Shown piece after piece: positions 1 through 64,000 of a DNA stretch of 64,000 nt. The position numbers and the translations under genes are program-made. Position 1 is the stretch's first letter, and each line of letters begins with the position of its first letter. Source of the DNA: Gammaproteobacteria bacterium (GTDB lineage Bacteria; Pseudomonadota; Gammaproteobacteria; Steroidobacterales; Woeseiaceae); contig JAOTWB010000004.1 in the NCBI GenBank assembly GCA_029863125.1, positions 1 through 64,000 of the forward strand. Direction: 5' to 3'. The notes below the pieces were generated by a model. That model did no database searches, was not told where the DNA came from, and saw only the letters and a program-made list of their open reading frames with translations.

Positions 1-5
1 TTAAT

Positions 6-81
<76 letters not shown>

Positions 82-133
82 TTTTTCTTGTTGCGCCCTC
101 TGGGCGCTCCTGCAGGGGCGAAACGAGCGGGGT

Positions 134-162
134 ATTAGACCGGGGCATACCGGATCAGTCAA
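134..162 (-). promoter_or_regulatory. Sigma-70 promoter of tRNA-Phe
   Basis: On the minus strand TTGACT is followed after exactly 17 nt by TCTAAT, close to the -35 and -10 consensus. The predicted start is about 45 nt before the mature tRNA 5' end. The short precursor leader holds a small hairpin (GCGCCC AGA GGGCGC, plus coordinates 93-107). Otherwise the 82-436 region contains no gene I can support. Confidence 0.65.
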
Positions 163-436
163 GGAAAACGGCCGGCGTTGCCGGGGTTGGTCACTACGAT
201 TCGACGATCTGCCGCACGCGCCGCTGCAGCCAGGGCCGAATAAGCAGGAAGCCGCGGTACAGATGTTCGAGCAGCCAGCGCACGGGCCGGAAATGTGCCA
301 GCAGACCGGGCGGCCGCAGCATTGGTATGGCTCGCCACATCGCGGCGAAGGCAGCGCAGTTGCGGCGCCTCGCCCCGCAAGATCCGTTGGCTTCAGATGC
401 TATGCTTTGCTTATTGGGGCAAGGCCGGGCAACACG

Positions 437-2809
437 GTGAATTCTGATCTCTTGCAGGGATTTTATCTTGGCGACGTTCTCGTCGAGCCACTAAAAGGAC
501 AGGTCTCCGGGGCGACCGGTGCGCAGCACCTGCCGCCCAAGGCCGTGGAGGTCCTGCTGTGCCTCGCCAGCGACCCGGGCGAGCTCGTTACTCGCGACAA
601 GCTGCTCCAGGCCGTGTGGGGTGCCGGCAAAGGCAGCCAGGAGGCCCTCGGTCACGCTGTCAGCGAGATTCGTCATGCGCTCGGTGACCATGCCGACAAC
701 CCGACGTTCATACAGACCCTGCCGACGCGCGGCTATCGGCTGATCATCACGCCCGAACTCGCGGCCGATCACAGCGATTCCATCGTGCTGGGCGCGAAGG
801 GCGGCGCCCGCCCCGCCGACATCGGCCTGTTCCAGGATCTGCAGCGTCGCGGTGTCTTCGAGACCGCCGTCGCTTATCTCATCCTCGGTTGGCTGCTGAT
901 ACAAATCGCCGACATCGTTTTCGCGCGGCTGCATCTGCCCGACTGGACCGCAACGTTCGTAACGGTTCTTGTTATCGCCGGATTCCCGATCGCGATCGCC
1001 CTGTCGTGGTATCTCGAGTTTCGCGATGGACGCGCAGTGGTGGATTCATTGTCCCCTGCCGACGCGCGCAGGCGACGTTTCGGCCGCACCTATATGTCCG
1101 TGGTCGGTGCCCTCGCGCTAGCCGCTGTCGTCGTGTACATCTATGACCAGAGCATTGGTTTGCCGGAAGCGAAACGTGAAGAACCTGTTGCGCTCGTCAC
1201 CGAGGCCCAGCTGCCGCCCATCGCCGAGAACTCGTTTGCCGTCCTGCCTTTCCTGAACCTGGACGGCAGCAGCGAAACGCAGATTTTTGCAAACGGCCTT
1301 GTCGACGACGTCATCACGCAGCTGTCGCGCGTGCCCGGATTGCGCGTTGCGTCCCGCGGCGATTCCTTTTCGCTGGCGCCGAACAGTGCGTCCCAGGATG
1401 TTCGCAAGCGTCTGCGCGTGGAAATGTATCTCGAGGGCAGCGTCGAGATGGCGGCCGACAAGCTGCGCGTGACGGTGCAGATGATCGACTCGGAAACCGG
1501 TTTCCATATTCTGTCCCGCAAGTTCGACCGAACGCGCGAGGATTTTTTCGACATCCGCGATGAGATCACGAGCCTCACGGTTGCGAATGTTCGCGTGGCC
1601 CTCCCGCCCGGCCTGCGCTCGTCCTCCCTTAAAGTGATCGAGGACTCGACGCTGGATGCGTACGTACTTTACCGGCAGGGCATAGAAGCTCTGCGGCAGC
1701 CCATGTCCATTGATACCGTCGCATCGGCACTCGGCTGGTTTGACGCGGCACTCGCCGTTGATCCCGAATACGCGGCGGCGCTGGCAGGAAAATGCACTGT
1801 ATTCGTGGAAGGCTATGACAAAACAAATGACGCTTCGTACATCGACAAAGCAGAATCCGCCTGCTCGAACGCACTCGCACTGAATCCCAACCTCGATATC
1901 GTTCATACCGCGCTCGGCGACCTGTATCGTTCGACCGGCCAGTGGAAGGACGCCGAAACGGCGTATCAAAAAGCACTGGCGATCGATCCCTCCAACGTCG
2001 AATCGCTAACCGGGCTAGGCGTGATATATGCGCGGCAGAATCGACCTGATGAGGCCGAAGCAAGCCTGCGCAAAGCCGTCGACATTCATCCGGGCGACAG
2101 CCGGGCTTACAACCGGCTTGGCACGTTCCTGTTTCGATCCGGCCGTTTTGAGGAAGCCGTCGAGCAGTACCAGTACGTCGTCGGGCTCAGCCCCGATGAC
2201 ATGAATAACTATGCGAATCTCGGTGGCGCCTACACGCTGGTGGGTAACTTCACTGCAGCAGCGCTTGCCTACGAAAAAGCGATTGAAATAGAACCCACGC
2301 AAAACGCGTACAGCAATCTCGGGATGATGCAGTACTACCTGGGCGATCTGGAAGCGGCTGTCGAAAACCTCACCACGTCGGTCGAGCTTCAGCCCAATGA
2401 TCACCTGGCGAGGTCAAACCTCGGAGACGCGCTCTGGGTTGCCGGCCGCAGGGACGACGCGCGCCGCGAATTCGAGAAAGCGGAGGCATTAGCCGCGCGT
2501 GCCCTGCAGGTCAATCCGAACAATCCTTTGGTCATGATGGACCTTGCGTGGGTCAAGACAGCCCTGGACAAACATGACGAGGGCCAAAGTTTGATAAAGA
2601 AAGCGATCGAGCTGTCGCCCGAAGATCCCTATGTGCACTACATCAACGGCCTGATGTTCAATCGACGGGGCAACAGCACGGACGCTTTGAAAGCTCTCCG
2701 AGCCGCGGTTGAACAGGGTTATTCGACGAAATTGCTCGCCAGCGATCCCAATATTGCCAATCTGCAGGGCGATTCGCGCTTCAACGAAGTCCTCAGCCTG
2801 TCGGAGTGA
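437..2809 (+). CDS. CadC/ToxR-type transmembrane transcriptional regulator with periplasmic TPR domain
   Basis: The start is taken as the in-frame GTG at 437, because the 58 residues before it in the longest ORF look non-coding; this gives about 790 aa. Order of parts, numbered from that start: a winged-helix DNA-binding domain of the OmpR/CadC type (about 12-97, ending FIQTLPTRGYRL); three hydrophobic segments near 143-162, 173-192 and 218-236; a FlgO/TolB-N-like region (about 266-372, beginning FAVLPFLNLDG); then a long series of TPR repeats. With three membrane passes the cytoplasmic HTH would be joined to a periplasmic sensor and TPR part. The family is membrane one-component regulators; the signal and target genes are unknown. 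No operon partner is obvious. A lipoprotein gene follows after 48 bp. Confidence 0.8.
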   Translation: MNSDLLQGFYLGDVLVEPLKGQVSGATGAQHLPPKAVEVLLCLASDPGELVTRDKLLQAVWGAGKGSQEALGHAVSEIRHALGDHADNPTFIQTLPTRGYRLIITPELAADHSDSIVLGAKGGARPADIGLFQDLQRRGVFETAVAYLILGWLLIQIADIVFARLHLPDWTATFVTVLVIAGFPIAIALSWYLEFRDGRAVVDSLSPADARRRRFGRTYMSVVGALALAAVVVYIYDQSIGLPEAKREEPVALVTEAQLPPIAENSFAVLPFLNLDGSSETQIFANGLVDDVITQLSRVPGLRVASRGDSFSLAPNSASQDVRKRLRVEMYLEGSVEMAADKLRVTVQMIDSETGFHILSRKFDRTREDFFDIRDEITSLTVANVRVALPPGLRSSSLKVIEDSTLDAYVLYRQGIEALRQPMSIDTVASALGWFDAALAVDPEYAAALAGKCTVFVEGYDKTNDASYIDKAESACSNALALNPNLDIVHTALGDLYRSTGQWKDAETAYQKALAIDPSNVESLTGLGVIYARQNRPDEAEASLRKAVDIHPGDSRAYNRLGTFLFRSGRFEEAVEQYQYVVGLSPDDMNNYANLGGAYTLVGNFTAAALAYEKAIEIEPTQNAYSNLGMMQYYLGDLEAAVENLTTSVELQPNDHLARSNLGDALWVAGRRDDARREFEKAEALAARALQVNPNNPLVMMDLAWVKTALDKHDEGQSLIKKAIELSPEDPYVHYINGLMFNRRGNSTDALKALRAAVEQGYSTKLLASDPNIANLQGDSRFNEVLSLSE

Positions 2810-2857
2810 GTGTGAAACTACTATGCTTGAGACTATGAGAGCGAAAGGAGAAGAAGA

Positions 2858-3289
2858 ATGACAAAGATCTTTCTAGTACTGGGCCTCGCCATGCTATCCA
2901 CCTCCTGTGTGACTCCGGGAGGGGGTCCGGACGGGTGTGAAGGACTCGGCTGGCCGAAATCAGTGACTGTGGAATACGGCGACGGCAGCATCTCGGTTAC
3001 GCCCAAGATAAAAGTAAAGCAAAGGTCCGCGTTTACCATCAAACTCAAACCGAAATCTAAGGACTTCAAGGACAAGGTCGTAGAGATCGTCGGTAAATCG
3101 GTGACACCGGGCGGTGCTGGTGTCGCAAGCCCGAGCTGGCTGACCACGAGCGACTCGTACAACGCGAGGAAGAAATTCGTCTATTGCACGCCCGCTGTTG
3201 CCGGTGAAACTACCCAGGAATATAAGTATTCCGTCGACGTGGGAGGCGGGCTTCTTTTCGTAGACCCGCGCATCGACGTGACGAACTAG
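2858..3289 (+). CDS. Small putative lipoprotein of unknown function
   Basis: 143 aa with a good Shine-Dalgarno (AAAGGAGAAGAAGA before the ATG). The N-terminus MTKIFLVLGLAMLSTSC is a short hydrophobic signal ending in a Cys. The lipobox STSC is not ideal at -3, so lipidation is likely but not certain. The mature part is rich in Gly, Lys and Thr, with no domain I recognise. It lies 48 bp after the wHTH-TPR regulator on the same strand and ends at a strong terminator, so the two could form a transcription unit. Confidence 0.6.
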   Translation: MTKIFLVLGLAMLSTSCVTPGGGPDGCEGLGWPKSVTVEYGDGSISVTPKIKVKQRSAFTIKLKPKSKDFKDKVVEIVGKSVTPGGAGVASPSWLTTSDSYNARKKFVYCTPAVAGETTQEYKYSVDVGGGLLFVDPRIDVTN

Positions 3290-3296
3290 AAAAAAA

Positions 3297-3318
3297 AGGC
3301 CGGGCAAAAGCCCGGCCT
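3297..3318. terminator. Bidirectional intrinsic terminator between lipoprotein gene and ald
   Basis: A perfect 9-bp stem AGGCCGGGC/GCCCGGCCT with an AAAA loop is flanked by A-runs on the left and TAAAAAT on the right. It sits between two convergent genes and can serve both strands. Confidence 0.85.
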
Positions 3319-3351
3319 AAAAATGCCTGATCCCGAGGGGGATATGAGGGG

Positions 3352-4473
3352 TCAGGCAGCTCTGAGGGCATCCTCGGCGGAGAGATACTGATAGCCGAGA
3401 TCATGGGCGACAGCCTCATGATTGACGTGCCCTGCATGTACGTTCAAACCGTTGGCGAGATGCGGGTCACGCGTCAACGCTTCCTTCCAGCCATGCCTGG
3501 CGAGGGCTTTCACGAACGGCAGCGTCGCGTTCGTCAGCGCAAACGTGCTCGTGCGCGGCACGGCGCCGGGCATGTTCGTGACGCAGTAGTGCACAACATC
3601 GTCGACAACATAGGTCGGATCGGCGTGCGTCGTCGGACGACTGGTCTCGAAACAGCCACCCTGGTCGATCGAGATATCGACCATGACCGAACCTGCGTTC
3701 ATGTCCTTGACGTTCTGTGCCGTAACGAGCTTCGGCGCCGCCGCGCCCGCGACCAGGACGGCACCAATGATCAGGTCTGATTCAACGCTGAGTTCGTCGA
3801 TGATGTGCTTGGTCGAGTAGACCATGCGCACCCGACCGCCCCAGATATCGTCGAGCTGCCGCAGGCGAGGCAGCGAGCGATCGAGAATGGTTACCGCGGC
3901 ACCCAGGCCGACGGCCATGTCCGCCGCATTCGCGCCGGCCACGCCGCCGCCAATGACCAGTACTTTGGCCGGCCTGACGCCGGGTACGCCACCGAGCAGG
4001 ATTCCGCGGCCGCCGTTTGCTTTCTGCAGCGCAAACGCACCGGCCTGGATCGAGAGGCGCCCGGCAACTTCCGACATGGGTGTGAGCAACGGCAGCGAGC
4101 CGTCATTTGCGGTGACGGTCTCGTAAGCGATTGCCGTCGTACCGGATTTTACCAGCGCCTCGGTTTGTGCCGGATCGGCGGCGAGATGCAGGTAGGTGAA
4201 CAGGAACTGGTCTTCACGCAACATCGCGCACTCGTGGAGCTGCGGTTCTTTGACCTTGACGATCATCTCGGCCGCGGCAAACACCTCTTCGGCCGTGTCG
4301 ACAACGGTCGCGCCCGCGGCACGGTAGTCGGTATCGCTCATGCCGATGCCTTCACCGGCCCGGGTTTCGACAACGACGTCATGGCCATCGTGCACGAGCT
4401 CGAGCACGCCAGCCGGCGTCATGCCGACCCGGAATTCGAGCGTCTTGATTTCTTTGGGCACCCCGACTTTCAC
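3352..4473 (-). CDS. ald: Alanine dehydrogenase
   Basis: 373 aa, the usual length for this family. It catalyses NAD-dependent reversible oxidative deamination of L-alanine to pyruvate and ammonia in the cytoplasm. The N-terminus [20 protein letters not shown] is the family signature, followed by KVKEPQ (catalytic Lys), the Rossmann motif [15 protein letters not shown] and a C-terminal region with [13 protein letters not shown]. The start is GTG with GGGGAG upstream. It is divergent from an Lrp/AsnC regulator, a recurring arrangement in which the regulator activates ald in response to alanine; that regulation is inferred here from position. Confidence 0.95.
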
Positions 4474-4618
4474 TGGCTCACTCCCCTTCCCCGATCTCTA
4501 GTTCTTGTTCCTACACGATAGCGCGGACATCGCGGCATTTGCTTGCAATATTAGTGACAGAAACCGGCAAATATGGCAGATTCTGTTGCTAATCCGAGTT
4601 ATCCAGCAAGTTTCTGCC
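4474..4618. promoter_or_regulatory. Divergent ald/lrp control region with phased TTGC/GCAA half-sites
   Basis: This is a 145-bp AT-richer spacer between the divergent ald and Lrp-type genes. It contains TTGC or GCAA cores at 4543-4546, 4567-4570, 4586-4589 and 4606-4609, about 19-24 bp apart, near two helical turns. Such phasing fits octameric Lrp-family binding, but the operator assignment is inference. I could not pick convincing -35/-10 pairs. Confidence 0.4.
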
Positions 4619-5080
4619 ATGAAGTTAGACAAATACGACAAGTTGATTCTCAACGCCCTGCAAAAAGACGGCCGCATCAGCAACGTACAGCTGGCCAGCC
4701 TGGTCAGCCTTTCCGAGTCCGCCTGCCTGCGGCGCGTCCGCGCGCTCGAGGAGTCGGGCATAATCGATCGCTACGCCGCGCTCGTGAGCCAGCCCAGGGT
4801 GGGGCTCTCCGGCAACGTGTTCGTGCACATCGGCCTGCACCGCGAGGAAGAACGCGAGCTCGCAGCCTTCGAGCAGGCCGTGCGCAACATCCCCGAAGTC
4901 ATGGAGTGTTATCTTATGACCGGGGAATTCGACTATCTCCTGCGAGTAGTCGTATCCGACATGGCTGACTTCGAACGCCTGCACAGGGATGCCCTGACAC
5001 GTTTACCCGGTGTCGCTCGCGTCAATTCAAGTGTCGCCATTCGCACCGTACAAAAGAAAACCGAGCTGCCTCTACACTAG
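4619..5080 (+). CDS. Lrp/AsnC family transcriptional regulator
   Basis: 153 aa from the ATG at 4619 (MKLDKYDKLILNALQKDGR), the standard start and length for the family; the 38 extra residues of the longest ORF lie in the control region. An N-terminal AsnC-type HTH (NVQLASLVSLSESACLRRVRALEESGII) is followed by a RAM/AsnC ligand-binding domain (VMECYLMTGEFDYLLRVV). The position opposite ald suggests it is the alanine-responsive regulator of that gene (inference). egtB starts 3 bp after its stop, so the regulator and egtBD may be co-transcribed. Confidence 0.92.
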   Translation: MKLDKYDKLILNALQKDGRISNVQLASLVSLSESACLRRVRALEESGIIDRYAALVSQPRVGLSGNVFVHIGLHREEERELAAFEQAVRNIPEVMECYLMTGEFDYLLRVVVSDMADFERLHRDALTRLPGVARVNSSVAIRTVQKKTELPLH

Positions 5081-5083
5081 ATT

Positions 5084-6337
5084 ATGCGTATCGCCCAATC
5101 CGTCTCCGCCGAAACACTGTCCGATCGTTTTCGCAACGTTCGGGCGACGACGCTGGACCTCGTTCGTGACCTGGAGCCCGAAGATACGGTCGTGCAAACG
5201 ATGCCCGACGTCAGCCCGACGAAGTGGCACCTGGCCCACGTCACGTGGTTCTTCGAGCGTTTCGTGCTCGAGCCCGGCCTGGAAAACTACAAGCGCTTCG
5301 ACGACCGCTATCACTACATCTTCAATTCCTATTACTACACGGCCGGCAGGATGCACGCCCGCCCGAAGCGCGGGCTGCTGTCACGGCCCACGCTGAAGCG
5401 CGTGCTCGAGTATCGCGCCTACGTCGATACGGCGATGCTGCAGCTCCTGCAGATGCGCGGCGACGATGACGAGGTGATACAGGTCACGACGCTCGGCCTC
5501 AACCACGAGCAGCAGCACCAGGAGCTGCTGCTCACCGACATCAAGCACGTCTTCTCCTGCAATCCTTCAAAACCTGCAGTCCGCCCTTCGCTCGCCGTGC
5601 CGCCTGCCGCATCCGTGTCGAGCTATTCGTTCACGAAAGGCAAGAGCGGCATTCACCGCATCGGCGCCAGCGGCGACAGCTTCTGTTTCGACAACGAAAC
5701 GCCCCGCCACGATGCGCTGCTGCACGAGCATCAAATCGGCAATCGTCTCGTCACAAACGCCGATTACCGTGCGTTCATCGAAGACGGCGCCTACTCGACA
5801 TCGGAACTCTGGCTGTCCGACGGCTGGGCGGCGGTTAACGAGCACAAGTGGCGACGGCCGCTGTATTGGGATGAATCGCTGGAAGCAGAATTTACGCTCG
5901 GTGGTATGCGCGCCATTGACGCGAATGCGCCCGTTTGCCACGTCAGCTACTACGAAGCCGATGCGTTCGCCCGATGGGCAGGAGCGCGCCTGCCCACCGA
6001 GTTCGAATGGGAGCTGGCGGCCCGCGAGCACGCTGTCGCCGGCAACCTGCTGAACGCGGGCTACTGGCATCCGGTGGCAGGCGGCGTCGGCCAGTTCTTT
6101 GGCGATGCCTGGGAGTGGACCTCCTCGTCGTACGCGCCCTACCCAGGGTTCAAACCGCTGTCCGGCTCCCTCGGTGAATACAACGGCAAGTTCATGTGCA
6201 GCCAGATGACCGTGCGCGGCGGTTCCTGCGTCACGGCGGCAGACCACATCCGCCTGAGCTACCGCAGCTTTTTTTACCCGGACGCCCGCTGGCAGTTTCT
6301 CGGCATCCGGCTGGCAAAAGACGGCCATACCTCATGA
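5084..6337 (+). CDS. egtB: Ergothioneine biosynthesis protein EgtB (iron-dependent sulfoxide synthase)
   Basis: 417 aa. It joins a sulfur donor to N-alpha-trimethylhistidine with oxygen, the central step of ergothioneine synthesis. An N-terminal DinB-like domain carries the iron-binding histidines (WHLAHVTWFFERF and NHEQQHQELLLTDIKH), followed by an FGE-sulfatase domain (ARWAGARLPTEFEWELAAR, VRGGSCVT near the end). No clear ribosome site precedes the ATG, which lies 3 bp after the Lrp-type gene. Its stop overlaps the egtD start (ATGA), so the pair is translationally coupled. No egtA, egtC or egtE is present, so the sulfur donor and C-S lyase must be encoded elsewhere. Confidence 0.93.
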   Translation: MRIAQSVSAETLSDRFRNVRATTLDLVRDLEPEDTVVQTMPDVSPTKWHLAHVTWFFERFVLEPGLENYKRFDDRYHYIFNSYYYTAGRMHARPKRGLLSRPTLKRVLEYRAYVDTAMLQLLQMRGDDDEVIQVTTLGLNHEQQHQELLLTDIKHVFSCNPSKPAVRPSLAVPPAASVSSYSFTKGKSGIHRIGASGDSFCFDNETPRHDALLHEHQIGNRLVTNADYRAFIEDGAYSTSELWLSDGWAAVNEHKWRRPLYWDESLEAEFTLGGMRAIDANAPVCHVSYYEADAFARWAGARLPTEFEWELAAREHAVAGNLLNAGYWHPVAGGVGQFFGDAWEWTSSSYAPYPGFKPLSGSLGEYNGKFMCSQMTVRGGSCVTAADHIRLSYRSFFYPDARWQFLGIRLAKDGHTS

Positions 6338-7257
6338 GCAGGGAGCTCGAGCGGATTATCGAGGGGTTGAGCCGGCCCCAAAAGATGATCTCGCCCAAAT
6401 ATTTCTACGACGAAAGAGGCTCCCGCCTGTTCGAAAAAATAACGGCGCTGCCAGAGTACTACCTGACCGATGCAGAACTCGAGATCATGCGCGAGCATGT
6501 CCACGAGATGGCCGCTCTCATTGGCAAGACGGCAAGCCTGATCGAATTCGGCAGCGGCTCAAGCCTGAAGACCCGAATTCTGCTCGAGAACCTCGACGAC
6601 CTCGCCGCTTACGTGCCGGTCGATATCTCGGAAAGTCACCTGTGGGCGTCGGCGCAACAGATACGGAAAGAGTTTCCACATCTTGACATACTGCCCGTGG
6701 TTGCCGATTTCACGCGCCCGTTTGCGCTGCCGACGCCAACGATCATGCCGGTCAGGAATGTCGTTTACTTCCCGGGCTCGACGATCGGCAACTTCGAAAA
6801 AAATACCGCGATCGAGCTGCTACGCGTCATGTACGAAGAAGCCGGCGAGAACGGTGCACTCCTGATTGGCGTCGATTTGCAAAAAGACGCGGACATCATC
6901 GATCGTGCCTACAACGATTCCGCCGGCGTCACGGCAGAGTTCAACCTCAACATGCTGCGACACCTTAACCGGAGCTACGGCGCCAACTTCGACCTCGAAT
7001 CGTTTGCGCATCGGGCCAGCTACGACGAAAGCAAAGGCCGTGTCGTGATCGAGCTGATCAGCCAGGCAAACCAGAGCTTTAAAATCGGCAACAGGGAATT
7101 TACGATAGCCGAGGGCGAGACAATAATCACCGAATACTCACAAAAGTACACGCTCAACGGTTTTGCGGAAATGGCCGCTGATGCCGGCTTTGCCGTGGCA
7201 AGAGTGTGGACCGATGCGGAGGAATTTTTCAGCGTGCATTACTATACGCGCTTGTAG
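6334..7257 (+). CDS. egtD: L-histidine N-alpha-methyltransferase EgtD
   Basis: 307 aa from the ATG at 6334, which overlaps the egtB stop by 4 nt; the upstream part of the longer ORF is egtB out of frame. It makes hercynine from histidine with three SAM molecules, supplying EgtB. Family features: RPQKMISPKYFYDERGSRLFEKIT near the N-terminus, the SAM-binding loop IEFGSGSSLKTRILL, and the C-terminal ITEYSQKYTLNGF. Confidence 0.94.
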   Translation: MSRELERIIEGLSRPQKMISPKYFYDERGSRLFEKITALPEYYLTDAELEIMREHVHEMAALIGKTASLIEFGSGSSLKTRILLENLDDLAAYVPVDISESHLWASAQQIRKEFPHLDILPVVADFTRPFALPTPTIMPVRNVVYFPGSTIGNFEKNTAIELLRVMYEEAGENGALLIGVDLQKDADIIDRAYNDSAGVTAEFNLNMLRHLNRSYGANFDLESFAHRASYDESKGRVVIELISQANQSFKIGNREFTIAEGETIITEYSQKYTLNGFAEMAADAGFAVARVWTDAEEFFSVHYYTRL

Positions 7258-7296
7258 CCAGCGGTCGCCCGCCGGGCGCGCTCCTGCAAGGACAAC
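7256..7296. repeat. GC-rich REP-like remnant between egtD and yggX
   Basis: The short spacer between convergent egtD and yggX contains CGCCCGCCGGGCG followed by CTCCTGCAAG. It resembles one arm of the REP-like element at 63.3 kb (CCGGAGCCGCTCCTACA) and the tRNA leader (GGGCGCTCCTGCAGG). It may act as a terminator hairpin. The relation is a visual similarity only. Confidence 0.35.
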
Positions 7297-7569
7297 CTAG
7301 GAGCCTGGTGGTACGAATTCTTTCGGCGCCGCCGAGCCTTCGCCGAAAAAGAACTTCTCCATTTCGGATTCGAGAAACTTGCGCGCATCCGGCTCGATCG
7401 GCGACAGGCGGTACTCGTTGATCAGCATGGTCTGGTGGCCCAGCCAGCGCTGCCACGCCTCTTTCGATACGTTGTCATAGATGCGCTGGCCCAGTTCACC
7501 GGGATACGGCGCGTAGTCGAGGCCCTCGGCCCCTTCACCCAACATGACACATTTAATCGTGCGTGACAT
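7297..7569 (-). CDS. yggX: Probable Fe(2+)-trafficking protein YggX
   Basis: 90 aa, the normal length. The family signature is clear: [27 protein letters not shown], with the conserved N-terminal Cys, and [17 protein letters not shown]. It is linked to protection of Fe-S proteins from oxidants. Its start overlaps the end of mutY by 17 nt. The mutY-yggX pairing is widespread in gammaproteobacteria, and MutY is itself an Fe-S enzyme. Confidence 0.95.
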
Positions 7570-8614
7570 TGCTACTCTTCTTCAGTTGATCAATCAGTTT
7601 TTTTACCGGCGCAGCGAGCCCGCCGGGCGGCGTTTCATCGAGCCCGTACCAGGTCGTATCGTCGCTGTCGGCTACTTTACTTAAAGGCGAGTCCACGCGC
7701 ACCAGTATCGGCTGGATATCGAGATCGTAGTGGCTGAAGCTGTGGCGCAGCGTTTGCCAGCGTTCGGTCGCCGTTGCCGCCGCTTCCAGCTCGTCCCTGC
7801 ACCAGTCGTCAATCGTTCGATCGCCGAGTTCGGGCAGGCTCCAGAGCCCGCCCCAGATGCCGGCCTCCGGTCGCCGCTCGAGATACACGCGCTCGCTGTT
7901 CCTGGCCAGCAGCATCGTTGTCTGCCGCAGCGGTTTTTCCGTTTTCGGCCTGCGGCCCGGATAGTCAAGGACGCTTCCCGCGACGCGGGCAGCGCAGTCT
8001 TCCTGTACCGGGCAACGATCGCAGGCCGGACTGCCGCGCCTGCAGAGCGTCGCGCCGAGATCCATGATGGCCTGCGTGTACGCCGCGCTGCGCCGCTCCG
8101 GCGTGTGTTTATCCGCGATCTGCCAGAGCTTCTTTAGCACCGCCGCCTTGCCCGGCCAGCCGTCGATCGCCTCATGACGCGCCAGCACTCTTTTTGCGTT
8201 GCCGTCGAGTATCGGGTGGCGCTGGTCCAGCGCAAGCGACAGGATGGCGCCGGCCGTCGAGCGCCCGATGCCCGGCAACGCGATCACGTCTTCGAAAGCC
8301 TTAGGAAATACGCCGCCACGATCGTCCCTGACGATTTTCGCGGCCTGGTGCAGGTTTCGCGCCCGGGCGTAGTATCCGAGGCCCGACCAGTGATGCAGCA
8401 CATCGTCCAGGTCCGCGTCGGCCAGCGCCGTTACCGTTGGAAAGCTTTTAACGAATCGCTCGAAGTAGGGAATAACCGTCGCGACCTGCGTCTGTTGCAG
8501 CATGATCTCCGATACCCAGATGCGATATGAGTCATTGCCCTCTTGCCACGGCAGGTCCGTACGCCCGTGGGTATCGAACCAGTCGAGCAGGCGATCCGAA
8601 AAACTAGTCAACAC
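7553..8614 (-). CDS. mutY: A/G-specific adenine DNA glycosylase MutY
   Basis: About 353 aa if translation starts at the GTG at 8614 (a TTG at 8611 is an alternative); the first 19 residues of the longest ORF overlap the upstream gene and look spurious. It removes adenine mispaired with 8-oxoguanine. Visible: [20 protein letters not shown] with the catalytic Glu, the helix-hairpin-helix [14 protein letters not shown] followed by the catalytic Asp ([11 protein letters not shown]), the four Cys of the 4Fe-4S cluster ([17 protein letters not shown]), and a C-terminal Nudix-like domain for 8-oxoG recognition. Confidence 0.94.
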
Positions 8615-9185
8615 CAACGCCTCCCGGCACCAACATGCCCTGCGCGATCGCCTCGATTCTGTCGATCGCATCGCCGCCGTTGTTTTTGAACTTGCGTTTG
8701 ATCAGGTAGGGACCGATGCCGGGCGGCACCCAGAAGTCGGGCTCCATCAGCAGCCGGTAGGTAACGACGGTGCCGCCGTTTTCGGCGACGAACGTCCACG
8801 TCTCTTTGGCCAACTTGAAGTCGCTGGCCTCCGGATTCGCAACGGCGCGAAGCTCCTCGTTGACTTCGAGTTCGACGTGGCCCTGCCTTACGAAGGACAT
8901 GCAGAAAAGCAGCAGGCAGCCTTCGTTGCGCACGTAGTACCCCGGCCGGCCCTGTTCGTCTGCCGCAAGGTCACGCGACTCCGCGATAGCACTCGAGAAC
9001 TGTGTCGACAGGTCCCAGTGCCTGAATACTTCGAAGACCTGCTCCACCGTGGCATCGAACCAGACTTCCGATAAAACGGTGTAACGGCCCTTGTGATGCT
9101 CGACGTCGATGCTGCGCAGCTCCGCCGCGCTGGCGGCGCTCAGCCAAAGCAGGAGCGGCAGCGCGAGCAGTGCCGGTCGGCTCAT
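8604..9185 (-). CDS. Exported SRPBCC/START-like lipid-binding fold protein
   Basis: 193 aa with a clear signal peptide (MSRPALLALPLLLWLSAASA, cleavage after ASA). The rest resembles the SRPBCC/polyketide-cyclase fold: VLSEVWFDATVEQVFEVFRHWD near the N-terminus and TWTFVAENGGTVVTYRLLMEPDFWVPPGIGPYLIKRKFKNN near the end. This suggests a periplasmic hydrophobic-ligand-binding protein; the ligand is unknown. Its start overlaps the stop of the AsmA-like gene by 4 nt and its end overlaps mutY. Confidence 0.75.
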   Translation of the reverse strand: MSRPALLALPLLLWLSAASAAELRSIDVEHHKGRYTVLSEVWFDATVEQVFEVFRHWDLSTQFSSAIAESRDLAADEQGRPGYYVRNEGCLLLFCMSFVRQGHVELEVNEELRAVANPEASDFKLAKETWTFVAENGGTVVTYRLLMEPDFWVPPGIGPYLIKRKFKNNGGDAIDRIEAIAQGMLVPGGVGVD

Positions 9186-11407
9186 CTGCCGAACAGATCC
9201 TTGAGCTTGTCCTTGACCTCCTCCTCGAGCTTCTCCTTCTCGCTTTGCTCTGGCGGCGGCTCTTCCGCCGGCGCCGCTTCTTCCGCTGCGCCTTCCGCCG
9301 GGGCTACTTCTTCCGCTGCACCTTCCGCCGGGGCCTCTGCTTGCGGTTCCGTCGCCGGCGGCGCTGTTTTCCTGTCGCCGCCCAGGAGTTTGTCAAAGAC
9401 CCGGCTCTTGATCTCTTCCTCTACCCGCTTTTTCAGCAGCGCTTCGACATTGGGCTTGACGCTCGGCGCGGTCAGTGGCCCGGTGATCTTGAGCGGTATG
9501 ACGGCCTTGGTGAAATCATTGAGCTCTTCTTCGGTCACATTCTTCAGCGACTCGGGACGCTCCAGCACCCGCGCCGTGAGATCGTAGTTGACCGTTGCCG
9601 CAGGCAGGTCGACGGTGCCGCGCCCGGTAATCTGCATGAAGGGCAGCTCCGCGGACAGGTCGTCGTTGCGCATGACGCCATTGCTGACTACGCCGGTCGC
9701 GCTTACCGAGCTGAATTGCGTGCGCGGCGGCAATACGGGCTTCGGCGCTGCTCCTCCTTTCAGTAGTGCACGCGCGCGGCGCAGCTCGTACCAGATGTCG
9801 GTTCCCTCGTAGCTGCCGTCGATCAGCTGAAAGGACATGTTGCCGCCGAGGGTCTTCTGGACGGCCGCCATGTCGTCGCCGCGCCCCGAGAGCACGAATC
9901 CGCCGTTGATCGTTCCCGTAACGTTTTCCTTTTTGAACAGCGCGCGCGTCATGTCCGCCAGGTTCACGTTCTGGATTTTCTCGTCGACCGAAAGAACCGG
10001 GGTCTGGCCCGATACGTCAACGCGCACGTCACCGCTGTAGCTGCCGCCATACAATTTTGCGGTAACGGGATGGATTCGCAGGCGGCCGTTGGCTGAGTTC
10101 AATCCGAGTTCGACGTCCTGGAATTCCATGCCGCCCAGCAGCGCCGTCGCGACGCGAAGATTACCGCGCGCGTTCAACGGCCGAATCAGGTCGGCGGGAA
10201 TTTCGACGGGCACGGATTCGCCCCTGGCCGCCGGCGTCGCCGTACCCGCGGGCGCCATGTACCGGTTCAGGTCAATTCGATCGACACCGAGATCGAAGCG
10301 GTAAGCCCCGCTCTTGCTTCGCGGCACCGTGAGCGCGCCTTTGAACGTTGTATCGTCGAGCTTGATCGTGACGCCGGTCATCTCCACGGCATTTTTCCTG
10401 ACGGCCGCTTTCGCATCGAGGATGACGCGGCTCAAGGCGATCGGGTCGGCCGTTTCGGGCACCTCGATATCCAGCAGGTGCATGACGCTTCGCGGTGAAA
10501 AAGCGTCCGTCTTGATGGTCGCGACCGGCTCAACTGCTGCTGCATAGGAAAAAGGCTCGACGTCGGCATCGATGTCGATGCCCAGCAGCGACATCGCGAG
10601 CGGTTGTAGGGTCACAAGCTGTTTTTCGGTCTGCACCTCGATGCCGTCGGTTGCGAACTTCAGGCTGGTCGGCGAGGTCGTAATGCCGGCGACGACGCCC
10701 TCGATCGTGAGGCCGTCCAGCGTCACGAGGCTCTTTTTCAAATCGAAGGACAGCTCCGTGTCCATTTCGATATCGCCGCTGATCTTGCCGGGCTGCATTT
10801 CGAAATGAAACGCGCCGCTCGCAGGAACCGCTCGCCCGTCGTCGGATACGCGACCGAACTGCATCGTCATTCCGCTCAGTACATAGGTGTCGCCGGACTG
10901 CCTGTCCTGGTACCTGATCGTTGTATCGCTGACATCGATGCCCGAGACCTCAACGGCTTTGCCTTCGCCCGGCTCGGCCTCGGCTTTCGCCGGCCCCCTG
11001 TCGGCAAGGAAATCGTCCCAGTTGCTGCGCCCTTTCGGATCCACCTCGAGATTCAGCGTGAGCGCTTTCAGTTCCGCGGTACCGATCGCAACTTCCTGCC
11101 GCAGGAGCATCGGCAGCAAACGAACGCTCAGCTTTGCCCGATCGAATTCAGCAAACGGTTCGTCGCCGAATCCCGGCGCATTGCCGAGCGTCGTATGCCC
11201 GACTTCAATCGCAAGCCAGGGGAAGAACGCGACCGACAGATCTCCCTCGATCACGAGGTCGCGCCCGGTTTTTTCCTTCACGGCCTCCGCGATGTCGTCG
11301 CGGAAATCGTTGGGATCGAAGAACAGCACGAAGAAGATCGCGGCCAGCGCAAATACAGCAACAATCGCGGCAATCAGCCACGCAACGATTTTGGTAGTTC
11401 GGCCCAT
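9182..11407 (-). CDS. AsmA family protein
   Basis: 741 aa. An N-terminal membrane anchor (IVAWLIAAIVAVFALAAIFFVLFF) is followed by a large periplasmic region with AsmA features: DLVIEGDLSVAFFPWLAIEVGHTTLGNAPGF at the start and GNMSFQLIDGSYEGTDIWYELR in the C-terminal AsmA domain. AsmA proteins belong to the repeating-beta-groove group implicated in envelope lipid transport. The C-terminus is low-complexity, with Ala/Glu/Pro repeats (APAEGAAEE twice) and a charged helix. It heads an overlapping operon with the SRPBCC gene, mutY and yggX. Confidence 0.9.
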   Translation of the reverse strand: MGRTTKIVAWLIAAIVAVFALAAIFFVLFFDPNDFRDDIAEAVKEKTGRDLVIEGDLSVAFFPWLAIEVGHTTLGNAPGFGDEPFAEFDRAKLSVRLLPMLLRQEVAIGTAELKALTLNLEVDPKGRSNWDDFLADRGPAKAEAEPGEGKAVEVSGIDVSDTTIRYQDRQSGDTYVLSGMTMQFGRVSDDGRAVPASGAFHFEMQPGKISGDIEMDTELSFDLKKSLVTLDGLTIEGVVAGITTSPTSLKFATDGIEVQTEKQLVTLQPLAMSLLGIDIDADVEPFSYAAAVEPVATIKTDAFSPRSVMHLLDIEVPETADPIALSRVILDAKAAVRKNAVEMTGVTIKLDDTTFKGALTVPRSKSGAYRFDLGVDRIDLNRYMAPAGTATPAARGESVPVEIPADLIRPLNARGNLRVATALLGGMEFQDVELGLNSANGRLRIHPVTAKLYGGSYSGDVRVDVSGQTPVLSVDEKIQNVNLADMTRALFKKENVTGTINGGFVLSGRGDDMAAVQKTLGGNMSFQLIDGSYEGTDIWYELRRARALLKGGAAPKPVLPPRTQFSSVSATGVVSNGVMRNDDLSAELPFMQITGRGTVDLPAATVNYDLTARVLERPESLKNVTEEELNDFTKAVIPLKITGPLTAPSVKPNVEALLKKRVEEEIKSRVFDKLLGGDRKTAPPATEPQAEAPAEGAAEEVAPAEGAAEEAAPAEEPPPEQSEKEKLEEEVKDKLKDLFGR

Positions 11408-11514
11408 GTCGGAACCCTTGTTCGGCAGACCCCTAAGAGTATCAAACTGGGCTCGATTTGGGCTGAATCAACCCCCCGGGCCGGCCGGGACAAGGTGCCA
11501 GCCCCGCGCCGCCC

Positions 11515-12405
11515 TTACTTCCGGCATAAATTCACGCCGCCGTTCACCGTCGAGATATCGACGCGTCCATCGCCATCGCCTTCGGTAAATTGCAGTGACC
11601 AGCCGGGCGCGTATTTGCTCGTGCGTTCAGCTTCCGGCCCGAAACAGTTGCGGATACGGCCGTTGACCGTGCCAACATCGATCTTGGCCGACAGGTCCCC
11701 GACAAACTCGACGTCAACAGCACCGTTGACGGTTTCGGCGGACAGCTTGCCGCCTTTTTCCAGTCCCGCCCGGAACGCCAGCTCGCCGTTGACCACCGTC
11801 AGGTCAACGCGGCTGAATGACCCTTCGTCAATAATGATCTTTCCCGTTACGGATTCGGCGCTGACCGTACCTGAAACCCGGAACAGCGTGAGGTCGCCGG
11901 AAACCGTACTCGCTGTCGTTTCCGTAGCGCTCTTGTCGCCTTCGATCTCGACGTCGCCGCTGACCGATTCCGCCGTAACATCGCTACCGGTCGACTCGGT
12001 CGAGATGTCGCCGCTGACGGTATGCAGGCGCTGCTCGCCCCTGACCTCCGTTACATCGATGTCGGCACTGACGCCGCTGACGTCTATCGAGCTCTGCTGC
12101 GGCACATTGATGTGCAGGTCGCTGTCGATACCACCCCCGCCGCGCCGCGGCACCTTGACCTTGACCGTGATCTTGTCCCCGTCGCGCTCGAAGATGAGTT
12201 CTTCGACGTTGCGCCCCAATGTGCCTGTGACTTCGACCTGGTTTCTCGTCCAGCCCGTCACGGTAACGGCACCCGCAATATTCGAAATGTCGACGTGCCC
12301 GTCACTGGCAGCCTCCAGCGTTTTGTCGACGTCTTCTGCCACGGCAGGAAGAACAAGCAGGAAGCTCAAGCCTGTTGCAATCAGTTTTTTCATCATCGTA
12401 CTCAC
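11515..12405 (-). CDS. DUF4097-type exported beta-repeat protein
   Basis: 296 aa from a GTG at 12405; an ATG at 12396 is equally possible. The signal peptide is MKKLIATGLSFLLVLPAVAE. The rest is a run of short strands with recurring VSGD, VTGK and VNGx turns (HTVSGDISTESTGSDVTAES), typical of the DUF4097 right-handed beta family. A Cys lies near each of two C-terminal turns. It is the last gene of an ECF sigma/anti-sigma/DUF4097 unit, 29 bp after the anti-sigma gene. The function is not established; position suggests an envelope output or sensor of the sigma system. Confidence 0.8.
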   Translation of the reverse strand: MSTMMKKLIATGLSFLLVLPAVAEDVDKTLEAASDGHVDISNIAGAVTVTGWTRNQVEVTGTLGRNVEELIFERDGDKITVKVKVPRRGGGGIDSDLHINVPQQSSIDVSGVSADIDVTEVRGEQRLHTVSGDISTESTGSDVTAESVSGDVEIEGDKSATETTASTVSGDLTLFRVSGTVSAESVTGKIIIDEGSFSRVDLTVVNGELAFRAGLEKGGKLSAETVNGAVDVEFVGDLSAKIDVGTVNGRIRNCFGPEAERTSKYAPGWSLQFTEGDGDGRVDISTVNGGVNLCRK

Positions 12406-12433
12406 TTCTGTGTCCGGTTGGCGAAAGTGCCAG

Positions 12434-12982
12434 CTAGATATCGTTTCTCATCATGACGTTCCTGGTCAGGCCGCCGACCCTGCGCAGGACCGAAAGCTCT
12501 TCCCGATACGCTTTGACGAGCCTGGCCTGCAGCAGTGCGTTGTCCGGGTCGTTTTCGAGGGCGTTCTGAATATCCAGAATCGCTTCCCGCAGCACCTGCC
12601 GGTTGGCAGCGATGTCGGCTCGTGTTTGCGGCGACAGCCGGGCGAGTTCGACGTCGAGCTGTGCGGCGAGTTCGTCGCGCGCCTCTTCAAAACCGGGACC
12701 CGGGTTGTAGCGACTTGCGTACGCGGTCTGTTCGAAAACGAGGTTGGGCGTCAGCTGTGTAACCGGCCCCTGCTGACCTTTTACGGCGATGTAGGTCACG
12801 CCCGACGATGCGCCAACCAGCAGCACGATCGCTGCCGCCTGTGCGAACATCGATGTCCGGCGAACCCGCCGTGGCATCCGGATCGCTTCGGCAATGCCCG
12901 GCCACAGGTCTCGCTGCGGGCTGATCTCGGTCCCCAGCTTTGCCGCCGCCACCGTCAATTTGTCATCATTCATTTCGGTCAT
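12434..12982 (-). CDS. Putative membrane anti-sigma factor
   Basis: 182 aa. The N-terminal about 45 residues are cytoplasmic (LGTEISPQRDLWPGIAEAI), then one transmembrane segment (MFAQAAAIVLLVGASSGVTYIAV) and an extracytoplasmic Glu/Arg/Gln-rich helical part. There is no zinc-binding HxxxCxxC motif. The start overlaps the sigma-factor stop (ATGA), the usual coupling of ECF sigma and anti-sigma. The assignment rests mainly on context and topology. Confidence 0.7.
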   Translation of the reverse strand: MTEMNDDKLTVAAAKLGTEISPQRDLWPGIAEAIRMPRRVRRTSMFAQAAAIVLLVGASSGVTYIAVKGQQGPVTQLTPNLVFEQTAYASRYNPGPGFEEARDELAAQLDVELARLSPQTRADIAANRQVLREAILDIQNALENDPDNALLQARLVKAYREELSVLRRVGGLTRNVMMRNDI

Positions 12983-13581
12983 TCTTCAAATCCCTGTTGT
13001 TTCAGCTGCTGCGCCAGGAGCCTGCGCGCGCGATGCAGCTGCGCTTTGCTGGTACCCGCCGCGATGCCCAGCATGCTGCCGGCCTCTTCGTGGCTGTAGC
13101 CATATACTGCGTGCAGAACGAATACGTGACGCGCGCCTGCCGGCAGTTTGTCGACGGCCTCCGACAGATCCCGGAGTTCGCCGACGTCGCCCGTGGCCAG
13201 TGGCGCTGCCGACGTTTCGGCCACCGCCTGGATCCGATCCTGCTCGCGTTTCGATGACCGCATGCGGCCCAGAACCGTGTTGACGGCGATGCGATGCAGC
13301 CACGTGGCAAAAGCGCTGTCGCCGCGAAATTTCGCAAGCTTGTTCCATGCCTGGATAAACGCATCCTGCGTACAGTCTTCCGCCTCGCTGACATTGCCAG
13401 TCATCCTCAGACACAGCCCATAGACCTTGTCCACATGCAGTCGATAAAGAGATTCAAAAGCCCGCGTGTCTGATCGCTGCGCCCGGTTGATCCAGGCGGC
13501 TTCATCGGCGAATCCGTCTGCGGTCGTAGGAAGCATCGTTTGACTATAGTCGCTGCGGTTTGCGGTCAAAAGCGCTGACAC
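12979..13581 (-). CDS. RNA polymerase ECF-type sigma factor
   Basis: 200 aa from a GTG with GGGAG upstream. Region 2 is clear (AFESLYRLHVDKVYGLCLRMTGNVSEAEDCTQDAFIQAWNKLAKFRGDSAFATWLHRIAVN) and region 4 has the HTH (LPAGARHVFVLHAVYGYSHEEAGSMLGIAAGTSKAQLHRARRLL). It would direct RNA polymerase to promoters under control of the coupled anti-sigma. An internal Met at residue 16 is an alternative start. Confidence 0.93.
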   Translation of the reverse strand: MSALLTANRSDYSQTMLPTTADGFADEAAWINRAQRSDTRAFESLYRLHVDKVYGLCLRMTGNVSEAEDCTQDAFIQAWNKLAKFRGDSAFATWLHRIAVNTVLGRMRSSKREQDRIQAVAETSAAPLATGDVGELRDLSEAVDKLPAGARHVFVLHAVYGYSHEEAGSMLGIAAGTSKAQLHRARRLLAQQLKQQGFEE

Positions 13582-13851
13582 GTGCTTTTTCTCCCTTTAT
13601 CGTGACCTTTGGATGCCGGTGCACCTGTTTTGGTTTGAAAACCACGGCTTTGTAAAGCCAAAAAGATCGCTCAAGCGACTGTCTTTGTTTACTATTCTGG
13701 TATGATGCCACTGGCCGCATGCAAGCTCGGCCTCCGCCCGGCGCAACCGACGAAGTAAAACAAAAAATATGGCACCTACAGACGCTTGTCCGTTTTCAGC
13801 ACCATGTCGTGACGCCACGGTTAAATTGCCGCCAACGGTTGCGGGCTACTG
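13582..13851. promoter_or_regulatory. Divergent region between ECF sigma gene and GGDEF-EAL gene, with extended -10 promoter
   Basis: This 270-bp spacer holds short dyads GGTTTgaAAACC (13631-13642) and GGCTTTgtAAAGCC. An extended -10 element TGGTATGAT on the plus strand (13698-13706) could serve the GGDEF-EAL gene with a leader of about 140 nt. No gene is visible. The dyads could mark an autoregulated ECF promoter, which is inference. Confidence 0.4.
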
Positions 13852-15960
13852 ATGTCGGGGCACTCGATTCTCTACCTGGGTCGTGGCGAATTCGCCGCCG
13901 ACTACCTCGGAGAACTGGAAACGCTTCCTTGCTGCACCATGCTGACGCGCTGCCCCGTGCTGAGCCTGCCGATCAACGCCGCCTCGGTGGTCGACCTTGT
14001 TCTTCTCGAGGTCGGCCCGTCGATCGCACAGTCCGGACATTCGCTCAACGACATCATTCATGCGCTGGAGCCCTACCCGATCATCGCGTTGACACAGAAA
14101 GACTTCGAACATCGCGGCATAGCCGCGGTAGGCGCGGGCGCCGAGGCCTATATCTGCGTAGACGACATCACCGTCGAAAGCCAGAACGCGGTGTTCGACC
14201 ACGCCGTGCAACGCAGTCACCTGCAGCGCCGGCTGTCCGACACGGATATGACGGTGCTTTCCATACTCAAGAACATTAACGACGGCGTTATCGTCGTGGA
14301 CAGCGCCGGCCACGTACTCGAAATCAATCCGGCTGCCCGCTCCATACTCGGCCTCGGGCCCCGGTCACAGCCGGACCCGACGTGGGAACAGACTTTCTGC
14401 TGCATCGACGAGCACGGCGAAAACTATCGAAACTCCTCGGACCTGCCGCTCGTGCGCGCTCGCAACGGAGAGAAATTCACCTCCCAGGTGGCCATCTACC
14501 GCGCGCCCGAACAGCCGGATACGGTGCTGAGCCTGAACGGCCAGGGCCTCTTCGACGGCAACCGCAAGCTCATCGGCGGCGTCATTACTTTCCGCGACAT
14601 CACGGATATGACTCGCAGGACAATAGAACTCGAAAAACGCGCGCAATACGACGAACTGACGGGACTGGCCAATCGCGGCCTGTTTAGAGAACAGCTGACG
14701 CGCGCCGTGGGTCGAAGCCAGCGCAAGTCTGTACCGCTCGCGACTCTCTTTATCGATTTCGATCGATTCAAGTCGGTAAACGATACGCTCGGACACGACA
14801 TCGGTGACGCGCTGCTTTGCGAGGTTGCAGAACGGCTGAAAGGGAATCTTCGAATCGGCGATTTCGTCGGTCGCTGGGGCGGCGATGAATTCGTCGTATG
14901 CCTCGAAGACTTCGGCGAAGCGAGCAATGCCGCGGCGGCCGCGCAGAAACTGCTGCTCGTGCTGTCCGAGAAGTACGAGCTCGGCGGCAGCGAAGTTTAT
15001 ACGACCCCGAGCATCGGCATTGCCATGTACCCGGATTCCGGCGACAACGCCGAGCGGCTGATCAAAGCCGCCGATATTGCGATGTACGAAGCAAAGAAAC
15101 GCGGCGGCGATCGTTTTCAGTATTACTCGAAAGCTCTCAATACCAAGCTCGCGCAACGTGAAGAACTCGAAATCGGCCTGCGGCATGCCCTGGTCCGCGA
15201 CGAGTTCGTGTTGCACTACCAGCCACGCATCGATGTCTCGAGCGGCCGCCTCATCGGCCTCGAAGCGCTGCTACGCTGGCAGCACCCGCGGTTCGGCCTG
15301 CTCGCCCCCGCCCGCTTCCTGCCCGTTCTCGAAAGCAGCGGCCTGATCCATTCGGCCGGCGAATGGGTTATCGCGACAGCCTGCCGACAGCTCGCAGGAT
15401 GGCAGCACCAGTTCGAAATGCCCGACCTGTCGGTCGCGATCAACCTGTCAACGCAGCAGCTGATGCACGACCGCCTGGTTGAGGCCGTTGCCAAAGCGCT
15501 GTCCGATACGGCGCTCGACCCGGGCTGTATCGAGCTTGAAATCGGTGACGACGATATCGTCCGCAAACGCAGCAGCGAACTGGAGACGTTACGCAGCCTC
15601 AGAAAGCTCGGCGTGCGCATCTCGCTCGATCATTTCGGCACGCGCGACGTGTCGTTCGAGTCGCTCGACAACGGCTTCATCGACAGTTTCGTTCTTGACC
15701 AGTCATTGATTTCAGACGTCGAGGAAAACAACAGCCACCAGCGCATCATTCGGGCTGCCATCGCGATGGCGCAGGGCCTCGATATCGAGGTCGCTGCCGA
15801 AGGCGTCGAGACGATGACGCAGCTCGAGTTTCTGAAGAGCTGCAACTGCGACCTCGCGCAGGGCTTTTTGATCAGCAAACCGATGCAGCCGGAGAAAGTC
15901 GCGGCCGTATTACGAAGCGAGATCGCCGGCACCAGCCTGCTCGCCCGCGGCATGCCTTAA
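13852..15960 (+). CDS. PAS-GGDEF-EAL protein; likely diguanylate cyclase with degenerate EAL
   Basis: 702 aa, cytoplasmic. Residues 1-120 form a receiver-like or unknown sensor region without a clear phospho-Asp site. A PAS domain follows (about 130-260: SILKNINDGVIVVDSAGHVLEINPAA), then GGDEF (about 265-425) with intact RWGGDEFVV and an upstream inhibitory-site motif RIGD, so cyclase activity with product feedback is expected. The EAL domain (about 440-690) keeps EALLRW and AINLSTQQL, but the DDFG metal motif reads DHFG (residue 594 His) and the catalytic Lys position (about 614) is Val (FVLDQS). Phosphodiesterase activity is therefore doubtful. Confidence 0.92.
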   Translation: MSGHSILYLGRGEFAADYLGELETLPCCTMLTRCPVLSLPINAASVVDLVLLEVGPSIAQSGHSLNDIIHALEPYPIIALTQKDFEHRGIAAVGAGAEAYICVDDITVESQNAVFDHAVQRSHLQRRLSDTDMTVLSILKNINDGVIVVDSAGHVLEINPAARSILGLGPRSQPDPTWEQTFCCIDEHGENYRNSSDLPLVRARNGEKFTSQVAIYRAPEQPDTVLSLNGQGLFDGNRKLIGGVITFRDITDMTRRTIELEKRAQYDELTGLANRGLFREQLTRAVGRSQRKSVPLATLFIDFDRFKSVNDTLGHDIGDALLCEVAERLKGNLRIGDFVGRWGGDEFVVCLEDFGEASNAAAAAQKLLLVLSEKYELGGSEVYTTPSIGIAMYPDSGDNAERLIKAADIAMYEAKKRGGDRFQYYSKALNTKLAQREELEIGLRHALVRDEFVLHYQPRIDVSSGRLIGLEALLRWQHPRFGLLAPARFLPVLESSGLIHSAGEWVIATACRQLAGWQHQFEMPDLSVAINLSTQQLMHDRLVEAVAKALSDTALDPGCIELEIGDDDIVRKRSSELETLRSLRKLGVRISLDHFGTRDVSFESLDNGFIDSFVLDQSLISDVEENNSHQRIIRAAIAMAQGLDIEVAAEGVETMTQLEFLKSCNCDLAQGFLISKPMQPEKVAAVLRSEIAGTSLLARGMP

Positions 15961-15979
15961 CGTACCACCACCCCCACCG

Positions 15980-16075
15980 CGGCGCCGATCGCCGGGGAAT
16001 CTCAGTCGCTCGGACAGCTGCTTCGCAAACTCGCTTTGTGAGACACCCCGGCACTCACCGCCGCTGCTTGGACTC
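15980..16075. repeat. Intergenic palindromic repeat, copy A
   Basis: Contains an inverted repeat CCGGGGnnTCTCA/TGAGAnnCCCCGG (15992-16004 and 16039-16051) around a loop including TGCTTCGC, then GCACTCACCGCCGCTGC. The reverse complement matches copy C at 53.3 kb in order: GCAGCGGCGG(C/T)GAGTGC, a stem, a loop with GCGAAGC, then GATCGGCGCCGCGG against AATCGACGCCGCGG. It lies just after the GGDEF-EAL stop. Confidence 0.7.
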
Positions 16076-16091
16076 GTGCGGGTGTCGCTCG

Positions 16092-16202
16092 GGGAGTTCC
16101 TCGAGCGTCGTGCGTAGCGCAGCGACGCATGGACGCCAAAGCAAGCGGAGCCCGATGCGAGCGAGGCAGGACGCCGAGCGAGGTTAAGCGAGAGGAACTC
16201 CC
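16092..16202. repeat. Long-loop inverted repeat downstream of trp operon
   Basis: Perfect 11-bp arms GGGAGTTCCTC (16092-16102) and GAGGAACTCCC (16192-16202) enclose about 89 nt rich in GCGAGCGAGGCAGGA-type sequence. It lies between the convergent GGDEF-EAL and trp-operon ends, next to repeat copy A, and no ORF is credible here. It could act as a terminator or be part of the same repeat family. Confidence 0.55.
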
Positions 16203-16239
16203 GAAGCGGGCCCGCGAAGTATCAGGCGGGTATGGTAGC

Positions 16240-16545
16240 TCAATCGACGGAGGCGCTGCACTTCCAGCAGACCGCAAACTGCCCGCCGTTTTCCTCGCCA
16301 CACTTCTTGCACCGCCACGGTGCGCTCGGGCTTTCCGATTCGACGGACGTAATCAGCTGCATGGCTCGATCAAAGTCGAGGTCATTGACGACCCACAGTT
16401 CAGGCCACGCCTCGACCCAGGGTATCTCCCAGACGACCGCGCCGAGGAATTCGTTTCGAATCTCGGAGCGAATGCCCTCGGCGGCCAGCAGGTTCTTGTA
16501 GTGATTGATCGTGATCAGCGAATCTGCCGATGTCAGCTTTTTCAT
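16240..16545 (-). CDS. DUF2007-like small protein with C-terminal zinc ribbon
   Basis: 101 aa. The N-terminal part (ITINHYKNLLAAEGIRSEIRNEFLG and ELWVVNDLDFDRAMQLI) resembles the DUF2007 putative signal-transducing fold, and the C-terminus is a CxxC...CxxC zinc ribbon (CKKCGEENGGQFAVCWKC). Its start overlaps the trpA stop by 4 nt, so it is the last, translationally coupled gene of the trp operon. Any link to tryptophan synthesis is only positional. Confidence 0.7.
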   Translation of the reverse strand: MKKLTSADSLITINHYKNLLAAEGIRSEIRNEFLGAVVWEIPWVEAWPELWVVNDLDFDRAMQLITSVESESPSAPWRCKKCGEENGGQFAVCWKCSASVD

Positions 16546-17315
16546 TGGCCGAGCAGGGACCGAAGGTACGGCTGCGGATCGTCGCCGCGCTCGAGGACCT
16601 CAACGAGGGCCGAGCCGACAACTGCGCCGGCCGCGTGCCTGCCCACGGCCGCCACGTCCTCGCGCGCCCGTATACCGAAGCCCGCGCACACAGGCAGGGA
16701 CGAAAGCCGTGCGACCTTGTCGAGGTAGTCCGCGAGGTCGGCGGGAAGCCCGGCGGCACCACCGGTTATCCCCGTGATGGTCACGGCGTAGACGAAACCG
16801 CGCGACGCTTCGCAAAGCGTTTGCAGCCGGCGCTCGGGCGTGGCGGGAGTCACGAGTTGAACAAGACCGAGGCCATTTACCTCGAGCGCAGCCCTTAAGT
16901 CTGCGCTTTCTTCGAGCGGCAGGTCGGGAACGATAAATCCGCACACGCCGGCTGCCAGCGCCCGATCCGCCAGCTTGTCGTAGCCGAATGCAAGCAGCGG
17001 ATTAAGGTAGGACATCATGACCAGGGGAGCATCGATTTCGCCGCTGGCCGAGTCCAGCTGCTCGAAAATCCATTTCAGGCTGACGCCTTGCTGCAATGCC
17101 TCGAAACTCGATCGTTGAATTGTCATGCCGTCTGCCATCGGGTCCGAAAAAGGAATGCCCAGTTCGACCACATCGCCGACGGCGGCGATGGCTTTAAGCG
17201 TGCGGATAAAATCATCGGGCTTCGGGTAGCCCGCCGTTATGAACGGCACGAGTGCGGGCCGGCCCGACTGCGTCGCAGCATCGATGGCTGCGGTAATGCG
17301 CTCATGCGCCTGCAT
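16542..17315 (-). CDS. trpA: Tryptophan synthase alpha chain
   Basis: 257 aa, slightly short of the usual 265-270. It cleaves indole-3-glycerol phosphate to indole and glyceraldehyde-3-phosphate; indole passes to TrpB. Signatures: VVELGIPFSDPMADGMTIQ with the catalytic Glu, PLVMMSYLNPLLAFG and FIVPDLPLEES with the catalytic Asp. The start overlaps the end of trpB by 14 nt. Confidence 0.96.
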   Translation of the reverse strand: MQAHERITAAIDAATQSGRPALVPFITAGYPKPDDFIRTLKAIAAVGDVVELGIPFSDPMADGMTIQRSSFEALQQGVSLKWIFEQLDSASGEIDAPLVMMSYLNPLLAFGYDKLADRALAAGVCGFIVPDLPLEESADLRAALEVNGLGLVQLVTPATPERRLQTLCEASRGFVYAVTITGITGGAAGLPADLADYLDKVARLSSLPVCAGFGIRAREDVAAVGRHAAGAVVGSALVEVLERGDDPQPYLRSLLGQ

Positions 17316-18555
17316 GGCTGCGTGTCCTCGCCGGGTACCTGGTCAACGTGGGCATGTCCTTGTCGCCGCGTCCGGAGTTGCCGATCAGTATTCGCCTGCC
17401 GGGATGCTCTCCTGCGTATTTTTTTGCGGCGGCGAAAGCATGCGAGGTCTCGAGTGCCGTCAGTATGCCTTCGCTGGCGCACAGTTCTTCGAGCGCTTCG
17501 AGCGCCTCGTCATCGCTGGCCGAAATATAGTGCACGCGACCGGTCGCCTGCAGCAGCGCATGCTCGGGTCCGACGCCCGAATAGTCGAGTCCTGCTGAAA
17601 TCGAGTGCGTTTCCTGCACCTGTCCGTCGTCGTCCTGCAGGATGATCGTGTAAGAGCCCTGCAGTACACCCGGCGTGCCGGTCGCCAGCGTCGCGGCGTT
17701 TTGCCCGAGTCCGCTGCCGGTGCCGCCCGCCTCGACGCCGATGAGTTCGATATCGTCGCCGAGCAAAGGATAAAAAAGACCGATGGCGTTGGAGCCGCCG
17801 CCGACACAGGCGAACGCAACGTCGGGCAGGCCGCCCGCGAGATCGATCATCTGCTGCCGCGCTTCCTGCCCGATCACCAACTGCAGTTCACGCACGAGGT
17901 AAGGATACGGGTGCGCCCCGACCGCCGAACCCAACAGGTAGTAGATGCCCTCGGGATCCGTTACCCAGGTTCGGAGCGCTTCGTCGATGGCAGCCCGCAG
18001 GGTCTTGTCGCCGGATTCCACGGCGACGACTTCTGCGCCGAGTCGTCGCATGCGATCGACGTTCGGTGACTGGCGCTCCATGTCGACGGCACCCATGTAC
18101 ACACTGCACGGCAGCCCGACGCGCGCGCAGGCGGCGGCCGACGCAACGCCGTGTTGCCCGGCGCCCGTTTCGGCGATCACACGCCGGGCGCCGAGCCGTT
18201 TCGCGAGAATCGCCTGGCCGATTGCATTGTTGATCTTGTGCGCGCCCGTGTGGGCAAGGTCTTCCCGCTTCAGCCAGACGTCGGCGCCCCAGCTTTCGCT
18301 GAGCCGCGGCGCATAGGTCAGTGCCGTCGGCCGGCCGACCCACTCGCGCAGTTCCTTCTGGAACTCGGCCTGGAACGCCGCGTCATGCAGATGCTCGCGT
18401 ACACCGTCTTCGAGTCGTTCGAAAGCCGGTACCAGCGTTTCCGGCACGTAGCGGCCGCCGAACGGACCGAAGCGGCCGCGCTCGTCGGGCAGCTCGCCGC
18501 GGATGGCCGCATCGAGCAGCGCCGATGCCTCGCCGGCCTGCAGCAGTGCACTCAT
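17302..18555 (-). CDS. trpB: Tryptophan synthase beta chain
   Basis: 417 aa. This PLP enzyme condenses indole with serine. Signatures: FGPFGGRYVPETLVPA, the PLP lysine in HTGAHKINNA, RVIAETGAGQHGVA, the phosphate loop CVGGGSNAIG and C-terminal GRGDKD. It is of the standard TrpB1 type that pairs with TrpA. The start overlaps the trpF stop by 4 nt. Confidence 0.97.
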   Translation of the reverse strand: MSALLQAGEASALLDAAIRGELPDERGRFGPFGGRYVPETLVPAFERLEDGVREHLHDAAFQAEFQKELREWVGRPTALTYAPRLSESWGADVWLKREDLAHTGAHKINNAIGQAILAKRLGARRVIAETGAGQHGVASAAACARVGLPCSVYMGAVDMERQSPNVDRMRRLGAEVVAVESGDKTLRAAIDEALRTWVTDPEGIYYLLGSAVGAHPYPYLVRELQLVIGQEARQQMIDLAGGLPDVAFACVGGGSNAIGLFYPLLGDDIELIGVEAGGTGSGLGQNAATLATGTPGVLQGSYTIILQDDDGQVQETHSISAGLDYSGVGPEHALLQATGRVHYISASDDEALEALEELCASEGILTALETSHAFAAAKKYAGEHPGRRILIGNSGRGDKDMPTLTRYPARTRSHAGA

Positions 18556-19145
18556 AGCTCTTTCTCCGCGGCTCGTGCCGCCCTGATGAATTCTTTTATT
18601 AACCGCGTACTTTTCTGGCCGGGCGCCGACTCGACGCCGCTGGACACGTCAACACCGGACGGCCTGACCCTGCGAATGGCCGTCGCAACGTTTCCCGGGC
18701 CGAGTCCGCCGGCGAGGATCATGCCGCCGGATCGTGCCAGGCCGGCCGCCGCCGACCAGTCTACCGTCTCTCCCCGGCCGCTATTCAATCCTTCGTACAC
18801 CCAGGTGCCCGCCGCTGCGGGTCTCGACTGCCCTTCGCGATAAACGGGCCAGCGCTCCACGGATGCGGGTATCTCGAGACTGCCGAAGTCCTCTGCATCT
18901 GTCTGCAAAACGTCGGGCTCGAACCGCGCGAGCACGCGCTGCCATTCGTCATTCGCCGGATGCAGCATGACCGCCACGCGTTTCACGTAACGCGGTACCG
19001 CGGTACTGATCGCGCGGGCAAGCTCGGGCGTAACCATGCGCGGCGATTCGGCAAAAACGAATCCTAGCGCACCGGCCCCGGCTTCGACGGCAGTGGCAAC
19101 GTGTCGCTCGTCGCGCAGCCCGCAGATCTTGATCAGCAGGCTCAC
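18552..19145 (-). CDS. trpF: Phosphoribosylanthranilate isomerase with atypical active-site loop
   Basis: 197 aa. It isomerises phosphoribosylanthranilate in tryptophan synthesis. The N-terminal KICGLRD keeps the catalytic Cys, and the C-terminal ILAGGLGPGNVATAI keeps the phosphate-binding loop. The segment that normally reads LD..GGSG..FDW instead reads VYEGLNSGRGETVDW, so the position of the general-acid Asp is a Glu. Context within a complete trp operon argues the enzyme is functional. It overlaps trpC and trpB by 4 nt each. Confidence 0.93.
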   Translation of the reverse strand: MSLLIKICGLRDERHVATAVEAGAGALGFVFAESPRMVTPELARAISTAVPRYVKRVAVMLHPANDEWQRVLARFEPDVLQTDAEDFGSLEIPASVERWPVYREGQSRPAAAGTWVYEGLNSGRGETVDWSAAAGLARSGGMILAGGLGPGNVATAIRRVRPSGVDVSSGVESAPGQKSTRLIKEFIRAARAAEKEL

Positions 19146-19951
19146 GCAGCCACCCGCGCGCTGCCCGCTTTGCGCATGGCCGCGACCAAAGCCGCGGGAT
19201 CGTCGCTGCGCATCAGGGCGGTTCCGACCAGCGCCAGTCGGTATCCGTATTCCGCAACGCTCGCGGCATCGTCCGCCGTGCGCAGCCCGCTCTCGGCAAC
19301 ACAGCGCGCATTCGGCAGCAGCGGGGAAAGCTTTCGCAGCCGCTCGTTATCGACCTCGAGCGTGCGCAGGTTGCGCGTATTGACGCCAAACAGGAGCTGA
19401 CCCGACTCAGCGCGCTCGAAATCGTCGGCATTGTCCATGAGCGTCGACGATCGTGCCAGGTCGTTTTCGTCGAAAGATTCCAGCAGGACGAACATGTCGT
19501 GTTGCCATGCAGCATCGAGCATCTCGCGAAGTTTGCTGTCGGACAACAGCGCGGCAATCAGCAGGACGCCGCTCGCGCCGGCCTTGCGGGCTTCATGCAC
19601 CTGGACGGGTTCGACCAGGAAATCTTTTCGCATGACCGGCGTGCCCGGTACGACCGCAGCCACTTCTTCGAGGTGAGCGAGATCGCCGTCGAAGCGGCTC
19701 GGTTCGGTCAGGACGGAAATCGCGGCCGCGCCGCCCGCCGCGTAGCTGCTCGCCTGCGCTGCGCGACTTTGAATTTCGTTTTTGAGTGTGCCCTCGACCG
19801 GAGAGCGGTCTTTTATTTCGGCGATCAGATCGAAATCTCCGAGCACGAGCGGCACGACCGGCCTGTCGAAGTCCGCCGACGAAAATTTCGAGGGTACCGC
19901 CGCCGCGCGTTCGGCACTTCCCGCCGCCATGGCCTGTAAAAAATCATCCAT
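19142..19951 (-). CDS. trpC: Indole-3-glycerol phosphate synthase
   Basis: 269 aa, the monofunctional form (TrpF is separate). It closes the indole ring of CdRP. Visible: LIAEIKDRSPVEG (the usual SPS motif is SPV here), VMRKDFLVEP with a catalytic Lys, LFGVNTRNLRTLEV and VAESGLRT with a catalytic Glu. The start overlaps trpD by 8 nt. Confidence 0.96.
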   Translation of the reverse strand: MDDFLQAMAAGSAERAAAVPSKFSSADFDRPVVPLVLGDFDLIAEIKDRSPVEGTLKNEIQSRAAQASSYAAGGAAAISVLTEPSRFDGDLAHLEEVAAVVPGTPVMRKDFLVEPVQVHEARKAGASGVLLIAALLSDSKLREMLDAAWQHDMFVLLESFDENDLARSSTLMDNADDFERAESGQLLFGVNTRNLRTLEVDNERLRKLSPLLPNARCVAESGLRTADDAASVAEYGYRLALVGTALMRSDDPAALVAAMRKAGSARVAA

Positions 19952-20975
19952 TGGCTGCGAAGTGCTCGCGCATTTTCTGAAGGAAGGCTGCCGCGCGACC
20001 GTCGTCGATGGCGGCCGCCGCTTTGGCTACGCCGTCGACGGCGTCTTTGGCATCGCCCTGCACTTCGAGCACGAGCGAGGTACCCATCAGCAGCGCGTCG
20101 CGGTGGGCGCCCTTGTCTTCCCCGGTGAAGACCCGCACCAGTTCCCTGGCGTTCCTTTCTGCGTCACCGCCCTCGAGGTCTTCGGGCCGGCATCGCCTGA
20201 TCCCGTAATCCTCGGGCGAGCGCTTCGTTTCGGTGACCGATCCCGGCCGCACGTCGTACAGCCAGAAATCACCCGCCGGCGTCGCCTCGTCCCAGCCCGG
20301 TTCGCCGTGCACGACGAATGCGCGCTGCAGCGGCATGCCGGCAAGCGTATCGGCCATCAGCTTCGCAGCCTCTTTGCTGAACGCTCCGATGAGCTGAAAC
20401 GGGGGAGAGGCCGGATTGGTCAGCGGGCCGAGGATGTTGAAGACGGTACGAACGGACAGCGCGCCGCGAATTGGCACCACGGCTTTCATCGCGGGATGGT
20501 AGGCCGGCGCGAACAGGAACGTGAAGTTCGTGGCCTCGAGACAGGCGACGGCTTCTTTTTCCCGCAGCGGCAGCGGCAGGCCGAGGCACTCGAGCATGTC
20601 GGCGCTGCCTGAGCGGCTCGACACGGACCGGTTGCCGTGCTTCACGACCCGCGACCCGGCTGCGGCGGCCAGCAGGCCGGTTCCCGTCGAAAGATTCAGG
20701 CTGCCGGAGCCGTCGCCGCCGGTGCCGACCGTGTCAACCGTTGGCGCACCCTCGGGTATCTCCGGATGCACCGCGAGCTCCCGCATCGCCGTGGCGAAGC
20801 CGCGTATCTCGTCAGCGGTCTCTCCCTTGGCACGCAGGCCGGCAAGCAGCGCGCCGGCCAGGGCCGGGGGCAGCTCGCCTTCGGCGAGCTTGTGCATCAG
20901 CCCATACGCCTGGCGCTCCGTGAGCGCATGGCCATCGAGCAGGCGGTCGAGCACCCGGCTGTATTCCTTGTCCAT
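19944..20975 (-). CDS. trpD: Anthranilate phosphoribosyltransferase
   Basis: 343 aa from the ATG at 20975; a GTG immediately upstream (20978) is the longer alternative. It transfers phosphoribose from PRPP to anthranilate. Signatures: DTVGTGGDGSGSLNLSTGTG, VVKHGNRSVSSRSGSADMLECLG and FNILGPLTNPA. The start codon overlaps the trpG stop. Confidence 0.96.
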   Translation of the reverse strand: MDKEYSRVLDRLLDGHALTERQAYGLMHKLAEGELPPALAGALLAGLRAKGETADEIRGFATAMRELAVHPEIPEGAPTVDTVGTGGDGSGSLNLSTGTGLLAAAAGSRVVKHGNRSVSSRSGSADMLECLGLPLPLREKEAVACLEATNFTFLFAPAYHPAMKAVVPIRGALSVRTVFNILGPLTNPASPPFQLIGAFSKEAAKLMADTLAGMPLQRAFVVHGEPGWDEATPAGDFWLYDVRPGSVTETKRSPEDYGIRRCRPEDLEGGDAERNARELVRVFTGEDKGAHRDALLMGTSLVLEVQGDAKDAVDGVAKAAAAIDDGRAAAFLQKMREHFAANG

Positions 20976-21586
20976 CACTGGCTCATCCGCATGAAGTTCA
21001 CCATCAGGCGTTCCCCTTCGGGCGTCAGTACGCTTTCAGGATGAAACTGTACGCCTTCGACAGGCAGGGTCTTGTGCCTCACGCCCATTATCTCCCCGCG
21101 ATCCGTCTGCGCCGTGATTTGCAGCGAGTCCGGCAGGCTTTCCTGCTCGGCACACAGGGAATGATAGCGGCCGACCTCGAACGGGTTCGACAGGCCCTCG
21201 TAGATCGATCGGCCGTCGTGACTCACCATCGATGTTTTGCCGTGCATCAGCCGCTCCGCACGAACAATTTCGCCACCCTGCTGCTGGACGATGCTCTGGT
21301 GCCCGAGGCACACGCCCAGGACAGGAACGCGTCCCGCGAACGCGGCGATCATGGCCAGCGACACACCTGCATCCTCGGGTCGGCCCGGCCCGGGGGAAAT
21401 GACGAGGTGCGTCGGCTCGAGGGCCAGGGCCTCGTCGACATTGATCGCGTCGTTTCTGTATACCAAGACGTCCGCGCCGTGCGCCGCAAAGGCCTGCACC
21501 AGGTTGTACGTAAAAGAATCGTAGTTATCGATCAGCAGCATGCGTACGTGATCAAAAGACTGCGGAGCATTCTTCGTATTGCTCAT
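20975..21586 (-). CDS. trpG: Anthranilate synthase component II (glutamine amidotransferase)
   Basis: 203 aa from the ATG at 21586, chosen because GGGGAGG lies 7 nt upstream. This leaves about 16 residues before the usual N-terminus [16 protein letters not shown]. It supplies ammonia from glutamine to TrpE. Visible: [14 protein letters not shown], the nucleophile Cys in GVCLGHQSI and the HPES triad element. It is a stand-alone TrpG, not fused to TrpD. Confidence 0.96.
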
Positions 21587-22968
21587 CACAAGCCCTCCCC
21601 GGCAATTTCCAGCGCACGTCTGAGTATGGCGCTTTTCGCGAGCACTTCCTGGTACTCACTGGCTGGAACGGAGTCGGCAACAATACCGGCACCAGCCTGG
21701 AAACTGTATTCGTCGCCGGCAAACACCAGCGTACGAATGGTTATCGCCTGGTCCATGTCACCGCTCAGACCAAAATAACCGGCGGTACCCGCATACAGTC
21801 CGCGCCCAACCTGTTCCATTTCTTCGATGATCTCCATCGCACGGACTTTAGGCGCACCAACGAGCGTGCCTGCCGGAAAACTTGCCGCGAACAGGTCGAA
21901 CTGATCAAAGCCTTCTGCAAGCTCGCCCTGTACGCCGCTAACGATGTGCATGACGTGGCTGTAGCGTTCGATAGCGCGGTAAGGATCTACATGTACAGAC
22001 CCCGCCGTCGCGACACGCCCGAGGTCATTGCGCGCCAGGTCGACGAGCATCACATGCTCCGCCGCTTCTTTCGGGTCGGCCAGAAGCGCCGCTTCGTTCG
22101 CAAGATCTTCCTCGCGCGTCGCGCCGCGCGGCAGCGTGCCTGCAATCGGCCGCAGCGATGCCGTTTTGTGATTCAGTTTCACGAGCGCTTCGGGCGACGA
22201 TCCCACGACCTGCAGATCGTCAAAGTCGAAAAAGAACATGTAGGGAGACGGATTCAACAGGCGCAGCGCCCGGTATACCTGGAACGGCGAAACGTTGCTC
22301 TTGCCGCGAAACAAAACGGACAGCACGATCTGGTAGATATCGCCGGCCGCGATGTATTCCTTGCACGCGTTAACGCGCTCCGAATACTCTTTTTCGCTCA
22401 GGCTCGCAGCCACAGGCGAAATTGACACGTTCTCTTTCGTTGCCGGGATCGGGCCGCGAAGCAGCCTGATGACTTCAGCCCTTAGACGCAGCCGTTCTTT
22501 TTCGGGTCCATCGTGCAACAGTGCGACACGTCGCGTGAGATGGTCGAAAACCAGCAAAGACGCGGGCGCCACGAACGCGGCATCGGGGACGTTGGTCTGC
22601 GGTTCGGTATCGTGGGGCAGCTTCTCGAACAACCGCACCACGTCGTATCCGGATACGCCGACGAGGCCACCCGCAAACGGCAGATCGTCGGCCGGCTGCG
22701 GTCGCGGCGCGAGCTCCAGCGCTCGACGCAAGGCCGCCAGGTATTCTTCCCGGTCTCTCGGTCGCGCCTCCGTTTTGCCGTTGACGTTCAGCGAGGTGCC
22801 GTCCATTCGAACTTCGACAGCGTCACCGAAGCCGAGGAAGGAATAGCGAGCCAGCCGCTCGCCGCCCTCGACGCTCTCGAGCAGAAAGCGCGGGCGCATT
22901 GCCTCGAGCTTCAGGTAGGCCGAGACCGGTGTGTCCAGGTCGGCTGCGATGTCGAACGGTGCCTGCAT
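21586..22968 (-). CDS. trpE: Anthranilate synthase component I
   Basis: 460 aa, at the short end for the family. It converts chorismate to anthranilate. The N-terminal LLESVEGG is the tryptophan feedback-binding motif, so allosteric inhibition is expected. The catalytic domain shows [30 protein letters not shown]-type [21 protein letters not shown] and [11 protein letters not shown]. The gene is first after the trpL leader and attenuator. No strong Shine-Dalgarno is visible before the ATG. Confidence 0.96.
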
Positions 22969-22980
22969 GTCTGGTTCTCA

Positions 22981-23090
22981 GGTCAACGCCGCTCCCGCAC
23001 GTCCCTGTGCGCCGCGGCATAAGACCATCCATGGTCAACGCCGCTCCCGCACGTCCCTGTGCGCCGCGGCATAAGACCATCCATGGTCAA
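22981..23090. repeat. 52-bp tandem repeat in the trpE leader
   Basis: A 52-bp unit starting GGTCAACGCCGCTCCCGCAC is present twice without mismatch (22981-23032 and 23033-23084) plus a 6-nt third start. It lies between the attenuator and the trpE ATG. Each unit contains ATGGATGG on the minus strand, so small out-of-frame ORFs are created. Confidence 0.95.
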
Positions 23091-23095
23091 AAAAA

Positions 23096-23126
23096 AGCCC
23101 ATCCCTGATTTCGGCAGAGATGGGCT
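23096..23126 (-). terminator. trp operon attenuator terminator
   Basis: On the minus strand AGCCCATC pairs with GATGGGCT (with inner CTG/CAG after one mismatch) and is followed by a run of seven T. It lies about 30 nt after the trpL stop codon, as required for ribosome-mediated attenuation. Confidence 0.85.
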
Positions 23127-23157
23127 TTTGCTTCTGCGTTGCTCAGCTAAAAACCGG

Positions 23158-23217
23158 TCAGCCACCCCCCTCGGTTGCGGGCAGCCACCACCAGTTGTTG
23201 ACGATCTGAGCATTCAT
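23158..23217 (-). CDS. trpL: trp operon leader peptide
   Basis: A 19-codon ORF missed by the ORF track: MNAQIVNNWWWLPATEGGG then TGA. Three consecutive TGG codons sit mid-peptide, ahead of the attenuator hairpin. Stalling at these codons under low charged tRNA-Trp would prevent terminator formation and allow trpEGDCFBA transcription. The predicted transcription start is only a few nt before the ATG, so the message may be essentially leaderless. Confidence 0.88.
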   Translation of the reverse strand: MNAQIVNNWWWLPATEGGG

Positions 23218-23225
23218 ACACGCGA

Positions 23226-23254
23226 GTATTACCGTCGCTCCGGCACTGCGTCAA
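23226..23254 (-). promoter_or_regulatory. Sigma-70 promoter of the trp operon
   Basis: Minus strand TTGACG and TAATAC are separated by exactly 17 nt. The -10 ends 8 nt before the trpL ATG, and the -35 lies a few bp after the stop of the upstream SLC13 gene. I did not identify a TrpR operator with confidence. Confidence 0.7.
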
Positions 23255-23258
23255 GTGC

Positions 23259-25097
23259 CTACAGCTCGTACAGCATCGGCAGTACCAGCGAGAATCCAAG
23301 CCACATGATCAGCGTGAGCGGGATACCTACGCGCAGGAAGTCCGTGAACTTGTAGCCGCCGGCACTCATCACCAGGAGATTGGTTTGATAGCCATACGGC
23401 GTCGCAAAGCTCATGTTGGCGCCGAAAAGGACGGCGAGAATAAAGGGCTCGGGGCTGACTCCGAGCTGCTGTGCGATGCTTACGGCAATCGGCGTGCCGA
23501 TAGCCGCCGCCGCATTATTTGAAACGATGTTCGTCATGATTGTCATGAGCAGCAGGAACGCACTGAGGATCATGGGGGCCGGCAGACCGTACGCGGCGTG
23601 CACAAAACTGATCGCAATATAATCGGCCATGCCCGTACCCATCAGCGCCTTACCCAGCGCCAGTGCCGTCACAATGATCATGACCACGGGTATCGACAGT
23701 GCGCCGGCCGCATCGCGCCAGCCCAGGCAGCCCGTTGCAAGCATCAGGCCCAGGCCAACCAGCGCACTTACCGAAATCGGCATCACGCCCAGCGCCGCGG
23801 CCAGCACCACAAAAGCCATGACCGCAAGAGCACGCTTGGCGTTGTGTGTCTGCGGCAGGGTCGTCGCGCCGTCGAGGACCAGCATCGTGCCGTTTTCCTT
23901 GAGATTCGCAATCGCCTCGCTCGTTCCCTGAACGAGCAGGACGTCGCCCGCGCGCAGTCGAATCTGGTTCAGGTCGCCCGTTACCTGTGAGCTCGGTGCG
24001 CGAGCACGATGAACCGCAAGCGGCAGCAGGCCGTAGCTGCTGGTGAACCGTGCGGCCGCGAGACTGCGCAAATGCAGCGGCGAGCCGCGCGTGACGACCA
24101 CCTCGGCGAGCTGCTGGCCCTCGGCTCTAAGCGGCGTTTGCTCGTCGACAGGGTGCTCGCTGTCCGAAATATTGAAAAGCGTTGCGCCGAGCAGCTGCTC
24201 GTAGTGCTTCAGGTTCTCGGGTGAGTCCTTGACGAACAGCCTGTCTCCCGGCTGCAGCTTTACCGACGGCAGCTTCGCGAGAAACAGGGTATCGGTGCGC
24301 TGAATCTTGTCGATTCGAAGATTGCCGCCGGCTTTCGCCAGCACTTCCGAAAGCGATTTACCGTCGGCGAAACCTCCTTCTTTAACGTGCAGCTGAGCGC
24401 TGAAAATGCGCGGTGACGTGTCGGCCATCGGTGGAGTCCGATCCGGAATCAGCCTTGGAGCGAGCAGCCACAGGTAGAGCAGCCCTGCTCCACCGACGAT
24501 TGCGACCGGCATGACCCACTCGAACATGCTGAATTCATGCATGCCCATGTCGCGCGAGATACCGACAACGAGCAGGTTTGTCGAGGTGCCAATTGTTGTC
24601 GACATGCCGCCAACGATGGTCGCAAGCCCCATCGGCAGCATGACTCCCGATACCGGAAACTTGGAACGCAGGGATGCGCCGACCAGTATCGGCATCAGCA
24701 GCACGACGATCGGCGTGTTATTCATGAAAGCACTGAGAATCGCACCGGCAACCAGGGTCGCCGCCAGAGCAAGTACCGGCTGTGTCGACCACGCGCGCCC
24801 GACAACACTCGCCAACGGCGTCAGTGCGCCGGTTGTTTCGAGCGCCTTGCCGACCATCATCAGGACACAGATTGCGATAAGCGCTTCGTTGCCGAAGCCC
24901 GCAAAAAAATCGACCGGCCCGAGCGCAACCTCGCCGCCTTTCGTATACGGGAAAAGCGTAAAGCCGGCGACCAGCAGTGTGAGGATGGCCAGCGACGAAG
25001 ACTCGAGCGGGATGTTGTCACGCGTGAACAGGAAAAGCGCAACGACCGTCAGTATCAGAACGGCTATGCCATGAGCATCAGGTGTTATCGGCTGCAA
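23259..25097 (-). CDS. SLC13/DASS-type permease with two TrkA-C (RCK_C) domains
   Basis: 612 aa from a TTG start with GAGGGA upstream. Multi-spanning membrane protein: N-terminal and C-terminal hydrophobic halves with family motifs SAFMNNTPIVVLLMPI and MTNIVSNNAAAAIGTPIA, separated by a soluble region (about 210-390) containing two TrkA_C-like domains (LQPGDRLFVKDSPENL and IRLRAGDVLLVQGTSEAI). Members carry sulfate, dicarboxylates or related anions; the substrate cannot be told from sequence. The gene is 50 bp downstream of an unknown gene on the same strand. Confidence 0.88.
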   Translation of the reverse strand: MQPITPDAHGIAVLILTVVALFLFTRDNIPLESSSLAILTLLVAGFTLFPYTKGGEVALGPVDFFAGFGNEALIAICVLMMVGKALETTGALTPLASVVGRAWSTQPVLALAATLVAGAILSAFMNNTPIVVLLMPILVGASLRSKFPVSGVMLPMGLATIVGGMSTTIGTSTNLLVVGISRDMGMHEFSMFEWVMPVAIVGGAGLLYLWLLAPRLIPDRTPPMADTSPRIFSAQLHVKEGGFADGKSLSEVLAKAGGNLRIDKIQRTDTLFLAKLPSVKLQPGDRLFVKDSPENLKHYEQLLGATLFNISDSEHPVDEQTPLRAEGQQLAEVVVTRGSPLHLRSLAAARFTSSYGLLPLAVHRARAPSSQVTGDLNQIRLRAGDVLLVQGTSEAIANLKENGTMLVLDGATTLPQTHNAKRALAVMAFVVLAAALGVMPISVSALVGLGLMLATGCLGWRDAAGALSIPVVMIIVTALALGKALMGTGMADYIAISFVHAAYGLPAPMILSAFLLLMTIMTNIVSNNAAAAIGTPIAVSIAQQLGVSPEPFILAVLFGANMSFATPYGYQTNLLVMSAGGYKFTDFLRVGIPLTLIMWLGFSLVLPMLYEL

Positions 25098-25147
25098 TGC
25101 GTTCCCTCAATCGATTGCTCCGGCACGGCCATTGAACTTATACCAGT

Positions 25148-26005
25148 TTATACCTGTTTCGCAATTGGCCCCGAGTCGTAACTACAGCGCAGTATCGCAC
25201 CGACGCGCTCGTAGAAGCGCCTGAATTCATTGACGTTCCAGTGCGAAATATCGACACCGCGAAGAAACGACAGGCTATTCGCGCAGCGCAATAGCGGCAG
25301 CAGGTCGACATAACGCAAATCGGCCGGCCCGCCCTGCGGAAACACATCCCACACGGACATAGTGGTCAGGTTGCGATGCCTCAGCGCTGAGCGATCGACG
25401 GCACGCCGCCAGCGCAGTTTCATTTCACCGCCGCCAGCCTGGACCTTCGTGCCGGCAACGTCCACGGCCGGGCAATAACCTTTTTCTCTTGCCAGCGCTC
25501 GCGATCTCGCACGCAGGGTCTTGCCAATGAACTCTGCAAGATCCTCGAGTTCCTTCAGCGTTTGAAACGCACGCGGATCAACGCGGCGCCGTCTGACCAG
25601 GTCGCCCCAGCCGCGTACGGCCACGGCAAGACGCCTGTTGAGCCAGCTGTCGATCTGTACGGCGGTCGACGACCAGGTGTTAGAGTTATGCAGCGAGTCG
25701 CCCCGGTCAACGGAGTCATTCAGGACCTTTTCGAGCGCGCCCAGACGAATATCGCCGCTGTCGTTGACAAACCGCGATACGTCGACCTCAATGGGAATCC
25801 AGGCAGAGTTCTGCGGCACCTGGATGCCGGTTGCCGACAGGACCGCATCCGCACGCTCATCGGCCAGCAGCGGGCACGCCGAGGACACGATCGTCGGCAG
25901 TACGACACTGACCGTGACCGAGTCGCGCAATTCCCACAGGTGCCGCCAGATGCGGTCCTCGCATTGCCGGGGCGGGCTGGCCCGGATATCCATGACGAAG
26001 AACAT
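25148..26005 (-). CDS. Conserved-looking hypothetical protein
   Basis: 285 aa (a Met at residue 5 is an alternative start). I recognise no domain. It is Arg-rich and Trp-rich, predicted soluble, without signal peptide or membrane segment. Features include IWRHLWELRDSVTVSVVLPT near the start, a basic central stretch (WGDLVRRRRVDPRAFQTLKE) and a C-terminal HWNVNEFRRFYERVGAILRCSYDSG. It has coding-like composition and is followed by the SLC13 gene, possibly as one unit. Confidence 0.6.
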   Translation of the reverse strand: MFFVMDIRASPPRQCEDRIWRHLWELRDSVTVSVVLPTIVSSACPLLADERADAVLSATGIQVPQNSAWIPIEVDVSRFVNDSGDIRLGALEKVLNDSVDRGDSLHNSNTWSSTAVQIDSWLNRRLAVAVRGWGDLVRRRRVDPRAFQTLKELEDLAEFIGKTLRARSRALAREKGYCPAVDVAGTKVQAGGGEMKLRWRRAVDRSALRHRNLTTMSVWDVFPQGGPADLRYVDLLPLLRCANSLSFLRGVDISHWNVNEFRRFYERVGAILRCSYDSGPIAKQV

Positions 26006-26185
26006 GGCAATTATCTTGCGGCCGCCGGCAGCGCCCCACTGCGGCTCTTACTGGGCAGGCTATAGAGATTCTGCGGCCAGTTTTCCGGCGTCCCGTCCCA
26101 TATGCGCCTGCGGGACGATTTTGGGTCTGGCGCGTTCACCTTCGCAGGTGTACCTTTTGCCGCCTACGCTCCGACAGGAAAAAGA
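26006..26185. promoter_or_regulatory. Divergent spacer between hypothetical gene and yajQ
   Basis: 180 bp separate these divergent genes. I see GCTATAGAG, a possible -10 for yajQ, without a matching -35, and no convincing ORF. Nothing else is recognised. Confidence 0.25.
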
Positions 26186-26668
26186 ATGCCTTCTTTCGAT
26201 GTAGTCAGCGACTTCGACGCGCACGAAGCGCGGAACGGCGTCGACCAGGCCAACCGCGAAGTCAACACCCGTTTCGACTTCAAGGGCACCGGGTCAAAAT
26301 TCGAGTTCGAAGACCAGGTGATTTCACTGACGACACAATCTGACTTTCAGCTAAAACAAATGATCGATATCCTGCACCAGAAACTGTCGAAGCGCGGTGT
26401 CGATATTGCCTGTCTCGAAGAACAGGCGCCGGAATTTTCGGGCAACGAAGCGCGACAAAAAATAATCCTGCGCCGCGGCATCGATATCGACCGCGCACGA
26501 AAACTCGTAAAACAAATAAAGGCGGCAAAGCTAAAAGTGCAGGCCGCCATCCAGGGCGACAAGCTGCGCGTCAGCGGCAAGAAGCGCGACGATCTGCAGG
26601 CCGTTATCGGCATGCTCAAGGAGACCGACATCGGGCTGCCGCTGCAGTACGAGAACTTCAGAGACTGA
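26186..26668 (+). CDS. yajQ: YajQ family cyclic-di-GMP-binding / nucleotide-binding protein
   Basis: 160 aa from the ATG at 26186 (ACAGGAAAAAG upstream); the preceding 28 codons of the longer ORF are discarded. The family signature MPSFDVVSDFDAHEARNGVDQA and NTRFDFKGT is clear, with C-terminal LKETDIGLPLQYENFRD. The protein has two RNA-binding-like folds; some members bind c-di-GMP and act with regulators. This may be a third c-di-GMP-linked element in the window. Confidence 0.95.
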   Translation: MPSFDVVSDFDAHEARNGVDQANREVNTRFDFKGTGSKFEFEDQVISLTTQSDFQLKQMIDILHQKLSKRGVDIACLEEQAPEFSGNEARQKIILRRGIDIDRARKLVKQIKAAKLKVQAAIQGDKLRVSGKKRDDLQAVIGMLKETDIGLPLQYENFRD

Positions 26669-26695
26669 TCAGAAATCCTGACAAGTAGAAAAATA

Positions 26696-29437
26696 GTGTA
26701 TACGGGAATCGAAAAGAAACTTCGTCGCCAGGACATCACGTTCGAAGACAAGGATCAGGCACTGCGCGACGATGTTCGTACGCTGGGGACAATGGTTGGC
26801 GATCTCATTCGCGAACAACACGGCGAAGAGTTATTCGAGCTCGTCGAAAACGCCCGATTGCGATCAATTCGCAGGCGCGAAGGCAACGAGAAGACCGGCG
26901 AAGAACTCGCCAGGCTCGTCGACGATCTCGAACCGGACCTTGCGCTGCAGCTCATCCGCAGTTTCTCGACGTATTTCCAGATGGTCAACACGGCCGAGAA
27001 AGTGCACCGCATACGCAGGCGCCGCGAATATCTCCGTGACGTCGAACAGTATCAGCCGGGCGGTCTCGAAGAAACCCTGCTCAAGCTCAAAGCGTCCGGC
27101 ATGGACATTGATGCCCTGCAGGCGTTGCTCGATTCGCTGGTGATCGAACCGGTCTTTACGGCGCATCCGACCGAGCCGACGCGTCGGACGATACTCCGCA
27201 AAGAACAGGATATCGTCAGGCACCTTGTCGATCTGCTCAACCCGACAATGACGCCGCAGGAGACAAACGCCGCCCTGCAGAATATCAGGCTGCTGGTGAC
27301 GACCGGCTGGCAAACGGGCGAGCACCCGCCCGAGCGAATGACCGTTGCGGACGAGCTCGAGCACGTCCTGTTTTTTGTCACTGACGTCCTGTACCGGGCG
27401 ATGCCCCCGTTTTACGAGGATATTCGCGCTGCACTGACTCGCATCTACGGCGACGAAGGTAAGCACGTGCAGCTGCCCAGCATTGTAAAATTTGCGTCCT
27501 GGGTGGGCGGCGACATGGACGGTAATCCAAACGTCAACGCAAAGACGATCCGCGCCACGCTGGCGCGACAGCGCTCGCTGATTCTCGACCTTTACTACAA
27601 TGAATGCGCGGCAATCAGCAACAAGCTCAGCCAGTCCCTGGACCGGGTTGAATTCTCCGAGGGCATGCTCGAAAAGATCGAGCAGTACCGCGAAATTTTT
27701 CCAAACGCCTATCACGCTGTTCCGGCGCGTCACCGGGAAATGCCCTATCGCGTATTTCTACGTCTCGTCCAGCAACGACTTCAGTCAACCTACGACGATG
27801 ATGTTTTCCCCTATGAGAAAGTGGAGCAGTTCGTAAACGATATCGAGCTCATCGCCGAGAGCCTGTCGTGCAACAAGGGCAAGAATGCAGGGCTGTTTGC
27901 CGTGCAACGACTGCTGCGACGCATCCACACCTTTGGTTTTCACCTGGTAACGCTCGACGTTCGCCAGGACGCGGAGGTTCATCGGCAGGTCATCGCGGAG
28001 TGCCTCGGCGAGGAAGACTGGCTCGAACGGCCCCCCGAAGAACGTACAAAAAAGATCCTCCAGGCCATCACGACCCGCGAAAATCCGCCGATGACATTAA
28101 GTACGTTGGCGCGCAAAACGATCAGCGTGTTTCAGGCCATCGCCTTTTGCCGCCGGAAATATGGCAAGAAATCGATCGGCCCGTTCATTGTCAGCATGAC
28201 TCAGGGCGCTGACGATATCTTGTCCGTATTGTTACTGGCGCAATGGGGCGAACTCCATAATCGCCGAGGCGACGTACCGCTCGACGTTACACCGTTGTTG
28301 GAGACCGTCGATGATCTCGACAATGGCCCTGAGATTCTCGAAATATTGTTGAGTACAAAATTGTATCGCGAGCACCTCGCGCAGCGCGGCAATTGCCAGA
28401 CCGTCATGATCGGCTATTCCGACAGCAATAAGGATGGCGGGCTCGCGTCCGCACGCTGGGCACTGCAAAACGCGCAGGAAGCCCTGGTGAACGCAGTTGA
28501 ATCCCATGGCATAGAGCTGACGCTTTTCCATGGCCGCGGCGGTACCATCAGCCGCGGCGGCAGCAAAACACATGTTGCGGTGCTGGCCGCCCCTCCCGGC
28601 ACGGTCAACGGCCGGCTGCGCGTCACCGAGCAGGGTGAAATAATCAACGAAAAGTATGGACTGCGCGGCATAGCCCTTCGCACGCTTGAACAGGTTGCGG
28701 GCTCCGTGGCCCTTGCGACTGCATTGCCGACACACCGTGGCAGCGACATGCCGGAATGGCACGAGATGATGGACGTCATCGCCACCGAAAGCCGGCGTGC
28801 GTACCGCAAGCTCATTTACGAAACACCCGGGTTTTACGATTACTTCAGGAAAGCAACGCCCATCGACGTCATCGAGCGCATGCGAATTGGCTCACGGCCA
28901 TCGTCACGACGATCGCAATCCGGCATCAAGGACCTGCGTGCAATCCCCTGGGTGTTCGCCTGGACGCAGTCCCGATTCGTACTTCCCGGCTGGTACGGCC
29001 TCGGCAGCGGCCTCGCAAAGGCAGCCAATCAATTCGGCGAGGGGCCTTTTCGTGAAATGTTCGCCGAGTGGTATTTCCTGCGTGCGCTGACAGCCGACGC
29101 CGAAATGGTGCTTGCCAAATCGGACCTCGGGATAGCAGAACTCTATTCGCGGCTGGCCGGTGATCTTCACGACGAGTTCTTTCCGATCATCGAAAAAGAA
29201 TTCGAACTCACCCAGGACCTGATCCTCGAATATTCGGATCATGACGCGTTGCTCGAAGGCGACGTAACCCTGCAAAGAGCAATCATGCTCCGCAATCCGT
29301 ATGTCGATCCGATGAGCCTGATACAGGTGGACTTGTTGTCCAGGTGGCGGGCGTCGAATTACGAGGACGAAACGTTATTCGCGGCGTTGCTCGCGAGCGT
29401 CAACGGAATCGCGCAGGGCCTGCAGAACACGGGGTAA
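26696..29437 (+). CDS. ppc: Phosphoenolpyruvate carboxylase
   Basis: 913 aa from a GTG start. It makes oxaloacetate from PEP and bicarbonate, an anaplerotic step feeding the TCA cycle. Signatures: VFTAHPTEPTRRTIL with the catalytic His, WVGGDMDGNPNV, VMIGYSDSNKDGGLASARW with the catalytic Lys, LFHGRGGTISRGG and C-terminal QGLQNTG. It ends near repeat copy B. Confidence 0.97.
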   Translation: MYTGIEKKLRRQDITFEDKDQALRDDVRTLGTMVGDLIREQHGEELFELVENARLRSIRRREGNEKTGEELARLVDDLEPDLALQLIRSFSTYFQMVNTAEKVHRIRRRREYLRDVEQYQPGGLEETLLKLKASGMDIDALQALLDSLVIEPVFTAHPTEPTRRTILRKEQDIVRHLVDLLNPTMTPQETNAALQNIRLLVTTGWQTGEHPPERMTVADELEHVLFFVTDVLYRAMPPFYEDIRAALTRIYGDEGKHVQLPSIVKFASWVGGDMDGNPNVNAKTIRATLARQRSLILDLYYNECAAISNKLSQSLDRVEFSEGMLEKIEQYREIFPNAYHAVPARHREMPYRVFLRLVQQRLQSTYDDDVFPYEKVEQFVNDIELIAESLSCNKGKNAGLFAVQRLLRRIHTFGFHLVTLDVRQDAEVHRQVIAECLGEEDWLERPPEERTKKILQAITTRENPPMTLSTLARKTISVFQAIAFCRRKYGKKSIGPFIVSMTQGADDILSVLLLAQWGELHNRRGDVPLDVTPLLETVDDLDNGPEILEILLSTKLYREHLAQRGNCQTVMIGYSDSNKDGGLASARWALQNAQEALVNAVESHGIELTLFHGRGGTISRGGSKTHVAVLAAPPGTVNGRLRVTEQGEIINEKYGLRGIALRTLEQVAGSVALATALPTHRGSDMPEWHEMMDVIATESRRAYRKLIYETPGFYDYFRKATPIDVIERMRIGSRPSSRRSQSGIKDLRAIPWVFAWTQSRFVLPGWYGLGSGLAKAANQFGEGPFREMFAEWYFLRALTADAEMVLAKSDLGIAELYSRLAGDLHDEFFPIIEKEFELTQDLILEYSDHDALLEGDVTLQRAIMLRNPYVDPMSLIQVDLLSRWRASNYEDETLFAALLASVNGIAQGLQNTG

Positions 29438-29631
29438 ACCACTCAGGCGCCACCCACCCACCAGTCTGACGGCAGCGTCGATCCACCATTATCTAATGAT
29501 GGCGACCACGGGGATGTCTTGCTTGCTCGCGCTGACGCGATGTCGCTTCGCAAGACATCCCCGTGGTCGCCACCGTCGCCCCAGAGCACAGATCAGCATG
29601 TTGGAGCAGCGGCGGCGAGTGCCGGGGTGGC
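29438..29631. repeat. Intergenic palindromic repeat, copy B, with 23-bp perfect inverted arms
   Basis: Arms at 29500-29522 and 29550-29572 are perfect inverse complements (core GGCGACCACGGGGATGTC) around a 27-nt loop TTGCTCGCGCTGACG...CTTC. The reverse complement of the loop and inner stem is almost identical to copy C at 53.3 kb. GCAGCGGCGGCGAGTGCCGG follows at about 29605, matching copies A and C. It lies between convergent ppc and the nitroreductase gene and could terminate both. Confidence 0.85.
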
Positions 29632-30306
29632 TCAGGTATCGATAAAGCTCGTGAATTCCTCGAGCGATTTCCGCTCGATGTCCGGCACCCTCGCATCGTC
29701 GGCCGGATAACCCACCACGAGTAGCAGAAACGGCCGTTCGCTTTTCGGCCTGCCCAGAATTTCATTCAGGAATTTCATCGGACTCGGCGTATGCGTCAGC
29801 GTTGCAAGGCCCGCCGTGTGCAGCGCCGTGATCAGTATGCCGGTCGCCAGGCCCGTCGACTCCGCCGGGTAATAGTGCTTTACCTTGCGCCCGTCCGGCA
29901 GTTCGCCAAACTTCTGGAGAAAGACCGCGATCAGGTATGGCGCTTTTTCAAGAAACGGCTTTTGATCGTCCGTGCCGAGAGGCGCCAGGGCCGCGAGCCA
30001 TTCTGCAGACGCTCGATGCGCATAAAATTCGCGCTCTTCGGCCTCGGCGGCCTGGCGAATTTTTTTCTTCGTGTCCGGGCCGCTAACGACGGCGAAATGC
30101 CACGGCTGCAGGTTGGCCCCGCTCGGCGCCGTGCCGGCAGCCCTGAGCGCGGTGTCAATAATATCGCGCGGCACGGGGCGATCCGAAAACTCGCGAACGG
30201 TGCGGCGGCGTTTGATATCCGCGTAAAAATCGTTCGCCCGCCGCCGCATTTCCTCGACCGAATACTCCCGATACTCGGGGAGCGGTATGGTTGGGTAGTT
30301 GTTCAC
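29632..30306 (-). CDS. Nitroreductase-family flavoprotein, iodotyrosine-deiodinase-like
   Basis: 224 aa from the GTG at 30306 (AAAGGTAAC upstream); the 43 earlier residues overlap ycgN out of frame. FMN-dependent nitroreductase fold: [15 protein letters not shown] binds the FMN phosphate, and [18 protein letters not shown] follows. [36 protein letters not shown] resembles the active-site lid of bacterial iodotyrosine deiodinase relatives, with Glu, Tyr and Lys in matching order. The substrate is not established. It is 34 bp downstream of ycgN. Confidence 0.85.
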
Positions 30307-30340
30307 GATGTTACCTTTCTCGAGTACGGGTAAAGCCGCG

Positions 30341-30781
30341 TCAGTCGGCCGACTCACCGAGTTTTTGCAGGACGCTCCAGTCGACGCCGTCGTTTTCCGA
30401 TACCGATCGCCCCAGCATCGATACCCCTGCGTCATGCACCGACCCGGGCCTGCCGGTAATCAGTGGATGCCACTCGGGCAAATCTTTTCCGTCGGCAAGC
30501 CGCTTGTATGCACAGCTTGCCGGCAACCAGCGAAACGTCTCCGGACGATCGACCGACAGCACGAGGCAGTCCGCAACGCGCTTGGCGCGCGACACGTAGT
30601 CGGTGCAGCGGCAGGTCTCGGTGTCCAGCAGCCGGCAGGCGACGTCCGTGTAAAAAACTTCGCCCGTATCCTCGTCTTCAAGTTTGTGCATGCAGCAGAG
30701 CGCGCAGCCGTCACACAGGGACTCCCATTCCTCCTGGTTCAGCTCGGCCAGCGATTTGCGTTTCCAGAAATGATCCGTCAT
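30341..30781 (-). CDS. ycgN: UPF0260 family protein YcgN
   Basis: 146 aa, the usual length. The Cys-rich signature is [31 protein letters not shown], with [15 protein letters not shown] and [10 protein letters not shown]. The family is assumed to bind metal, but the role is unknown. It is first of a two-gene leftward unit with the nitroreductase and divergent from the 2-hydroxyacid dehydrogenase. Confidence 0.93.
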
Positions 30782-30819
30782 CGTCCTCTACTTTGCGTCA
30801 GCAGGAACTGAATATCCAC

Positions 30820-31773
30820 ATGAAAGCCGTGTTTCTCGACTGGGCAACAATGGGTCCGAACCTCGATACCGGCGAGCTGCGGGCTTTGCTGCCCGAGCTC
30901 GAGCTGTTCGATGTCACCGCAGACGACGAGGTGGCCGAGCGCATACGCGGCGCGGCGTTCGTCCTGACCAACAAGATCAAGCTGAGCGATGAACTTCTGA
31001 ACCATTGTCCCGGGCTGCGATTCATCGGTCTCACTGCGACCGGAACGGACAATATCGATCTCGAAGCGGCGGCAAGACACGGCGTTGCCGTGTGCAACAT
31101 CCGAGCTTACTGCACGCAGTCGGTCGCCGAACATGTCTTTGGTGTTTTGCTTCAGCTAACGCACAGCCTCGGCCGATACGCCGCCGATGTGCGTTCCGGC
31201 AAATGGCAGAGGTCCGATAATTTCTGCCTGCTTACGCACCCGGTGCGCGAGCTGTCGGCGATGACGCTGGGTATTGTGGGTTACGGCGAGCTGGGTAAAG
31301 GCGTTGCAAAAACAGCCGCGACGTTCGGCATGGAAGTCATCGTCGCCGCCCGCCCCGGCACGAGCGAGGAACGCGACGACAGGGTTTCTTTTGCCACGCT
31401 CCTGGCTCGCTCCGATGTCATCTCATTGCACTGTCCGCTTAACGACGACACGCGCAATCTCTTCGGCGCAGAAGAATTTCGGAAGATGAAAAGAGATGCG
31501 ATCCTGATCAACACGGCGCGCGGCGGGCTGATCGATTCGGCGGCTCTCGCGGAGGCCCTGCGTACGGGACAGATTGCGGCAGCGGCCATCGACGTGCTGC
31601 CCAAGGAGCCTCCGGTGCAGGGCGACCCGCTGCTGGACTACGAGGGCGACAACCTGATCATTACGCCGCACATTGCCTGGGCAACCAACGAAGCGCGCCA
31701 GGCCGCCGTCGACGAACTCACCGCCAACGTTGCTGCGTTCATGGCCGGCCGCCAACGCAATCGCGTGGTCTGA
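30820..31773 (+). CDS. D-2-hydroxyacid dehydrogenase (NAD-binding)
   Basis: 317 aa from the ATG at 30820 (CAGGA upstream); the ORF-track start lies inside ycgN antisense. Visible: TATGTDNIDLEAAARHGVAVCNI with YCTQSVAEHVF, the Rossmann motif LGIVGYGELGKGVAK, NTARGGLIDSAAL with the catalytic Arg, and LIITPHIAWATNEAR with the catalytic His. It is most like glycerate/hydroxypyruvate reductases (HprA type); the substrate is uncertain. Confidence 0.9.
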   Translation: MKAVFLDWATMGPNLDTGELRALLPELELFDVTADDEVAERIRGAAFVLTNKIKLSDELLNHCPGLRFIGLTATGTDNIDLEAAARHGVAVCNIRAYCTQSVAEHVFGVLLQLTHSLGRYAADVRSGKWQRSDNFCLLTHPVRELSAMTLGIVGYGELGKGVAKTAATFGMEVIVAARPGTSEERDDRVSFATLLARSDVISLHCPLNDDTRNLFGAEEFRKMKRDAILINTARGGLIDSAALAEALRTGQIAAAAIDVLPKEPPVQGDPLLDYEGDNLIITPHIAWATNEARQAAVDELTANVAAFMAGRQRNRVV

Positions 31774-32199
31774 TCAGGTGCCAATTATCTGCCGCGCCCA
31801 CTTCACGATCTGGCGCACGCGCGGCGATCCAAGATCATACGCCTCATTGAAACTCACCCACCGCCACTCGTGGTGCTCCGGCTGTCCGGTCTCCGGTGAC
31901 AGCCCCATTTCGACGGCTTCGGTTTCGGTGCGCGCAATGTAATATCGGGCGACCTTGCCACGGCTGTAGGGGCCTGTCTCGAAGTAGCGCTCCCCCCAGT
32001 CGAACGCGAGGTCCGCAACCCCGGTCTCCTCGTACACTTCGCGCCGCGCGGCGTCTATCGGCTCTTCTCCCTGCTCGCGCACGCCCTTGGGAAAATCCCA
32101 GTGATGGAATGCGCGCAGCATCAGCGTGGTCCAGCCGTGCTCGGTTTCACGCGCCAGCACGATACCGCAAGACAGCATTTGCTCGGTCACGTCGCCCAC
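31774..32199 (-). CDS. Nudix hydrolase
   Basis: 141 aa from a GTG at 32199; an ATG at 32178 is possible. The complete Nudix box is GVREQGEEPIDAARREVYEETGV, preceded by HWDFPKG, which is typical of bis(5'-nucleosyl)-tetraphosphatase and RppH-like members. The substrate cannot be fixed. The start overlaps the end of the permease gene by 13 nt. Its stop abuts the stop of the convergent dehydrogenase with no gap (palindrome TGATCA). Confidence 0.9.
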   Translation of the reverse strand: MGDVTEQMLSCGIVLARETEHGWTTLMLRAFHHWDFPKGVREQGEEPIDAARREVYEETGVADLAFDWGERYFETGPYSRGKVARYYIARTETEAVEMGLSPETGQPEHHEWRWVSFNEAYDLGSPRVRQIVKWARQIIGT

Positions 32200-34679
32200 C
32201 GCAGGACGTCGGCAGGGGCAGCGTTAATCGCGCCGCGCGCAGCAAAAAAGCCGCTGATACAAACGAGGAACACACCGGCGGCGACACCGACGACCCACAG
32301 CAAAGGATTAAATTCGTACGGCAGCTGGAAAAGCTGCACGGCAACGACGGCGGCAAGCACCGATGCGCCCGCGGACGCAAGGATACCGGCCGCTATGCCA
32401 AGCGCGGCGAACTCGGCCATGACGCCAAGAAAAACGGTACGGCGACGAGCGCCGAGCGCGCGCAGCATCGCGCTCTCGAAGCGCCGCTCGTCGATGGTCG
32501 ACTGAACCGCTGCAAACAGCACGGCGATTCCCGCTGCCAGCGTGAAAACAAATACTGCCTGCACGGCGAGGCTGGCTTTCTCGATGATGCCGCGAACCTG
32601 CTGGAGTATCGCGCCAAGATCGATAACCGAGATGCTGGGGTAGGAGCGCACGAGGTCAACCAGCATCGCCTTTTGATCATCTTCGATTTTCATGCTCGAA
32701 ATATAGGTCGTCGGCATGTCTTCGAGCGCGCCGGGCGACAGGACGATAAAAAAGTTGGGCTGAAATGAATCCCAGTTCACCTTTCGAATGCTCGCGATCT
32801 CGGCCTCGACTTCCTGTCCCGCCACAAAGAACTTCAGCCGATCGCCAATCGTGAGGCCGGCATTGACGGCGGACTCTTCTTCAATGGAAACCAGCGGCGG
32901 GCCATCATAGTCACGCGGCCACCATTCGCCTTCCAGCAGCTCGTTGCTGGCGCTCATCTCCGCGGTCCATGACAGGTTCGCCTCGCGATTCGCCAGCCAG
33001 CGGCCGTCTTCATTAGGATATTTGCGGTCCTTGACGGACTCGCCGTTGATCGACGTCATGCGCGCACGCACCAGCGGCGTGAACGACGGTACGCGCATGC
33101 CGTTTTTCTCGAAAAACTCGCCGACCGCTTCGACCTCGTTTGGCTGGATATTAATCAGGAAGTGATTCGGCGCATCCTCATCGAGCGTCTGTCTCCAGCC
33201 TTCCAGCAGATCCGTGCGCACGAGCGTCAGCAGCAGCAGGACCGTGAGCCCAAGGCCGAACGCGACGACCTGGACCGCGCTCGCACGACCGCGTCGTGAA
33301 ACATTTGCGAGTCCGTAACGCCACGCGACACCGACTCCCGATCGAGACCGGCCGATCAGGAAAACGAGCCCGCGGCCGACGAGGTACAGGGCCGCGGCGA
33401 TCACCGTGATGCCGCTGATCAGGATGACCAGCATGCGTGGATCGCCCACGGAGCGATACAGCAGTGCCGCAACGGCCGCGAGAGAAAGGCCGGACACGAG
33501 CAGGCGCGACGGTGCCGGCGGCATCGCATCGTGCCGCAGGACGCGCAGCGGCGGCGTATTTCGAAGCTGAATCAATGCCGGCAGCGCGAAGCCGACCAGC
33601 AGAACCATGGCGCTGCCGCTGGCGAGCACGACGGGCCGCAGCCCCGGATTCGGCAGGTCACTGGCAATGAGGTCGACGAGTATTCGTGACAGGACTTCTT
33701 CTGCGGCAAAGCCGACGATGCTGCCGACAAGCACCCCCAAAACGCCAAGCAGCGTCAGCTGAATCAGCGCCACCGCAATGACAAACCCCTGGGTTGCGCC
33801 AAGACTTTTCATCAACGCCACGGCGTCCATGCGTCGGTGCGCGAACCGCCGGGCCGACATCGCCACGGCAACCGCGCTGAGCAGCAGGCTCATCACGGCA
33901 GTCAGCGAGAGAAATCTCTGCGCCCGATCCGCAGCGTTGTATGCGCGTTCACTGCTTTCTTCCTGGCTGCGAACGCGCACCGATTCGGGCAGCCTGTCCT
34001 GGATCGCCTCGTTGAATTCATTTACCGCAGCCTCGTCCCCCGCCACAAGCAGCGCATAGCTGACACGACTGCCCTCGCCGATAAGCCCGCTTCGCGAAAT
34101 ATCCGCCGCGTTCATGAGCAACGAAGGCGCGAGCGAGGCAAAGCCGATCGATTGATCCGGGCGATACGTCAGTACGGCAGACACGCGGAGCTCGATTTCG
34201 CCGATTGACAGCAGGTCGCCGATATCTGCGCCAACCCGCGCCAGCAGGGTTCCATCGGCCCAGACTTCGCCGGCTGCCGGTATGCCGTCGACTTCGCGCT
34301 GCTCGCCAAACAGTTGATCGGCCACGCGCACCTCACCTCGCAGCGGATAACCGTCGCTGATCACATTGATCGAGGCCAGGGCGCTGTTATCGCCGGCGAA
34401 TACGACCGATGGAAAGGACATCGTCTCGGCCGTATCGAGGCCGTACCCGGCGGCGAGCTCACTCCACTCCGCCGGCACGGGCTCCTGTGACCGCAGGCGC
34501 AGATCGGCCGCCAGTACTTCATTGGCCTGGCGCGCGACAGCTTTGCCGATGCGATCGGTGAGAAAGCCAACGGCGGTCAGCGCTCCGACGGCGAGGCTGA
34601 CCGCGGCAAGCAACACCAGCACCTCCCCCGAGCGCAGCTCGCGGCCGAAAGTCCGCAACGCAAATACAACGGCCCTCAT
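32187..34679 (-). CDS. FtsX-family ABC transporter permease (YbbP-like)
   Basis: 830 aa. An N-terminal membrane helix precedes a large periplasmic domain and three clusters of membrane helices, with a second periplasmic domain, as in YbbP rather than the shorter MacB. Motifs include RRMDAVALMKSLGATQGFV and, near the C-terminus, ERRFESAMLRALGARRRTVFLGV, the two FtsX-like coupling regions. It forms an exporter with the ATPase encoded just upstream, overlapping by 4 nt. Position beside tesA matches the E. coli ybbA-ybbP/tesA neighbourhood. Confidence 0.9.
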   Translation of the reverse strand: MRAVVFALRTFGRELRSGEVLVLLAAVSLAVGALTAVGFLTDRIGKAVARQANEVLAADLRLRSQEPVPAEWSELAAGYGLDTAETMSFPSVVFAGDNSALASINVISDGYPLRGEVRVADQLFGEQREVDGIPAAGEVWADGTLLARVGADIGDLLSIGEIELRVSAVLTYRPDQSIGFASLAPSLLMNAADISRSGLIGEGSRVSYALLVAGDEAAVNEFNEAIQDRLPESVRVRSQEESSERAYNAADRAQRFLSLTAVMSLLLSAVAVAMSARRFAHRRMDAVALMKSLGATQGFVIAVALIQLTLLGVLGVLVGSIVGFAAEEVLSRILVDLIASDLPNPGLRPVVLASGSAMVLLVGFALPALIQLRNTPPLRVLRHDAMPPAPSRLLVSGLSLAAVAALLYRSVGDPRMLVILISGITVIAAALYLVGRGLVFLIGRSRSGVGVAWRYGLANVSRRGRASAVQVVAFGLGLTVLLLLTLVRTDLLEGWRQTLDEDAPNHFLINIQPNEVEAVGEFFEKNGMRVPSFTPLVRARMTSINGESVKDRKYPNEDGRWLANREANLSWTAEMSASNELLEGEWWPRDYDGPPLVSIEEESAVNAGLTIGDRLKFFVAGQEVEAEIASIRKVNWDSFQPNFFIVLSPGALEDMPTTYISSMKIEDDQKAMLVDLVRSYPSISVIDLGAILQQVRGIIEKASLAVQAVFVFTLAAGIAVLFAAVQSTIDERRFESAMLRALGARRRTVFLGVMAEFAALGIAAGILASAGASVLAAVVAVQLFQLPYEFNPLLWVVGVAAGVFLVCISGFFAARGAINAAPADVLRWAT

Positions 34680-35383
34680 GCGGCGACCTCGCTGTCGCTA
34701 ACGAGGCGTCCGCCGTCGAGACTCAGCATACGGTCACAGCGCATGGCAAGACTCTGGTCATGGGTCACCAGGATCAGCGTCGTCCTGGAGCTGCGATTGA
34801 GCTCGAACATCAGCTCCATGATGTTGGCGCCCGTGCGGCTGTCGAGATTACCCGTCGGCTCATCGGCAAACAGAACCGCGGGTTCTGTTGCAAACGCCCG
34901 CGCAATGGCAACGCGCTGCTTCTCACCGCCCGACAGCTGCGAGGGATAGTGGCTCCAGCGGTCTTTCAGGCCAACCTGCTCTATGATCCTGCGGGCCGCG
35001 GCCCGGGCGTCGTTCTTGCCCGCCAGCTCCAGCGGCAGCATGACGTTTTCCAGGGCATTGAGGGACGGCACGAGATGAAACGACTGGAAGACGAAGCCGA
35101 CGCTGTCGGCCCGTACGCCCGCGCGGCCATCCTCGTCCAGCTCCGACAGGTTGGCGCCATTCAGTACGACGTATCCGCTGCTCGGCAGATCGAGGCCGGC
35201 CAGCAGCGCCAGCAGCGTCGATTTGCCGGCGCCCGAGGGCCCGACGACGGCGACCGACTCGCCGGCAGCAATCCGGAAACTCACCTCCGAAAGAATGGTC
35301 AGACTCCCTTCCGGACTGCTAACCTGTTTACTGACCTCGATGGCCTCCAGTACTACATCCTTGCTTACCAACTCATTTTCCAT
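34676..35383 (-). CDS. ABC transporter ATP-binding protein (YbbA-like)
   Basis: 235 aa from the ATG at 35383 (MENELVSKDVVLEAIEVSK); the 134 earlier residues of the ORF run antisense through tesA. Walker A is GPSGAGKST, the signature is LSGGEKQRVAIARA and Walker B is AVLFADEPTGNLD. It is the LolD/MacB-type ATPase for the following permease. The start codon shares CATG with the divergent tesA start. A weak AGAAG lies upstream. Confidence 0.92.
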   Translation of the reverse strand: MENELVSKDVVLEAIEVSKQVSSPEGSLTILSEVSFRIAAGESVAVVGPSGAGKSTLLALLAGLDLPSSGYVVLNGANLSELDEDGRAGVRADSVGFVFQSFHLVPSLNALENVMLPLELAGKNDARAAARRIIEQVGLKDRWSHYPSQLSGGEKQRVAIARAFATEPAVLFADEPTGNLDSRTGANIMELMFELNRSSRTTLILVTHDQSLAMRCDRMLSLDGGRLVSDSEVAA

Positions 35384-35999
35384 GCGAAAACTTCTTGCTC
35401 TTGTTGTTCTATTGATGACGGCCACCGCAGCGGGCAACGGGTCGCCGACGGTGCTCGTCTTCGGCGACTCCCTCAGCGCGGGCTTCGGTATTGACGTTGA
35501 CCAGTCCTGGACCGCATTGTTGCAGTCACGGCTCGAAAAGCTAGGGTACGAACATCGTGTCGTGAACGCCAGCATCAGCGGTGAAACGACCGAAGGCGGC
35601 GCCGCCCGCATCGAAGCAGCATTAGGTAACTTTTCGCCGGACCTGATTATTCTCGAGCTCGGCGGAAACGACGGCCTGCGCGGCTTCCCGCCCGAGCGAA
35701 TAAGAGACAATCTCACGAAGATCATCCAGCGATCAAAAGCATCCGGTGCCGCCGTCGTTTTGCTGGGGATCCGAATTCCGACCAACTACGGACCACGATA
35801 TACCGCGGCTTTCGAGGCCGTTTACCGGGAGGTAGCCAAGAACCTGAACATACAGTGGATCGAGTTCTTCATGGAAGGTGTGGCAATGAACGATGAGCTG
35901 CTGCAGGCGGATCGCATCCACCCCAACGCCGAGGCGCAGCCAATATTACTGGAAAACGCCTGGCCGATTATCAGCGCTACGCTCGATGGTGCGTTATGA
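35382..35999 (+). CDS. tesA: Multifunctional esterase / thioesterase I (GDSL lipase), exported
   Basis: 205 aa from the ATG at 35382. The signal peptide is MRKLLALVVLLMTATAAGNG. SGNH hydrolase blocks: VLVFGDSLSAGFGI (catalytic Ser), the block I-II Gly in NASISGETTEGG, ELGGNDGLRGF (Asn) and DRIHPNAEAQ (Asp and His). In the periplasm it would hydrolyse acyl esters and thioesters. It overlaps start codons with the divergent ABC ATPase gene, so its promoter must lie inside that gene. Confidence 0.92.
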   Translation: MRKLLALVVLLMTATAAGNGSPTVLVFGDSLSAGFGIDVDQSWTALLQSRLEKLGYEHRVVNASISGETTEGGAARIEAALGNFSPDLIILELGGNDGLRGFPPERIRDNLTKIIQRSKASGAAVVLLGIRIPTNYGPRYTAAFEAVYREVAKNLNIQWIEFFMEGVAMNDELLQADRIHPNAEAQPILLENAWPIISATLDGAL

Positions 36000-36053
36000 T
36001 TTAGGCGGCGCCCATAAAACCAGACCTTAGCGCCATTACCGAGGGAAAATATT

Positions 36054-37712
36054 TTGGAAAAAACATGGCTTAAATCCTATCCGGAAGGCGTTCCTGCAGA
36101 GGTTCCCGCGCCACCCTTCCGTTCGATTCGCGAGCTGTTCGAGCACGGCTTCTCCGAATTTCCCGACAACCCGGCCTACACCAATATGGGGCGGACTCTC
36201 ACCTACCGGGACCTCGACCACCTGTCGATGCAGTTTGCCTGCTACCTGCAACAAACCCTCGGTCTGACGCGCGGCGAGCGCGTCGCCATCATGTTACCGA
36301 ATATCCTGCAGTACCCGGTAGCGATGTGCGGCATTTTTCGCGCCGGCCTCGTCGTCGTAAACGTCAATCCGCTATACACCCCGCGGGAACTCAAGCATCA
36401 GCTCAACGATTCCGGCGCCCGCTGCATCGTCATTCTTGAAAATTTCGCCAACGTCCTCGAGGAGGTCATTGCAGACACAGGCGTCGAGCACGTTGTCACG
36501 ACTGGCGTGGGCGACCTCCTCAACTGGCCGAAGAGCATGCTGACCAACTTCGTGCTCCGTCATGTCAAGAAAGAAGTGCCTCCCAATCAAATCCCCAATC
36601 GCATTTCTTTAAGGGCCGCGCTCAAAGCGGGAGCAAACAAGACTCTGAAACCTGTCGACATCGGCTTCGCCGACATCGCTTACCTGCAGTACACGGGCGG
36701 CACAACCGGCGTTTCGAAAGGCGCCATGCTGAGTCACCGCAACATGATCTATAACGTACAGCAGACGATCACGTGGCAGGGTGACGCTTATGAGGGCGTG
36801 CAGCCGATCGTCGCAATCACGGCCTTGCCGCTTTATCACATTTTCTCGCTGCAGGGTAACTGCCTGACCGTCATGGCGCAGGGCGGGCAAAACGTACTCA
36901 TTACCAACCCGCGGGATTTCGAAGGCTTTGCAAAAGAAATGGCGCGTTTCAAATTCAACCTGTTCACGGGCGTCAACACGATGTTCGCCGCGCTCCTGAA
37001 CACGCCCAGCTTCCGGGACGTCGATTTCAGTCACCTGCGCGTGTGCATCGGAGGCGGCACGGCCGTTCAGCGAGCCGTGGCAAAAGAATGGAAAGAAAGA
37101 ACCGGAACGACCATCCTTCAGGGCTACGGCCTCACCGAAACTTCTCCAGCGGCTATTGTCTGTCGGATCGATTCGGAATTTACCGGAACCATCGGCCTGC
37201 CGATACCTTCGACCGACGTCATGATTGCCGATGACGCCGGCAAGGAGCTGCCCGCCGGACAGATTGGCGAGATCTGTATACGCGGACCCCAGGTCATGGA
37301 GGGCTACTGGCAGCGTCCCGAGGAAACCGCCGAGGTCATGTTTCCCGGCGGCTGGCTGCGAACGGGTGACATCGGGCGCATGGATGATGCGGGCTACTTT
37401 TACATTGAAGACCGCAAAAAAGACATGATCCTCGTGTCCGGTTTCAATGTTTATCCGAACGAAATCGAAAACGTCATCGTCGAACTCGACGGCGTCCTGG
37501 AAGCGGCCGCGATTGGCATTCCCGATGAGAGATCCGGTGAAGCCGTAAAGGTTTTTGTCGTGCGTAAGAATGACAGCGTCACCGAGAAAGACATACTCGA
37601 TTATTCCCGAAAACAGCTGACCGGCTACAAGCGGCCGAAGTTTGTCGAATTTCGCGACGAGCTGCCGAAAACGAATGTGGGCAAGATACTTCGTAGAGCG
37701 CTTCGCGACTGA
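36054..37712 (+). CDS. fadD: Long-chain fatty acid--CoA ligase
   Basis: 552 aa from a TTG start with GAGGGA 7 nt upstream; E. coli FadD also has a non-ATG start and a similar N-terminus (MEKTWLKSYPEGVPAEV here). Adenylate-forming motifs: YLQYTGGTTGVSKGAMLSH, GYGLTETSPA, WLRTGDIGRMDDAGYFYIEDRKKDMI and a C-terminal Lys in NVGKILRR. It activates fatty acids for beta-oxidation. Confidence 0.96.
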   Translation: MEKTWLKSYPEGVPAEVPAPPFRSIRELFEHGFSEFPDNPAYTNMGRTLTYRDLDHLSMQFACYLQQTLGLTRGERVAIMLPNILQYPVAMCGIFRAGLVVVNVNPLYTPRELKHQLNDSGARCIVILENFANVLEEVIADTGVEHVVTTGVGDLLNWPKSMLTNFVLRHVKKEVPPNQIPNRISLRAALKAGANKTLKPVDIGFADIAYLQYTGGTTGVSKGAMLSHRNMIYNVQQTITWQGDAYEGVQPIVAITALPLYHIFSLQGNCLTVMAQGGQNVLITNPRDFEGFAKEMARFKFNLFTGVNTMFAALLNTPSFRDVDFSHLRVCIGGGTAVQRAVAKEWKERTGTTILQGYGLTETSPAAIVCRIDSEFTGTIGLPIPSTDVMIADDAGKELPAGQIGEICIRGPQVMEGYWQRPEETAEVMFPGGWLRTGDIGRMDDAGYFYIEDRKKDMILVSGFNVYPNEIENVIVELDGVLEAAAIGIPDERSGEAVKVFVVRKNDSVTEKDILDYSRKQLTGYKRPKFVEFRDELPKTNVGKILRRALRD

Positions 37713-37728
37713 TATCGAGGGGGCCCCA

Positions 37729-38100
37729 ATGTCTGCAAGCAAACTGCTGTCCATCGTACCCATGCTGTTACTCGCGGCCGTCGTTGGCGCGGCTGTGCCG
37801 AAGCCTCTGGACCCGATCCTGGTCGCACCGCATATGTATGAGCTGGTGTTCAAGAACGAAAAAGTTCGTGTGCTTCGGCAGACGGTCCGTAACGGCGAAA
37901 CGTCGCCACTGCACGGGCACCTCGATCGCGTCATGGTCTACCTGCAGTCCTGCGCCTGGCTCGAGGACGATGGCGACGGCGGCGAGCAGATGAAGCTGTT
38001 CAAGATCGGCGACGCGGTATGGGCGCCTGCGGAAGCGCACGGCGGTACGACGGCCAACGTCGTGCAGGAATGCAAGATCCTGGAAATCGAGCTGCTGTAA
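37729..38100 (+). CDS. Exported cupin-like protein
   Basis: 123 aa from the ATG at 37729 (CGAGGGGG upstream). The signal-like N-terminus is LLSIVPMLLLAAVVGAA. The mature part looks like a single small cupin: VRVLRQTVRNGETSPLHGHLDRVMVYL, then FKIGDAVWAPAEAHGG and ECKILEIELL. The histidines could bind metal. The function is unknown. It lies 16 bp after fadD and 23 bp before the GST gene, probably one unit. Confidence 0.72.
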   Translation: MSASKLLSIVPMLLLAAVVGAAVPKPLDPILVAPHMYELVFKNEKVRVLRQTVRNGETSPLHGHLDRVMVYLQSCAWLEDDGDGGEQMKLFKIGDAVWAPAEAHGGTTANVVQECKILEIELL

Positions 38101-38123
38101 GAAGCACTGCGGGAGGTGATGCG

Positions 38124-38741
38124 ATGACCCACTACAAACTGACTTACTTCGATATCGACGGCGGTCGGGCGGAGCCCGTTCGAATCGCTTTTCACGCCGC
38201 GGGCATCGAATTCGAAGACGACCGCATATCGTTTGCCGAATTCGGCAAGATGCGCAAGAGCACGCGATTCAATTCACTGCCGGTGCTCGAAATCGACGGC
38301 GCGGCCGTTACCCAGTCAAATGCCATGTGCCATTACGTGGGCAAGATGGCCGGCCTGTACCCCGAGGACGATCTGCAGGCGCTTTACTGCGACGAAGTCA
38401 TGGCTGCCATGGAAGACCTCCTGCACTACATCGTGCGCACTTTCGGCCTGGAGGGTGGCGAACTCAAGCGGGCGAGAGAAAAACTGGTCGACGGCTGGCT
38501 GTCCGTTATTTTGCGCGGGCTGGACGAACTATTGACGCGCGGCGGAGGGAACTACTTTGCCGACAGTCGCATGACCATGGCTGACCTCAAAGTCTTCGTA
38601 CAGACGAAGTCGCTGCTCGCCGGCACGTTGGACCATGTGCCGCCGGATATCGTCCAGCGACTGGCGCCGGGGCTGGTCGGGCACACCGAACGCGTCGAAA
38701 GCGATCCGCGCGTGGTCGCCTACTACGCCTCCCGCCAATAG
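38124..38741 (+). CDS. Glutathione S-transferase family protein (sigma-class-like)
   Basis: 205 aa from the ATG at 38124 (GGGAGG upstream). The N-terminal thioredoxin-fold domain has KLTYFDIDGGRAEPVRIAFHAAGIEFED with Tyr near the start, and SLPVLEIDGAAVTQSNAMCHYVG, the Pro and the Gln-Ser pair that bind glutathione. The C-terminal helical domain has a DLKVF segment (MTMADLKVFV). The substrate is unknown. Confidence 0.9.
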   Translation: MTHYKLTYFDIDGGRAEPVRIAFHAAGIEFEDDRISFAEFGKMRKSTRFNSLPVLEIDGAAVTQSNAMCHYVGKMAGLYPEDDLQALYCDEVMAAMEDLLHYIVRTFGLEGGELKRAREKLVDGWLSVILRGLDELLTRGGGNYFADSRMTMADLKVFVQTKSLLAGTLDHVPPDIVQRLAPGLVGHTERVESDPRVVAYYASRQ

Positions 38742-38785
38742 CAGCCATTCAATCGATGAGGCTCCCGGTTACACGAAACCGCAAG

Positions 38786-38819
38786 GGGAACGCCGCAGCC
38801 ATCCAGCTCCGGCGTTCCC
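38786..38819. terminator. Inverted repeat between convergent GST and exported-protein genes
   Basis: A perfect 10-bp stem GGGAACGCCG/CGGCGTTCCC with a 14-nt loop. There is no long T-run on either side, so terminator function is likely from its position but not certain. Confidence 0.5.
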
Positions 38820-38887
38820 GCTATTCCAGTCTGCGGCGACTACTCCCAATGCGTCCGTGGTGAGCGCTACAGCGCCGAACTACGTTT

Positions 38888-39322
38888 TTAGGACAGAGCA
38901 GGGCCAGCCGTGCAGGAAAAAGTCTCGCCGACATTGATCATTTTCACCTTGCCGGAGTCCGGGTCGATAAAATCGACTGGCTGTCTAAAAGATCCCGATT
39001 TTATATAGGCGCTTTCGATCGTCTTTCCGCTATTGTCTGCGGTACCTGCGAAATCGCCCTCCGGCACATCGAGATCATCAAACTTCTCCCAAGTACCATC
39101 CGTAAACAAAAGGACCACATTCGAGATGTCTTTGTCAGAGGACGCCGTCACGGACGTGCACTCCGCATTAAACGTCGCGTCTATCGTCATTGCCAGACTG
39201 TTAGGGTTGGTTACGTGATTGGGTTTGTGGTCGGCGATCGCTGTATGCGCACTGACCGAAGCTAACAGCATGCCGAGAAGCACCGGCATTATCTTTCTGA
39301 ATACACTTATACTCTTGTTCAT
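38888..39322 (-). CDS. Small exported protein under a c-di-GMP riboswitch
   Basis: 144 aa from the ATG at 39322, which has GGAGGGG just upstream; the longer ORF start is rejected. The signal peptide is MNKSISVFRKIMPVLLGMLLASVSAHTAIA (cleavage after AIA). The mature part of about 114 aa is acidic, with two Cys (NAECTS and FSCTAG) placed to form one disulfide and a beta-rich pattern (NVVLLFTDGTWEKFDDLDVPEG). No known domain is recognised. A GEMM riboswitch and a terminator precede it, so expression should respond to cyclic di-GMP. Confidence 0.8.
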   Translation of the reverse strand: MNKSISVFRKIMPVLLGMLLASVSAHTAIADHKPNHVTNPNSLAMTIDATFNAECTSVTASSDKDISNVVLLFTDGTWEKFDDLDVPEGDFAGTADNSGKTIESAYIKSGSFRQPVDFIDPDSGKVKMINVGETFSCTAGPALS

Positions 39323-39356
39323 GAGAACTCCCCTCCAAACATGATTTCCGACTGAT

Positions 39357-39377
39357 AAAAGGACCAGGATCGGTCCC
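39357..39377 (-). terminator. Terminator in the expression platform of the GEMM riboswitch
   Basis: On the minus strand GGGACC GATCCT GGTCCT is followed by TTTTAT. The stem is short (5 GC-rich pairs plus a wobble). It lies about 100 nt after the aptamer and about 35 nt before the start codon, placed to be switched by the aptamer. The alternative pairing is not worked out. Confidence 0.55.
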
Positions 39378-39477
39378 ATCCGACAAAGCGCGGCGACGGT
39401 TTGTGCGACGAAAAGGGAGTGCCGTGTGGCCAGGCAGGCCAGGTGCAGCGAACGGTTATTGACTCGTAGTGCATTTT

Positions 39478-39560
39478 GGCAACTCCGCTATCGTAGGACA
39501 GGTCCCGTAGACCGGTAGTTTTGCGTCTTCATCTTTCGATGAATTTGCCTTTGTCAGTAC
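39478..39560 (-). promoter_or_regulatory. Cyclic di-GMP-I (GEMM) riboswitch aptamer
   Basis: Reading the minus strand, all conserved GEMM-I blocks appear in order: GGCAAA, a hairpin TTCATC-GAAA-GATGAA with a GNRA tetraloop, GACGCAAA, then CTACCGGTCTACGGGACC, and a closing GATAGCGGAGTTGCC. This matches the well-known Vc2-type layout (GGCAAA..GAAA..GACGCAAAGCC..CCGGCCUA..UAGCGGGGUUACC). The GAAA tetraloop and its receptor side look intact. It lies 155 nt upstream of the exported-protein gene on the same strand. Confidence 0.92.
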
Positions 39561-39842
39561 TGCGAGTAGATCACAATTGCACGGCTCAGCGAGGGGGTAT
39601 TGACATAAATGGTATACGCAATGCGTGAGAGAGCCCGTGCAAGTTGTGTCGCAGAAAAGCGACGCCCGACAAGCAAGAAGCGATGTGTCGATTCTTGGTG
39701 ACAGGGACGGTGCACTTTGGGTCAGTAGCGGCCCTTTCCATCACGGAGAATACTTTCTTTTGAACGACTGTTTTTGCGTCTGCACCGGCCTGTGGCGGGC
39801 TTCAGGCAAAGGTCGTTTCCGACACTTTTACTTGCGAGAAAG
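39561..39842. other. Intergenic region upstream of the riboswitch, no gene seen
   Basis: This stretch lies between the riboswitch and the hemE stop. It must contain the promoter of the riboswitch transcript on the minus strand, but I find only weak candidates near GCGTATACC and TTTATGTCAAT. The 111-aa plus-strand ORF over it has no recognisable features and is not called. Confidence 0.4.
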
Positions 39843-40907
39843 CTATTCGTGGTACGGCGGGCTGAGTTCATGCACCGCGTCGACCAGCACGCCGAGATGC
39901 TCCGGGTCGATGTCGGGCGTAATACCGTGTCCAAGGTTGAACACATGCCCCGGCCCGTGACCGTAGCTGGCCAGCGTATCTGCGACACCCTGTCGTATGA
40001 CCTCCGGACTCTCACGCAGCGTCGCCGGATTCAGGTTGCCCTGCAGCGCAACCTTGTCCTCGACATACCGTCGAGCCGTTTGCAGATCGGTGGTCCAGTC
40101 GACGCCCAGCGCGTCGCAACCGGTGTCCGCCATGTCGGCCAGCAGGGCGCCCGCACCCTTGGTGAACAGAATGACGGGAATCGGCTCGGCGCCTTTGTCG
40201 CGAACAAGGTTGTCGACAATGGTCTGCATGTTGGCGAGCGAAAAACGCCGATAGTCGTCCGGCTCGAGTGCCGAGCCCCAGGTGTCAAAGACCATTATCG
40301 CCTGTGCACCGGCGTCTATTTGTGCATTCAGGTACTGAACGGTCGTCTCCGTCACCACGTCCAGCAAACTCAGCAACGCCTGCGGGTCTTCTTTGGCGAG
40401 CCCCTTGATGATCGCGAAATCCCGGCTGGAGCGGCCCTCGACCATGTAAGTCGCGACGGTCCAGGGGCTGCCCGCGAACCCGATCAATGGCACCCGGCCA
40501 TCGAGCGCTTTCCTGATCGTGCTGACCGCCTCGAAGACGTAGCCGAGCTCCGAATGAACGTCCGGGACCGACAGTCTGCGGATGGCCGCGGCGCTCCGGA
40601 CCGGTCGCCTGAATCGCGGTCCTTCCCCCGTCTCGAAATAGAGGCCCAGGCCCAATGCATCGGGGACCGTCAGAATGTCCGAGAACAGGATGGCCGCATC
40701 CAGCTTGAAGCGTCGCAGCGGCTGCAGTGTCACCTCGCAGGCCAGCCTGGCGTTGCGACACAGGCTCATGAAGTCGCCGGCCTCCGCCCGAACCTCCCGG
40801 TATTCCGGCAGATAGCGGCCGGCCTGGCGCATGATCCAGACCGGCGTCCGTACCGTCGGCTGGCGGCGCAGCGCGCGCAGGAACACATCGTTCTTCGGGT
40901 CAGCCAT
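39843..40907 (-). CDS. hemE: Uroporphyrinogen decarboxylase
   Basis: 354 aa from the ATG at 40907; the track's TTG one codon earlier is not needed. It decarboxylates uroporphyrinogen III to coproporphyrinogen III. Signatures: [38 protein letters not shown] with the catalytic Asp, [13 protein letters not shown] and C-terminal FNLGHGI. The start overlaps the pyrF stop by 1 nt (TGATG). Confidence 0.97.
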
Positions 40908-41623
40908 CAAGCGGCAACCTGGGCGGCGATCGACGCCTGCATGGCTTCTGCTGCCGCGCGCGGACTCTCGGCGTCGCGTATGGGGCGACCCACGACGATG
41001 TAGTCGGCGCCGTTCGAGAATGCAGTCTCGACCGTCACAACGCGCTTCTGGTCGCCCATCGGTTTGTTGTCGACAGGGCGAATGCCGGGCGATATGACGA
41101 GCAGCTTGTTGTCGATGTGTTCACGCAGCCGGGGCACTTCGAGTCCCGACGAAATCACACCGTCACAACCGGCTTCGAGTGCCCGCCTGGCGCGAGAGAG
41201 AACGAGTGACTCCAGGTCGCAGTCAAAGCCGAGATCATCGAGGTCGCCCCGATCCAGGCTCGTCAGTACCGTCACGCCGAGTACCTTGAGACTGTCTCCC
41301 TTGTTCTCGGCGGCGGCCTCCATGATCGACTGGTTGCCGTGCACCGTGACGAATGAAGCCCCGCGATCCTTCAGCGAACGCACGGCAGAGCCCACGGTCG
41401 CGGGAATGTCGAAGAACTTCAGGTCACAAAATACTTTTTTGTCGCGCGCGAGCATCCAGTCGAGCAGCTCGAAGTATTCACCGCTCATCATGAGCTCCAG
41501 CCCGATCTTGTAGAACGTCACCGCATCGCCCAGCTCGTCAGCGAGGGCTCTCGCACGATCGCAGTCGGGTACGTCCATCGCAAAAATCAGCCGGTCTCTA
41601 TTCGGGATGTTCTTGTGCTTCAC
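40907..41623 (-). CDS. pyrF: Orotidine 5'-phosphate decarboxylase
   Basis: 238 aa from a GTG. It is the last step of UMP synthesis. Visible: [13 protein letters not shown], the catalytic [14 protein letters not shown] and C-terminal [16 protein letters not shown]. It is coupled to hemE by a 1-nt overlap; the two pathways are unrelated, so this is probably just tight packing. Confidence 0.96.
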
Positions 41624-41689
41624 TTGAAATCCTGGCGCTGCTGCCGGGCGGTCTGTATGGCCCCGGCGTAAGAATTGCGGCGCATTCTA

Positions 41690-42820
41690 TCAGCCCCCGA
41701 TGCTTTCGTGGGCTGCGATCGCATAGCGATCCGTCATGCCTGCAATGTAATCAGCGACAACCCGGGCCCGGCCGTGCTCGTCGAGGCTGGCGGCCGCGTC
41801 GGCGAATTCCGGCGGCATGCGCTGCACGTCCTCCGAGTACGCCGTGAATAAATCCTTGATGATGCCCTGCGCCCGGCGGGTCATCTCGAGTTTTTGTTCG
41901 TGGCGGTAAAGGTGTTGGTGCAGGAAGCGTTTCAGCGAAACGTGCTGTCCGTACACGCGATCCGACATCGAAACCAGCGGCTTGCCGGCACTGCGCACGT
42001 CGTCTATGGATTGCGGACACTCTTTCTCGATGCGACGCCGCGTTTCCTCGATCAGGTCTGTTACCACGGTGCCGATCATGCGGCGAATAATTTCGTAAAT
42101 AAGCCGGCGGTCCTCGAGCTCGGGATACAGCTCATGCACCTCGGCGTACTGAGCCTCGAACAGCGGCTGCTCGCGAAGCTGCTCCAGGCTCAGGAGGCCC
42201 GCCCGGTAGCCGTCGTCCACATCGTGGTTGTTGTACGCGATGGCATCGGCGATATTTGCCAGCTGTGCTTCCAGTCCGGGTTGCTTGCGCTGCAAAAACC
42301 GTTCACCCACGTCGCCGAGCTCACGGGCATTGCGCGTCGAGCAGTGCTTGAGTATGCCCTCCCGCGTCTCGAACATGAGATTCAGCCCGGGAAAATCCGC
42401 GTACTTGGCCTCGAGCACGTCGACAACACGGAGCGACTGCAGGTTGTGCTCGAAGCCGCCGTAGTCGCGCATGCAGGCATTCAGCGTGTCCTGTCCGGCA
42501 TGACCGAACGGCGTATGCCCGAGATCGTGAGCGAGGCTTATCGCCTCCGTCAACGGCTCGTTGAGATTAAGCGCAAAAGCTACGCTGCGGGCTATCTGTG
42601 ACACCTCGAGCGAATGCGTGAGGCGGGTGCGATACAGGTCGCCCTCATGATTGACGAACACCTGGGTCTTGTAGACCAGGCGTCGAAAAGCCGTCGAATG
42701 AATGATCCGGTCACGATCGCGCTGGTACTCGCCGCGATAGGCCGGGCGCGGTTCGTCATAGGTTCTGCCACGGCTCTGCGATTCATTAGCGGCATACGGT
42801 GCGAGGCCGGCTGCTCCCAT
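41690..42820 (-). CDS. Deoxyguanosinetriphosphate triphosphohydrolase-like protein (HD domain)
   Basis: 376 aa. HD phosphohydrolase of the dGTPase family: TRLTHSLEVSQIARSVA with the first His, AHDLGHTPFGHAGQDTLN with the HD pair, NLQSLRVVDVLE and IADAIAYNNHDVDDGYRAGLL. It hydrolyses dNTPs to deoxynucleosides and tripolyphosphate. This is the shorter type seen in many bacteria, not E. coli Dgt. Its ATG overlaps the last base of the aroB stop. Confidence 0.93.
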   Translation of the reverse strand: MGAAGLAPYAANESQSRGRTYDEPRPAYRGEYQRDRDRIIHSTAFRRLVYKTQVFVNHEGDLYRTRLTHSLEVSQIARSVAFALNLNEPLTEAISLAHDLGHTPFGHAGQDTLNACMRDYGGFEHNLQSLRVVDVLEAKYADFPGLNLMFETREGILKHCSTRNARELGDVGERFLQRKQPGLEAQLANIADAIAYNNHDVDDGYRAGLLSLEQLREQPLFEAQYAEVHELYPELEDRRLIYEIIRRMIGTVVTDLIEETRRRIEKECPQSIDDVRSAGKPLVSMSDRVYGQHVSLKRFLHQHLYRHEQKLEMTRRAQGIIKDLFTAYSEDVQRMPPEFADAAASLDEHGRARVVADYIAGMTDRYAIAAHESIGG

Positions 42821-43890
42821 CAGGCGCCGGCCCCGATCAAAGCCTCCAGCCGGGCCCCGTCATAATCGGCGCTCAGGTACGCTTCACCGAGCGCGCGCAG
42901 AAGGACGAATCGCAGCTGCTTTTGCCGGATTTTCTTGTCCATGCCCATCGCCTCGAGCCAACGATCACCGGCTATGGCCGGCGCTTCGGTTGGCAGTCCC
43001 GCCGCCCCAACCAGGCCTTTGAGCCGCGCCAGGTCCGCCGCCGTAATGCCGCTCAGGTCGGCGGCCATGATCATGCCTGCCGCCACGGCTTCGCCGTGCA
43101 GCCACTCGCCGTAACCGAGGCAGCGTTCAATCGCATGGCCGAAGGTATGGCCAAAATTCAGAATCGCGCGTCGGCCGGTTTCCCGCTCGTCCCCGGCCAC
43201 CACCTCCGCCTTGAGTTCGCAAGAGCGCTGGATCGCATAGGCGAGCAGCTTCGGATCCTTCTCGAGCAAACCAGACATGTTGCTCTCGAGCCAGGTGAAA
43301 AACGCCGGGTCGCAGATCGCGCCGTACTTGATGACCTCCGCCAGGCCCGCCCTGAATTCGCGCACCGGTAGCGTATCGAGAGTGTCCGTGTCAATGAGCA
43401 CAAGCCGCGGCTGATGAAACGCACCGATCAGGTTTTTGCCCTTTTCGTGGTTAACGCCGGTTTTGCCGCCAACGGACGAGTCGACCTGCGCGAGCAGCGT
43501 CGTCGGCACCTGGATGAACGCCACGCCCCGCATGAAGCAGGCGGCAGCAAAGCCGGCGATATCGCCGACGACGCCGCCACCCAGCGCGATTACGGTGGTG
43601 TCGCGGTTGGCGCCCGACGCAAGTAGCTCGTCCAGGATCGTCTGCATCGTCGCTACGGACTTGAACGACTCTCCGTCCGGAAGACTGAAGCTTGCGACGT
43701 TTCGGCCGGCCAGGTTAGGCCGGAGCTTGTCGAGATAGAGTGGCGCGACGGTTTCGTTGCTGACAACGAAACAGTCCGTTCCCCGGACGTAGTCCGCCAG
43801 GTCGAAATTGCCGCCAAGCAGTCCGCGACCGATAATGATCGGGTAGCTGCGGTCACCCAAATCTACCGAGACTGTCTGGTATAGCGACAT
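42820..43890 (-). CDS. aroB: 3-dehydroquinate synthase
   Basis: 356 aa. It converts DAHP to 3-dehydroquinate in the shikimate pathway, which feeds the trp operon product. Signatures: LPDGESFKS, ALGGGVVGDIAGFAAACFMRG, VDSSVGGKTGVNHEKGKNLIGAFHQP and LNFGHTFGHAIE, with the metal-binding Glu and His residues. It is transcribed after aroK, with about 100 bp between them. Confidence 0.96.
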   Translation of the reverse strand: MSLYQTVSVDLGDRSYPIIIGRGLLGGNFDLADYVRGTDCFVVSNETVAPLYLDKLRPNLAGRNVASFSLPDGESFKSVATMQTILDELLASGANRDTTVIALGGGVVGDIAGFAAACFMRGVAFIQVPTTLLAQVDSSVGGKTGVNHEKGKNLIGAFHQPRLVLIDTDTLDTLPVREFRAGLAEVIKYGAICDPAFFTWLESNMSGLLEKDPKLLAYAIQRSCELKAEVVAGDERETGRRAILNFGHTFGHAIERCLGYGEWLHGEAVAAGMIMAADLSGITAADLARLKGLVGAAGLPTEAPAIAGDRWLEAMGMDKKIRQKQLRFVLLRALGEAYLSADYDGARLEALIGAGA

Positions 43891-43992
43891 TGGCTTAGGT
43901 TACCGCAATCAGGACGAGCTGGGGTGTTTGCCGGCGACACATCAAGCGAGCGGCGCGAGACAGTCCGCCGGAAAATACGCCAGGTCGGCTAG

Positions 43993-44505
43993 CTAGCCTA
44001 CCTTCTCGATAATCTCTTTTGCGACAGAATGGACCTTGCGCCCATCCGTATCGACAACCAGGTCTGCAATCTCCCGATACAGCGGATCCCGCGCAAGCAG
44101 CAGCTCTTCGAGAATCTGGCGACGATCGCCATTCTCCAGCAACGGTCTCTCACGCCCCTTATTGGTACGGGCAAACTGCTGGTCGACGGTCGTATACAGG
44201 TAGACAACAAAACCGCGTCCGCCAAGTCGGCTGCGGCTCTTCGGATCGACGATCGCACCGCCCCCTGTTGCAAGCACGACGCCATCGATTTGGGTCAGTT
44301 CGTCGATTACTGCCGCCTCGCGCTTGCGAAAGCCGGCCTCACCCTCTTTTTCGAAGATAAACGCAATATCCACACCTGTCCGCGACTCTACTTCATCATC
44401 GCTATCCCTGAACGTCAGGTGCAGGGCCCGCGCCAGCTGCCGGCCCACGGCCGACTTGCCTGCGCCCATCGGGCCGATCAGGAAGATGTTGTTAGGGTGT
44501 TTCAT
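43993..44505 (-). CDS. aroK: Shikimate kinase
   Basis: 170 aa from the ATG at 44505 (MKHPNNIFLIGPMGAGKS); the 17 extra residues of the track ORF are not typical. Walker A is GPMGAGKSAVGR. Shikimate-binding residues lie in DSDDEVESRTG, with ATGGGAIV and the lid KGRERPLL. It phosphorylates shikimate. It follows pilQ across a hairpin terminator, as in many gammaproteobacteria. Confidence 0.96.
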   Translation of the reverse strand: MKHPNNIFLIGPMGAGKSAVGRQLARALHLTFRDSDDEVESRTGVDIAFIFEKEGEAGFRKREAAVIDELTQIDGVVLATGGGAIVDPKSRSRLGGRGFVVYLYTTVDQQFARTNKGRERPLLENGDRRQILEELLLARDPLYREIADLVVDTDGRKVHSVAKEIIEKVG

Positions 44506-44548
44506 TAATGGCGGTCGTGCGCCTTTTTTTGCGAAGGTCCGCAACGAG

Positions 44549-44572
44549 AAAGCCAACCCGAAGGTTGGCTTT
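44549..44572 (-). terminator. UUCG-loop hairpin between pilQ and aroK
   Basis: A perfect 10-bp stem AAAGCCAACC/GGTTGGCTTT. On the minus strand the loop is C(UUCG)G, an exceptionally stable tetraloop. Only a short T-run follows (CTTTCTCG), so read-through into aroKB is plausible. Confidence 0.65.
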
Positions 44573-44596
44573 CCGGATCTTCAGCAGAACAAAATC

Positions 44597-46780
44597 CTAG
44601 TTAATGGTCGCGCCTTCCTCAAGGATGCGCGGCGTCACAAAGATCAGAAGCTCAGCCTTGTTGTCGGTCCGCTGCTTGCTGCGGAAAAGAGCGCCGGCAA
44701 TCGGAATGTCGCCGAGGAAAGGCACTTTCTTGATCGTTTCGCGGCGTTCCGTTTCGTAAATACCGCCCAGGACAACCGTCTGTCCGTTAGCAACGAGAAC
44801 CTGCGTCTCGACCGAGCGCGTATCGATGCTCGGAACCGTGCCGCCGAGGCCGCCAGTCGAGATAATATCGCCAACGTTATCCTTGCTTACCCGCAGGTCC
44901 ATGATGATGTTGTTGTCCGGCGTAATTTGCGGTGTAACGACCAGTTCGAGCACGGCTTCCTTGAACTGGATCGTCGTTGCCCCGGAAGACGCGGACTGCT
45001 GGTAAGGAATTTCCACACCCTGCTTGATCGTGGCTTCTTTCTGATTGGCCGTGATTACGCGTGGCGTCGAAACGATCTCACCGCGACCCTCCGCTTCCAT
45101 CGCCGTCAGCTCGAGGTCGACCAGGTAGTCATTCTCGAGTACGGCCAGCGAAAAGCGTCCGGCAGCATCGGCAATCGGCAGAGGAACGTTGTAGCGATTG
45201 GTCAGCGACGGATACTCGAGCAGGAACGGACTCGTCGGATCAGCCTGGTTCTCGAGATAGGTCCGGATCATGTTGTCGGTACCAGCACCGCTACCGCTGA
45301 TCGTCGTCAGGCCCGTATTACTCTCATTGAACGCGGTCACGCCCAGGCGTACACCAAGATCCCGACTGAAGTCGTCATTGACGACAACAATGCGTGACTC
45401 GATCAATACCTGCTTGATCGGAATATCCAGAGTGCGAACCAGGCGACGAATGTTCTGCAGGCGCTCCGCTGTGTCCTGAACCAAAAGTGTATTGGTGCGA
45501 TCATCGACGCCAATGCTGCCTCGATCCGACAGCAGCGGGTTGCCGCCACTTTCGGCCCTGATCAGCGTCGCGAGATCGCTTGCCTTGGCGTAGTTGACCT
45601 GGAGGAACTCGGAGTACACTGGCTCGAGCTCGCTGATGGCGAGCTTTGCTTCGAGATCGGCTGTCTCACGCGCGGCAATCTCTTGCGCGGGCGCAACCAT
45701 GATCACGTTGCCGTTCTGGCGCATGTCGAGACCCTTGGTGGTCATCACGATATCCAGGGCCTGATCCCAGGGAACGTTTCGCAGGCGCAGCGTTACATTG
45801 CCCTGCACCGTATCGGATACAACGATGTTCTTGCCCGAAGTTTCGGCAAGCAGCTGCAGTACGGCGCGCGTCTCGATGTCCTGGAAGTTCAGCGTCAGAC
45901 GCTGACCTTCGTATTCCTTCGTCTCCGAGAAGAGGCTCGACTCATCTGTGCCTTCTTCCGCCGCCGGGTTAATTTCGATCGAGAACTCATTGTCGGACTG
46001 ATAGGCAAGCTGCTCATACTTGCCGTCCGCCGAAATGACGATACGCGTATCGAGATTAGTGCGCAGCGTGTCCACCGTCGTAACCGGAGTCGCAAAGTCC
46101 ATGACGTCGAGGCGACGCATCAACTCGGCGGGCAGACTCGTGCCCTTGAAGACAGCGACAACACGTCCGCCTTCCTGACGAATGTCGACCGGCGTCGACG
46201 GATCGGTCAGGTTCACGATGACCCGTCCACCGCCATCGCGCGTGCGACGGAAATCCACGCTCGTTATCGCGCGGCTGCCAGGCGCGGCGTAAGAGGGGGT
46301 GTCAGACGCTGCTGGCGCGCTGGCGAACTGGGTGGTTCCGGCGCTGTAGTCGTCTCCGCCACCCAGGATGACGGTTACCGTGTTACCGCTGCGGCTGGTC
46401 TGATATTGGACCATGGAGTCCAGGTTGAGCACGACCCGTGTGCGGCCGTTTGCTTCAGCCGTCAGCACCGTGTCCAGCGGCCCGAGGTTCACATCGCGGC
46501 GGCGCGAGCTAAGGCCCAACGTCGTATCGGGAAGGTCGAGCGCAATCCGTGCAGGATTCTCAATCGTGAACGCGAGCGGCTCGGGCGCCGTGTCACTCAT
46601 GATCAGCTTCAGCTCGACACGCTGGCCGGGCAGACTCTGCACCTGAATGTCCTGCAGCCGGTTACCTTCCTGTGCGCTGGCAGTTGCGCCCCAGAAAAGC
46701 AGCAGCGCTGCCTGTGCCAATGCGGCCAGTTTTATCACCGTCATGCGATGACCGACCGTCGATTTGCTTTTGAGCATCAT
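44597..46780 (-). CDS. pilQ: Type IV pilus secretin PilQ
   Basis: 727 aa from the ATG at 46780, chosen because GGGAG lies about 9 nt upstream; the longer ORF starts at 46801. The signal peptide ends at ATASAQ. Two AMIN domains (about 40-300) come first, then a secretin N0/STN-like domain (YEGQRLTLNFQDIETRAVLQLLAETSGKNIVV), an N1 domain (LEPVYSEFLQVNYAKASDLATLI) and the secretin barrel (RGEIVSTPRVITANQKEATIKQG and VPFLGDIPIAGALFR). It forms the outer-membrane pore for the pilus. Confidence 0.97.
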   Translation of the reverse strand: MMLKSKSTVGHRMTVIKLAALAQAALLLFWGATASAQEGNRLQDIQVQSLPGQRVELKLIMSDTAPEPLAFTIENPARIALDLPDTTLGLSSRRRDVNLGPLDTVLTAEANGRTRVVLNLDSMVQYQTSRSGNTVTVILGGGDDYSAGTTQFASAPAASDTPSYAAPGSRAITSVDFRRTRDGGGRVIVNLTDPSTPVDIRQEGGRVVAVFKGTSLPAELMRRLDVMDFATPVTTVDTLRTNLDTRIVISADGKYEQLAYQSDNEFSIEINPAAEEGTDESSLFSETKEYEGQRLTLNFQDIETRAVLQLLAETSGKNIVVSDTVQGNVTLRLRNVPWDQALDIVMTTKGLDMRQNGNVIMVAPAQEIAARETADLEAKLAISELEPVYSEFLQVNYAKASDLATLIRAESGGNPLLSDRGSIGVDDRTNTLLVQDTAERLQNIRRLVRTLDIPIKQVLIESRIVVVNDDFSRDLGVRLGVTAFNESNTGLTTISGSGAGTDNMIRTYLENQADPTSPFLLEYPSLTNRYNVPLPIADAAGRFSLAVLENDYLVDLELTAMEAEGRGEIVSTPRVITANQKEATIKQGVEIPYQQSASSGATTIQFKEAVLELVVTPQITPDNNIIMDLRVSKDNVGDIISTGGLGGTVPSIDTRSVETQVLVANGQTVVLGGIYETERRETIKKVPFLGDIPIAGALFRSKQRTDNKAELLIFVTPRILEEGATIN

Positions 46781-46808
46781 TCCAGTTACTCCCAGTTCCA
46801 TTCAGGCG

Positions 46809-47339
46809 TCAGTCTGCTAGACCAATCGCGGCATCCCTCTCGATGTAGCCGCCGATTCCATCAGAAATAATTTCAATCAATGTGATTTCCGATTCAGAAA
46901 TCTCTGTGATTCGTCCGTCGTTTTGCCCCATGTAATTGCCGGGAACAACGCGGTGAATCAACCCGTCTGCTGTTTGTACGAGGCCGTACATCGTGTTGCC
47001 CATGTACAGCGTGCCGACCATACCCAATGTATCCAGCGGAAAGTTCTCGAGATACTCGCGGCTTCGATCCCGGTCGGGGCGTGTGCCGCCCGCGCTGCGG
47101 CTCGCCTGTGGCGTATCGGGTATGAACGGTGACCGCAGGCCCTGCGCATCGGCAACGTACGTGAACACTTCGTACGGCGTGATTTCGGGCAGCGGCTCAA
47201 TTCGACCGCCCGGCTTTGCTTTGACTTCATTGATGTACTGGTCCAGGTCATCCATGTCGCCCCCGCATGCCGCGAGGCCGGCGGCTGACAGGATCAGGAT
47301 GAGGCCATGTCTGATTATTCGGGGAGCGCGCATGATCAC
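46809..47339 (-). CDS. pilP: Type IV pilus assembly lipoprotein PilP
   Basis: 176 aa from a GTG preceded by GAGGAGGAGG; an ATG two codons later is the alternative. The lipobox is LAAC in GLILILSAAGLAACGG. The C-terminal domain has LDTLGMVGTLYMGNTMYGLVQTADGLIHRVVPGNYMGQNDGRI, typical of PilP, which links PilNO to PilQ. Confidence 0.95.
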   Translation of the reverse strand: MIMRAPRIIRHGLILILSAAGLAACGGDMDDLDQYINEVKAKPGGRIEPLPEITPYEVFTYVADAQGLRSPFIPDTPQASRSAGGTRPDRDRSREYLENFPLDTLGMVGTLYMGNTMYGLVQTADGLIHRVVPGNYMGQNDGRITEISESEITLIEIISDGIGGYIERDAAIGLAD

Positions 47340-47935
47340 TGTGCCTCCTCCTCGAGATACCGGTACGTCTTGGCGGTAACCTCGATACTCAGATTGTCGA
47401 ATTCGTTCTTGTCTTCCTGCGTGATGTTGATGTCATGCAACGTCACGATGCGAGGAAGCGCTGCAATGCCGCTCACGAAGTTTCCAATCTCGTGGTAGCC
47501 GCCGGTCAGACGAATCTTGATGGGCTTTTCTGCATAAAAGTCCCTCGGAACCTCTCCCTGCGGAACGAACAGTTTTTCCTGCAATCCCGCCGCAAGCCCG
47601 GTCTGCGAAATGTCGACGATCAGGCTGGGAATTTCGGTCTCGCCCGGAAGCTGCCGGAGCATCGTGCCAAAAGACTGTTCGATCTGCGCAAGCTGCGCTT
47701 TGTAAGCGTCGTAGTTCGCCGCTTTGCGCTGCTTGTTTTCGAACGTCACGCGGAGCTGCTGTTCCTCTTCCTGGACGCGGCTAAGCTGCGGCGCCTTGTC
47801 CTTGACGATGAACCAGTAAACGCCGAGACCCAGCACGACCAGGAACACGATAGCGATTACGGCAGCGCGAAACGGCAGCGGCCAGCGGCCAACGTCATTG
47901 ACGTCCAGGCTCTGAAGTTCTTCTATGAGATTCAT
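47336..47935 (-). CDS. pilO: Type IV pilus inner-membrane protein PilO
   Basis: 199 aa. A short cytoplasmic start (MNLIEELQSLDVNDVGRWPLPFR), one membrane helix, a coiled-coil (EEEQQLRVTFENKQRKAANYDAYKAQLAQIEQ) and a ferredoxin-like C-terminal domain (PIKIRLTGGYHEIGNFVSGIAALPRIVTLHDI). It pairs with PilN in the alignment complex. Confidence 0.96.
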   Translation of the reverse strand: MNLIEELQSLDVNDVGRWPLPFRAAVIAIVFLVVLGLGVYWFIVKDKAPQLSRVQEEEQQLRVTFENKQRKAANYDAYKAQLAQIEQSFGTMLRQLPGETEIPSLIVDISQTGLAAGLQEKLFVPQGEVPRDFYAEKPIKIRLTGGYHEIGNFVSGIAALPRIVTLHDINITQEDKNEFDNLSIEVTAKTYRYLEEEAQ

Positions 47936-48498
47936 TCCGCCTCCTCCGTTTCACCGTCCGTGCGCAACTGCTTCAGGTAGACGACGAACTCCGCCTGGCG
48001 GGACGATCCCGACTGCTTGGTTTCGACGCGCTCAACCTCGGGGTCGGATAACCACTCCGACGCATCGATCTGGCGCATCAGTGCCGACACTCGCGTGCTC
48101 GACTGGGCGACGCCGCGAATCTCGACTCGCGAGCCGGTCTGTTTCATGCCCGTAAGGTAAACGCCCTCCGGCAATTGTCGGACCAGCTCATCGAAAAGAT
48201 GGACGATCTCCGGGCGGCTCTTCTGCAGTTCCTCGATGATTTCCATGCGGGCAAGCAGGCGTTCTTTTTGCCGCTCCAGGCCATCGATCTCGGTAATACT
48301 CTTCTCGAGCTCGGCGATCTCGTCAGTCAGCCGCTTGTTGCGGGACTCCTGGTTCGAAATCATCTGTGAGTACGCAAAGATCGTTGCCACAACCACCGCG
48401 ATTGAGGCGACTACGGCGCCAGCCGTGGCCACACCGAAATCTCGCTGGCGTTTCTTGCGCTCTGCCTCGCGCCACGGGAGTAGATTAATACTCGGCAT
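47932..48498 (-). CDS. pilN: Type IV pilus inner-membrane protein PilN
   Basis: 188 aa. The conserved N-terminal INLLPWREAERKKRQRDF binds PilM; then a membrane helix, a coiled-coil and a periplasmic domain (LPEGVYLTGMKQTGSRVEIRGVAQSSTRVSALMRQI). It overlaps pilO by 4 nt. Confidence 0.96.
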   Translation of the reverse strand: MPSINLLPWREAERKKRQRDFGVATAGAVVASIAVVVATIFAYSQMISNQESRNKRLTDEIAELEKSITEIDGLERQKERLLARMEIIEELQKSRPEIVHLFDELVRQLPEGVYLTGMKQTGSRVEIRGVAQSSTRVSALMRQIDASEWLSDPEVERVETKQSGSSRQAEFVVYLKQLRTDGETEEAE

Positions 48499-48499
48499 A

Positions 48500-49561
48500 T
48501 TAGTCGAAGCTCCTCAGTGCAAGGCCGCAGGCAGTGAGAAGTGCAGTTGCATCTTTACTGACGCCCTGTGACTTGGCCTTAGATGAAATTTTCATTTGTC
48601 CGAGCGGATCACCCACCTCGGTCGGAATACCTACACGGCTCGAAATTACGTCCGCGATACCCGGGATGTTCGCGCAGCCGCCGCAAACCAGGATCATGTC
48701 CGGCTGCTCACGACCGCCGCCCGATGCCAGGTAGAACTGCAGTGAGCGGCTGACCTGTTGCGTCATGTCGTCAATGAATGGCTCGAGCACTTCGGGCTGG
48801 TAATTACTCGGCAGGCCGCCCTGTTTTTTGGCACGGCCCGCGTCTTCCATCGACAGCCCGTAGGTACGCATGATTTCCTCGGTCAACTGCTGGCCACCGA
48901 AGTTGAAGTCGCGTGTGTAAATAACCTTGAGGTCATAAAGCACACTGAACGTCGTGCTGCTGGCGCCGATATCGACGACCGCCACCGACTGCCCCATACC
49001 ACCGTCGGGAATCTGGTGGCTCAACAGGCGACAGGCATTTTCAAGTGCAAATGCCTCAACGTCGACGATTTTCGTCGTGAGACCCGCCGCGCTGACAGCT
49101 GACTGTCGCTGCTCGACGTTCTCCGTTCGCGTTGCAACGAGTAACACGTCCATGAGTTCGGGGTCTTTGTCGTTCGGGCCGATCACTTCGTAGTCGAAGC
49201 TGACCTCTTCCATCGGGAATGGAATGTACTGGTCGGCCTGAATCTCGACCTGTCCCTCGAGGTCTCGCGCAGAGAGGCTGGAGGGCATTTGAATGACTTT
49301 GGTAATGGCCGCGTCACCGCTGATAGCGACGGCGACGTCGGTTGCCTTGGCCCCGGCCCGCTTGACGGCGCGACGAATAGCTTCACCGACTGCCTTGGCA
49401 TCGACTATCGCTTTTTCGCTCACCGAACTGGGAGGGGTAGGCTCCGCTGAGTAGGACTCGACACGATAGCGCTTGCCACTCTGCGTAAGCTCTATCAGTT
49501 TGACCGACGACGTCGTGATATCGAGGCCCAGCAATGGCTGTGATTTATTGCCAAAAAACAC
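48500..49561 (-). CDS. pilM: Type IV pilus assembly ATPase-fold protein PilM
   Basis: 353 aa from a GTG with AAGGA upstream. An actin-like fold: LLGLDITTSSVKLIELTQSG, VAVVDIGASSTTFSVLYD and MILVCGGCANIPGIADVISSRVGIP. It is the cytoplasmic partner of PilN and first gene of pilMNOPQ. The operon promoter region contains a CRP-like site. Confidence 0.96.
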   Translation of the reverse strand: MFFGNKSQPLLGLDITTSSVKLIELTQSGKRYRVESYSAEPTPPSSVSEKAIVDAKAVGEAIRRAVKRAGAKATDVAVAISGDAAITKVIQMPSSLSARDLEGQVEIQADQYIPFPMEEVSFDYEVIGPNDKDPELMDVLLVATRTENVEQRQSAVSAAGLTTKIVDVEAFALENACRLLSHQIPDGGMGQSVAVVDIGASSTTFSVLYDLKVIYTRDFNFGGQQLTEEIMRTYGLSMEDAGRAKKQGGLPSNYQPEVLEPFIDDMTQQVSRSLQFYLASGGGREQPDMILVCGGCANIPGIADVISSRVGIPTEVGDPLGQMKISSKAKSQGVSKDATALLTACGLALRSFD

Positions 49562-49922
49562 GTCTTTTTCCTTCTAAGTCGGTAGGTTGCGAGCCAATCG
49601 TAGGTTAGACCTGAGCAAATCGATTTAACTATATATCAATAAAATGTTAAATAAAACGTGACTTTGCTCACGAACCCACAATCCCTATAGTAATGTTCCT
49701 GGACGGGTACGTTCCGTGAACCAGTCCGCGGCTGAGGACGAGACTTGTTATTGCAGCAGCCCGTGATGCGCGTCTATCATCGGCTCCCTTCATCAAGTAT
49801 GCAAAAAAGCCGTGCCCTTAAAAAGCCATATTTCCGGCATCCACCGAGCACCACCATACCCTTATATAAAGTGAGCCAGCAGCCCGGTAAACCGGGGTAT
49901 TCGGCGGAAATCGCCAGCAACT
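49562..49922. promoter_or_regulatory. Divergent pilM / ponA control region
   Basis: This 361-bp spacer has an AT-rich stretch (about 49617-49656) beside pilM. Minus-strand TATAGT at 49628-49633 is a good -10 without a matching -35. For ponA, TATAGT at 49686-49691 has a poor -35 (TTGCTC). No gene is visible in the spacer. Confidence 0.5.
49657..49672. promoter_or_regulatory. CRP/Vfr-type binding site upstream of pilM
   Basis: CGTGA-CTTTGC-TCACG is a perfect dyad matching the core TGTGA-N6-TCACA except for the outer base of each half. Its centre (49664.5) lies about 41.5-43.5 bp upstream of the start expected from the -10 at 49628-49633. That is the class II activator position, which would explain the missing -35. 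Confidence 0.55.
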
Positions 49923-52511
49923 ATGCATAAACCACGGAAAACAAACAAGAATCTGCGTCACATTCGGAGGCGACGGCTATTCAGAAGCCTGATTGTGATG
50001 CTTGGCCTCGGTGCCGGCGGAACCATTGCGGCCGTCGCCGCGGTTATCGGCGCGTATTATTTCGTGGAACCCGGCTTGCCCAGGCCCGAAACGATTCGCG
50101 ATATCCCGCTGCAGATTCCGCTTCGAATTTTCAGTCGCGACGGATACCTCATATCCGAAATCGGTGAACGGCGTCGCATCCTGATCGCGTTCGAGGACCT
50201 GCCGCCGCACGTGGTGCATGCTTTCATCTCGGCCGAAGATCGACGCTTTTTCGAGCACCCCGGCATCGATTACCAGGGCATCATCCGATCGTTTGCGCGG
50301 TTGATCAGGAGCGGTGAGATCAGCGGCGGCGGCAGCACGCTGACGCAGCAGCTTGCTCGCGACTACTTTTTGACGCGTGAGCAGTTGTTCACGCGAAAAC
50401 TTCGTGAAGCTTTTCTGGCGTACAAGATCGAGCAGGAGTTCACCAAGGAACAGATAATGGCGCTGTTCCTCAACAAGATGTTTTTTGGACAACGCGCCTA
50501 TGGTGTGGCCGCCGCGGCACAGGTGTACTTCAACAAGAATCTCAGGGAACTCAACGCTGCAGAAGCTGCGACCCTTGCGGGCGTTCTCCCGGCGCCATCG
50601 CGGTATAACCCGGTTTACAGCGCGGCAAATGCAGAAATACGCCGCAGCTATGTGCTGGGCCGGATGCACGATCTCGGGTACCTGGACGATGCGGCTTTCG
50701 CGGAATCGATGGCCTTTCCGATGGAATCACAGCTACACGGAGCCGCCGTTGAGCTGAACGCCCCTTACGTCGCCGAAATGGTGCGCAGTGAGATGCTGAA
50801 GCGTTATGGCGAAGACACCTACACGGCCGGTTACCAGGTTGTGACTTCACTGGATTCGCGTTTGCAGTCTGCAGCCAACTACGCATTGAGAAACGGACTG
50901 CTCGAGTTTACCCGGCGACGCGGCTATCGCGGCCCGGCGATGACCATAGAGCTCGACGACGAAATCCTGATGGCGCCCTTTGAAAAATGGCCGATTGAAA
51001 TCCGGGAAACGCTTGAGCAGTACGCCCCGGGCGGTCTGTCTGTCGCGCTGGTTACGAGTCTTTCAGAAGACAATTCCGTGCGCATCGTATTCGCCGGCGG
51101 CCTAAGAGCCACCTTGCCCTGGGGCGGCATCAGCTGGGCCAAACCTTTTGTCGATCGCGAGACAACGGGGCCGGCCCCGGAAACCGTTGGCGATGTTCTG
51201 TCAGTCGGTGACGTCGTTTACGTGATGCCCACAACGAAGGGTAGCTGGGCGCTGGCCCAGGTACCGGAGGCACAGGGCGCCGTCGTAGCGATAGACCCGT
51301 TTGACGGCGGAGTCGGCGCACTCACGGGCGGCTTCGACTTCACGCTGAGCAAATTCAACAGGGCACGACAGGCATACCGCCAGCCGGGTTCGTCCTTTAA
51401 GCCGTTCATTTATTCCGCCGCGCTCGAACACGGCAATACGCCGGCGACCGTCATCCTGGACGCGCCGGTTGTGATCAATTCCTCGGAACTCGAGGCTGTC
51501 TGGCGGCCTATAAATTACAGCGGGCGATTCTACGGACCGACGCGCATGCGCGAAGCGCTGGTTCGTTCGATGAACCTCGTGTCGGTGCGTCTGCTTCTAT
51601 TCAACACCGGTATCGGCAATGCCGTTCGCCATATCGAAAAATTCGGTTTCGGCGGTGCCGCGCTGCCACGCAACGGTTCTCTCGCGCTGGGCGGCGGCGC
51701 CGCATCGCCGCTCGATATGGCGCAGGGATACGCGATCATTGCCAACGGCGGGCATGCGATAAAACCCTATGTAATCGATGCGATTTACGGGCCGGCGGGT
51801 GAAACCCTGTACCGCAACGAGCCGGCCATCGTCTGCGATTCGTGTATCGGAGAAGGAACCGCCAATCGGTATGGTCGTGCACCGCGTGCGCAAATGTCGC
51901 TGGACGCGATGGCTGATGTGGCGCTCGACTATCGGCCCGATGCCAGCGCGGCGCCGGAGCTGTTTGCAGACGTCGTCACTGCCCCTCGGACAATTAGCCC
52001 GCAAAACATGTTTCTGGTTCAGGACATGATGCGCGACGTCGTGCGGCGCGGCACCGGTCGCCGCGCAATGGCGCTGGGCCGCAACGACCTCTCGGGAAAA
52101 ACCGGCACGTCGAATGACCGGCGCGACGCCTGGTTCGGGGGCTTTAACGCCGACCTCGCCAGCATCGTATGGGTCGGCTACGACGACGACCTGCCCCTGG
52201 GTCCCGGCGAGGAAGGATCGAGGACCGCGCTGCCGATCTGGGTCGAATTCTCGCGCATCGCTCTGGCGGGGGTGCCGGAAAATCAACTGCCGATGCCGGA
52301 AGGCATCGTTTCGGTGCTTATCGACCGCGAGACCGGCTGCCCCGCACGGTCGGGGCAGCGCAACGTCGTGTTCGAAGTGTTCCGGCAGGGCAACGTTCCG
52401 GAGTGCGAGTTCGTCGAAGAAATCCCTGACATTTTCAATGACGCGTCCGGAATCGATGCACCACCCGATGAGGAAGGGGAAGTTGACGAGGAAAGCGAGC
52501 CGATCTTTTGA
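49923..52511 (+). CDS. mrcA: Penicillin-binding protein 1A
   Basis: 862 aa, bifunctional class A PBP. A membrane anchor (LIVMLGLGAGGTIAAVAAVIGAYYFV) precedes a glycosyltransferase domain with the catalytic Glu (AEDRRFFEHPGIDYQGI, then GGGSTLTQQLAR), an OB-like insertion (about 330-430) and a transpeptidase with SxxK (PGSSFKPFIY), SxN-like SMN in VRSMNLVS, and KTGTS. The C-terminus is acidic. It polymerises and crosslinks peptidoglycan. It is divergent from pilMNOPQ, as in pseudomonads. Confidence 0.96.
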   Translation: MHKPRKTNKNLRHIRRRRLFRSLIVMLGLGAGGTIAAVAAVIGAYYFVEPGLPRPETIRDIPLQIPLRIFSRDGYLISEIGERRRILIAFEDLPPHVVHAFISAEDRRFFEHPGIDYQGIIRSFARLIRSGEISGGGSTLTQQLARDYFLTREQLFTRKLREAFLAYKIEQEFTKEQIMALFLNKMFFGQRAYGVAAAAQVYFNKNLRELNAAEAATLAGVLPAPSRYNPVYSAANAEIRRSYVLGRMHDLGYLDDAAFAESMAFPMESQLHGAAVELNAPYVAEMVRSEMLKRYGEDTYTAGYQVVTSLDSRLQSAANYALRNGLLEFTRRRGYRGPAMTIELDDEILMAPFEKWPIEIRETLEQYAPGGLSVALVTSLSEDNSVRIVFAGGLRATLPWGGISWAKPFVDRETTGPAPETVGDVLSVGDVVYVMPTTKGSWALAQVPEAQGAVVAIDPFDGGVGALTGGFDFTLSKFNRARQAYRQPGSSFKPFIYSAALEHGNTPATVILDAPVVINSSELEAVWRPINYSGRFYGPTRMREALVRSMNLVSVRLLLFNTGIGNAVRHIEKFGFGGAALPRNGSLALGGGAASPLDMAQGYAIIANGGHAIKPYVIDAIYGPAGETLYRNEPAIVCDSCIGEGTANRYGRAPRAQMSLDAMADVALDYRPDASAAPELFADVVTAPRTISPQNMFLVQDMMRDVVRRGTGRRAMALGRNDLSGKTGTSNDRRDAWFGGFNADLASIVWVGYDDDLPLGPGEEGSRTALPIWVEFSRIALAGVPENQLPMPEGIVSVLIDRETGCPARSGQRNVVFEVFRQGNVPECEFVEEIPDIFNDASGIDAPPDEEGEVDEESEPIF

Positions 52512-52515
52512 CGCA

Positions 52516-53127
52516 ATGGGCAGGCAAAAAAACAATGGGGTCGAGCGGGCGCGACAGGTCGTTGCGCAGGAAGCCGCTCGCATAATAGTCGATCACGGCA
52601 TTCGCGATTATCGCCTGGCGAAACATAAAGCCGCTGAACGCCTGGGAATCTCTGTGCGCGGCGCTCTGCCTGGCAACGCGGAAATCGAGGCTGCCGTCGT
52701 CGAGCACCTGCAGATTTTCGGTGGCGAGTCACACGCGGATCAACTGCGCCTCATGCGGATTGCGGCGCTCTCCGCCATGAAGCTGCTCGAAGCATTTACG
52801 CCACGACTTGTCGGGCCCGTGCTCGTCGGTACCGCGGATCAAAACTCCGCCGTTAACCTGCACGTCTTTGCCGACAGTCCGGAAGCCGTTGCGCTTGAGC
52901 TCGGTGGTATGGGCATCAGCTATCGACCGTACGAGCGGCGCCTGAAAAGCCGCCGCAACCGCGTCGAGACCTTCGCCGGTTTCGAGTTTCATCACAGCAA
53001 TAGCGCGATCCAGGCCACCGTATTTCCGGTCGACGGAATCCGCCAGGCGCCGATGAGCCCGATCGACGGCAAGCCGATGAAGCGGGTCGATTTGAATGCC
53101 GTGCAATTGCTCCTCGAACACATCTGA
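52516..53127 (+). CDS. Hypothetical protein downstream of mrcA
   Basis: 203 aa from the ATG at 52516, 4 bp after the mrcA stop, so probably co-transcribed; the longer ORF runs through mrcA out of frame. The N-terminal half is helical and basic (VERARQVVAQEAARIIVDHGIRDYRLAKHKAAERLGI). The C-terminal half (LVGPVLVGTADQNSAVNLHVFADSPEAVALEL, RPYERRL) has a faint nucleotidyltransferase-like look, which I cannot confirm. Confidence 0.7.
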   Translation: MGRQKNNGVERARQVVAQEAARIIVDHGIRDYRLAKHKAAERLGISVRGALPGNAEIEAAVVEHLQIFGGESHADQLRLMRIAALSAMKLLEAFTPRLVGPVLVGTADQNSAVNLHVFADSPEAVALELGGMGISYRPYERRLKSRRNRVETFAGFEFHHSNSAIQATVFPVDGIRQAPMSPIDGKPMKRVDLNAVQLLLEHI

Positions 53128-53205
53128 TCGCAACTCCATTTCACCACCCACCCTTGCCAAGCAGCGGCCACCAACCTCTGAGCTCGGGCAACCGACCGAC
53201 ATGCA

Positions 53206-53253
53206 TTGCTGGCGGACTGCCTCGCTTGCGCTCGCTTCATGTCTCGCCAGCAA
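53206..53253. repeat. Stem-loop next to repeat copy C
   Basis: Arms TTGCTGGCG and CGCCAGCAA (9 bp) enclose a 30-nt loop with CTCGCTTGCGCTCGCTTC. Loop style resembles the other intergenic palindromes. It lies between the hypothetical gene and gltA, which converge. Confidence 0.5.
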
Positions 53254-53288
53254 ACATCTCGTCCACTTGCCTCACGCCGCACGGTTAC

Positions 53289-53385
53289 GCAGCGGCGGCG
53301 AGTGCGGGCGTGTCTTGCGAAGCGACATCGCGTCAGCGCGAGCAGGCAAGATCTCCCCGCAATCGACGCCGCGGGGAGGTGGGTG
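53289..53385. repeat. Intergenic palindromic repeat, copy C
   Basis: GCAGCGGCGGCGAGTGCGGG, then a stem TCTTGC/GCAAGA enclosing a GAAGCGACATCGCGTCAGCG loop, then a second hairpin CTCCCCGC/GCGGGGAG (53353-53378) and GTGGGTGG. The first hairpin matches copy B (reverse complement) over about 40 nt with one or two differences. The whole order matches copy A. Confidence 0.8.
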
Positions 53386-53415
53386 GAAGGTTGGCGGACG
53401 TTGGCAGGTGAGGCG

Positions 53416-54711
53416 CTATCGCTTTGCGATCGGGGTGTAATCCCGCTGTGCCGGCCCGGTATACAGCTGTCGCGGTCTCGCGATCTTGCCCGCCGGGTCA
53501 GAGATCATCTCGCGCCAGTGCGCCGCCCAGCCCACCGAGCGCCCAAGCGCAAACATCACGGTAAACATTGAGGTCGGAATACCGAGTGCCCGGTAGATGA
53601 TGCCCGAGTAGAAGTCGACGTTCGGGTAAAGATTTTTCTCTTTGAAGTAGTCGTCCTCGAGCGCAACCTGTTCGAGCTCCTGGGCCAGGTCGAACAACGG
53701 CGTGTCCTTGCGGTCCAGCCGCTGCAGCACCTTGTGGCACATGTCCCGGATAATCGTCGCGCGCGGATCGAAATTCTTGTACACGCGGTGGCCGAAACCC
53801 ATCAGCCGGAAGGGATCCGACTTGTCCTTGGCTTTGTCGACATACTTCTTGATCTGGCTGGTATCCCCGATCTGCTCGAGCATCTTGAGAACAGCCTCAT
53901 TGGCACCGCCGTGCGCGGGTCCCCAGAGTGCCGAGATGCCTGCGGCAATCGCCGAGTACGGGTTTGCGCCCGAGCTCCCGGCCATTCTGACCGTCGAGGT
54001 CGAACAGTTCTGTTCGTGATCGGCATGCAGTATGAACAGCAGGTCGAGCGCTTCGGCCGCGACCTCATCGATTTCGTAAGGTTCTGCCGGAACCGCAAAC
54101 AACATATGCAGCAGGTTCTGGCAGTAATTCAGATCATTCCGTGGATAAATGAACGGCTGACCCGTATTGAGTTTGTAGGCGGCGGCGGCGATCGTCGGCA
54201 GTTTGGCGAGAATCCGGTGCGCGAATATGTCGCGGTGATCGGGGTTCGATGCATCCATTTCGCTGTGATAATAAGCCGACATGGAGCCGACGACAGCGGA
54301 CAACATCGCCATCGGGTGCGCGTCGTAACGGAAACCCTTGAAGAAGCTCAGCATCCCCTCGTTAAGCATGGTGTGCCGGCGGATCGTCCGTTCAAACTTC
54401 GCGAGCTCGGTGGTTGTCGGCAGATTCCCGTGCAACAAGAGGTAAGAAACTTCGATGAAGTTCGAGTTGGCAGCAAGCTGTTCCACAGGGTAGCCCCGGT
54501 ACATCAGGATTCCCTGCTCGCCGTCGATGTACGTTATGTCTGATTCGCAGCTGCCCGTCGCGACAAACCCGGGGTCGTACGTGAAGACGCCTTGCTCCTT
54601 ATACAGCTTTGCAATATCGATAACGTCGGGACCGACTGTTCCGCTGCGTACGGGCAGGTCCGTTTCGGTGCCGTTGGGGCTGATCAGGCGGTATGCATCC
54701 TCGCTCATCAT
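53416..54711 (-). CDS. gltA: Citrate synthase (type II, hexameric family)
   Basis: 431 aa from an ATG preceded by GAGGAAG. It condenses acetyl-CoA with oxaloacetate. The N-terminal domain typical of Gram-negative NADH-sensitive enzymes is present (LISPNGTETDLPVRSGTVGPDVIDI). Catalytic residues lie in LHADHEQNCSTSTVR (His), LWGPAHGGANEAVL (His) and FGHRVYKNFDPRA (with the active Asp later). Confidence 0.97.
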   Translation of the reverse strand: MMSEDAYRLISPNGTETDLPVRSGTVGPDVIDIAKLYKEQGVFTYDPGFVATGSCESDITYIDGEQGILMYRGYPVEQLAANSNFIEVSYLLLHGNLPTTTELAKFERTIRRHTMLNEGMLSFFKGFRYDAHPMAMLSAVVGSMSAYYHSEMDASNPDHRDIFAHRILAKLPTIAAAAYKLNTGQPFIYPRNDLNYCQNLLHMLFAVPAEPYEIDEVAAEALDLLFILHADHEQNCSTSTVRMAGSSGANPYSAIAAGISALWGPAHGGANEAVLKMLEQIGDTSQIKKYVDKAKDKSDPFRLMGFGHRVYKNFDPRATIIRDMCHKVLQRLDRKDTPLFDLAQELEQVALEDDYFKEKNLYPNVDFYSGIIYRALGIPTSMFTVMFALGRSVGWAAHWREMISDPAGKIARPRQLYTGPAQRDYTPIAKR

Positions 54712-54826
54712 TCTTCCTCGATTTCCTTGAATCAGACGTTGCGAGCATAGCGCAGAGCGCCGCGACCCCGAAAGTCGTGGAATGACGCAATGAGACCAGG
54801 ATTGCTGCCGAGACAGCGGCTGGCGT

Positions 54827-55030
54827 TCAGCTCATGCCGTACTTGCGGCGGAATTTGTCTACGCGTCCGCCCGAATCGACGATCTTTTGCTTGCCCGTGT
54901 AGAACGGGTGGCAGGAGGAGCACACCTCGATGAGGAGATCTTCGCCGAGCGTCGAACGCGTCGTGAATTCGTTGCCGCAACTACAGGTGACCTTGATGGC
55001 GGTGTAATTAGGGTGAATATCGGCTTTCAT
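54827..55030 (-). CDS. rpmE: 50S ribosomal protein L31, zinc-binding form
   Basis: 67 aa from the ATG at 55030; the track ORF adds 50 non-native residues. [22 protein letters not shown] and [29 protein letters not shown] give the four Cys of the zinc-containing L31 type. The promoter should lie in the DnaA-box region upstream, but no clear -35/-10 pair was found. Confidence 0.96.
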
Positions 55031-55110
55031 TGTGGCTCTCCCGAGCGCGCTGCGTCGCAAAAGGCCGCGTAGGATATAGCGAAGCGCCCGCTCCCGCAAG
55101 CCCCCTGCGA

Positions 55111-55324
55111 TTATCCACAGAAGCTGTGGATAAGTATGTGGATTAAAATTGAGTGAATGACCTAAGGTGCGGATTTGCAAGCAAGCTTGTCAATTTGACT
55201 ATTTTATGTCCATTTTATTTTTGGGTTAACAAACATGGACTTATCGACGCTTCACGACCCACAAAGTGAATTCGAACGCCTCTTGTACTGATAATCAAAG
55301 GCCCGCCGGATTCCTTGTGCATAA
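55111..55324. promoter_or_regulatory. DnaA-box cluster with AT-rich tract (rpmE-hemW spacer)
   Basis: Two perfect DnaA boxes face each other, TTATCCACA (55111-55119) and TGTGGATAA (55125-55133), 5 nt apart. A one-mismatch box TGTGGATTA follows (55137-55145), and TGTGCATAA, the reverse complement of TTATGCACA, is at 55316-55324. Between them lies an AT-rich tract (about 55190-55235, ATTTTATGTCCATTTTATTT). The 323-bp spacer has no gene. Its role (origin, DnaA titration or DnaA-controlled promoter) is open. Confidence 0.6.
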
Positions 55325-55353
55325 ATGCACGATCCAGAAAGTTTTCTTGGGGG

Positions 55354-56547
55354 TCACCGGGAAAGGCCTGCGCCCCCACCGTTCCGCCGGCTGCGGGCCC
55401 TCGCCGGCAGGAATTCGGCCTGCAGATCGTTGAGGAAGCGTCTGCCGAGCGGTGTTGCCTGCCAGCGCGATTCGTCGACGCGCTCAACCAGCCCTTTTTC
55501 ACGGACCCCGCGCATGATCGTCTGCAGCTCCGGGCCACTCAGCCCCGTTCGTTCACAGAAAACCAGCTCGCCGAACCCGTCGTTCAATCGCAGCGCATTC
55601 AGCATGAATTCGAAGACCAGATCCGGCGGCGCAACCCGAATCGCTGCGGCACCCTGCCTCCCGGCTTCGATGGCCGTCATGTACTGCAGCGGGTTGGCGG
55701 GCTTTTGGTACCGGAATACGCCGCGGGTGTCACTGATCTTGCCGTGGGCCCCGGCGCCCGCTGCCAGGTAATCGCCGAACAGCCAGTAGTTCAGGTTGTG
55801 TTCGCACACCCGGCCGTCGCGGGCAAACGCAGAGACTTCGTACTGGCGGTAGCCGCTCTTGGCCAGCAGCGCCTGCCCACGGTCCTGAATCGCGTGAAGA
55901 GTCTCCTCCTCCGGCAGGTCTTGCGGGGGCCGCGCGAAAAAAATCGTATTGGGTTCAAGCGTGAGTTGGTACCAGGAAATGTGCGTCGGTGCGAGGCTGA
56001 TAGCGCATTCGAGATCCTCGAGTGCCGCCTCCACTCCCTGGCCCGGCAGGCCGTGCATCAGGTCGATATTGATGTTGTCGATGCCGGCTGCCCGCGCATC
56101 GTCAACGGCCCGCACAATATCCTCGCTGCTGTGGATTCGTCCGATCTTTTTCAGCAGTTCGTCGTCAAAGCTCTGCCCCCCGAAGGACAGGCGATTGACT
56201 CCCGCATCGCGATAACCGGCCGGCTGGCCGCACTCGACCGTACCCGGGTTTGCTTCCATCGTGATTTCGGCGCCATCGGCAAGATCGAAGCAGGCCCGCA
56301 CACCGTCCAGCAGCCGTTCGATTTCCCCAGGCGAAAACAGGCTCGGCGTGCCGCCACCGAGAAAAACACTTTGCAGCCGTCTGCCCGCGGCGCGCAGCGC
56401 CTCACCCTCGAGATCGACGAGCAGCGCATCGAGATATCTTTCGCGCGGCGCGCCCTCTCCCGCCGTGTGCGAATTGAAGTCGCAGTAAGGACATTTTCGG
56501 ACGCACCAGGGAAGGTGCACGTAAAGCGAGAGCGGCGGGGCAATCAC
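55354..56547 (-). CDS. hemW: Radical SAM heme chaperone HemW
   Basis: 397 aa from a GTG overlapping the rdgB stop (GTGA). SAM-cluster motif CVRKCPYCDFNSH (Cx3Cx2C), then LGGGTPSLFSP, EANPGTVE and GVNRLSFGGQSFDDELL. HemW proteins lack coproporphyrinogen oxidase activity despite the similarity and bind heme. It follows rdgB and rph in one leftward unit. Confidence 0.93.
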   Translation of the reverse strand: MIAPPLSLYVHLPWCVRKCPYCDFNSHTAGEGAPRERYLDALLVDLEGEALRAAGRRLQSVFLGGGTPSLFSPGEIERLLDGVRACFDLADGAEITMEANPGTVECGQPAGYRDAGVNRLSFGGQSFDDELLKKIGRIHSSEDIVRAVDDARAAGIDNINIDLMHGLPGQGVEAALEDLECAISLAPTHISWYQLTLEPNTIFFARPPQDLPEEETLHAIQDRGQALLAKSGYRQYEVSAFARDGRVCEHNLNYWLFGDYLAAGAGAHGKISDTRGVFRYQKPANPLQYMTAIEAGRQGAAAIRVAPPDLVFEFMLNALRLNDGFGELVFCERTGLSGPELQTIMRGVREKGLVERVDESRWQATPLGRRFLNDLQAEFLPARARSRRNGGGAGLSR

Positions 56548-57152
56548 GAGAACTGTTTTCGTAACAGAGCCGCGAGTTTGCGCAGCGCCTGCCCTCGATG
56601 ACTGCGTGCGTTTTTTTCGTCAGGATTCAGTTCGGCGCCACTGAGACCGCTTTCCGGATCAAGAAATATCGGGTCATAACCAAAACCGCCGTGACCCCTG
56701 CGCGCCCGGAGGATCGTTCCGCGCCACACGCCTTCTGCAATAATGGCTTCAGAATTTCCCGGCATGATGAAACTCGCAGCACAATGAAACGCAGCGCCCC
56801 GCGACCCGTCAGGAACCTCTTCGAGCTCCTCGAGTAATTGATCGACGTTGTCGTCGTCCGTCGCGTCGGGACCTGCGTAACGCGCCGAGTAAACGCCCGG
56901 CCGACCGTCCAGTGCGTCCACGACCAGCCCGGAGTCGTCCGCAATTGCCGGGAGCCCCGTCGCGTCAGAGGCGTGTCGTGCTTTGATCAACGAGTTTTCG
57001 ACAAAGGTCGTGCCGGTTTCATCAGCGTCAACGACGCCCAGCTCCGACTGCGGCACGATCTCGACGCCCAGACCATCGAGCAAACGTGCGATCTCGCGGA
57101 TCTTGCCGGCGTTACTGCTGGCCATGACAACTTTAGCGGGTAACCCGGCCAC
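56544..57152 (-). CDS. rdgB: XTP/dITP diphosphatase (non-canonical purine NTPase)
   Basis: 202 aa from a GTG directly after the rph stop. KVVMASSNAGKIREIARLL and FVENSLIKARHASDATGLPAIADDSGLVVDALDGRPGVYSARYAG are diagnostic. It removes ITP, dITP and XTP from nucleotide pools. Confidence 0.96.
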   Translation of the reverse strand: MAGLPAKVVMASSNAGKIREIARLLDGLGVEIVPQSELGVVDADETGTTFVENSLIKARHASDATGLPAIADDSGLVVDALDGRPGVYSARYAGPDATDDDNVDQLLEELEEVPDGSRGAAFHCAASFIMPGNSEAIIAEGVWRGTILRARRGHGGFGYDPIFLDPESGLSGAELNPDEKNARSHRGQALRKLAALLRKQFS

Positions 57153-57875
57153 TTAGCTTACAGACGCAATTGTCTCGTTTTGAGCAGCGATGATGTCACT
57201 GATACCGGTGCGCGCCAGGCTGATCATTGCATCGAACTCATCGTCGGTGAACGCGTGTCCCTCGGCGGTGCCCTGTACCTCGATGAAGCGTCCGGCATCG
57301 TTCATGACTATGTTCATATCCGTTTCGGCCTCCGCGTCTTCCGCATAATCGAGATCGAGTACCGGCGTACCGCGATAGATGCCGACCGAAATGGCCGCTA
57401 CTTGCCCGTGAAGCGGCGTCTTTTTTATTCCGCCCGCTTTCTCGAGCCGCTTCATGGCGATAGCCAGCGCAACGTACGCGCCGCTTATCGAAGCCGTTCG
57501 TGTACCACCATCGGCCTGGATGACGTCGCAATCCAGCGTTACCGACCTTTCGCCCAGGGCTTCGAGGTCCGTCACTGCGCGCAGCGAGCGGCCGATGAGA
57601 CGCTGGATTTCGACGGTCCGCCCCCCCTGCTTGCCGCGCGACGCCTCACGGCCCGAGCGGGTGTGGGTTGCCCTGGGCAACATGCCGTATTCGCCGGTCA
57701 CCCAACCGCGGCCGGTATTGCGCAGCCACGCGGGGATCCGTTCTTCGATGCTGGCCGTGCACAAGACCTGGGTATCGCCAAAGGATGCGAGAACGCTGCC
57801 CTCGGCGTGTTTGGTGAAATCGGGAATGAAGCGCAGTTCCCGCATCTGTGACGCTTTGCGACCGCTGGGACGCAT
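57153..57875 (-). CDS. rph: Ribonuclease PH
   Basis: 240 aa, full length, so not the truncated form known from E. coli K-12. [39 protein letters not shown], then [33 protein letters not shown] and [20 protein letters not shown]. It trims tRNA 3' ends phosphorolytically. Confidence 0.97.
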
Positions 57876-57900
57876 GATTACTCTCCTGCCTGCCGCCCGA

Positions 57901-58656
57901 CTAGCCGAGCCACCTTAACGCGGTGCCCGTCGTATTGTCACTGTAAGGAGAGTTGATGCTCAACGCTTTGATGCTCAGGGCCTTGAGGTTTTCAGCCAGC
58001 CTGTTCTTGCCGTTAAGGTCGTCGTTTGCGCCGATTTCCGCCATGTCCTCATCTTTTAGCCCCGACCACAGTCCGTCCGAGCACGCGAGCAGAACATCGC
58101 CCGGTGCGAGCTTGATGCAATTCGTAATGCTCATGTCCGGAACCGGCGAATCGCCACCGAGGCAACACTCGACGAAATTACGCATTGGATGATCTTTGGC
58201 CTCTTCCTCCGTGATGGCGCCCTCCTGGATCAACACTTCGACGTGGCTATGATCACGCGAGCGTTTCAACACGCGTCCGTCCCGCACCTGGTATATGCGG
58301 CTGTCGCCAATGTGTGCCCAGAAAGCGCCGCCTTCCTGCACAAGGCAGATTGCGCAGGTTGCGCGTGGCCGAAAGTCGACGGCGAGGTCCTGTCCAAGAC
58401 CCACGACCTCATCGTGTGCCCGCGTCAATGCCATGTACAGGAATCCCTGCGGATCCAGTACGGGCAAATCGGATGCCATGAAAAGATCCTGCACAACCCT
58501 GAGGCCCGTCTCCGCTGCACGGGCCCCATCGGAGTGGCCGCCCATGCCGTCAAAGACAATCATCATTGCGGCCTGGTCCGCAACGACGACGGCCCCCCGA
58601 TCCTGGTTGTCCTTGCGGTCACCGAGCGCGGAGACTTTGGCGTATTCGATTTGCAT
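57901..58656 (-). CDS. PP2C-family serine/threonine phosphatase
   Basis: 251 aa from the ATG at 58656; no good ribosome site is visible and a GTG one codon earlier is possible. Metal-binding motifs: [44 protein letters not shown] and YSDNTT. This is the Stp1-type soluble phosphatase. No Hanks-type kinase gene is in the window. It is divergent from yicC. Confidence 0.93.
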
Positions 58657-58769
58657 GACGTAAAGCGGGCCCTGATTGGCCTTCAACGGTGGCCACAGCT
58701 TAGAATGACGATCCTCGAAAAAACGTGACCCAGGCGGCAAACTGCGTCGCTACCGGGAGAAACAAGCTG

Positions 58770-59636
58770 ATGTTACACAGTATGACAGGGTTCGCGCGAG
58801 AGTCGGTGGAAACCGGCACCGGCACCCTGACGTGGGAAATACGCGCCGTCAATCATCGTTACCTCGACGTGCAGTTCAAGGTGCCCGAAGAACTTCGGCC
58901 GAAGGAACAGCTTTTCCGGCAGCAGGCGAGTGCAGTTCTCGGACGAGGCAAGGTCGAGTGTTCCCTCTATTTCCGCCGGGCGGTCCACCAGGAAAACGAA
59001 CTGCAGGTGGACAAAGGTCTTGTCGAATTGATCGGCCATCGGATTTCGGAGCTCACATCAAAGTTGCCCAATGTCGCCGCGGTCAACCCGATCGAGATTC
59101 TCCGTTGGCCCGGCGTCGTGCTGCAAACCGAGATCGATACCGAGCCGTTGTTCGAACATGCCACGGCATTGCTGCAAAAAACCCTCGACGCCATCGAGAC
59201 CATGCGCGCGAATGAAGGTGATCGCATTGCCGAGATGCTCGAAACTCGCTGCCGTGACATCGAGGCAATCTCTGCGTCCGTCAGGAGCCGTATGCCCGAG
59301 GTTCTTGCCGCAACACGCAGCAAACAAAAGGAGCGAATCGAGAAGCTCGAGGTCGAGGCGGATCCGGCGCGGCTCGAAGTCGAACTGGCGCTGATCGCGC
59401 AGAAGATCGACGTTGACGAAGAGCTTGATCGACTGGATAGCCACCTGGTCGAGATTCGGGACACCCTGAAGGACGATAATCCCGTGGGGCGACGGCTCGA
59501 CTTTCTAATGCAGGAACTCAATCGCGAGGCCAACACGCTCGGCGCGAAGTCCGCCGACGCTGAAACCACCAAAGCGGCCGTTGACCTCAAGGTTCTGATC
59601 GAACAGATGCGCGAACAGATTCAAAACGTCGAGTAG
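58770..59636 (+). CDS. yicC: YicC-family endoribonuclease
   Basis: 288 aa from the ATG at 58770 (GGGAGA upstream). MLHSMTGFARESVETGTGTLTWEIRAVNHRYLDVQFKVPEELRP is the family N-terminus. The C-terminal DUF1732 reads VGRRLDFLMQELNREANTLGAKSADAETTKAAVDLKVLIEQMREQIQNVE. Close to rph on the chromosome, as in enterobacteria. Confidence 0.95.
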   Translation: MLHSMTGFARESVETGTGTLTWEIRAVNHRYLDVQFKVPEELRPKEQLFRQQASAVLGRGKVECSLYFRRAVHQENELQVDKGLVELIGHRISELTSKLPNVAAVNPIEILRWPGVVLQTEIDTEPLFEHATALLQKTLDAIETMRANEGDRIAEMLETRCRDIEAISASVRSRMPEVLAATRSKQKERIEKLEVEADPARLEVELALIAQKIDVDEELDRLDSHLVEIRDTLKDDNPVGRRLDFLMQELNREANTLGAKSADAETTKAAVDLKVLIEQMREQIQNVE

Positions 59637-59642
59637 CTTTGA

Positions 59643-60263
59643 GTGGCAGGAAACAACGCGAAGCTGTTTGTTATTGCTGCCCCTTCCGGTGCCGGCAAGA
59701 CGACGCTTGTGAAAGCGCTCGTCGCGCGTAACCCCGGTCTGCGCTTTTCCATTTCGTACACGACGCGGCAACAGCGTCGTACGGAAGTCGATGGCGTCGA
59801 TTATTTTTTTGTCGACCTCGATGAATTCGAGCGATTCAAAGCAAAAGGAGAACTGCTCGAGTTCGCGCAGGTATTCGACAACTATTACGCGACGAGTCGC
59901 AGCCAGGTGGAGAAACACCTGAACGAGGGCCGAAACGTCATTCTTGAAATCGACTGGCAGGGCGCCAGGCAGGTTCGTCAGTCCATGCCGGAATGCGTCA
60001 CGATTTTCATATTGCCGCCGTCGCTGGAGGAGCTCGAACGTCGCCTGCGGGACCGCCGTACGGACAGCCCGGCGGTCATCGAGCGTCGGCTGCGCGACGC
60101 ACAGAGCGATATGTCCCACTGGGATGAATTCGACTACATCATCATCAACGATGCGCTGGAGCGGGCCGTCGTTGACCTCGAAAACGTCCTCCATGGCACG
60201 GGTCATTCCTGCGCCCGGTCGAATGTCGCGCTGCGGCGCGTCATTTCGAGGATCATCGGCTGA
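59643..60263 (+). CDS. gmk: Guanylate kinase
   Basis: 206 aa from a GTG 6 bp after yicC. P-loop APSGAGKTTLVKALV, SISYTTRQQRRTEVDGVDYFFV and ILEIDWQGARQVR. It phosphorylates GMP to GDP. Confidence 0.97.
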   Translation: MAGNNAKLFVIAAPSGAGKTTLVKALVARNPGLRFSISYTTRQQRRTEVDGVDYFFVDLDEFERFKAKGELLEFAQVFDNYYATSRSQVEKHLNEGRNVILEIDWQGARQVRQSMPECVTIFILPPSLEELERRLRDRRTDSPAVIERRLRDAQSDMSHWDEFDYIIINDALERAVVDLENVLHGTGHSCARSNVALRRVISRIIG

Positions 60264-60386
60264 GAACCGCGCCAGCCCCTTAATAACGTTTGGTTATATG
60301 GCTTGGCTTCTTCGGGCCAGAGTGGACTAGACTCCCAGGCTTCGTTTACGGGCTTTGCCAACGCCCCCGCGCACAGGAACCGAAAC

Positions 60387-60668
60387 ATGGCCAGAATTAC
60401 GGTCGAAGACTGCCTGGAAAACATCGACAACATTTTCGAAATGGTACTCGTTGCCGCCAAGCGCGCACGGCGCATAGCACATGGCGCTGATCCGATGGTC
60501 GAGCTCGAGAACGACAAGCCAACCGTCCTCGCTTTGCGCGAGATTGCTGAAGGTCACATCACGCCCGCGATTCTCGAAGAGATCGATCAGCCGGCTGCAG
60601 AGGAACTGCTGCATTCCGAACCGCCCGAGGACATCCTGCCGGTCCGCGGCATCTCGATCGGCGACTAG
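60387..60668 (+). CDS. rpoZ: DNA-directed RNA polymerase omega subunit
   Basis: 93 aa from the ATG at 60387; the 28 codons before it in the track are dropped. [33 protein letters not shown] and [18 protein letters not shown] are conserved. It helps assemble RNA polymerase and forms part of a ppGpp site. It sits between gmk and spoT. Confidence 0.97.
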
Positions 60669-60742
60669 AATCCTCCCGAAAAGCGGCCTCACCGGCCGCG
60701 GCAGGTTGCCCGTTTCGCGGCTATTACCGCTATTATCGGGGC

Positions 60743-62896
60743 ATGGATTACGCGGCGACAATTCTGTCCAGGTTCCCCGGCGCGTCGCGTCGGGACCACG
60801 GTATGCGGCGGCTCGTCGAGACGCTCAAATCCTACCTGCCCGACGACCAGGTCGACCAGATCCTGCGCGCCTATCATTTCGGCGCCAGCGCCCACGAGGG
60901 ACAGACGCGCAAGTCCGGCGAACCCTATATCACGCATCCTGTTGCCGTGGCCCAGGAACTCGCCGATATGCATCTCGACGCCCAGGCCATCACGGCGGCA
61001 ATACTGCACGATGTCGTAGAGGATACCTCCGCCTCACTGGATGACATCGAGGAAAACTTCGGCCACGAGGTTGCGCAGCTCGTGGATGCCGTCAGCAAGC
61101 TCGACCAGATTCAGTTTCGCAGCCGTGCTGAAGCCCAGGCGGAAAGCTTTCGTAAAATGATGCTGGCAATGATCGAGGATATTCGCGTTATCCTCGTCAA
61201 GCTCTCCGATCGACTCCACAACATGCAGACGCTCGGCGCAATGCCAACCGCCAAGAAAAAGCGCATTGCCCGTGAGACGCTGGACATCTATGCGCCGATC
61301 GCCAACCGACTCGGTATCAACAGCCTGAAAATCAGGCTCGAAGACCTGGGCTTCAGGCACCTGTATCCGCTGCGCTATCGCGTGCTGGAAAAAACGCTAA
61401 AGAAAAGCAAGGGGTCCCAGCGACAGATCGTCAAACGCATCTCCGAAGAATTCAGCAGGGCGATGAAAGAGGAGGGTATCGCCGGTGAAGTCACCGGACG
61501 CGAAAAGCATCTGTACAGCATTTACCGAAAGATGGCCGAAAAAAGGCGACCGCTCTCGGATATCGTTGACGTTTACGGCTTTCGTATCATCGTTGACGAC
61601 GTAAATACCTGCTACCAGACGCTCGGCCTGATACACGGACTGTATAAACCGATGCCGGGTCGATTCAAGGATTACATTGCCATACCACGCATCAATGGCT
61701 ACCAGTCCCTGCACACAACCCTGTTCGGTCCGAAAGGGCTGCCCCTCGAAGTTCAGATTCGCACCCGCCAGATGGATCGGGTTGCAGAAGCCGGCGTCGC
61801 CTCTCACTGGATTTACAAGGCCGACGAAAAGACTGATGCCACGCCGCAAAGACGTGCCCGGGAGTGGCTGTCGAACCTCGCCGAAATTCAGCGGTCCGGC
61901 ACGTCGGAAGAATTTCTCGAAAGCGTCAAGGTAGACCTTTTTCCCGACAAGATTTATGTATTTACGCCGAAGGGCGACATCATGCCGCTGCCCAAAGGCG
62001 CGACGACCGTCGATTTCGCTTACGCCGTTCATACCGACATCGGCGATCGCTGTGTCGCGGCAAAAATTGATCGCGTGCTGGTGCCGCTCAGGACGCCGCT
62101 GCAAAACGGTCAGACTGTCGAAATAGTCACGGCGCGTGGTGCCAAACCAAACCCGAACTGGCTGACCTTCGTTCGCTCGGCCAAAGCGCGGACCGCAATA
62201 CGCAATCACATGAAGAACCTGCGGTCGACGGAATCGATTGACATCGGCAAGCGGCTGCTCGACAAGTCTTTGAAGGACGAGGGATCGTCGCTGCGCAAGA
62301 TTGGCAAGGTCCGCATGGCCAGCGCACTCGAAGAGCTGGGCCTGAACGATGCCGACGAATTATATGAGCAGCTCGGGCTGGGCAAGCGGCTGGCGCCATT
62401 GACGGCTCGAGTCCTTGTCGGCGCGGGAGCGGACGACGCCGATGACAACGTCGCCGGCCTCGTTATATCGGGCACCGAAGGTATGGTGATCAGCTACGCA
62501 AAGTGCTGCCACCCGATTCCCGGCGACGTCGTGATGGGCTACCTCACGGCTGGTCGCGGCATCGTTATACACAGGAACACCTGCGGCAACCTGAGGAACT
62601 TCCGCAAACAGCCGGAGAAGTGGATCGCGGTTACGTGGGAGAAAGACATCGAGCGGGAATTCACGTCCCAGATTCAAATCGAAACACGAAATCGTACCGG
62701 GGTGCTGGCGGAAGTTGCCGCTACGATTGCGGACTGCGGCTCAAACATCGAACAGGTTGCAGTTCTCGGACGGCATGACGACTGCTCCGTTCTCACGTTC
62801 CTGCTGAGCGTCAAGGACCGCAGCCATCTCGCACAAATCATGCGCAACGTGCGCAAAATGCCCAACGTGCTGCGCGTGTCACGCGACTGCGCGTAG
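60743..62896 (+). CDS. spoT: Bifunctional (p)ppGpp synthetase/hydrolase SpoT
   Basis: 717 aa. HD hydrolase domain (TAAILHDVVEDTSASLDD and VKLSDRLHNMQTL) with its HD motif intact. The synthetase domain has YSIYRKM, DVYGFRIIVDD and RFKDYIAIPRINGYQSLHTT, the RxKD form seen in bifunctional enzymes. A TGS domain (KIYVFTPKGDIMPLPKGATTVDFAYAVHTDIGDRC), a conserved CC region (AKCCHPIPGD) and a C-terminal ACT domain follow. Confidence 0.97.
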   Translation: MDYAATILSRFPGASRRDHGMRRLVETLKSYLPDDQVDQILRAYHFGASAHEGQTRKSGEPYITHPVAVAQELADMHLDAQAITAAILHDVVEDTSASLDDIEENFGHEVAQLVDAVSKLDQIQFRSRAEAQAESFRKMMLAMIEDIRVILVKLSDRLHNMQTLGAMPTAKKKRIARETLDIYAPIANRLGINSLKIRLEDLGFRHLYPLRYRVLEKTLKKSKGSQRQIVKRISEEFSRAMKEEGIAGEVTGREKHLYSIYRKMAEKRRPLSDIVDVYGFRIIVDDVNTCYQTLGLIHGLYKPMPGRFKDYIAIPRINGYQSLHTTLFGPKGLPLEVQIRTRQMDRVAEAGVASHWIYKADEKTDATPQRRAREWLSNLAEIQRSGTSEEFLESVKVDLFPDKIYVFTPKGDIMPLPKGATTVDFAYAVHTDIGDRCVAAKIDRVLVPLRTPLQNGQTVEIVTARGAKPNPNWLTFVRSAKARTAIRNHMKNLRSTESIDIGKRLLDKSLKDEGSSLRKIGKVRMASALEELGLNDADELYEQLGLGKRLAPLTARVLVGAGADDADDNVAGLVISGTEGMVISYAKCCHPIPGDVVMGYLTAGRGIVIHRNTCGNLRNFRKQPEKWIAVTWEKDIEREFTSQIQIETRNRTGVLAEVAATIADCGSNIEQVAVLGRHDDCSVLTFLLSVKDRSHLAQIMRNVRKMPNVLRVSRDCA

Positions 62897-62926
62897 TCCA
62901 CTGTTTTTCGATACCAGGAATCACCC

Positions 62927-63310
62927 ATGAGTAAAGAGGCCATTCAAACCGACAGGGCGCCCGCAGCGATCGGTACTTATTCGCAGGCGATACGTGCGGG
63001 TAGTCTCGTTTTTCTCTCGGGGCAAATCCCACTTGACCCCACGACCATGGAGATCGTTGACGGCGATTTCGAGACACATGCGCGGCAGGTATTTTCAAAC
63101 CTGGAGGCCGTCGCCATCGCTGCGGGCGCCAGCCTGAATGATGCGGTCAAGATTACGGTCTTTCTCACCAACCTCGACAATTTCGCCACCGTCAATGCTG
63201 TTATGGAAGACTTTTTCGAAACACCATTTCCAGCGCGCGCTGCGGTTGGCGTTGCTTCGTTGCCGAAGGGCGTCGACATCGAGGCTGACGCGATAATTTC
63301 GCTCCCGTAG
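62927..63310 (+). CDS. ridA: RidA family reactive enamine/imine deaminase
   Basis: 127 aa, full length. [28 protein letters not shown], then [23 protein letters not shown] and the active-site Arg in [23 protein letters not shown]. It hydrolyses 2-aminoacrylate and related imines. It occupies the trmH position of the E. coli spoT-recG cluster. Its stop codon lies inside the REP-like arm. Confidence 0.94.
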
Positions 63311-63386
63311 GAGCGGCCCCCGGCCGCGAACCATCGGGGCGGCCGTCAGGCCGCTTTGCAGAGTCGCGGCCCGGAGCCGCTCCTAC
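63307..63386. repeat. REP/BIME-like cruciform between ridA and recG
   Basis: Outer arms GTAGGAGCGGC/GCCGCTCCTAC, inner arms GGCCGCGA/TCGCGGCC and a central hairpin GCGGCC-GTCA-GGCCGC make an 80-bp cruciform. GTAGGAGCGGC is typical of REP sequences in pseudomonads and relatives. Confidence 0.8.
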
Positions 63387-63410
63387 ACAAGAAGAACACG
63401 AATACTGGAT

Positions 63411-64000
63411 ATGGAATCGCCTTTAACATGCCTGCAGGGCGTCGGACCGGCGCTTGCTAAAAAGCTCGAGAAGCTCGGGCTTTTTTGTGTCGAGGATCTC
63501 TTGTTCCTGCTGCCCTTGCGCTACGAGGACCGGACCCAGCTTGTAAAGATCGGTGCGCTGGTCGCGGGCAGCCGCTGTCTGGTAACGGGGGAGGTGTTGC
63601 TTGCGGAGACCGTCTATCGCGGACGACGCAATCTGCTCGTCCGGATCGGCGACGGCAGCGGCCAGCTCACGCTGCGCTTTTTTTATTTTTCGCGGCAGCA
63701 GCAGGCACAGTTTCAGGCAGGGTCCTCCGTTACCTGCTTCGGTGAGGTTCGGCGCGGCCAGGCCGGCTTCGAGATGATTCATCCGGAATACCGCGTTTTG
63801 CGCGAGAACCAGGATGCGGCAACCAATGATTCGCTGACGCCCATTTACCCTGCGACCGAGGGCGTACAACAAGGGCGCTTGCGCAATCTCACCGACCAGG
63901 CTCTGCGCCTCATGCAGAAGACTCCTCCCGCCGAACTGCTGCCCGCAAACGTTACGGACAGGCTCGGCATGCCCTCGCTGGCCGAAGCCATCCGATATCT
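63411..64000 (+). CDS. recG: ATP-dependent DNA helicase RecG, N-terminal part (runs off window)
   Basis: Missing from the ORF track because it has no stop in the window. From the ATG at 63411 it reads MESPLTCLQGVGPALAKKLE, then LFLLPLRYEDRTQ, and an OB-fold wedge domain (TGEVLLAETVYRGRRNLLVRIGDG, FEMIHPEYRV), followed by LTPIYPATEGVQQGRLRNL. About 196 codons are present. RecG remodels stalled forks. Gene order spoT-ridA-recG supports it. Confidence 0.94.
   Translation, partial: MESPLTCLQGVGPALAKKLEKLGLFCVEDLLFLLPLRYEDRTQLVKIGALVAGSRCLVTGEVLLAETVYRGRRNLLVRIGDGSGQLTLRFFYFSRQQQAQFQAGSSVTCFGEVRRGQAGFEMIHPEYRVLRENQDAATNDSLTPIYPATEGVQQGRLRNLTDQALRLMQKTPPAELLPANVTDRLGMPSLAEAIRY

Follow-up and report, generated by a model that had tools for sequence, protein, structure and literature searches.

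The locus lies in a window of 64 kb, the whole stretch of DNA that was analysed, from a fragmentary Woeseiaceae MAG (73 contigs, 74% complete, 2.49 Mb). Woeseiaceae are abundant in marine sediments. Four DnaA boxes occupy the space between rpmE and hemW, two genes named from sequence, and gltA lies beyond rpmE. The features of the locus, with distances counted from box I, are as follows:

54827-55030, minus strand: rpmE (ribosomal protein L31), an ORF and the left neighbour
55063-55101, minus strand: conserved putative rpmE promoter, with a -35 element CTTG(C) as the complement of 55097-55101 and TAT-CTACGCG as the complement of 55066-55076
55111-55119, plus strand: DnaA box I, TTATCCACA, placed and oriented like box I of the E. 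coli DARS cores
55125-55133, minus strand: DnaA box II, TTATCCACA on its own strand and TGTGGATAA as read forward, facing box I across a 5 bp gap
55137-55145, minus strand: DnaA box III, TAATCCACA on its own strand and TGTGGATTA as read forward, near-perfect, 3 bp past box II and in the same orientation
55186-55245, no strand: AT-rich segment (70-75% AT), overlying the Fis and IHF positions
55197-55211, no strand: Fis-consensus site GACTATTTTATGTCC, an exact match to GNNYANNNNNTRNNC, at +86
55231-55243, plus strand: position of the IHF consensus WATCAANNNNTTR, at +120; the window copy, AAACATGGACTTA, has 2 mismatches
55316-55324, minus strand: DnaA box IV, TTATGCACA, at +205 and 170 bp beyond box III
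55354-56547, minus strand: hemW (radical-SAM heme chaperone-like), an ORF and the right neighbour

Direct reading of the window confirmed what an earlier note on this DNA had described: two perfect, inverted boxes 5 nt apart, a near-perfect third, a fourth 170 bp off, an AT-rich stretch between them, and leftward genes on both sides. The stretch reaches 70-75% AT, and the leftward genes are rpmE, gltA, and hemW. Box matches with at most one mismatch numbered 10 in the window against 5.4 expected, a count that was reached in 2 of 100 shuffles. Across the host assembly, TTATCCACA was not enriched, with 7 exact matches in 2.49 Mb compared with about 9 expected by composition, and the inverted pair occurred a single time in the host genome. 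The improbable feature is the arrangement, namely the inverted pair, and not the presence of single boxes.

To our knowledge, nearly everything established about DARS function comes from E. coli, whose two copies differ. We applied one and the same box scan to E. coli MG1655 and to the window. The DARS1 core reads TTATCCACT/5/TTATCCACA/3/TAATACACA, the DARS2 core TTATTCACC/5/CTATCCACA/3/TTCTTCACA, and the window core TTATCCACA/5/TTATCCACA/3/TAATCCACA, identical to both in order, orientation, and spacing. All three cores have the form I(+), 5 bp, II(-), 3 bp, III(-), and it is through this three-box arrangement of orientation and spacing that a DARS core is defined (PMC5742627, PMC8682772), with the opposing pair and its head-to-head DnaA contact as the defining element (PMC8682772). 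Identical boxes are listed for DARS1 and DARS2 in a ChIP-seq table (PMC11317965). Because the core geometry matches DARS1 and DARS2 and is missing from datA, the site qualifies as a DARS on the sequence feature that defines the class, and it would be expected to reactivate DnaA.

The earlier note had suggested a datA/DARS-like site, and only the second half of that suggestion held, given that box order and spacing are those of DARS1 and DARS2 and that the geometry of datA differs. A datA-like site would be an IHF-looped cluster that promotes DnaA ATP hydrolysis after initiation, or one that simply titrates DnaA. E. coli datA does share with the Woeseiaceae site an IHF position flanked by groups of DnaA boxes and an origin-side location; the conserved spacing would also suit such a role, as would the early duplication of near-oriC clusters, which fits inactivation or titration (PMC12371093). 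However, datA has no I/5/II/3/III core and its strong boxes stand in other orientations and spacings, and the head-to-head opposing pair is a hallmark of DARS cores (PMC8682772). Identity with datA was ruled out on this box geometry, and we consider a datA-like site unlikely.

Outside the core, DARS1 (bioD-uvrB) has the same box II as the window and a box III that differs by one letter (TAATACACA against TAATCCACA). It carries a weak IHF-like match (2 mismatches) at +121 and a weak box, TTTTTAACA, at +203, positions that correspond to the IHF site and box IV of the Woeseiaceae element, respectively. Unlike the window, DARS1 lacks a Fis match within this layout, and its chromosomal place is different. 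The published DARS1 is 101 bp long and active in vitro without added factors (PMC5742627). DARS2 (rppH-mutH) shares with the window both the core geometry and the presence, on the side of box III, of consensus sites for IHF and Fis, but the order differs, being core-IHF-Fis in DARS2 and core-Fis-IHF-box IV in Woeseiaceae. The IHF-like match of DARS2 lies at +109, eleven bp off the +120 position of Woeseiaceae, and the full box that follows, at +211, is oriented opposite to the Woeseiaceae box IV. Gene context and location differ as well. The Woeseiaceae element is origin-proximal, 40-193 kb from dnaA in the nine relatives that have both on one contig, whereas the E. coli DARS sites are located between oriC and terC (PMC5742627). 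This mid-location characterizes the copies of E. coli and lies outside the core definition.

Within the family, the inverted pair was present once or twice per genome in 96 of 107 genomes. The gap was always 5 nt among the matches listed, in a search that allowed 2-12 nt, and a reversed-pattern control of the pair had no match in the 107 genomes. A core with relaxed letters was recovered in 4 of the 11 pair-negative genomes, and the remaining seven are mostly incomplete assemblies. The intergenic place between rpmE and hemW is kept in relatives wherever both flanks are readable; rpmE and gltA adjoin the element in 45 of 45 family loci checked and hemW in 44, the exception being a locus (L088) whose sequence ends before hemW. 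We then aligned 48 family loci, with some genomes entering twice, once from each of two collections. Box IV falls at +203 to +207 wherever the sequence extends far enough, each of the six letters that define the Fis consensus GNNYANNNNNTRNNC is conserved in 45-48 of the 48, and the IHF consensus WATCAANNNNTTR is found with at most one mismatch at +120/121 in 43. Of 400 trials with permuted consensuses, none reached the IHF score; for Fis, 1 of 400 did. At the family level, both consensus sites stand at a fixed distance from the core, and the host itself has a degenerate IHF copy. Conservation among the boxes is weakest at box III, where up to two mismatches occur in the family. We read the 70-75% AT segment as the Fis/IHF region and not as a DUE. 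Column counts of the same alignment also indicate conserved blocks upstream of rpmE, which we assign to its putative promoter. The motif AAATTGA, directly after box III (55146-55152 in the window), is conserved in the family, each letter being kept in 34-46 of the 48 loci.

A gene for Fis is present in all eight genomes checked (the host and seven relatives), and one for IHF-alpha in all seven relatives checked. No IHF-alpha above the cut-off was found in the host MAG, which we attribute to an assembly that is 74% complete. Several small genomes of genus g10 (L092, L093, L094, L098) encode a cysteine-less L31, 38-46% identical to that of the window, and its rpmE adjoins an unchanged element; sister genomes keep the zinc-type L31. 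In one genome, G044, the site occurs twice, on separate contigs (L303, L307) and each time with rpmE and gltA adjoining; the two copies probably come from two mixed strains (3% contamination).

The core is not confined to this family. With at most 2 mismatches allowed, it occurs in 268 of 369 gammaproteobacterial genomes, and the core together with box IV at +200 to +206 is matched exactly in 113 of 369; reversed-pattern controls gave 0 in both searches. In 30 class loci picked without regard to box IV, an exact same-strand box IV at +200 to +206 accompanied the core in 17. Thirty-one distinct copies of core and box IV measure 210-216 bp; an IHF match falls at +117 to +124 in 17 of these, compared with one or two at any other position. 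Many of the class copies, though not every one, are no more than about 250 kb away from dnaA. Their gene context varies: priA adjoins 10 of the 30 class loci and rpmE-hemW 3, and aroE, lptG, xseA, and a PhoQ-like kinase gene are found at others.

This variety bears on the idea, raised in the earlier note, that DnaA controls rpmE at this site, in which case transcription control by DnaA, with Fis and IHF, would be its main role. Box I does start about 10 bp upstream of the conserved putative -35 of rpmE, and DnaA is known as a transcription factor at other promoters. However, the core, the IHF position, and the box IV spacing recur beside priA, aroE, lptG, and the PhoQ-like kinase gene, and several small g10 genomes have another rpmE type and retain the element. 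Since the 213-bp architecture adjoins other genes in other families, control of rpmE is very unlikely to be the main role; it is possible as a side effect. At ten loci (L242, L247, L248, L261, L262, L265-L269), the core lies directly upstream of priA, which encodes the replication-restart helicase. E. coli has priA and rpmE side by side in divergent orientation, and no DARS-type copy was found in the gap between them.

The earlier note had likened the site to a replication origin, while pointing out that dnaA and dnaN are absent from the window. They are indeed absent, but this is uninformative, because neither was found in a search of the whole incomplete host assembly. Four DnaA boxes, an AT-rich stretch, an IHF position, family conservation, and a distance of less than 200 kb from dnaA could all suit a chromosomal origin, or a second one, apart from dnaA. 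Against this, the dnaA-dnaN spacer of 19 relatives contains two to four DnaA boxes and a 40-mer of 80-95% AT, together with an exact IHF site in several of them. In G105, the only closed genome of the family, the spacer runs in the order AT-rich element, box, IHF site, further boxes. This oriC resembles the site in its DnaA boxes and IHF consensus, and differs from it in the AT content of its AT-rich segment (80-95% against 70-75%), in box layout, and in its place at dnaA.

Strand composition was also used to locate the origin. An earlier regression, which took gene direction as a covariate, gave a weak signal in G025, G002, and G093, and its result for G105 agreed with neither dnaA nor the site; for this reason we adopted a model of codon usage by strand, trained on the two arms of G105 with gene direction removed. 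This model placed the change point at 2.688 Mb in G011 (dnaA at 2.679 and the site at 2.602), at 85.5 kb in G002 (dnaA at 78.7, site at 13.7), and at 534 kb in G093 (dnaA at 553.5, site at 474), that is, nearer to dnaA in all three genomes. G025 was uninformative. In G105, the best change point lies about 70 kb beyond dnaA and farther still from the site, so that it fits neither place. Plain GC skew of the window and of G105 did not single out a position, the minimum being flat over about 120 kb. The broad minimum and the misfit of the change point in G105 count for an origin at the site; the offset and the flat zone may reflect recent rearrangement near the origin. Moreover, in the host as in G011, G002, and G093, the genes that flank the site on either side show for the most part the strand bias of one and the same arm, which argues against an origin between them. 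On the dnaA-dnaN architecture and the strand-bias change points, the site was ruled out as a replication origin. The canonical oriC of the relatives lies in the dnaA-dnaN spacer, and we see next to no chance that the site is a chromosomal origin, or a second one, apart from dnaA.

Judged by its box arrangement and conserved layout, the locus is most likely a DARS-type DnaA-reactivating element. This assignment draws on box geometry, the Fis and IHF positions, box IV spacing, genomic place, the fis and IHF-alpha genes, and the separate oriC, and from these data we infer DnaA binding, nucleotide exchange, a loop, and an effect on initiation timing at the site. In the mechanism we propose, DnaA-ADP would occupy the core as it does in the E. 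coli DARS cores, head to head on boxes I and II and in tandem on box III. A bend by IHF (about +126) and Fis (about +93) would then fold the segment of about 213 bp and bring DnaA on box IV to the core complex; centred at about +126, IHF would stand some 91 bp from the core end and 77 bp short of box IV, distances that suit a hairpin bend. ADP would be released, and apo-DnaA would leave, take up ATP, and start the next round at oriC, which in relatives lies 40-190 kb off, between dnaA and dnaN. Several observations speak against a DARS: the host IHF copy has two mismatches, the order of Fis and IHF is unlike that of E. coli DARS2, box III has up to two mismatches in the family, and an IHF position between boxes resembles datA, which acts oppositely. 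The origin-proximal place also counts against it, in that moving DARS2 near oriC in E. coli moderately disturbed initiation timing (PMC5742627).

DARS-like sequences have been reported as conserved in many proteobacteria (PMC10380432), so the Woeseiaceae DARS is a new member of a known group; DARS2 spacing is conserved near E. coli (PMC5742627). In the literature searched, we found nothing on replication control in Woeseiaceae, nor the Fis-IHF-box IV extension, its class-wide recurrence, or the frequent origin-proximal place. The new part is the fixed extended layout. We tentatively propose that an IHF/Fis-gated loop of about 213 bp (core, Fis at about +86, IHF at about +120, box IV at about +203) might be the common gammaproteobacterial form of DARS, often situated no farther than about 250 kb from the origin and present as one or two copies, and that E. 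coli DARS1 and DARS2 could be reduced or rearranged descendants of it. An architecture that recurs in 113 of 369 genomes, with constant distances in Woeseiaceae, would point to a general DARS blueprint, one that predicts which parts are required for DnaA recharging. It also makes the question of origin distance testable, as many copies lie near the origin, unlike those of E. coli. Finally, an exact DARS core was found on 13 IMG/VR viral contigs (L308-L320), which may be host fragments or may belong to phages that bind DnaA.
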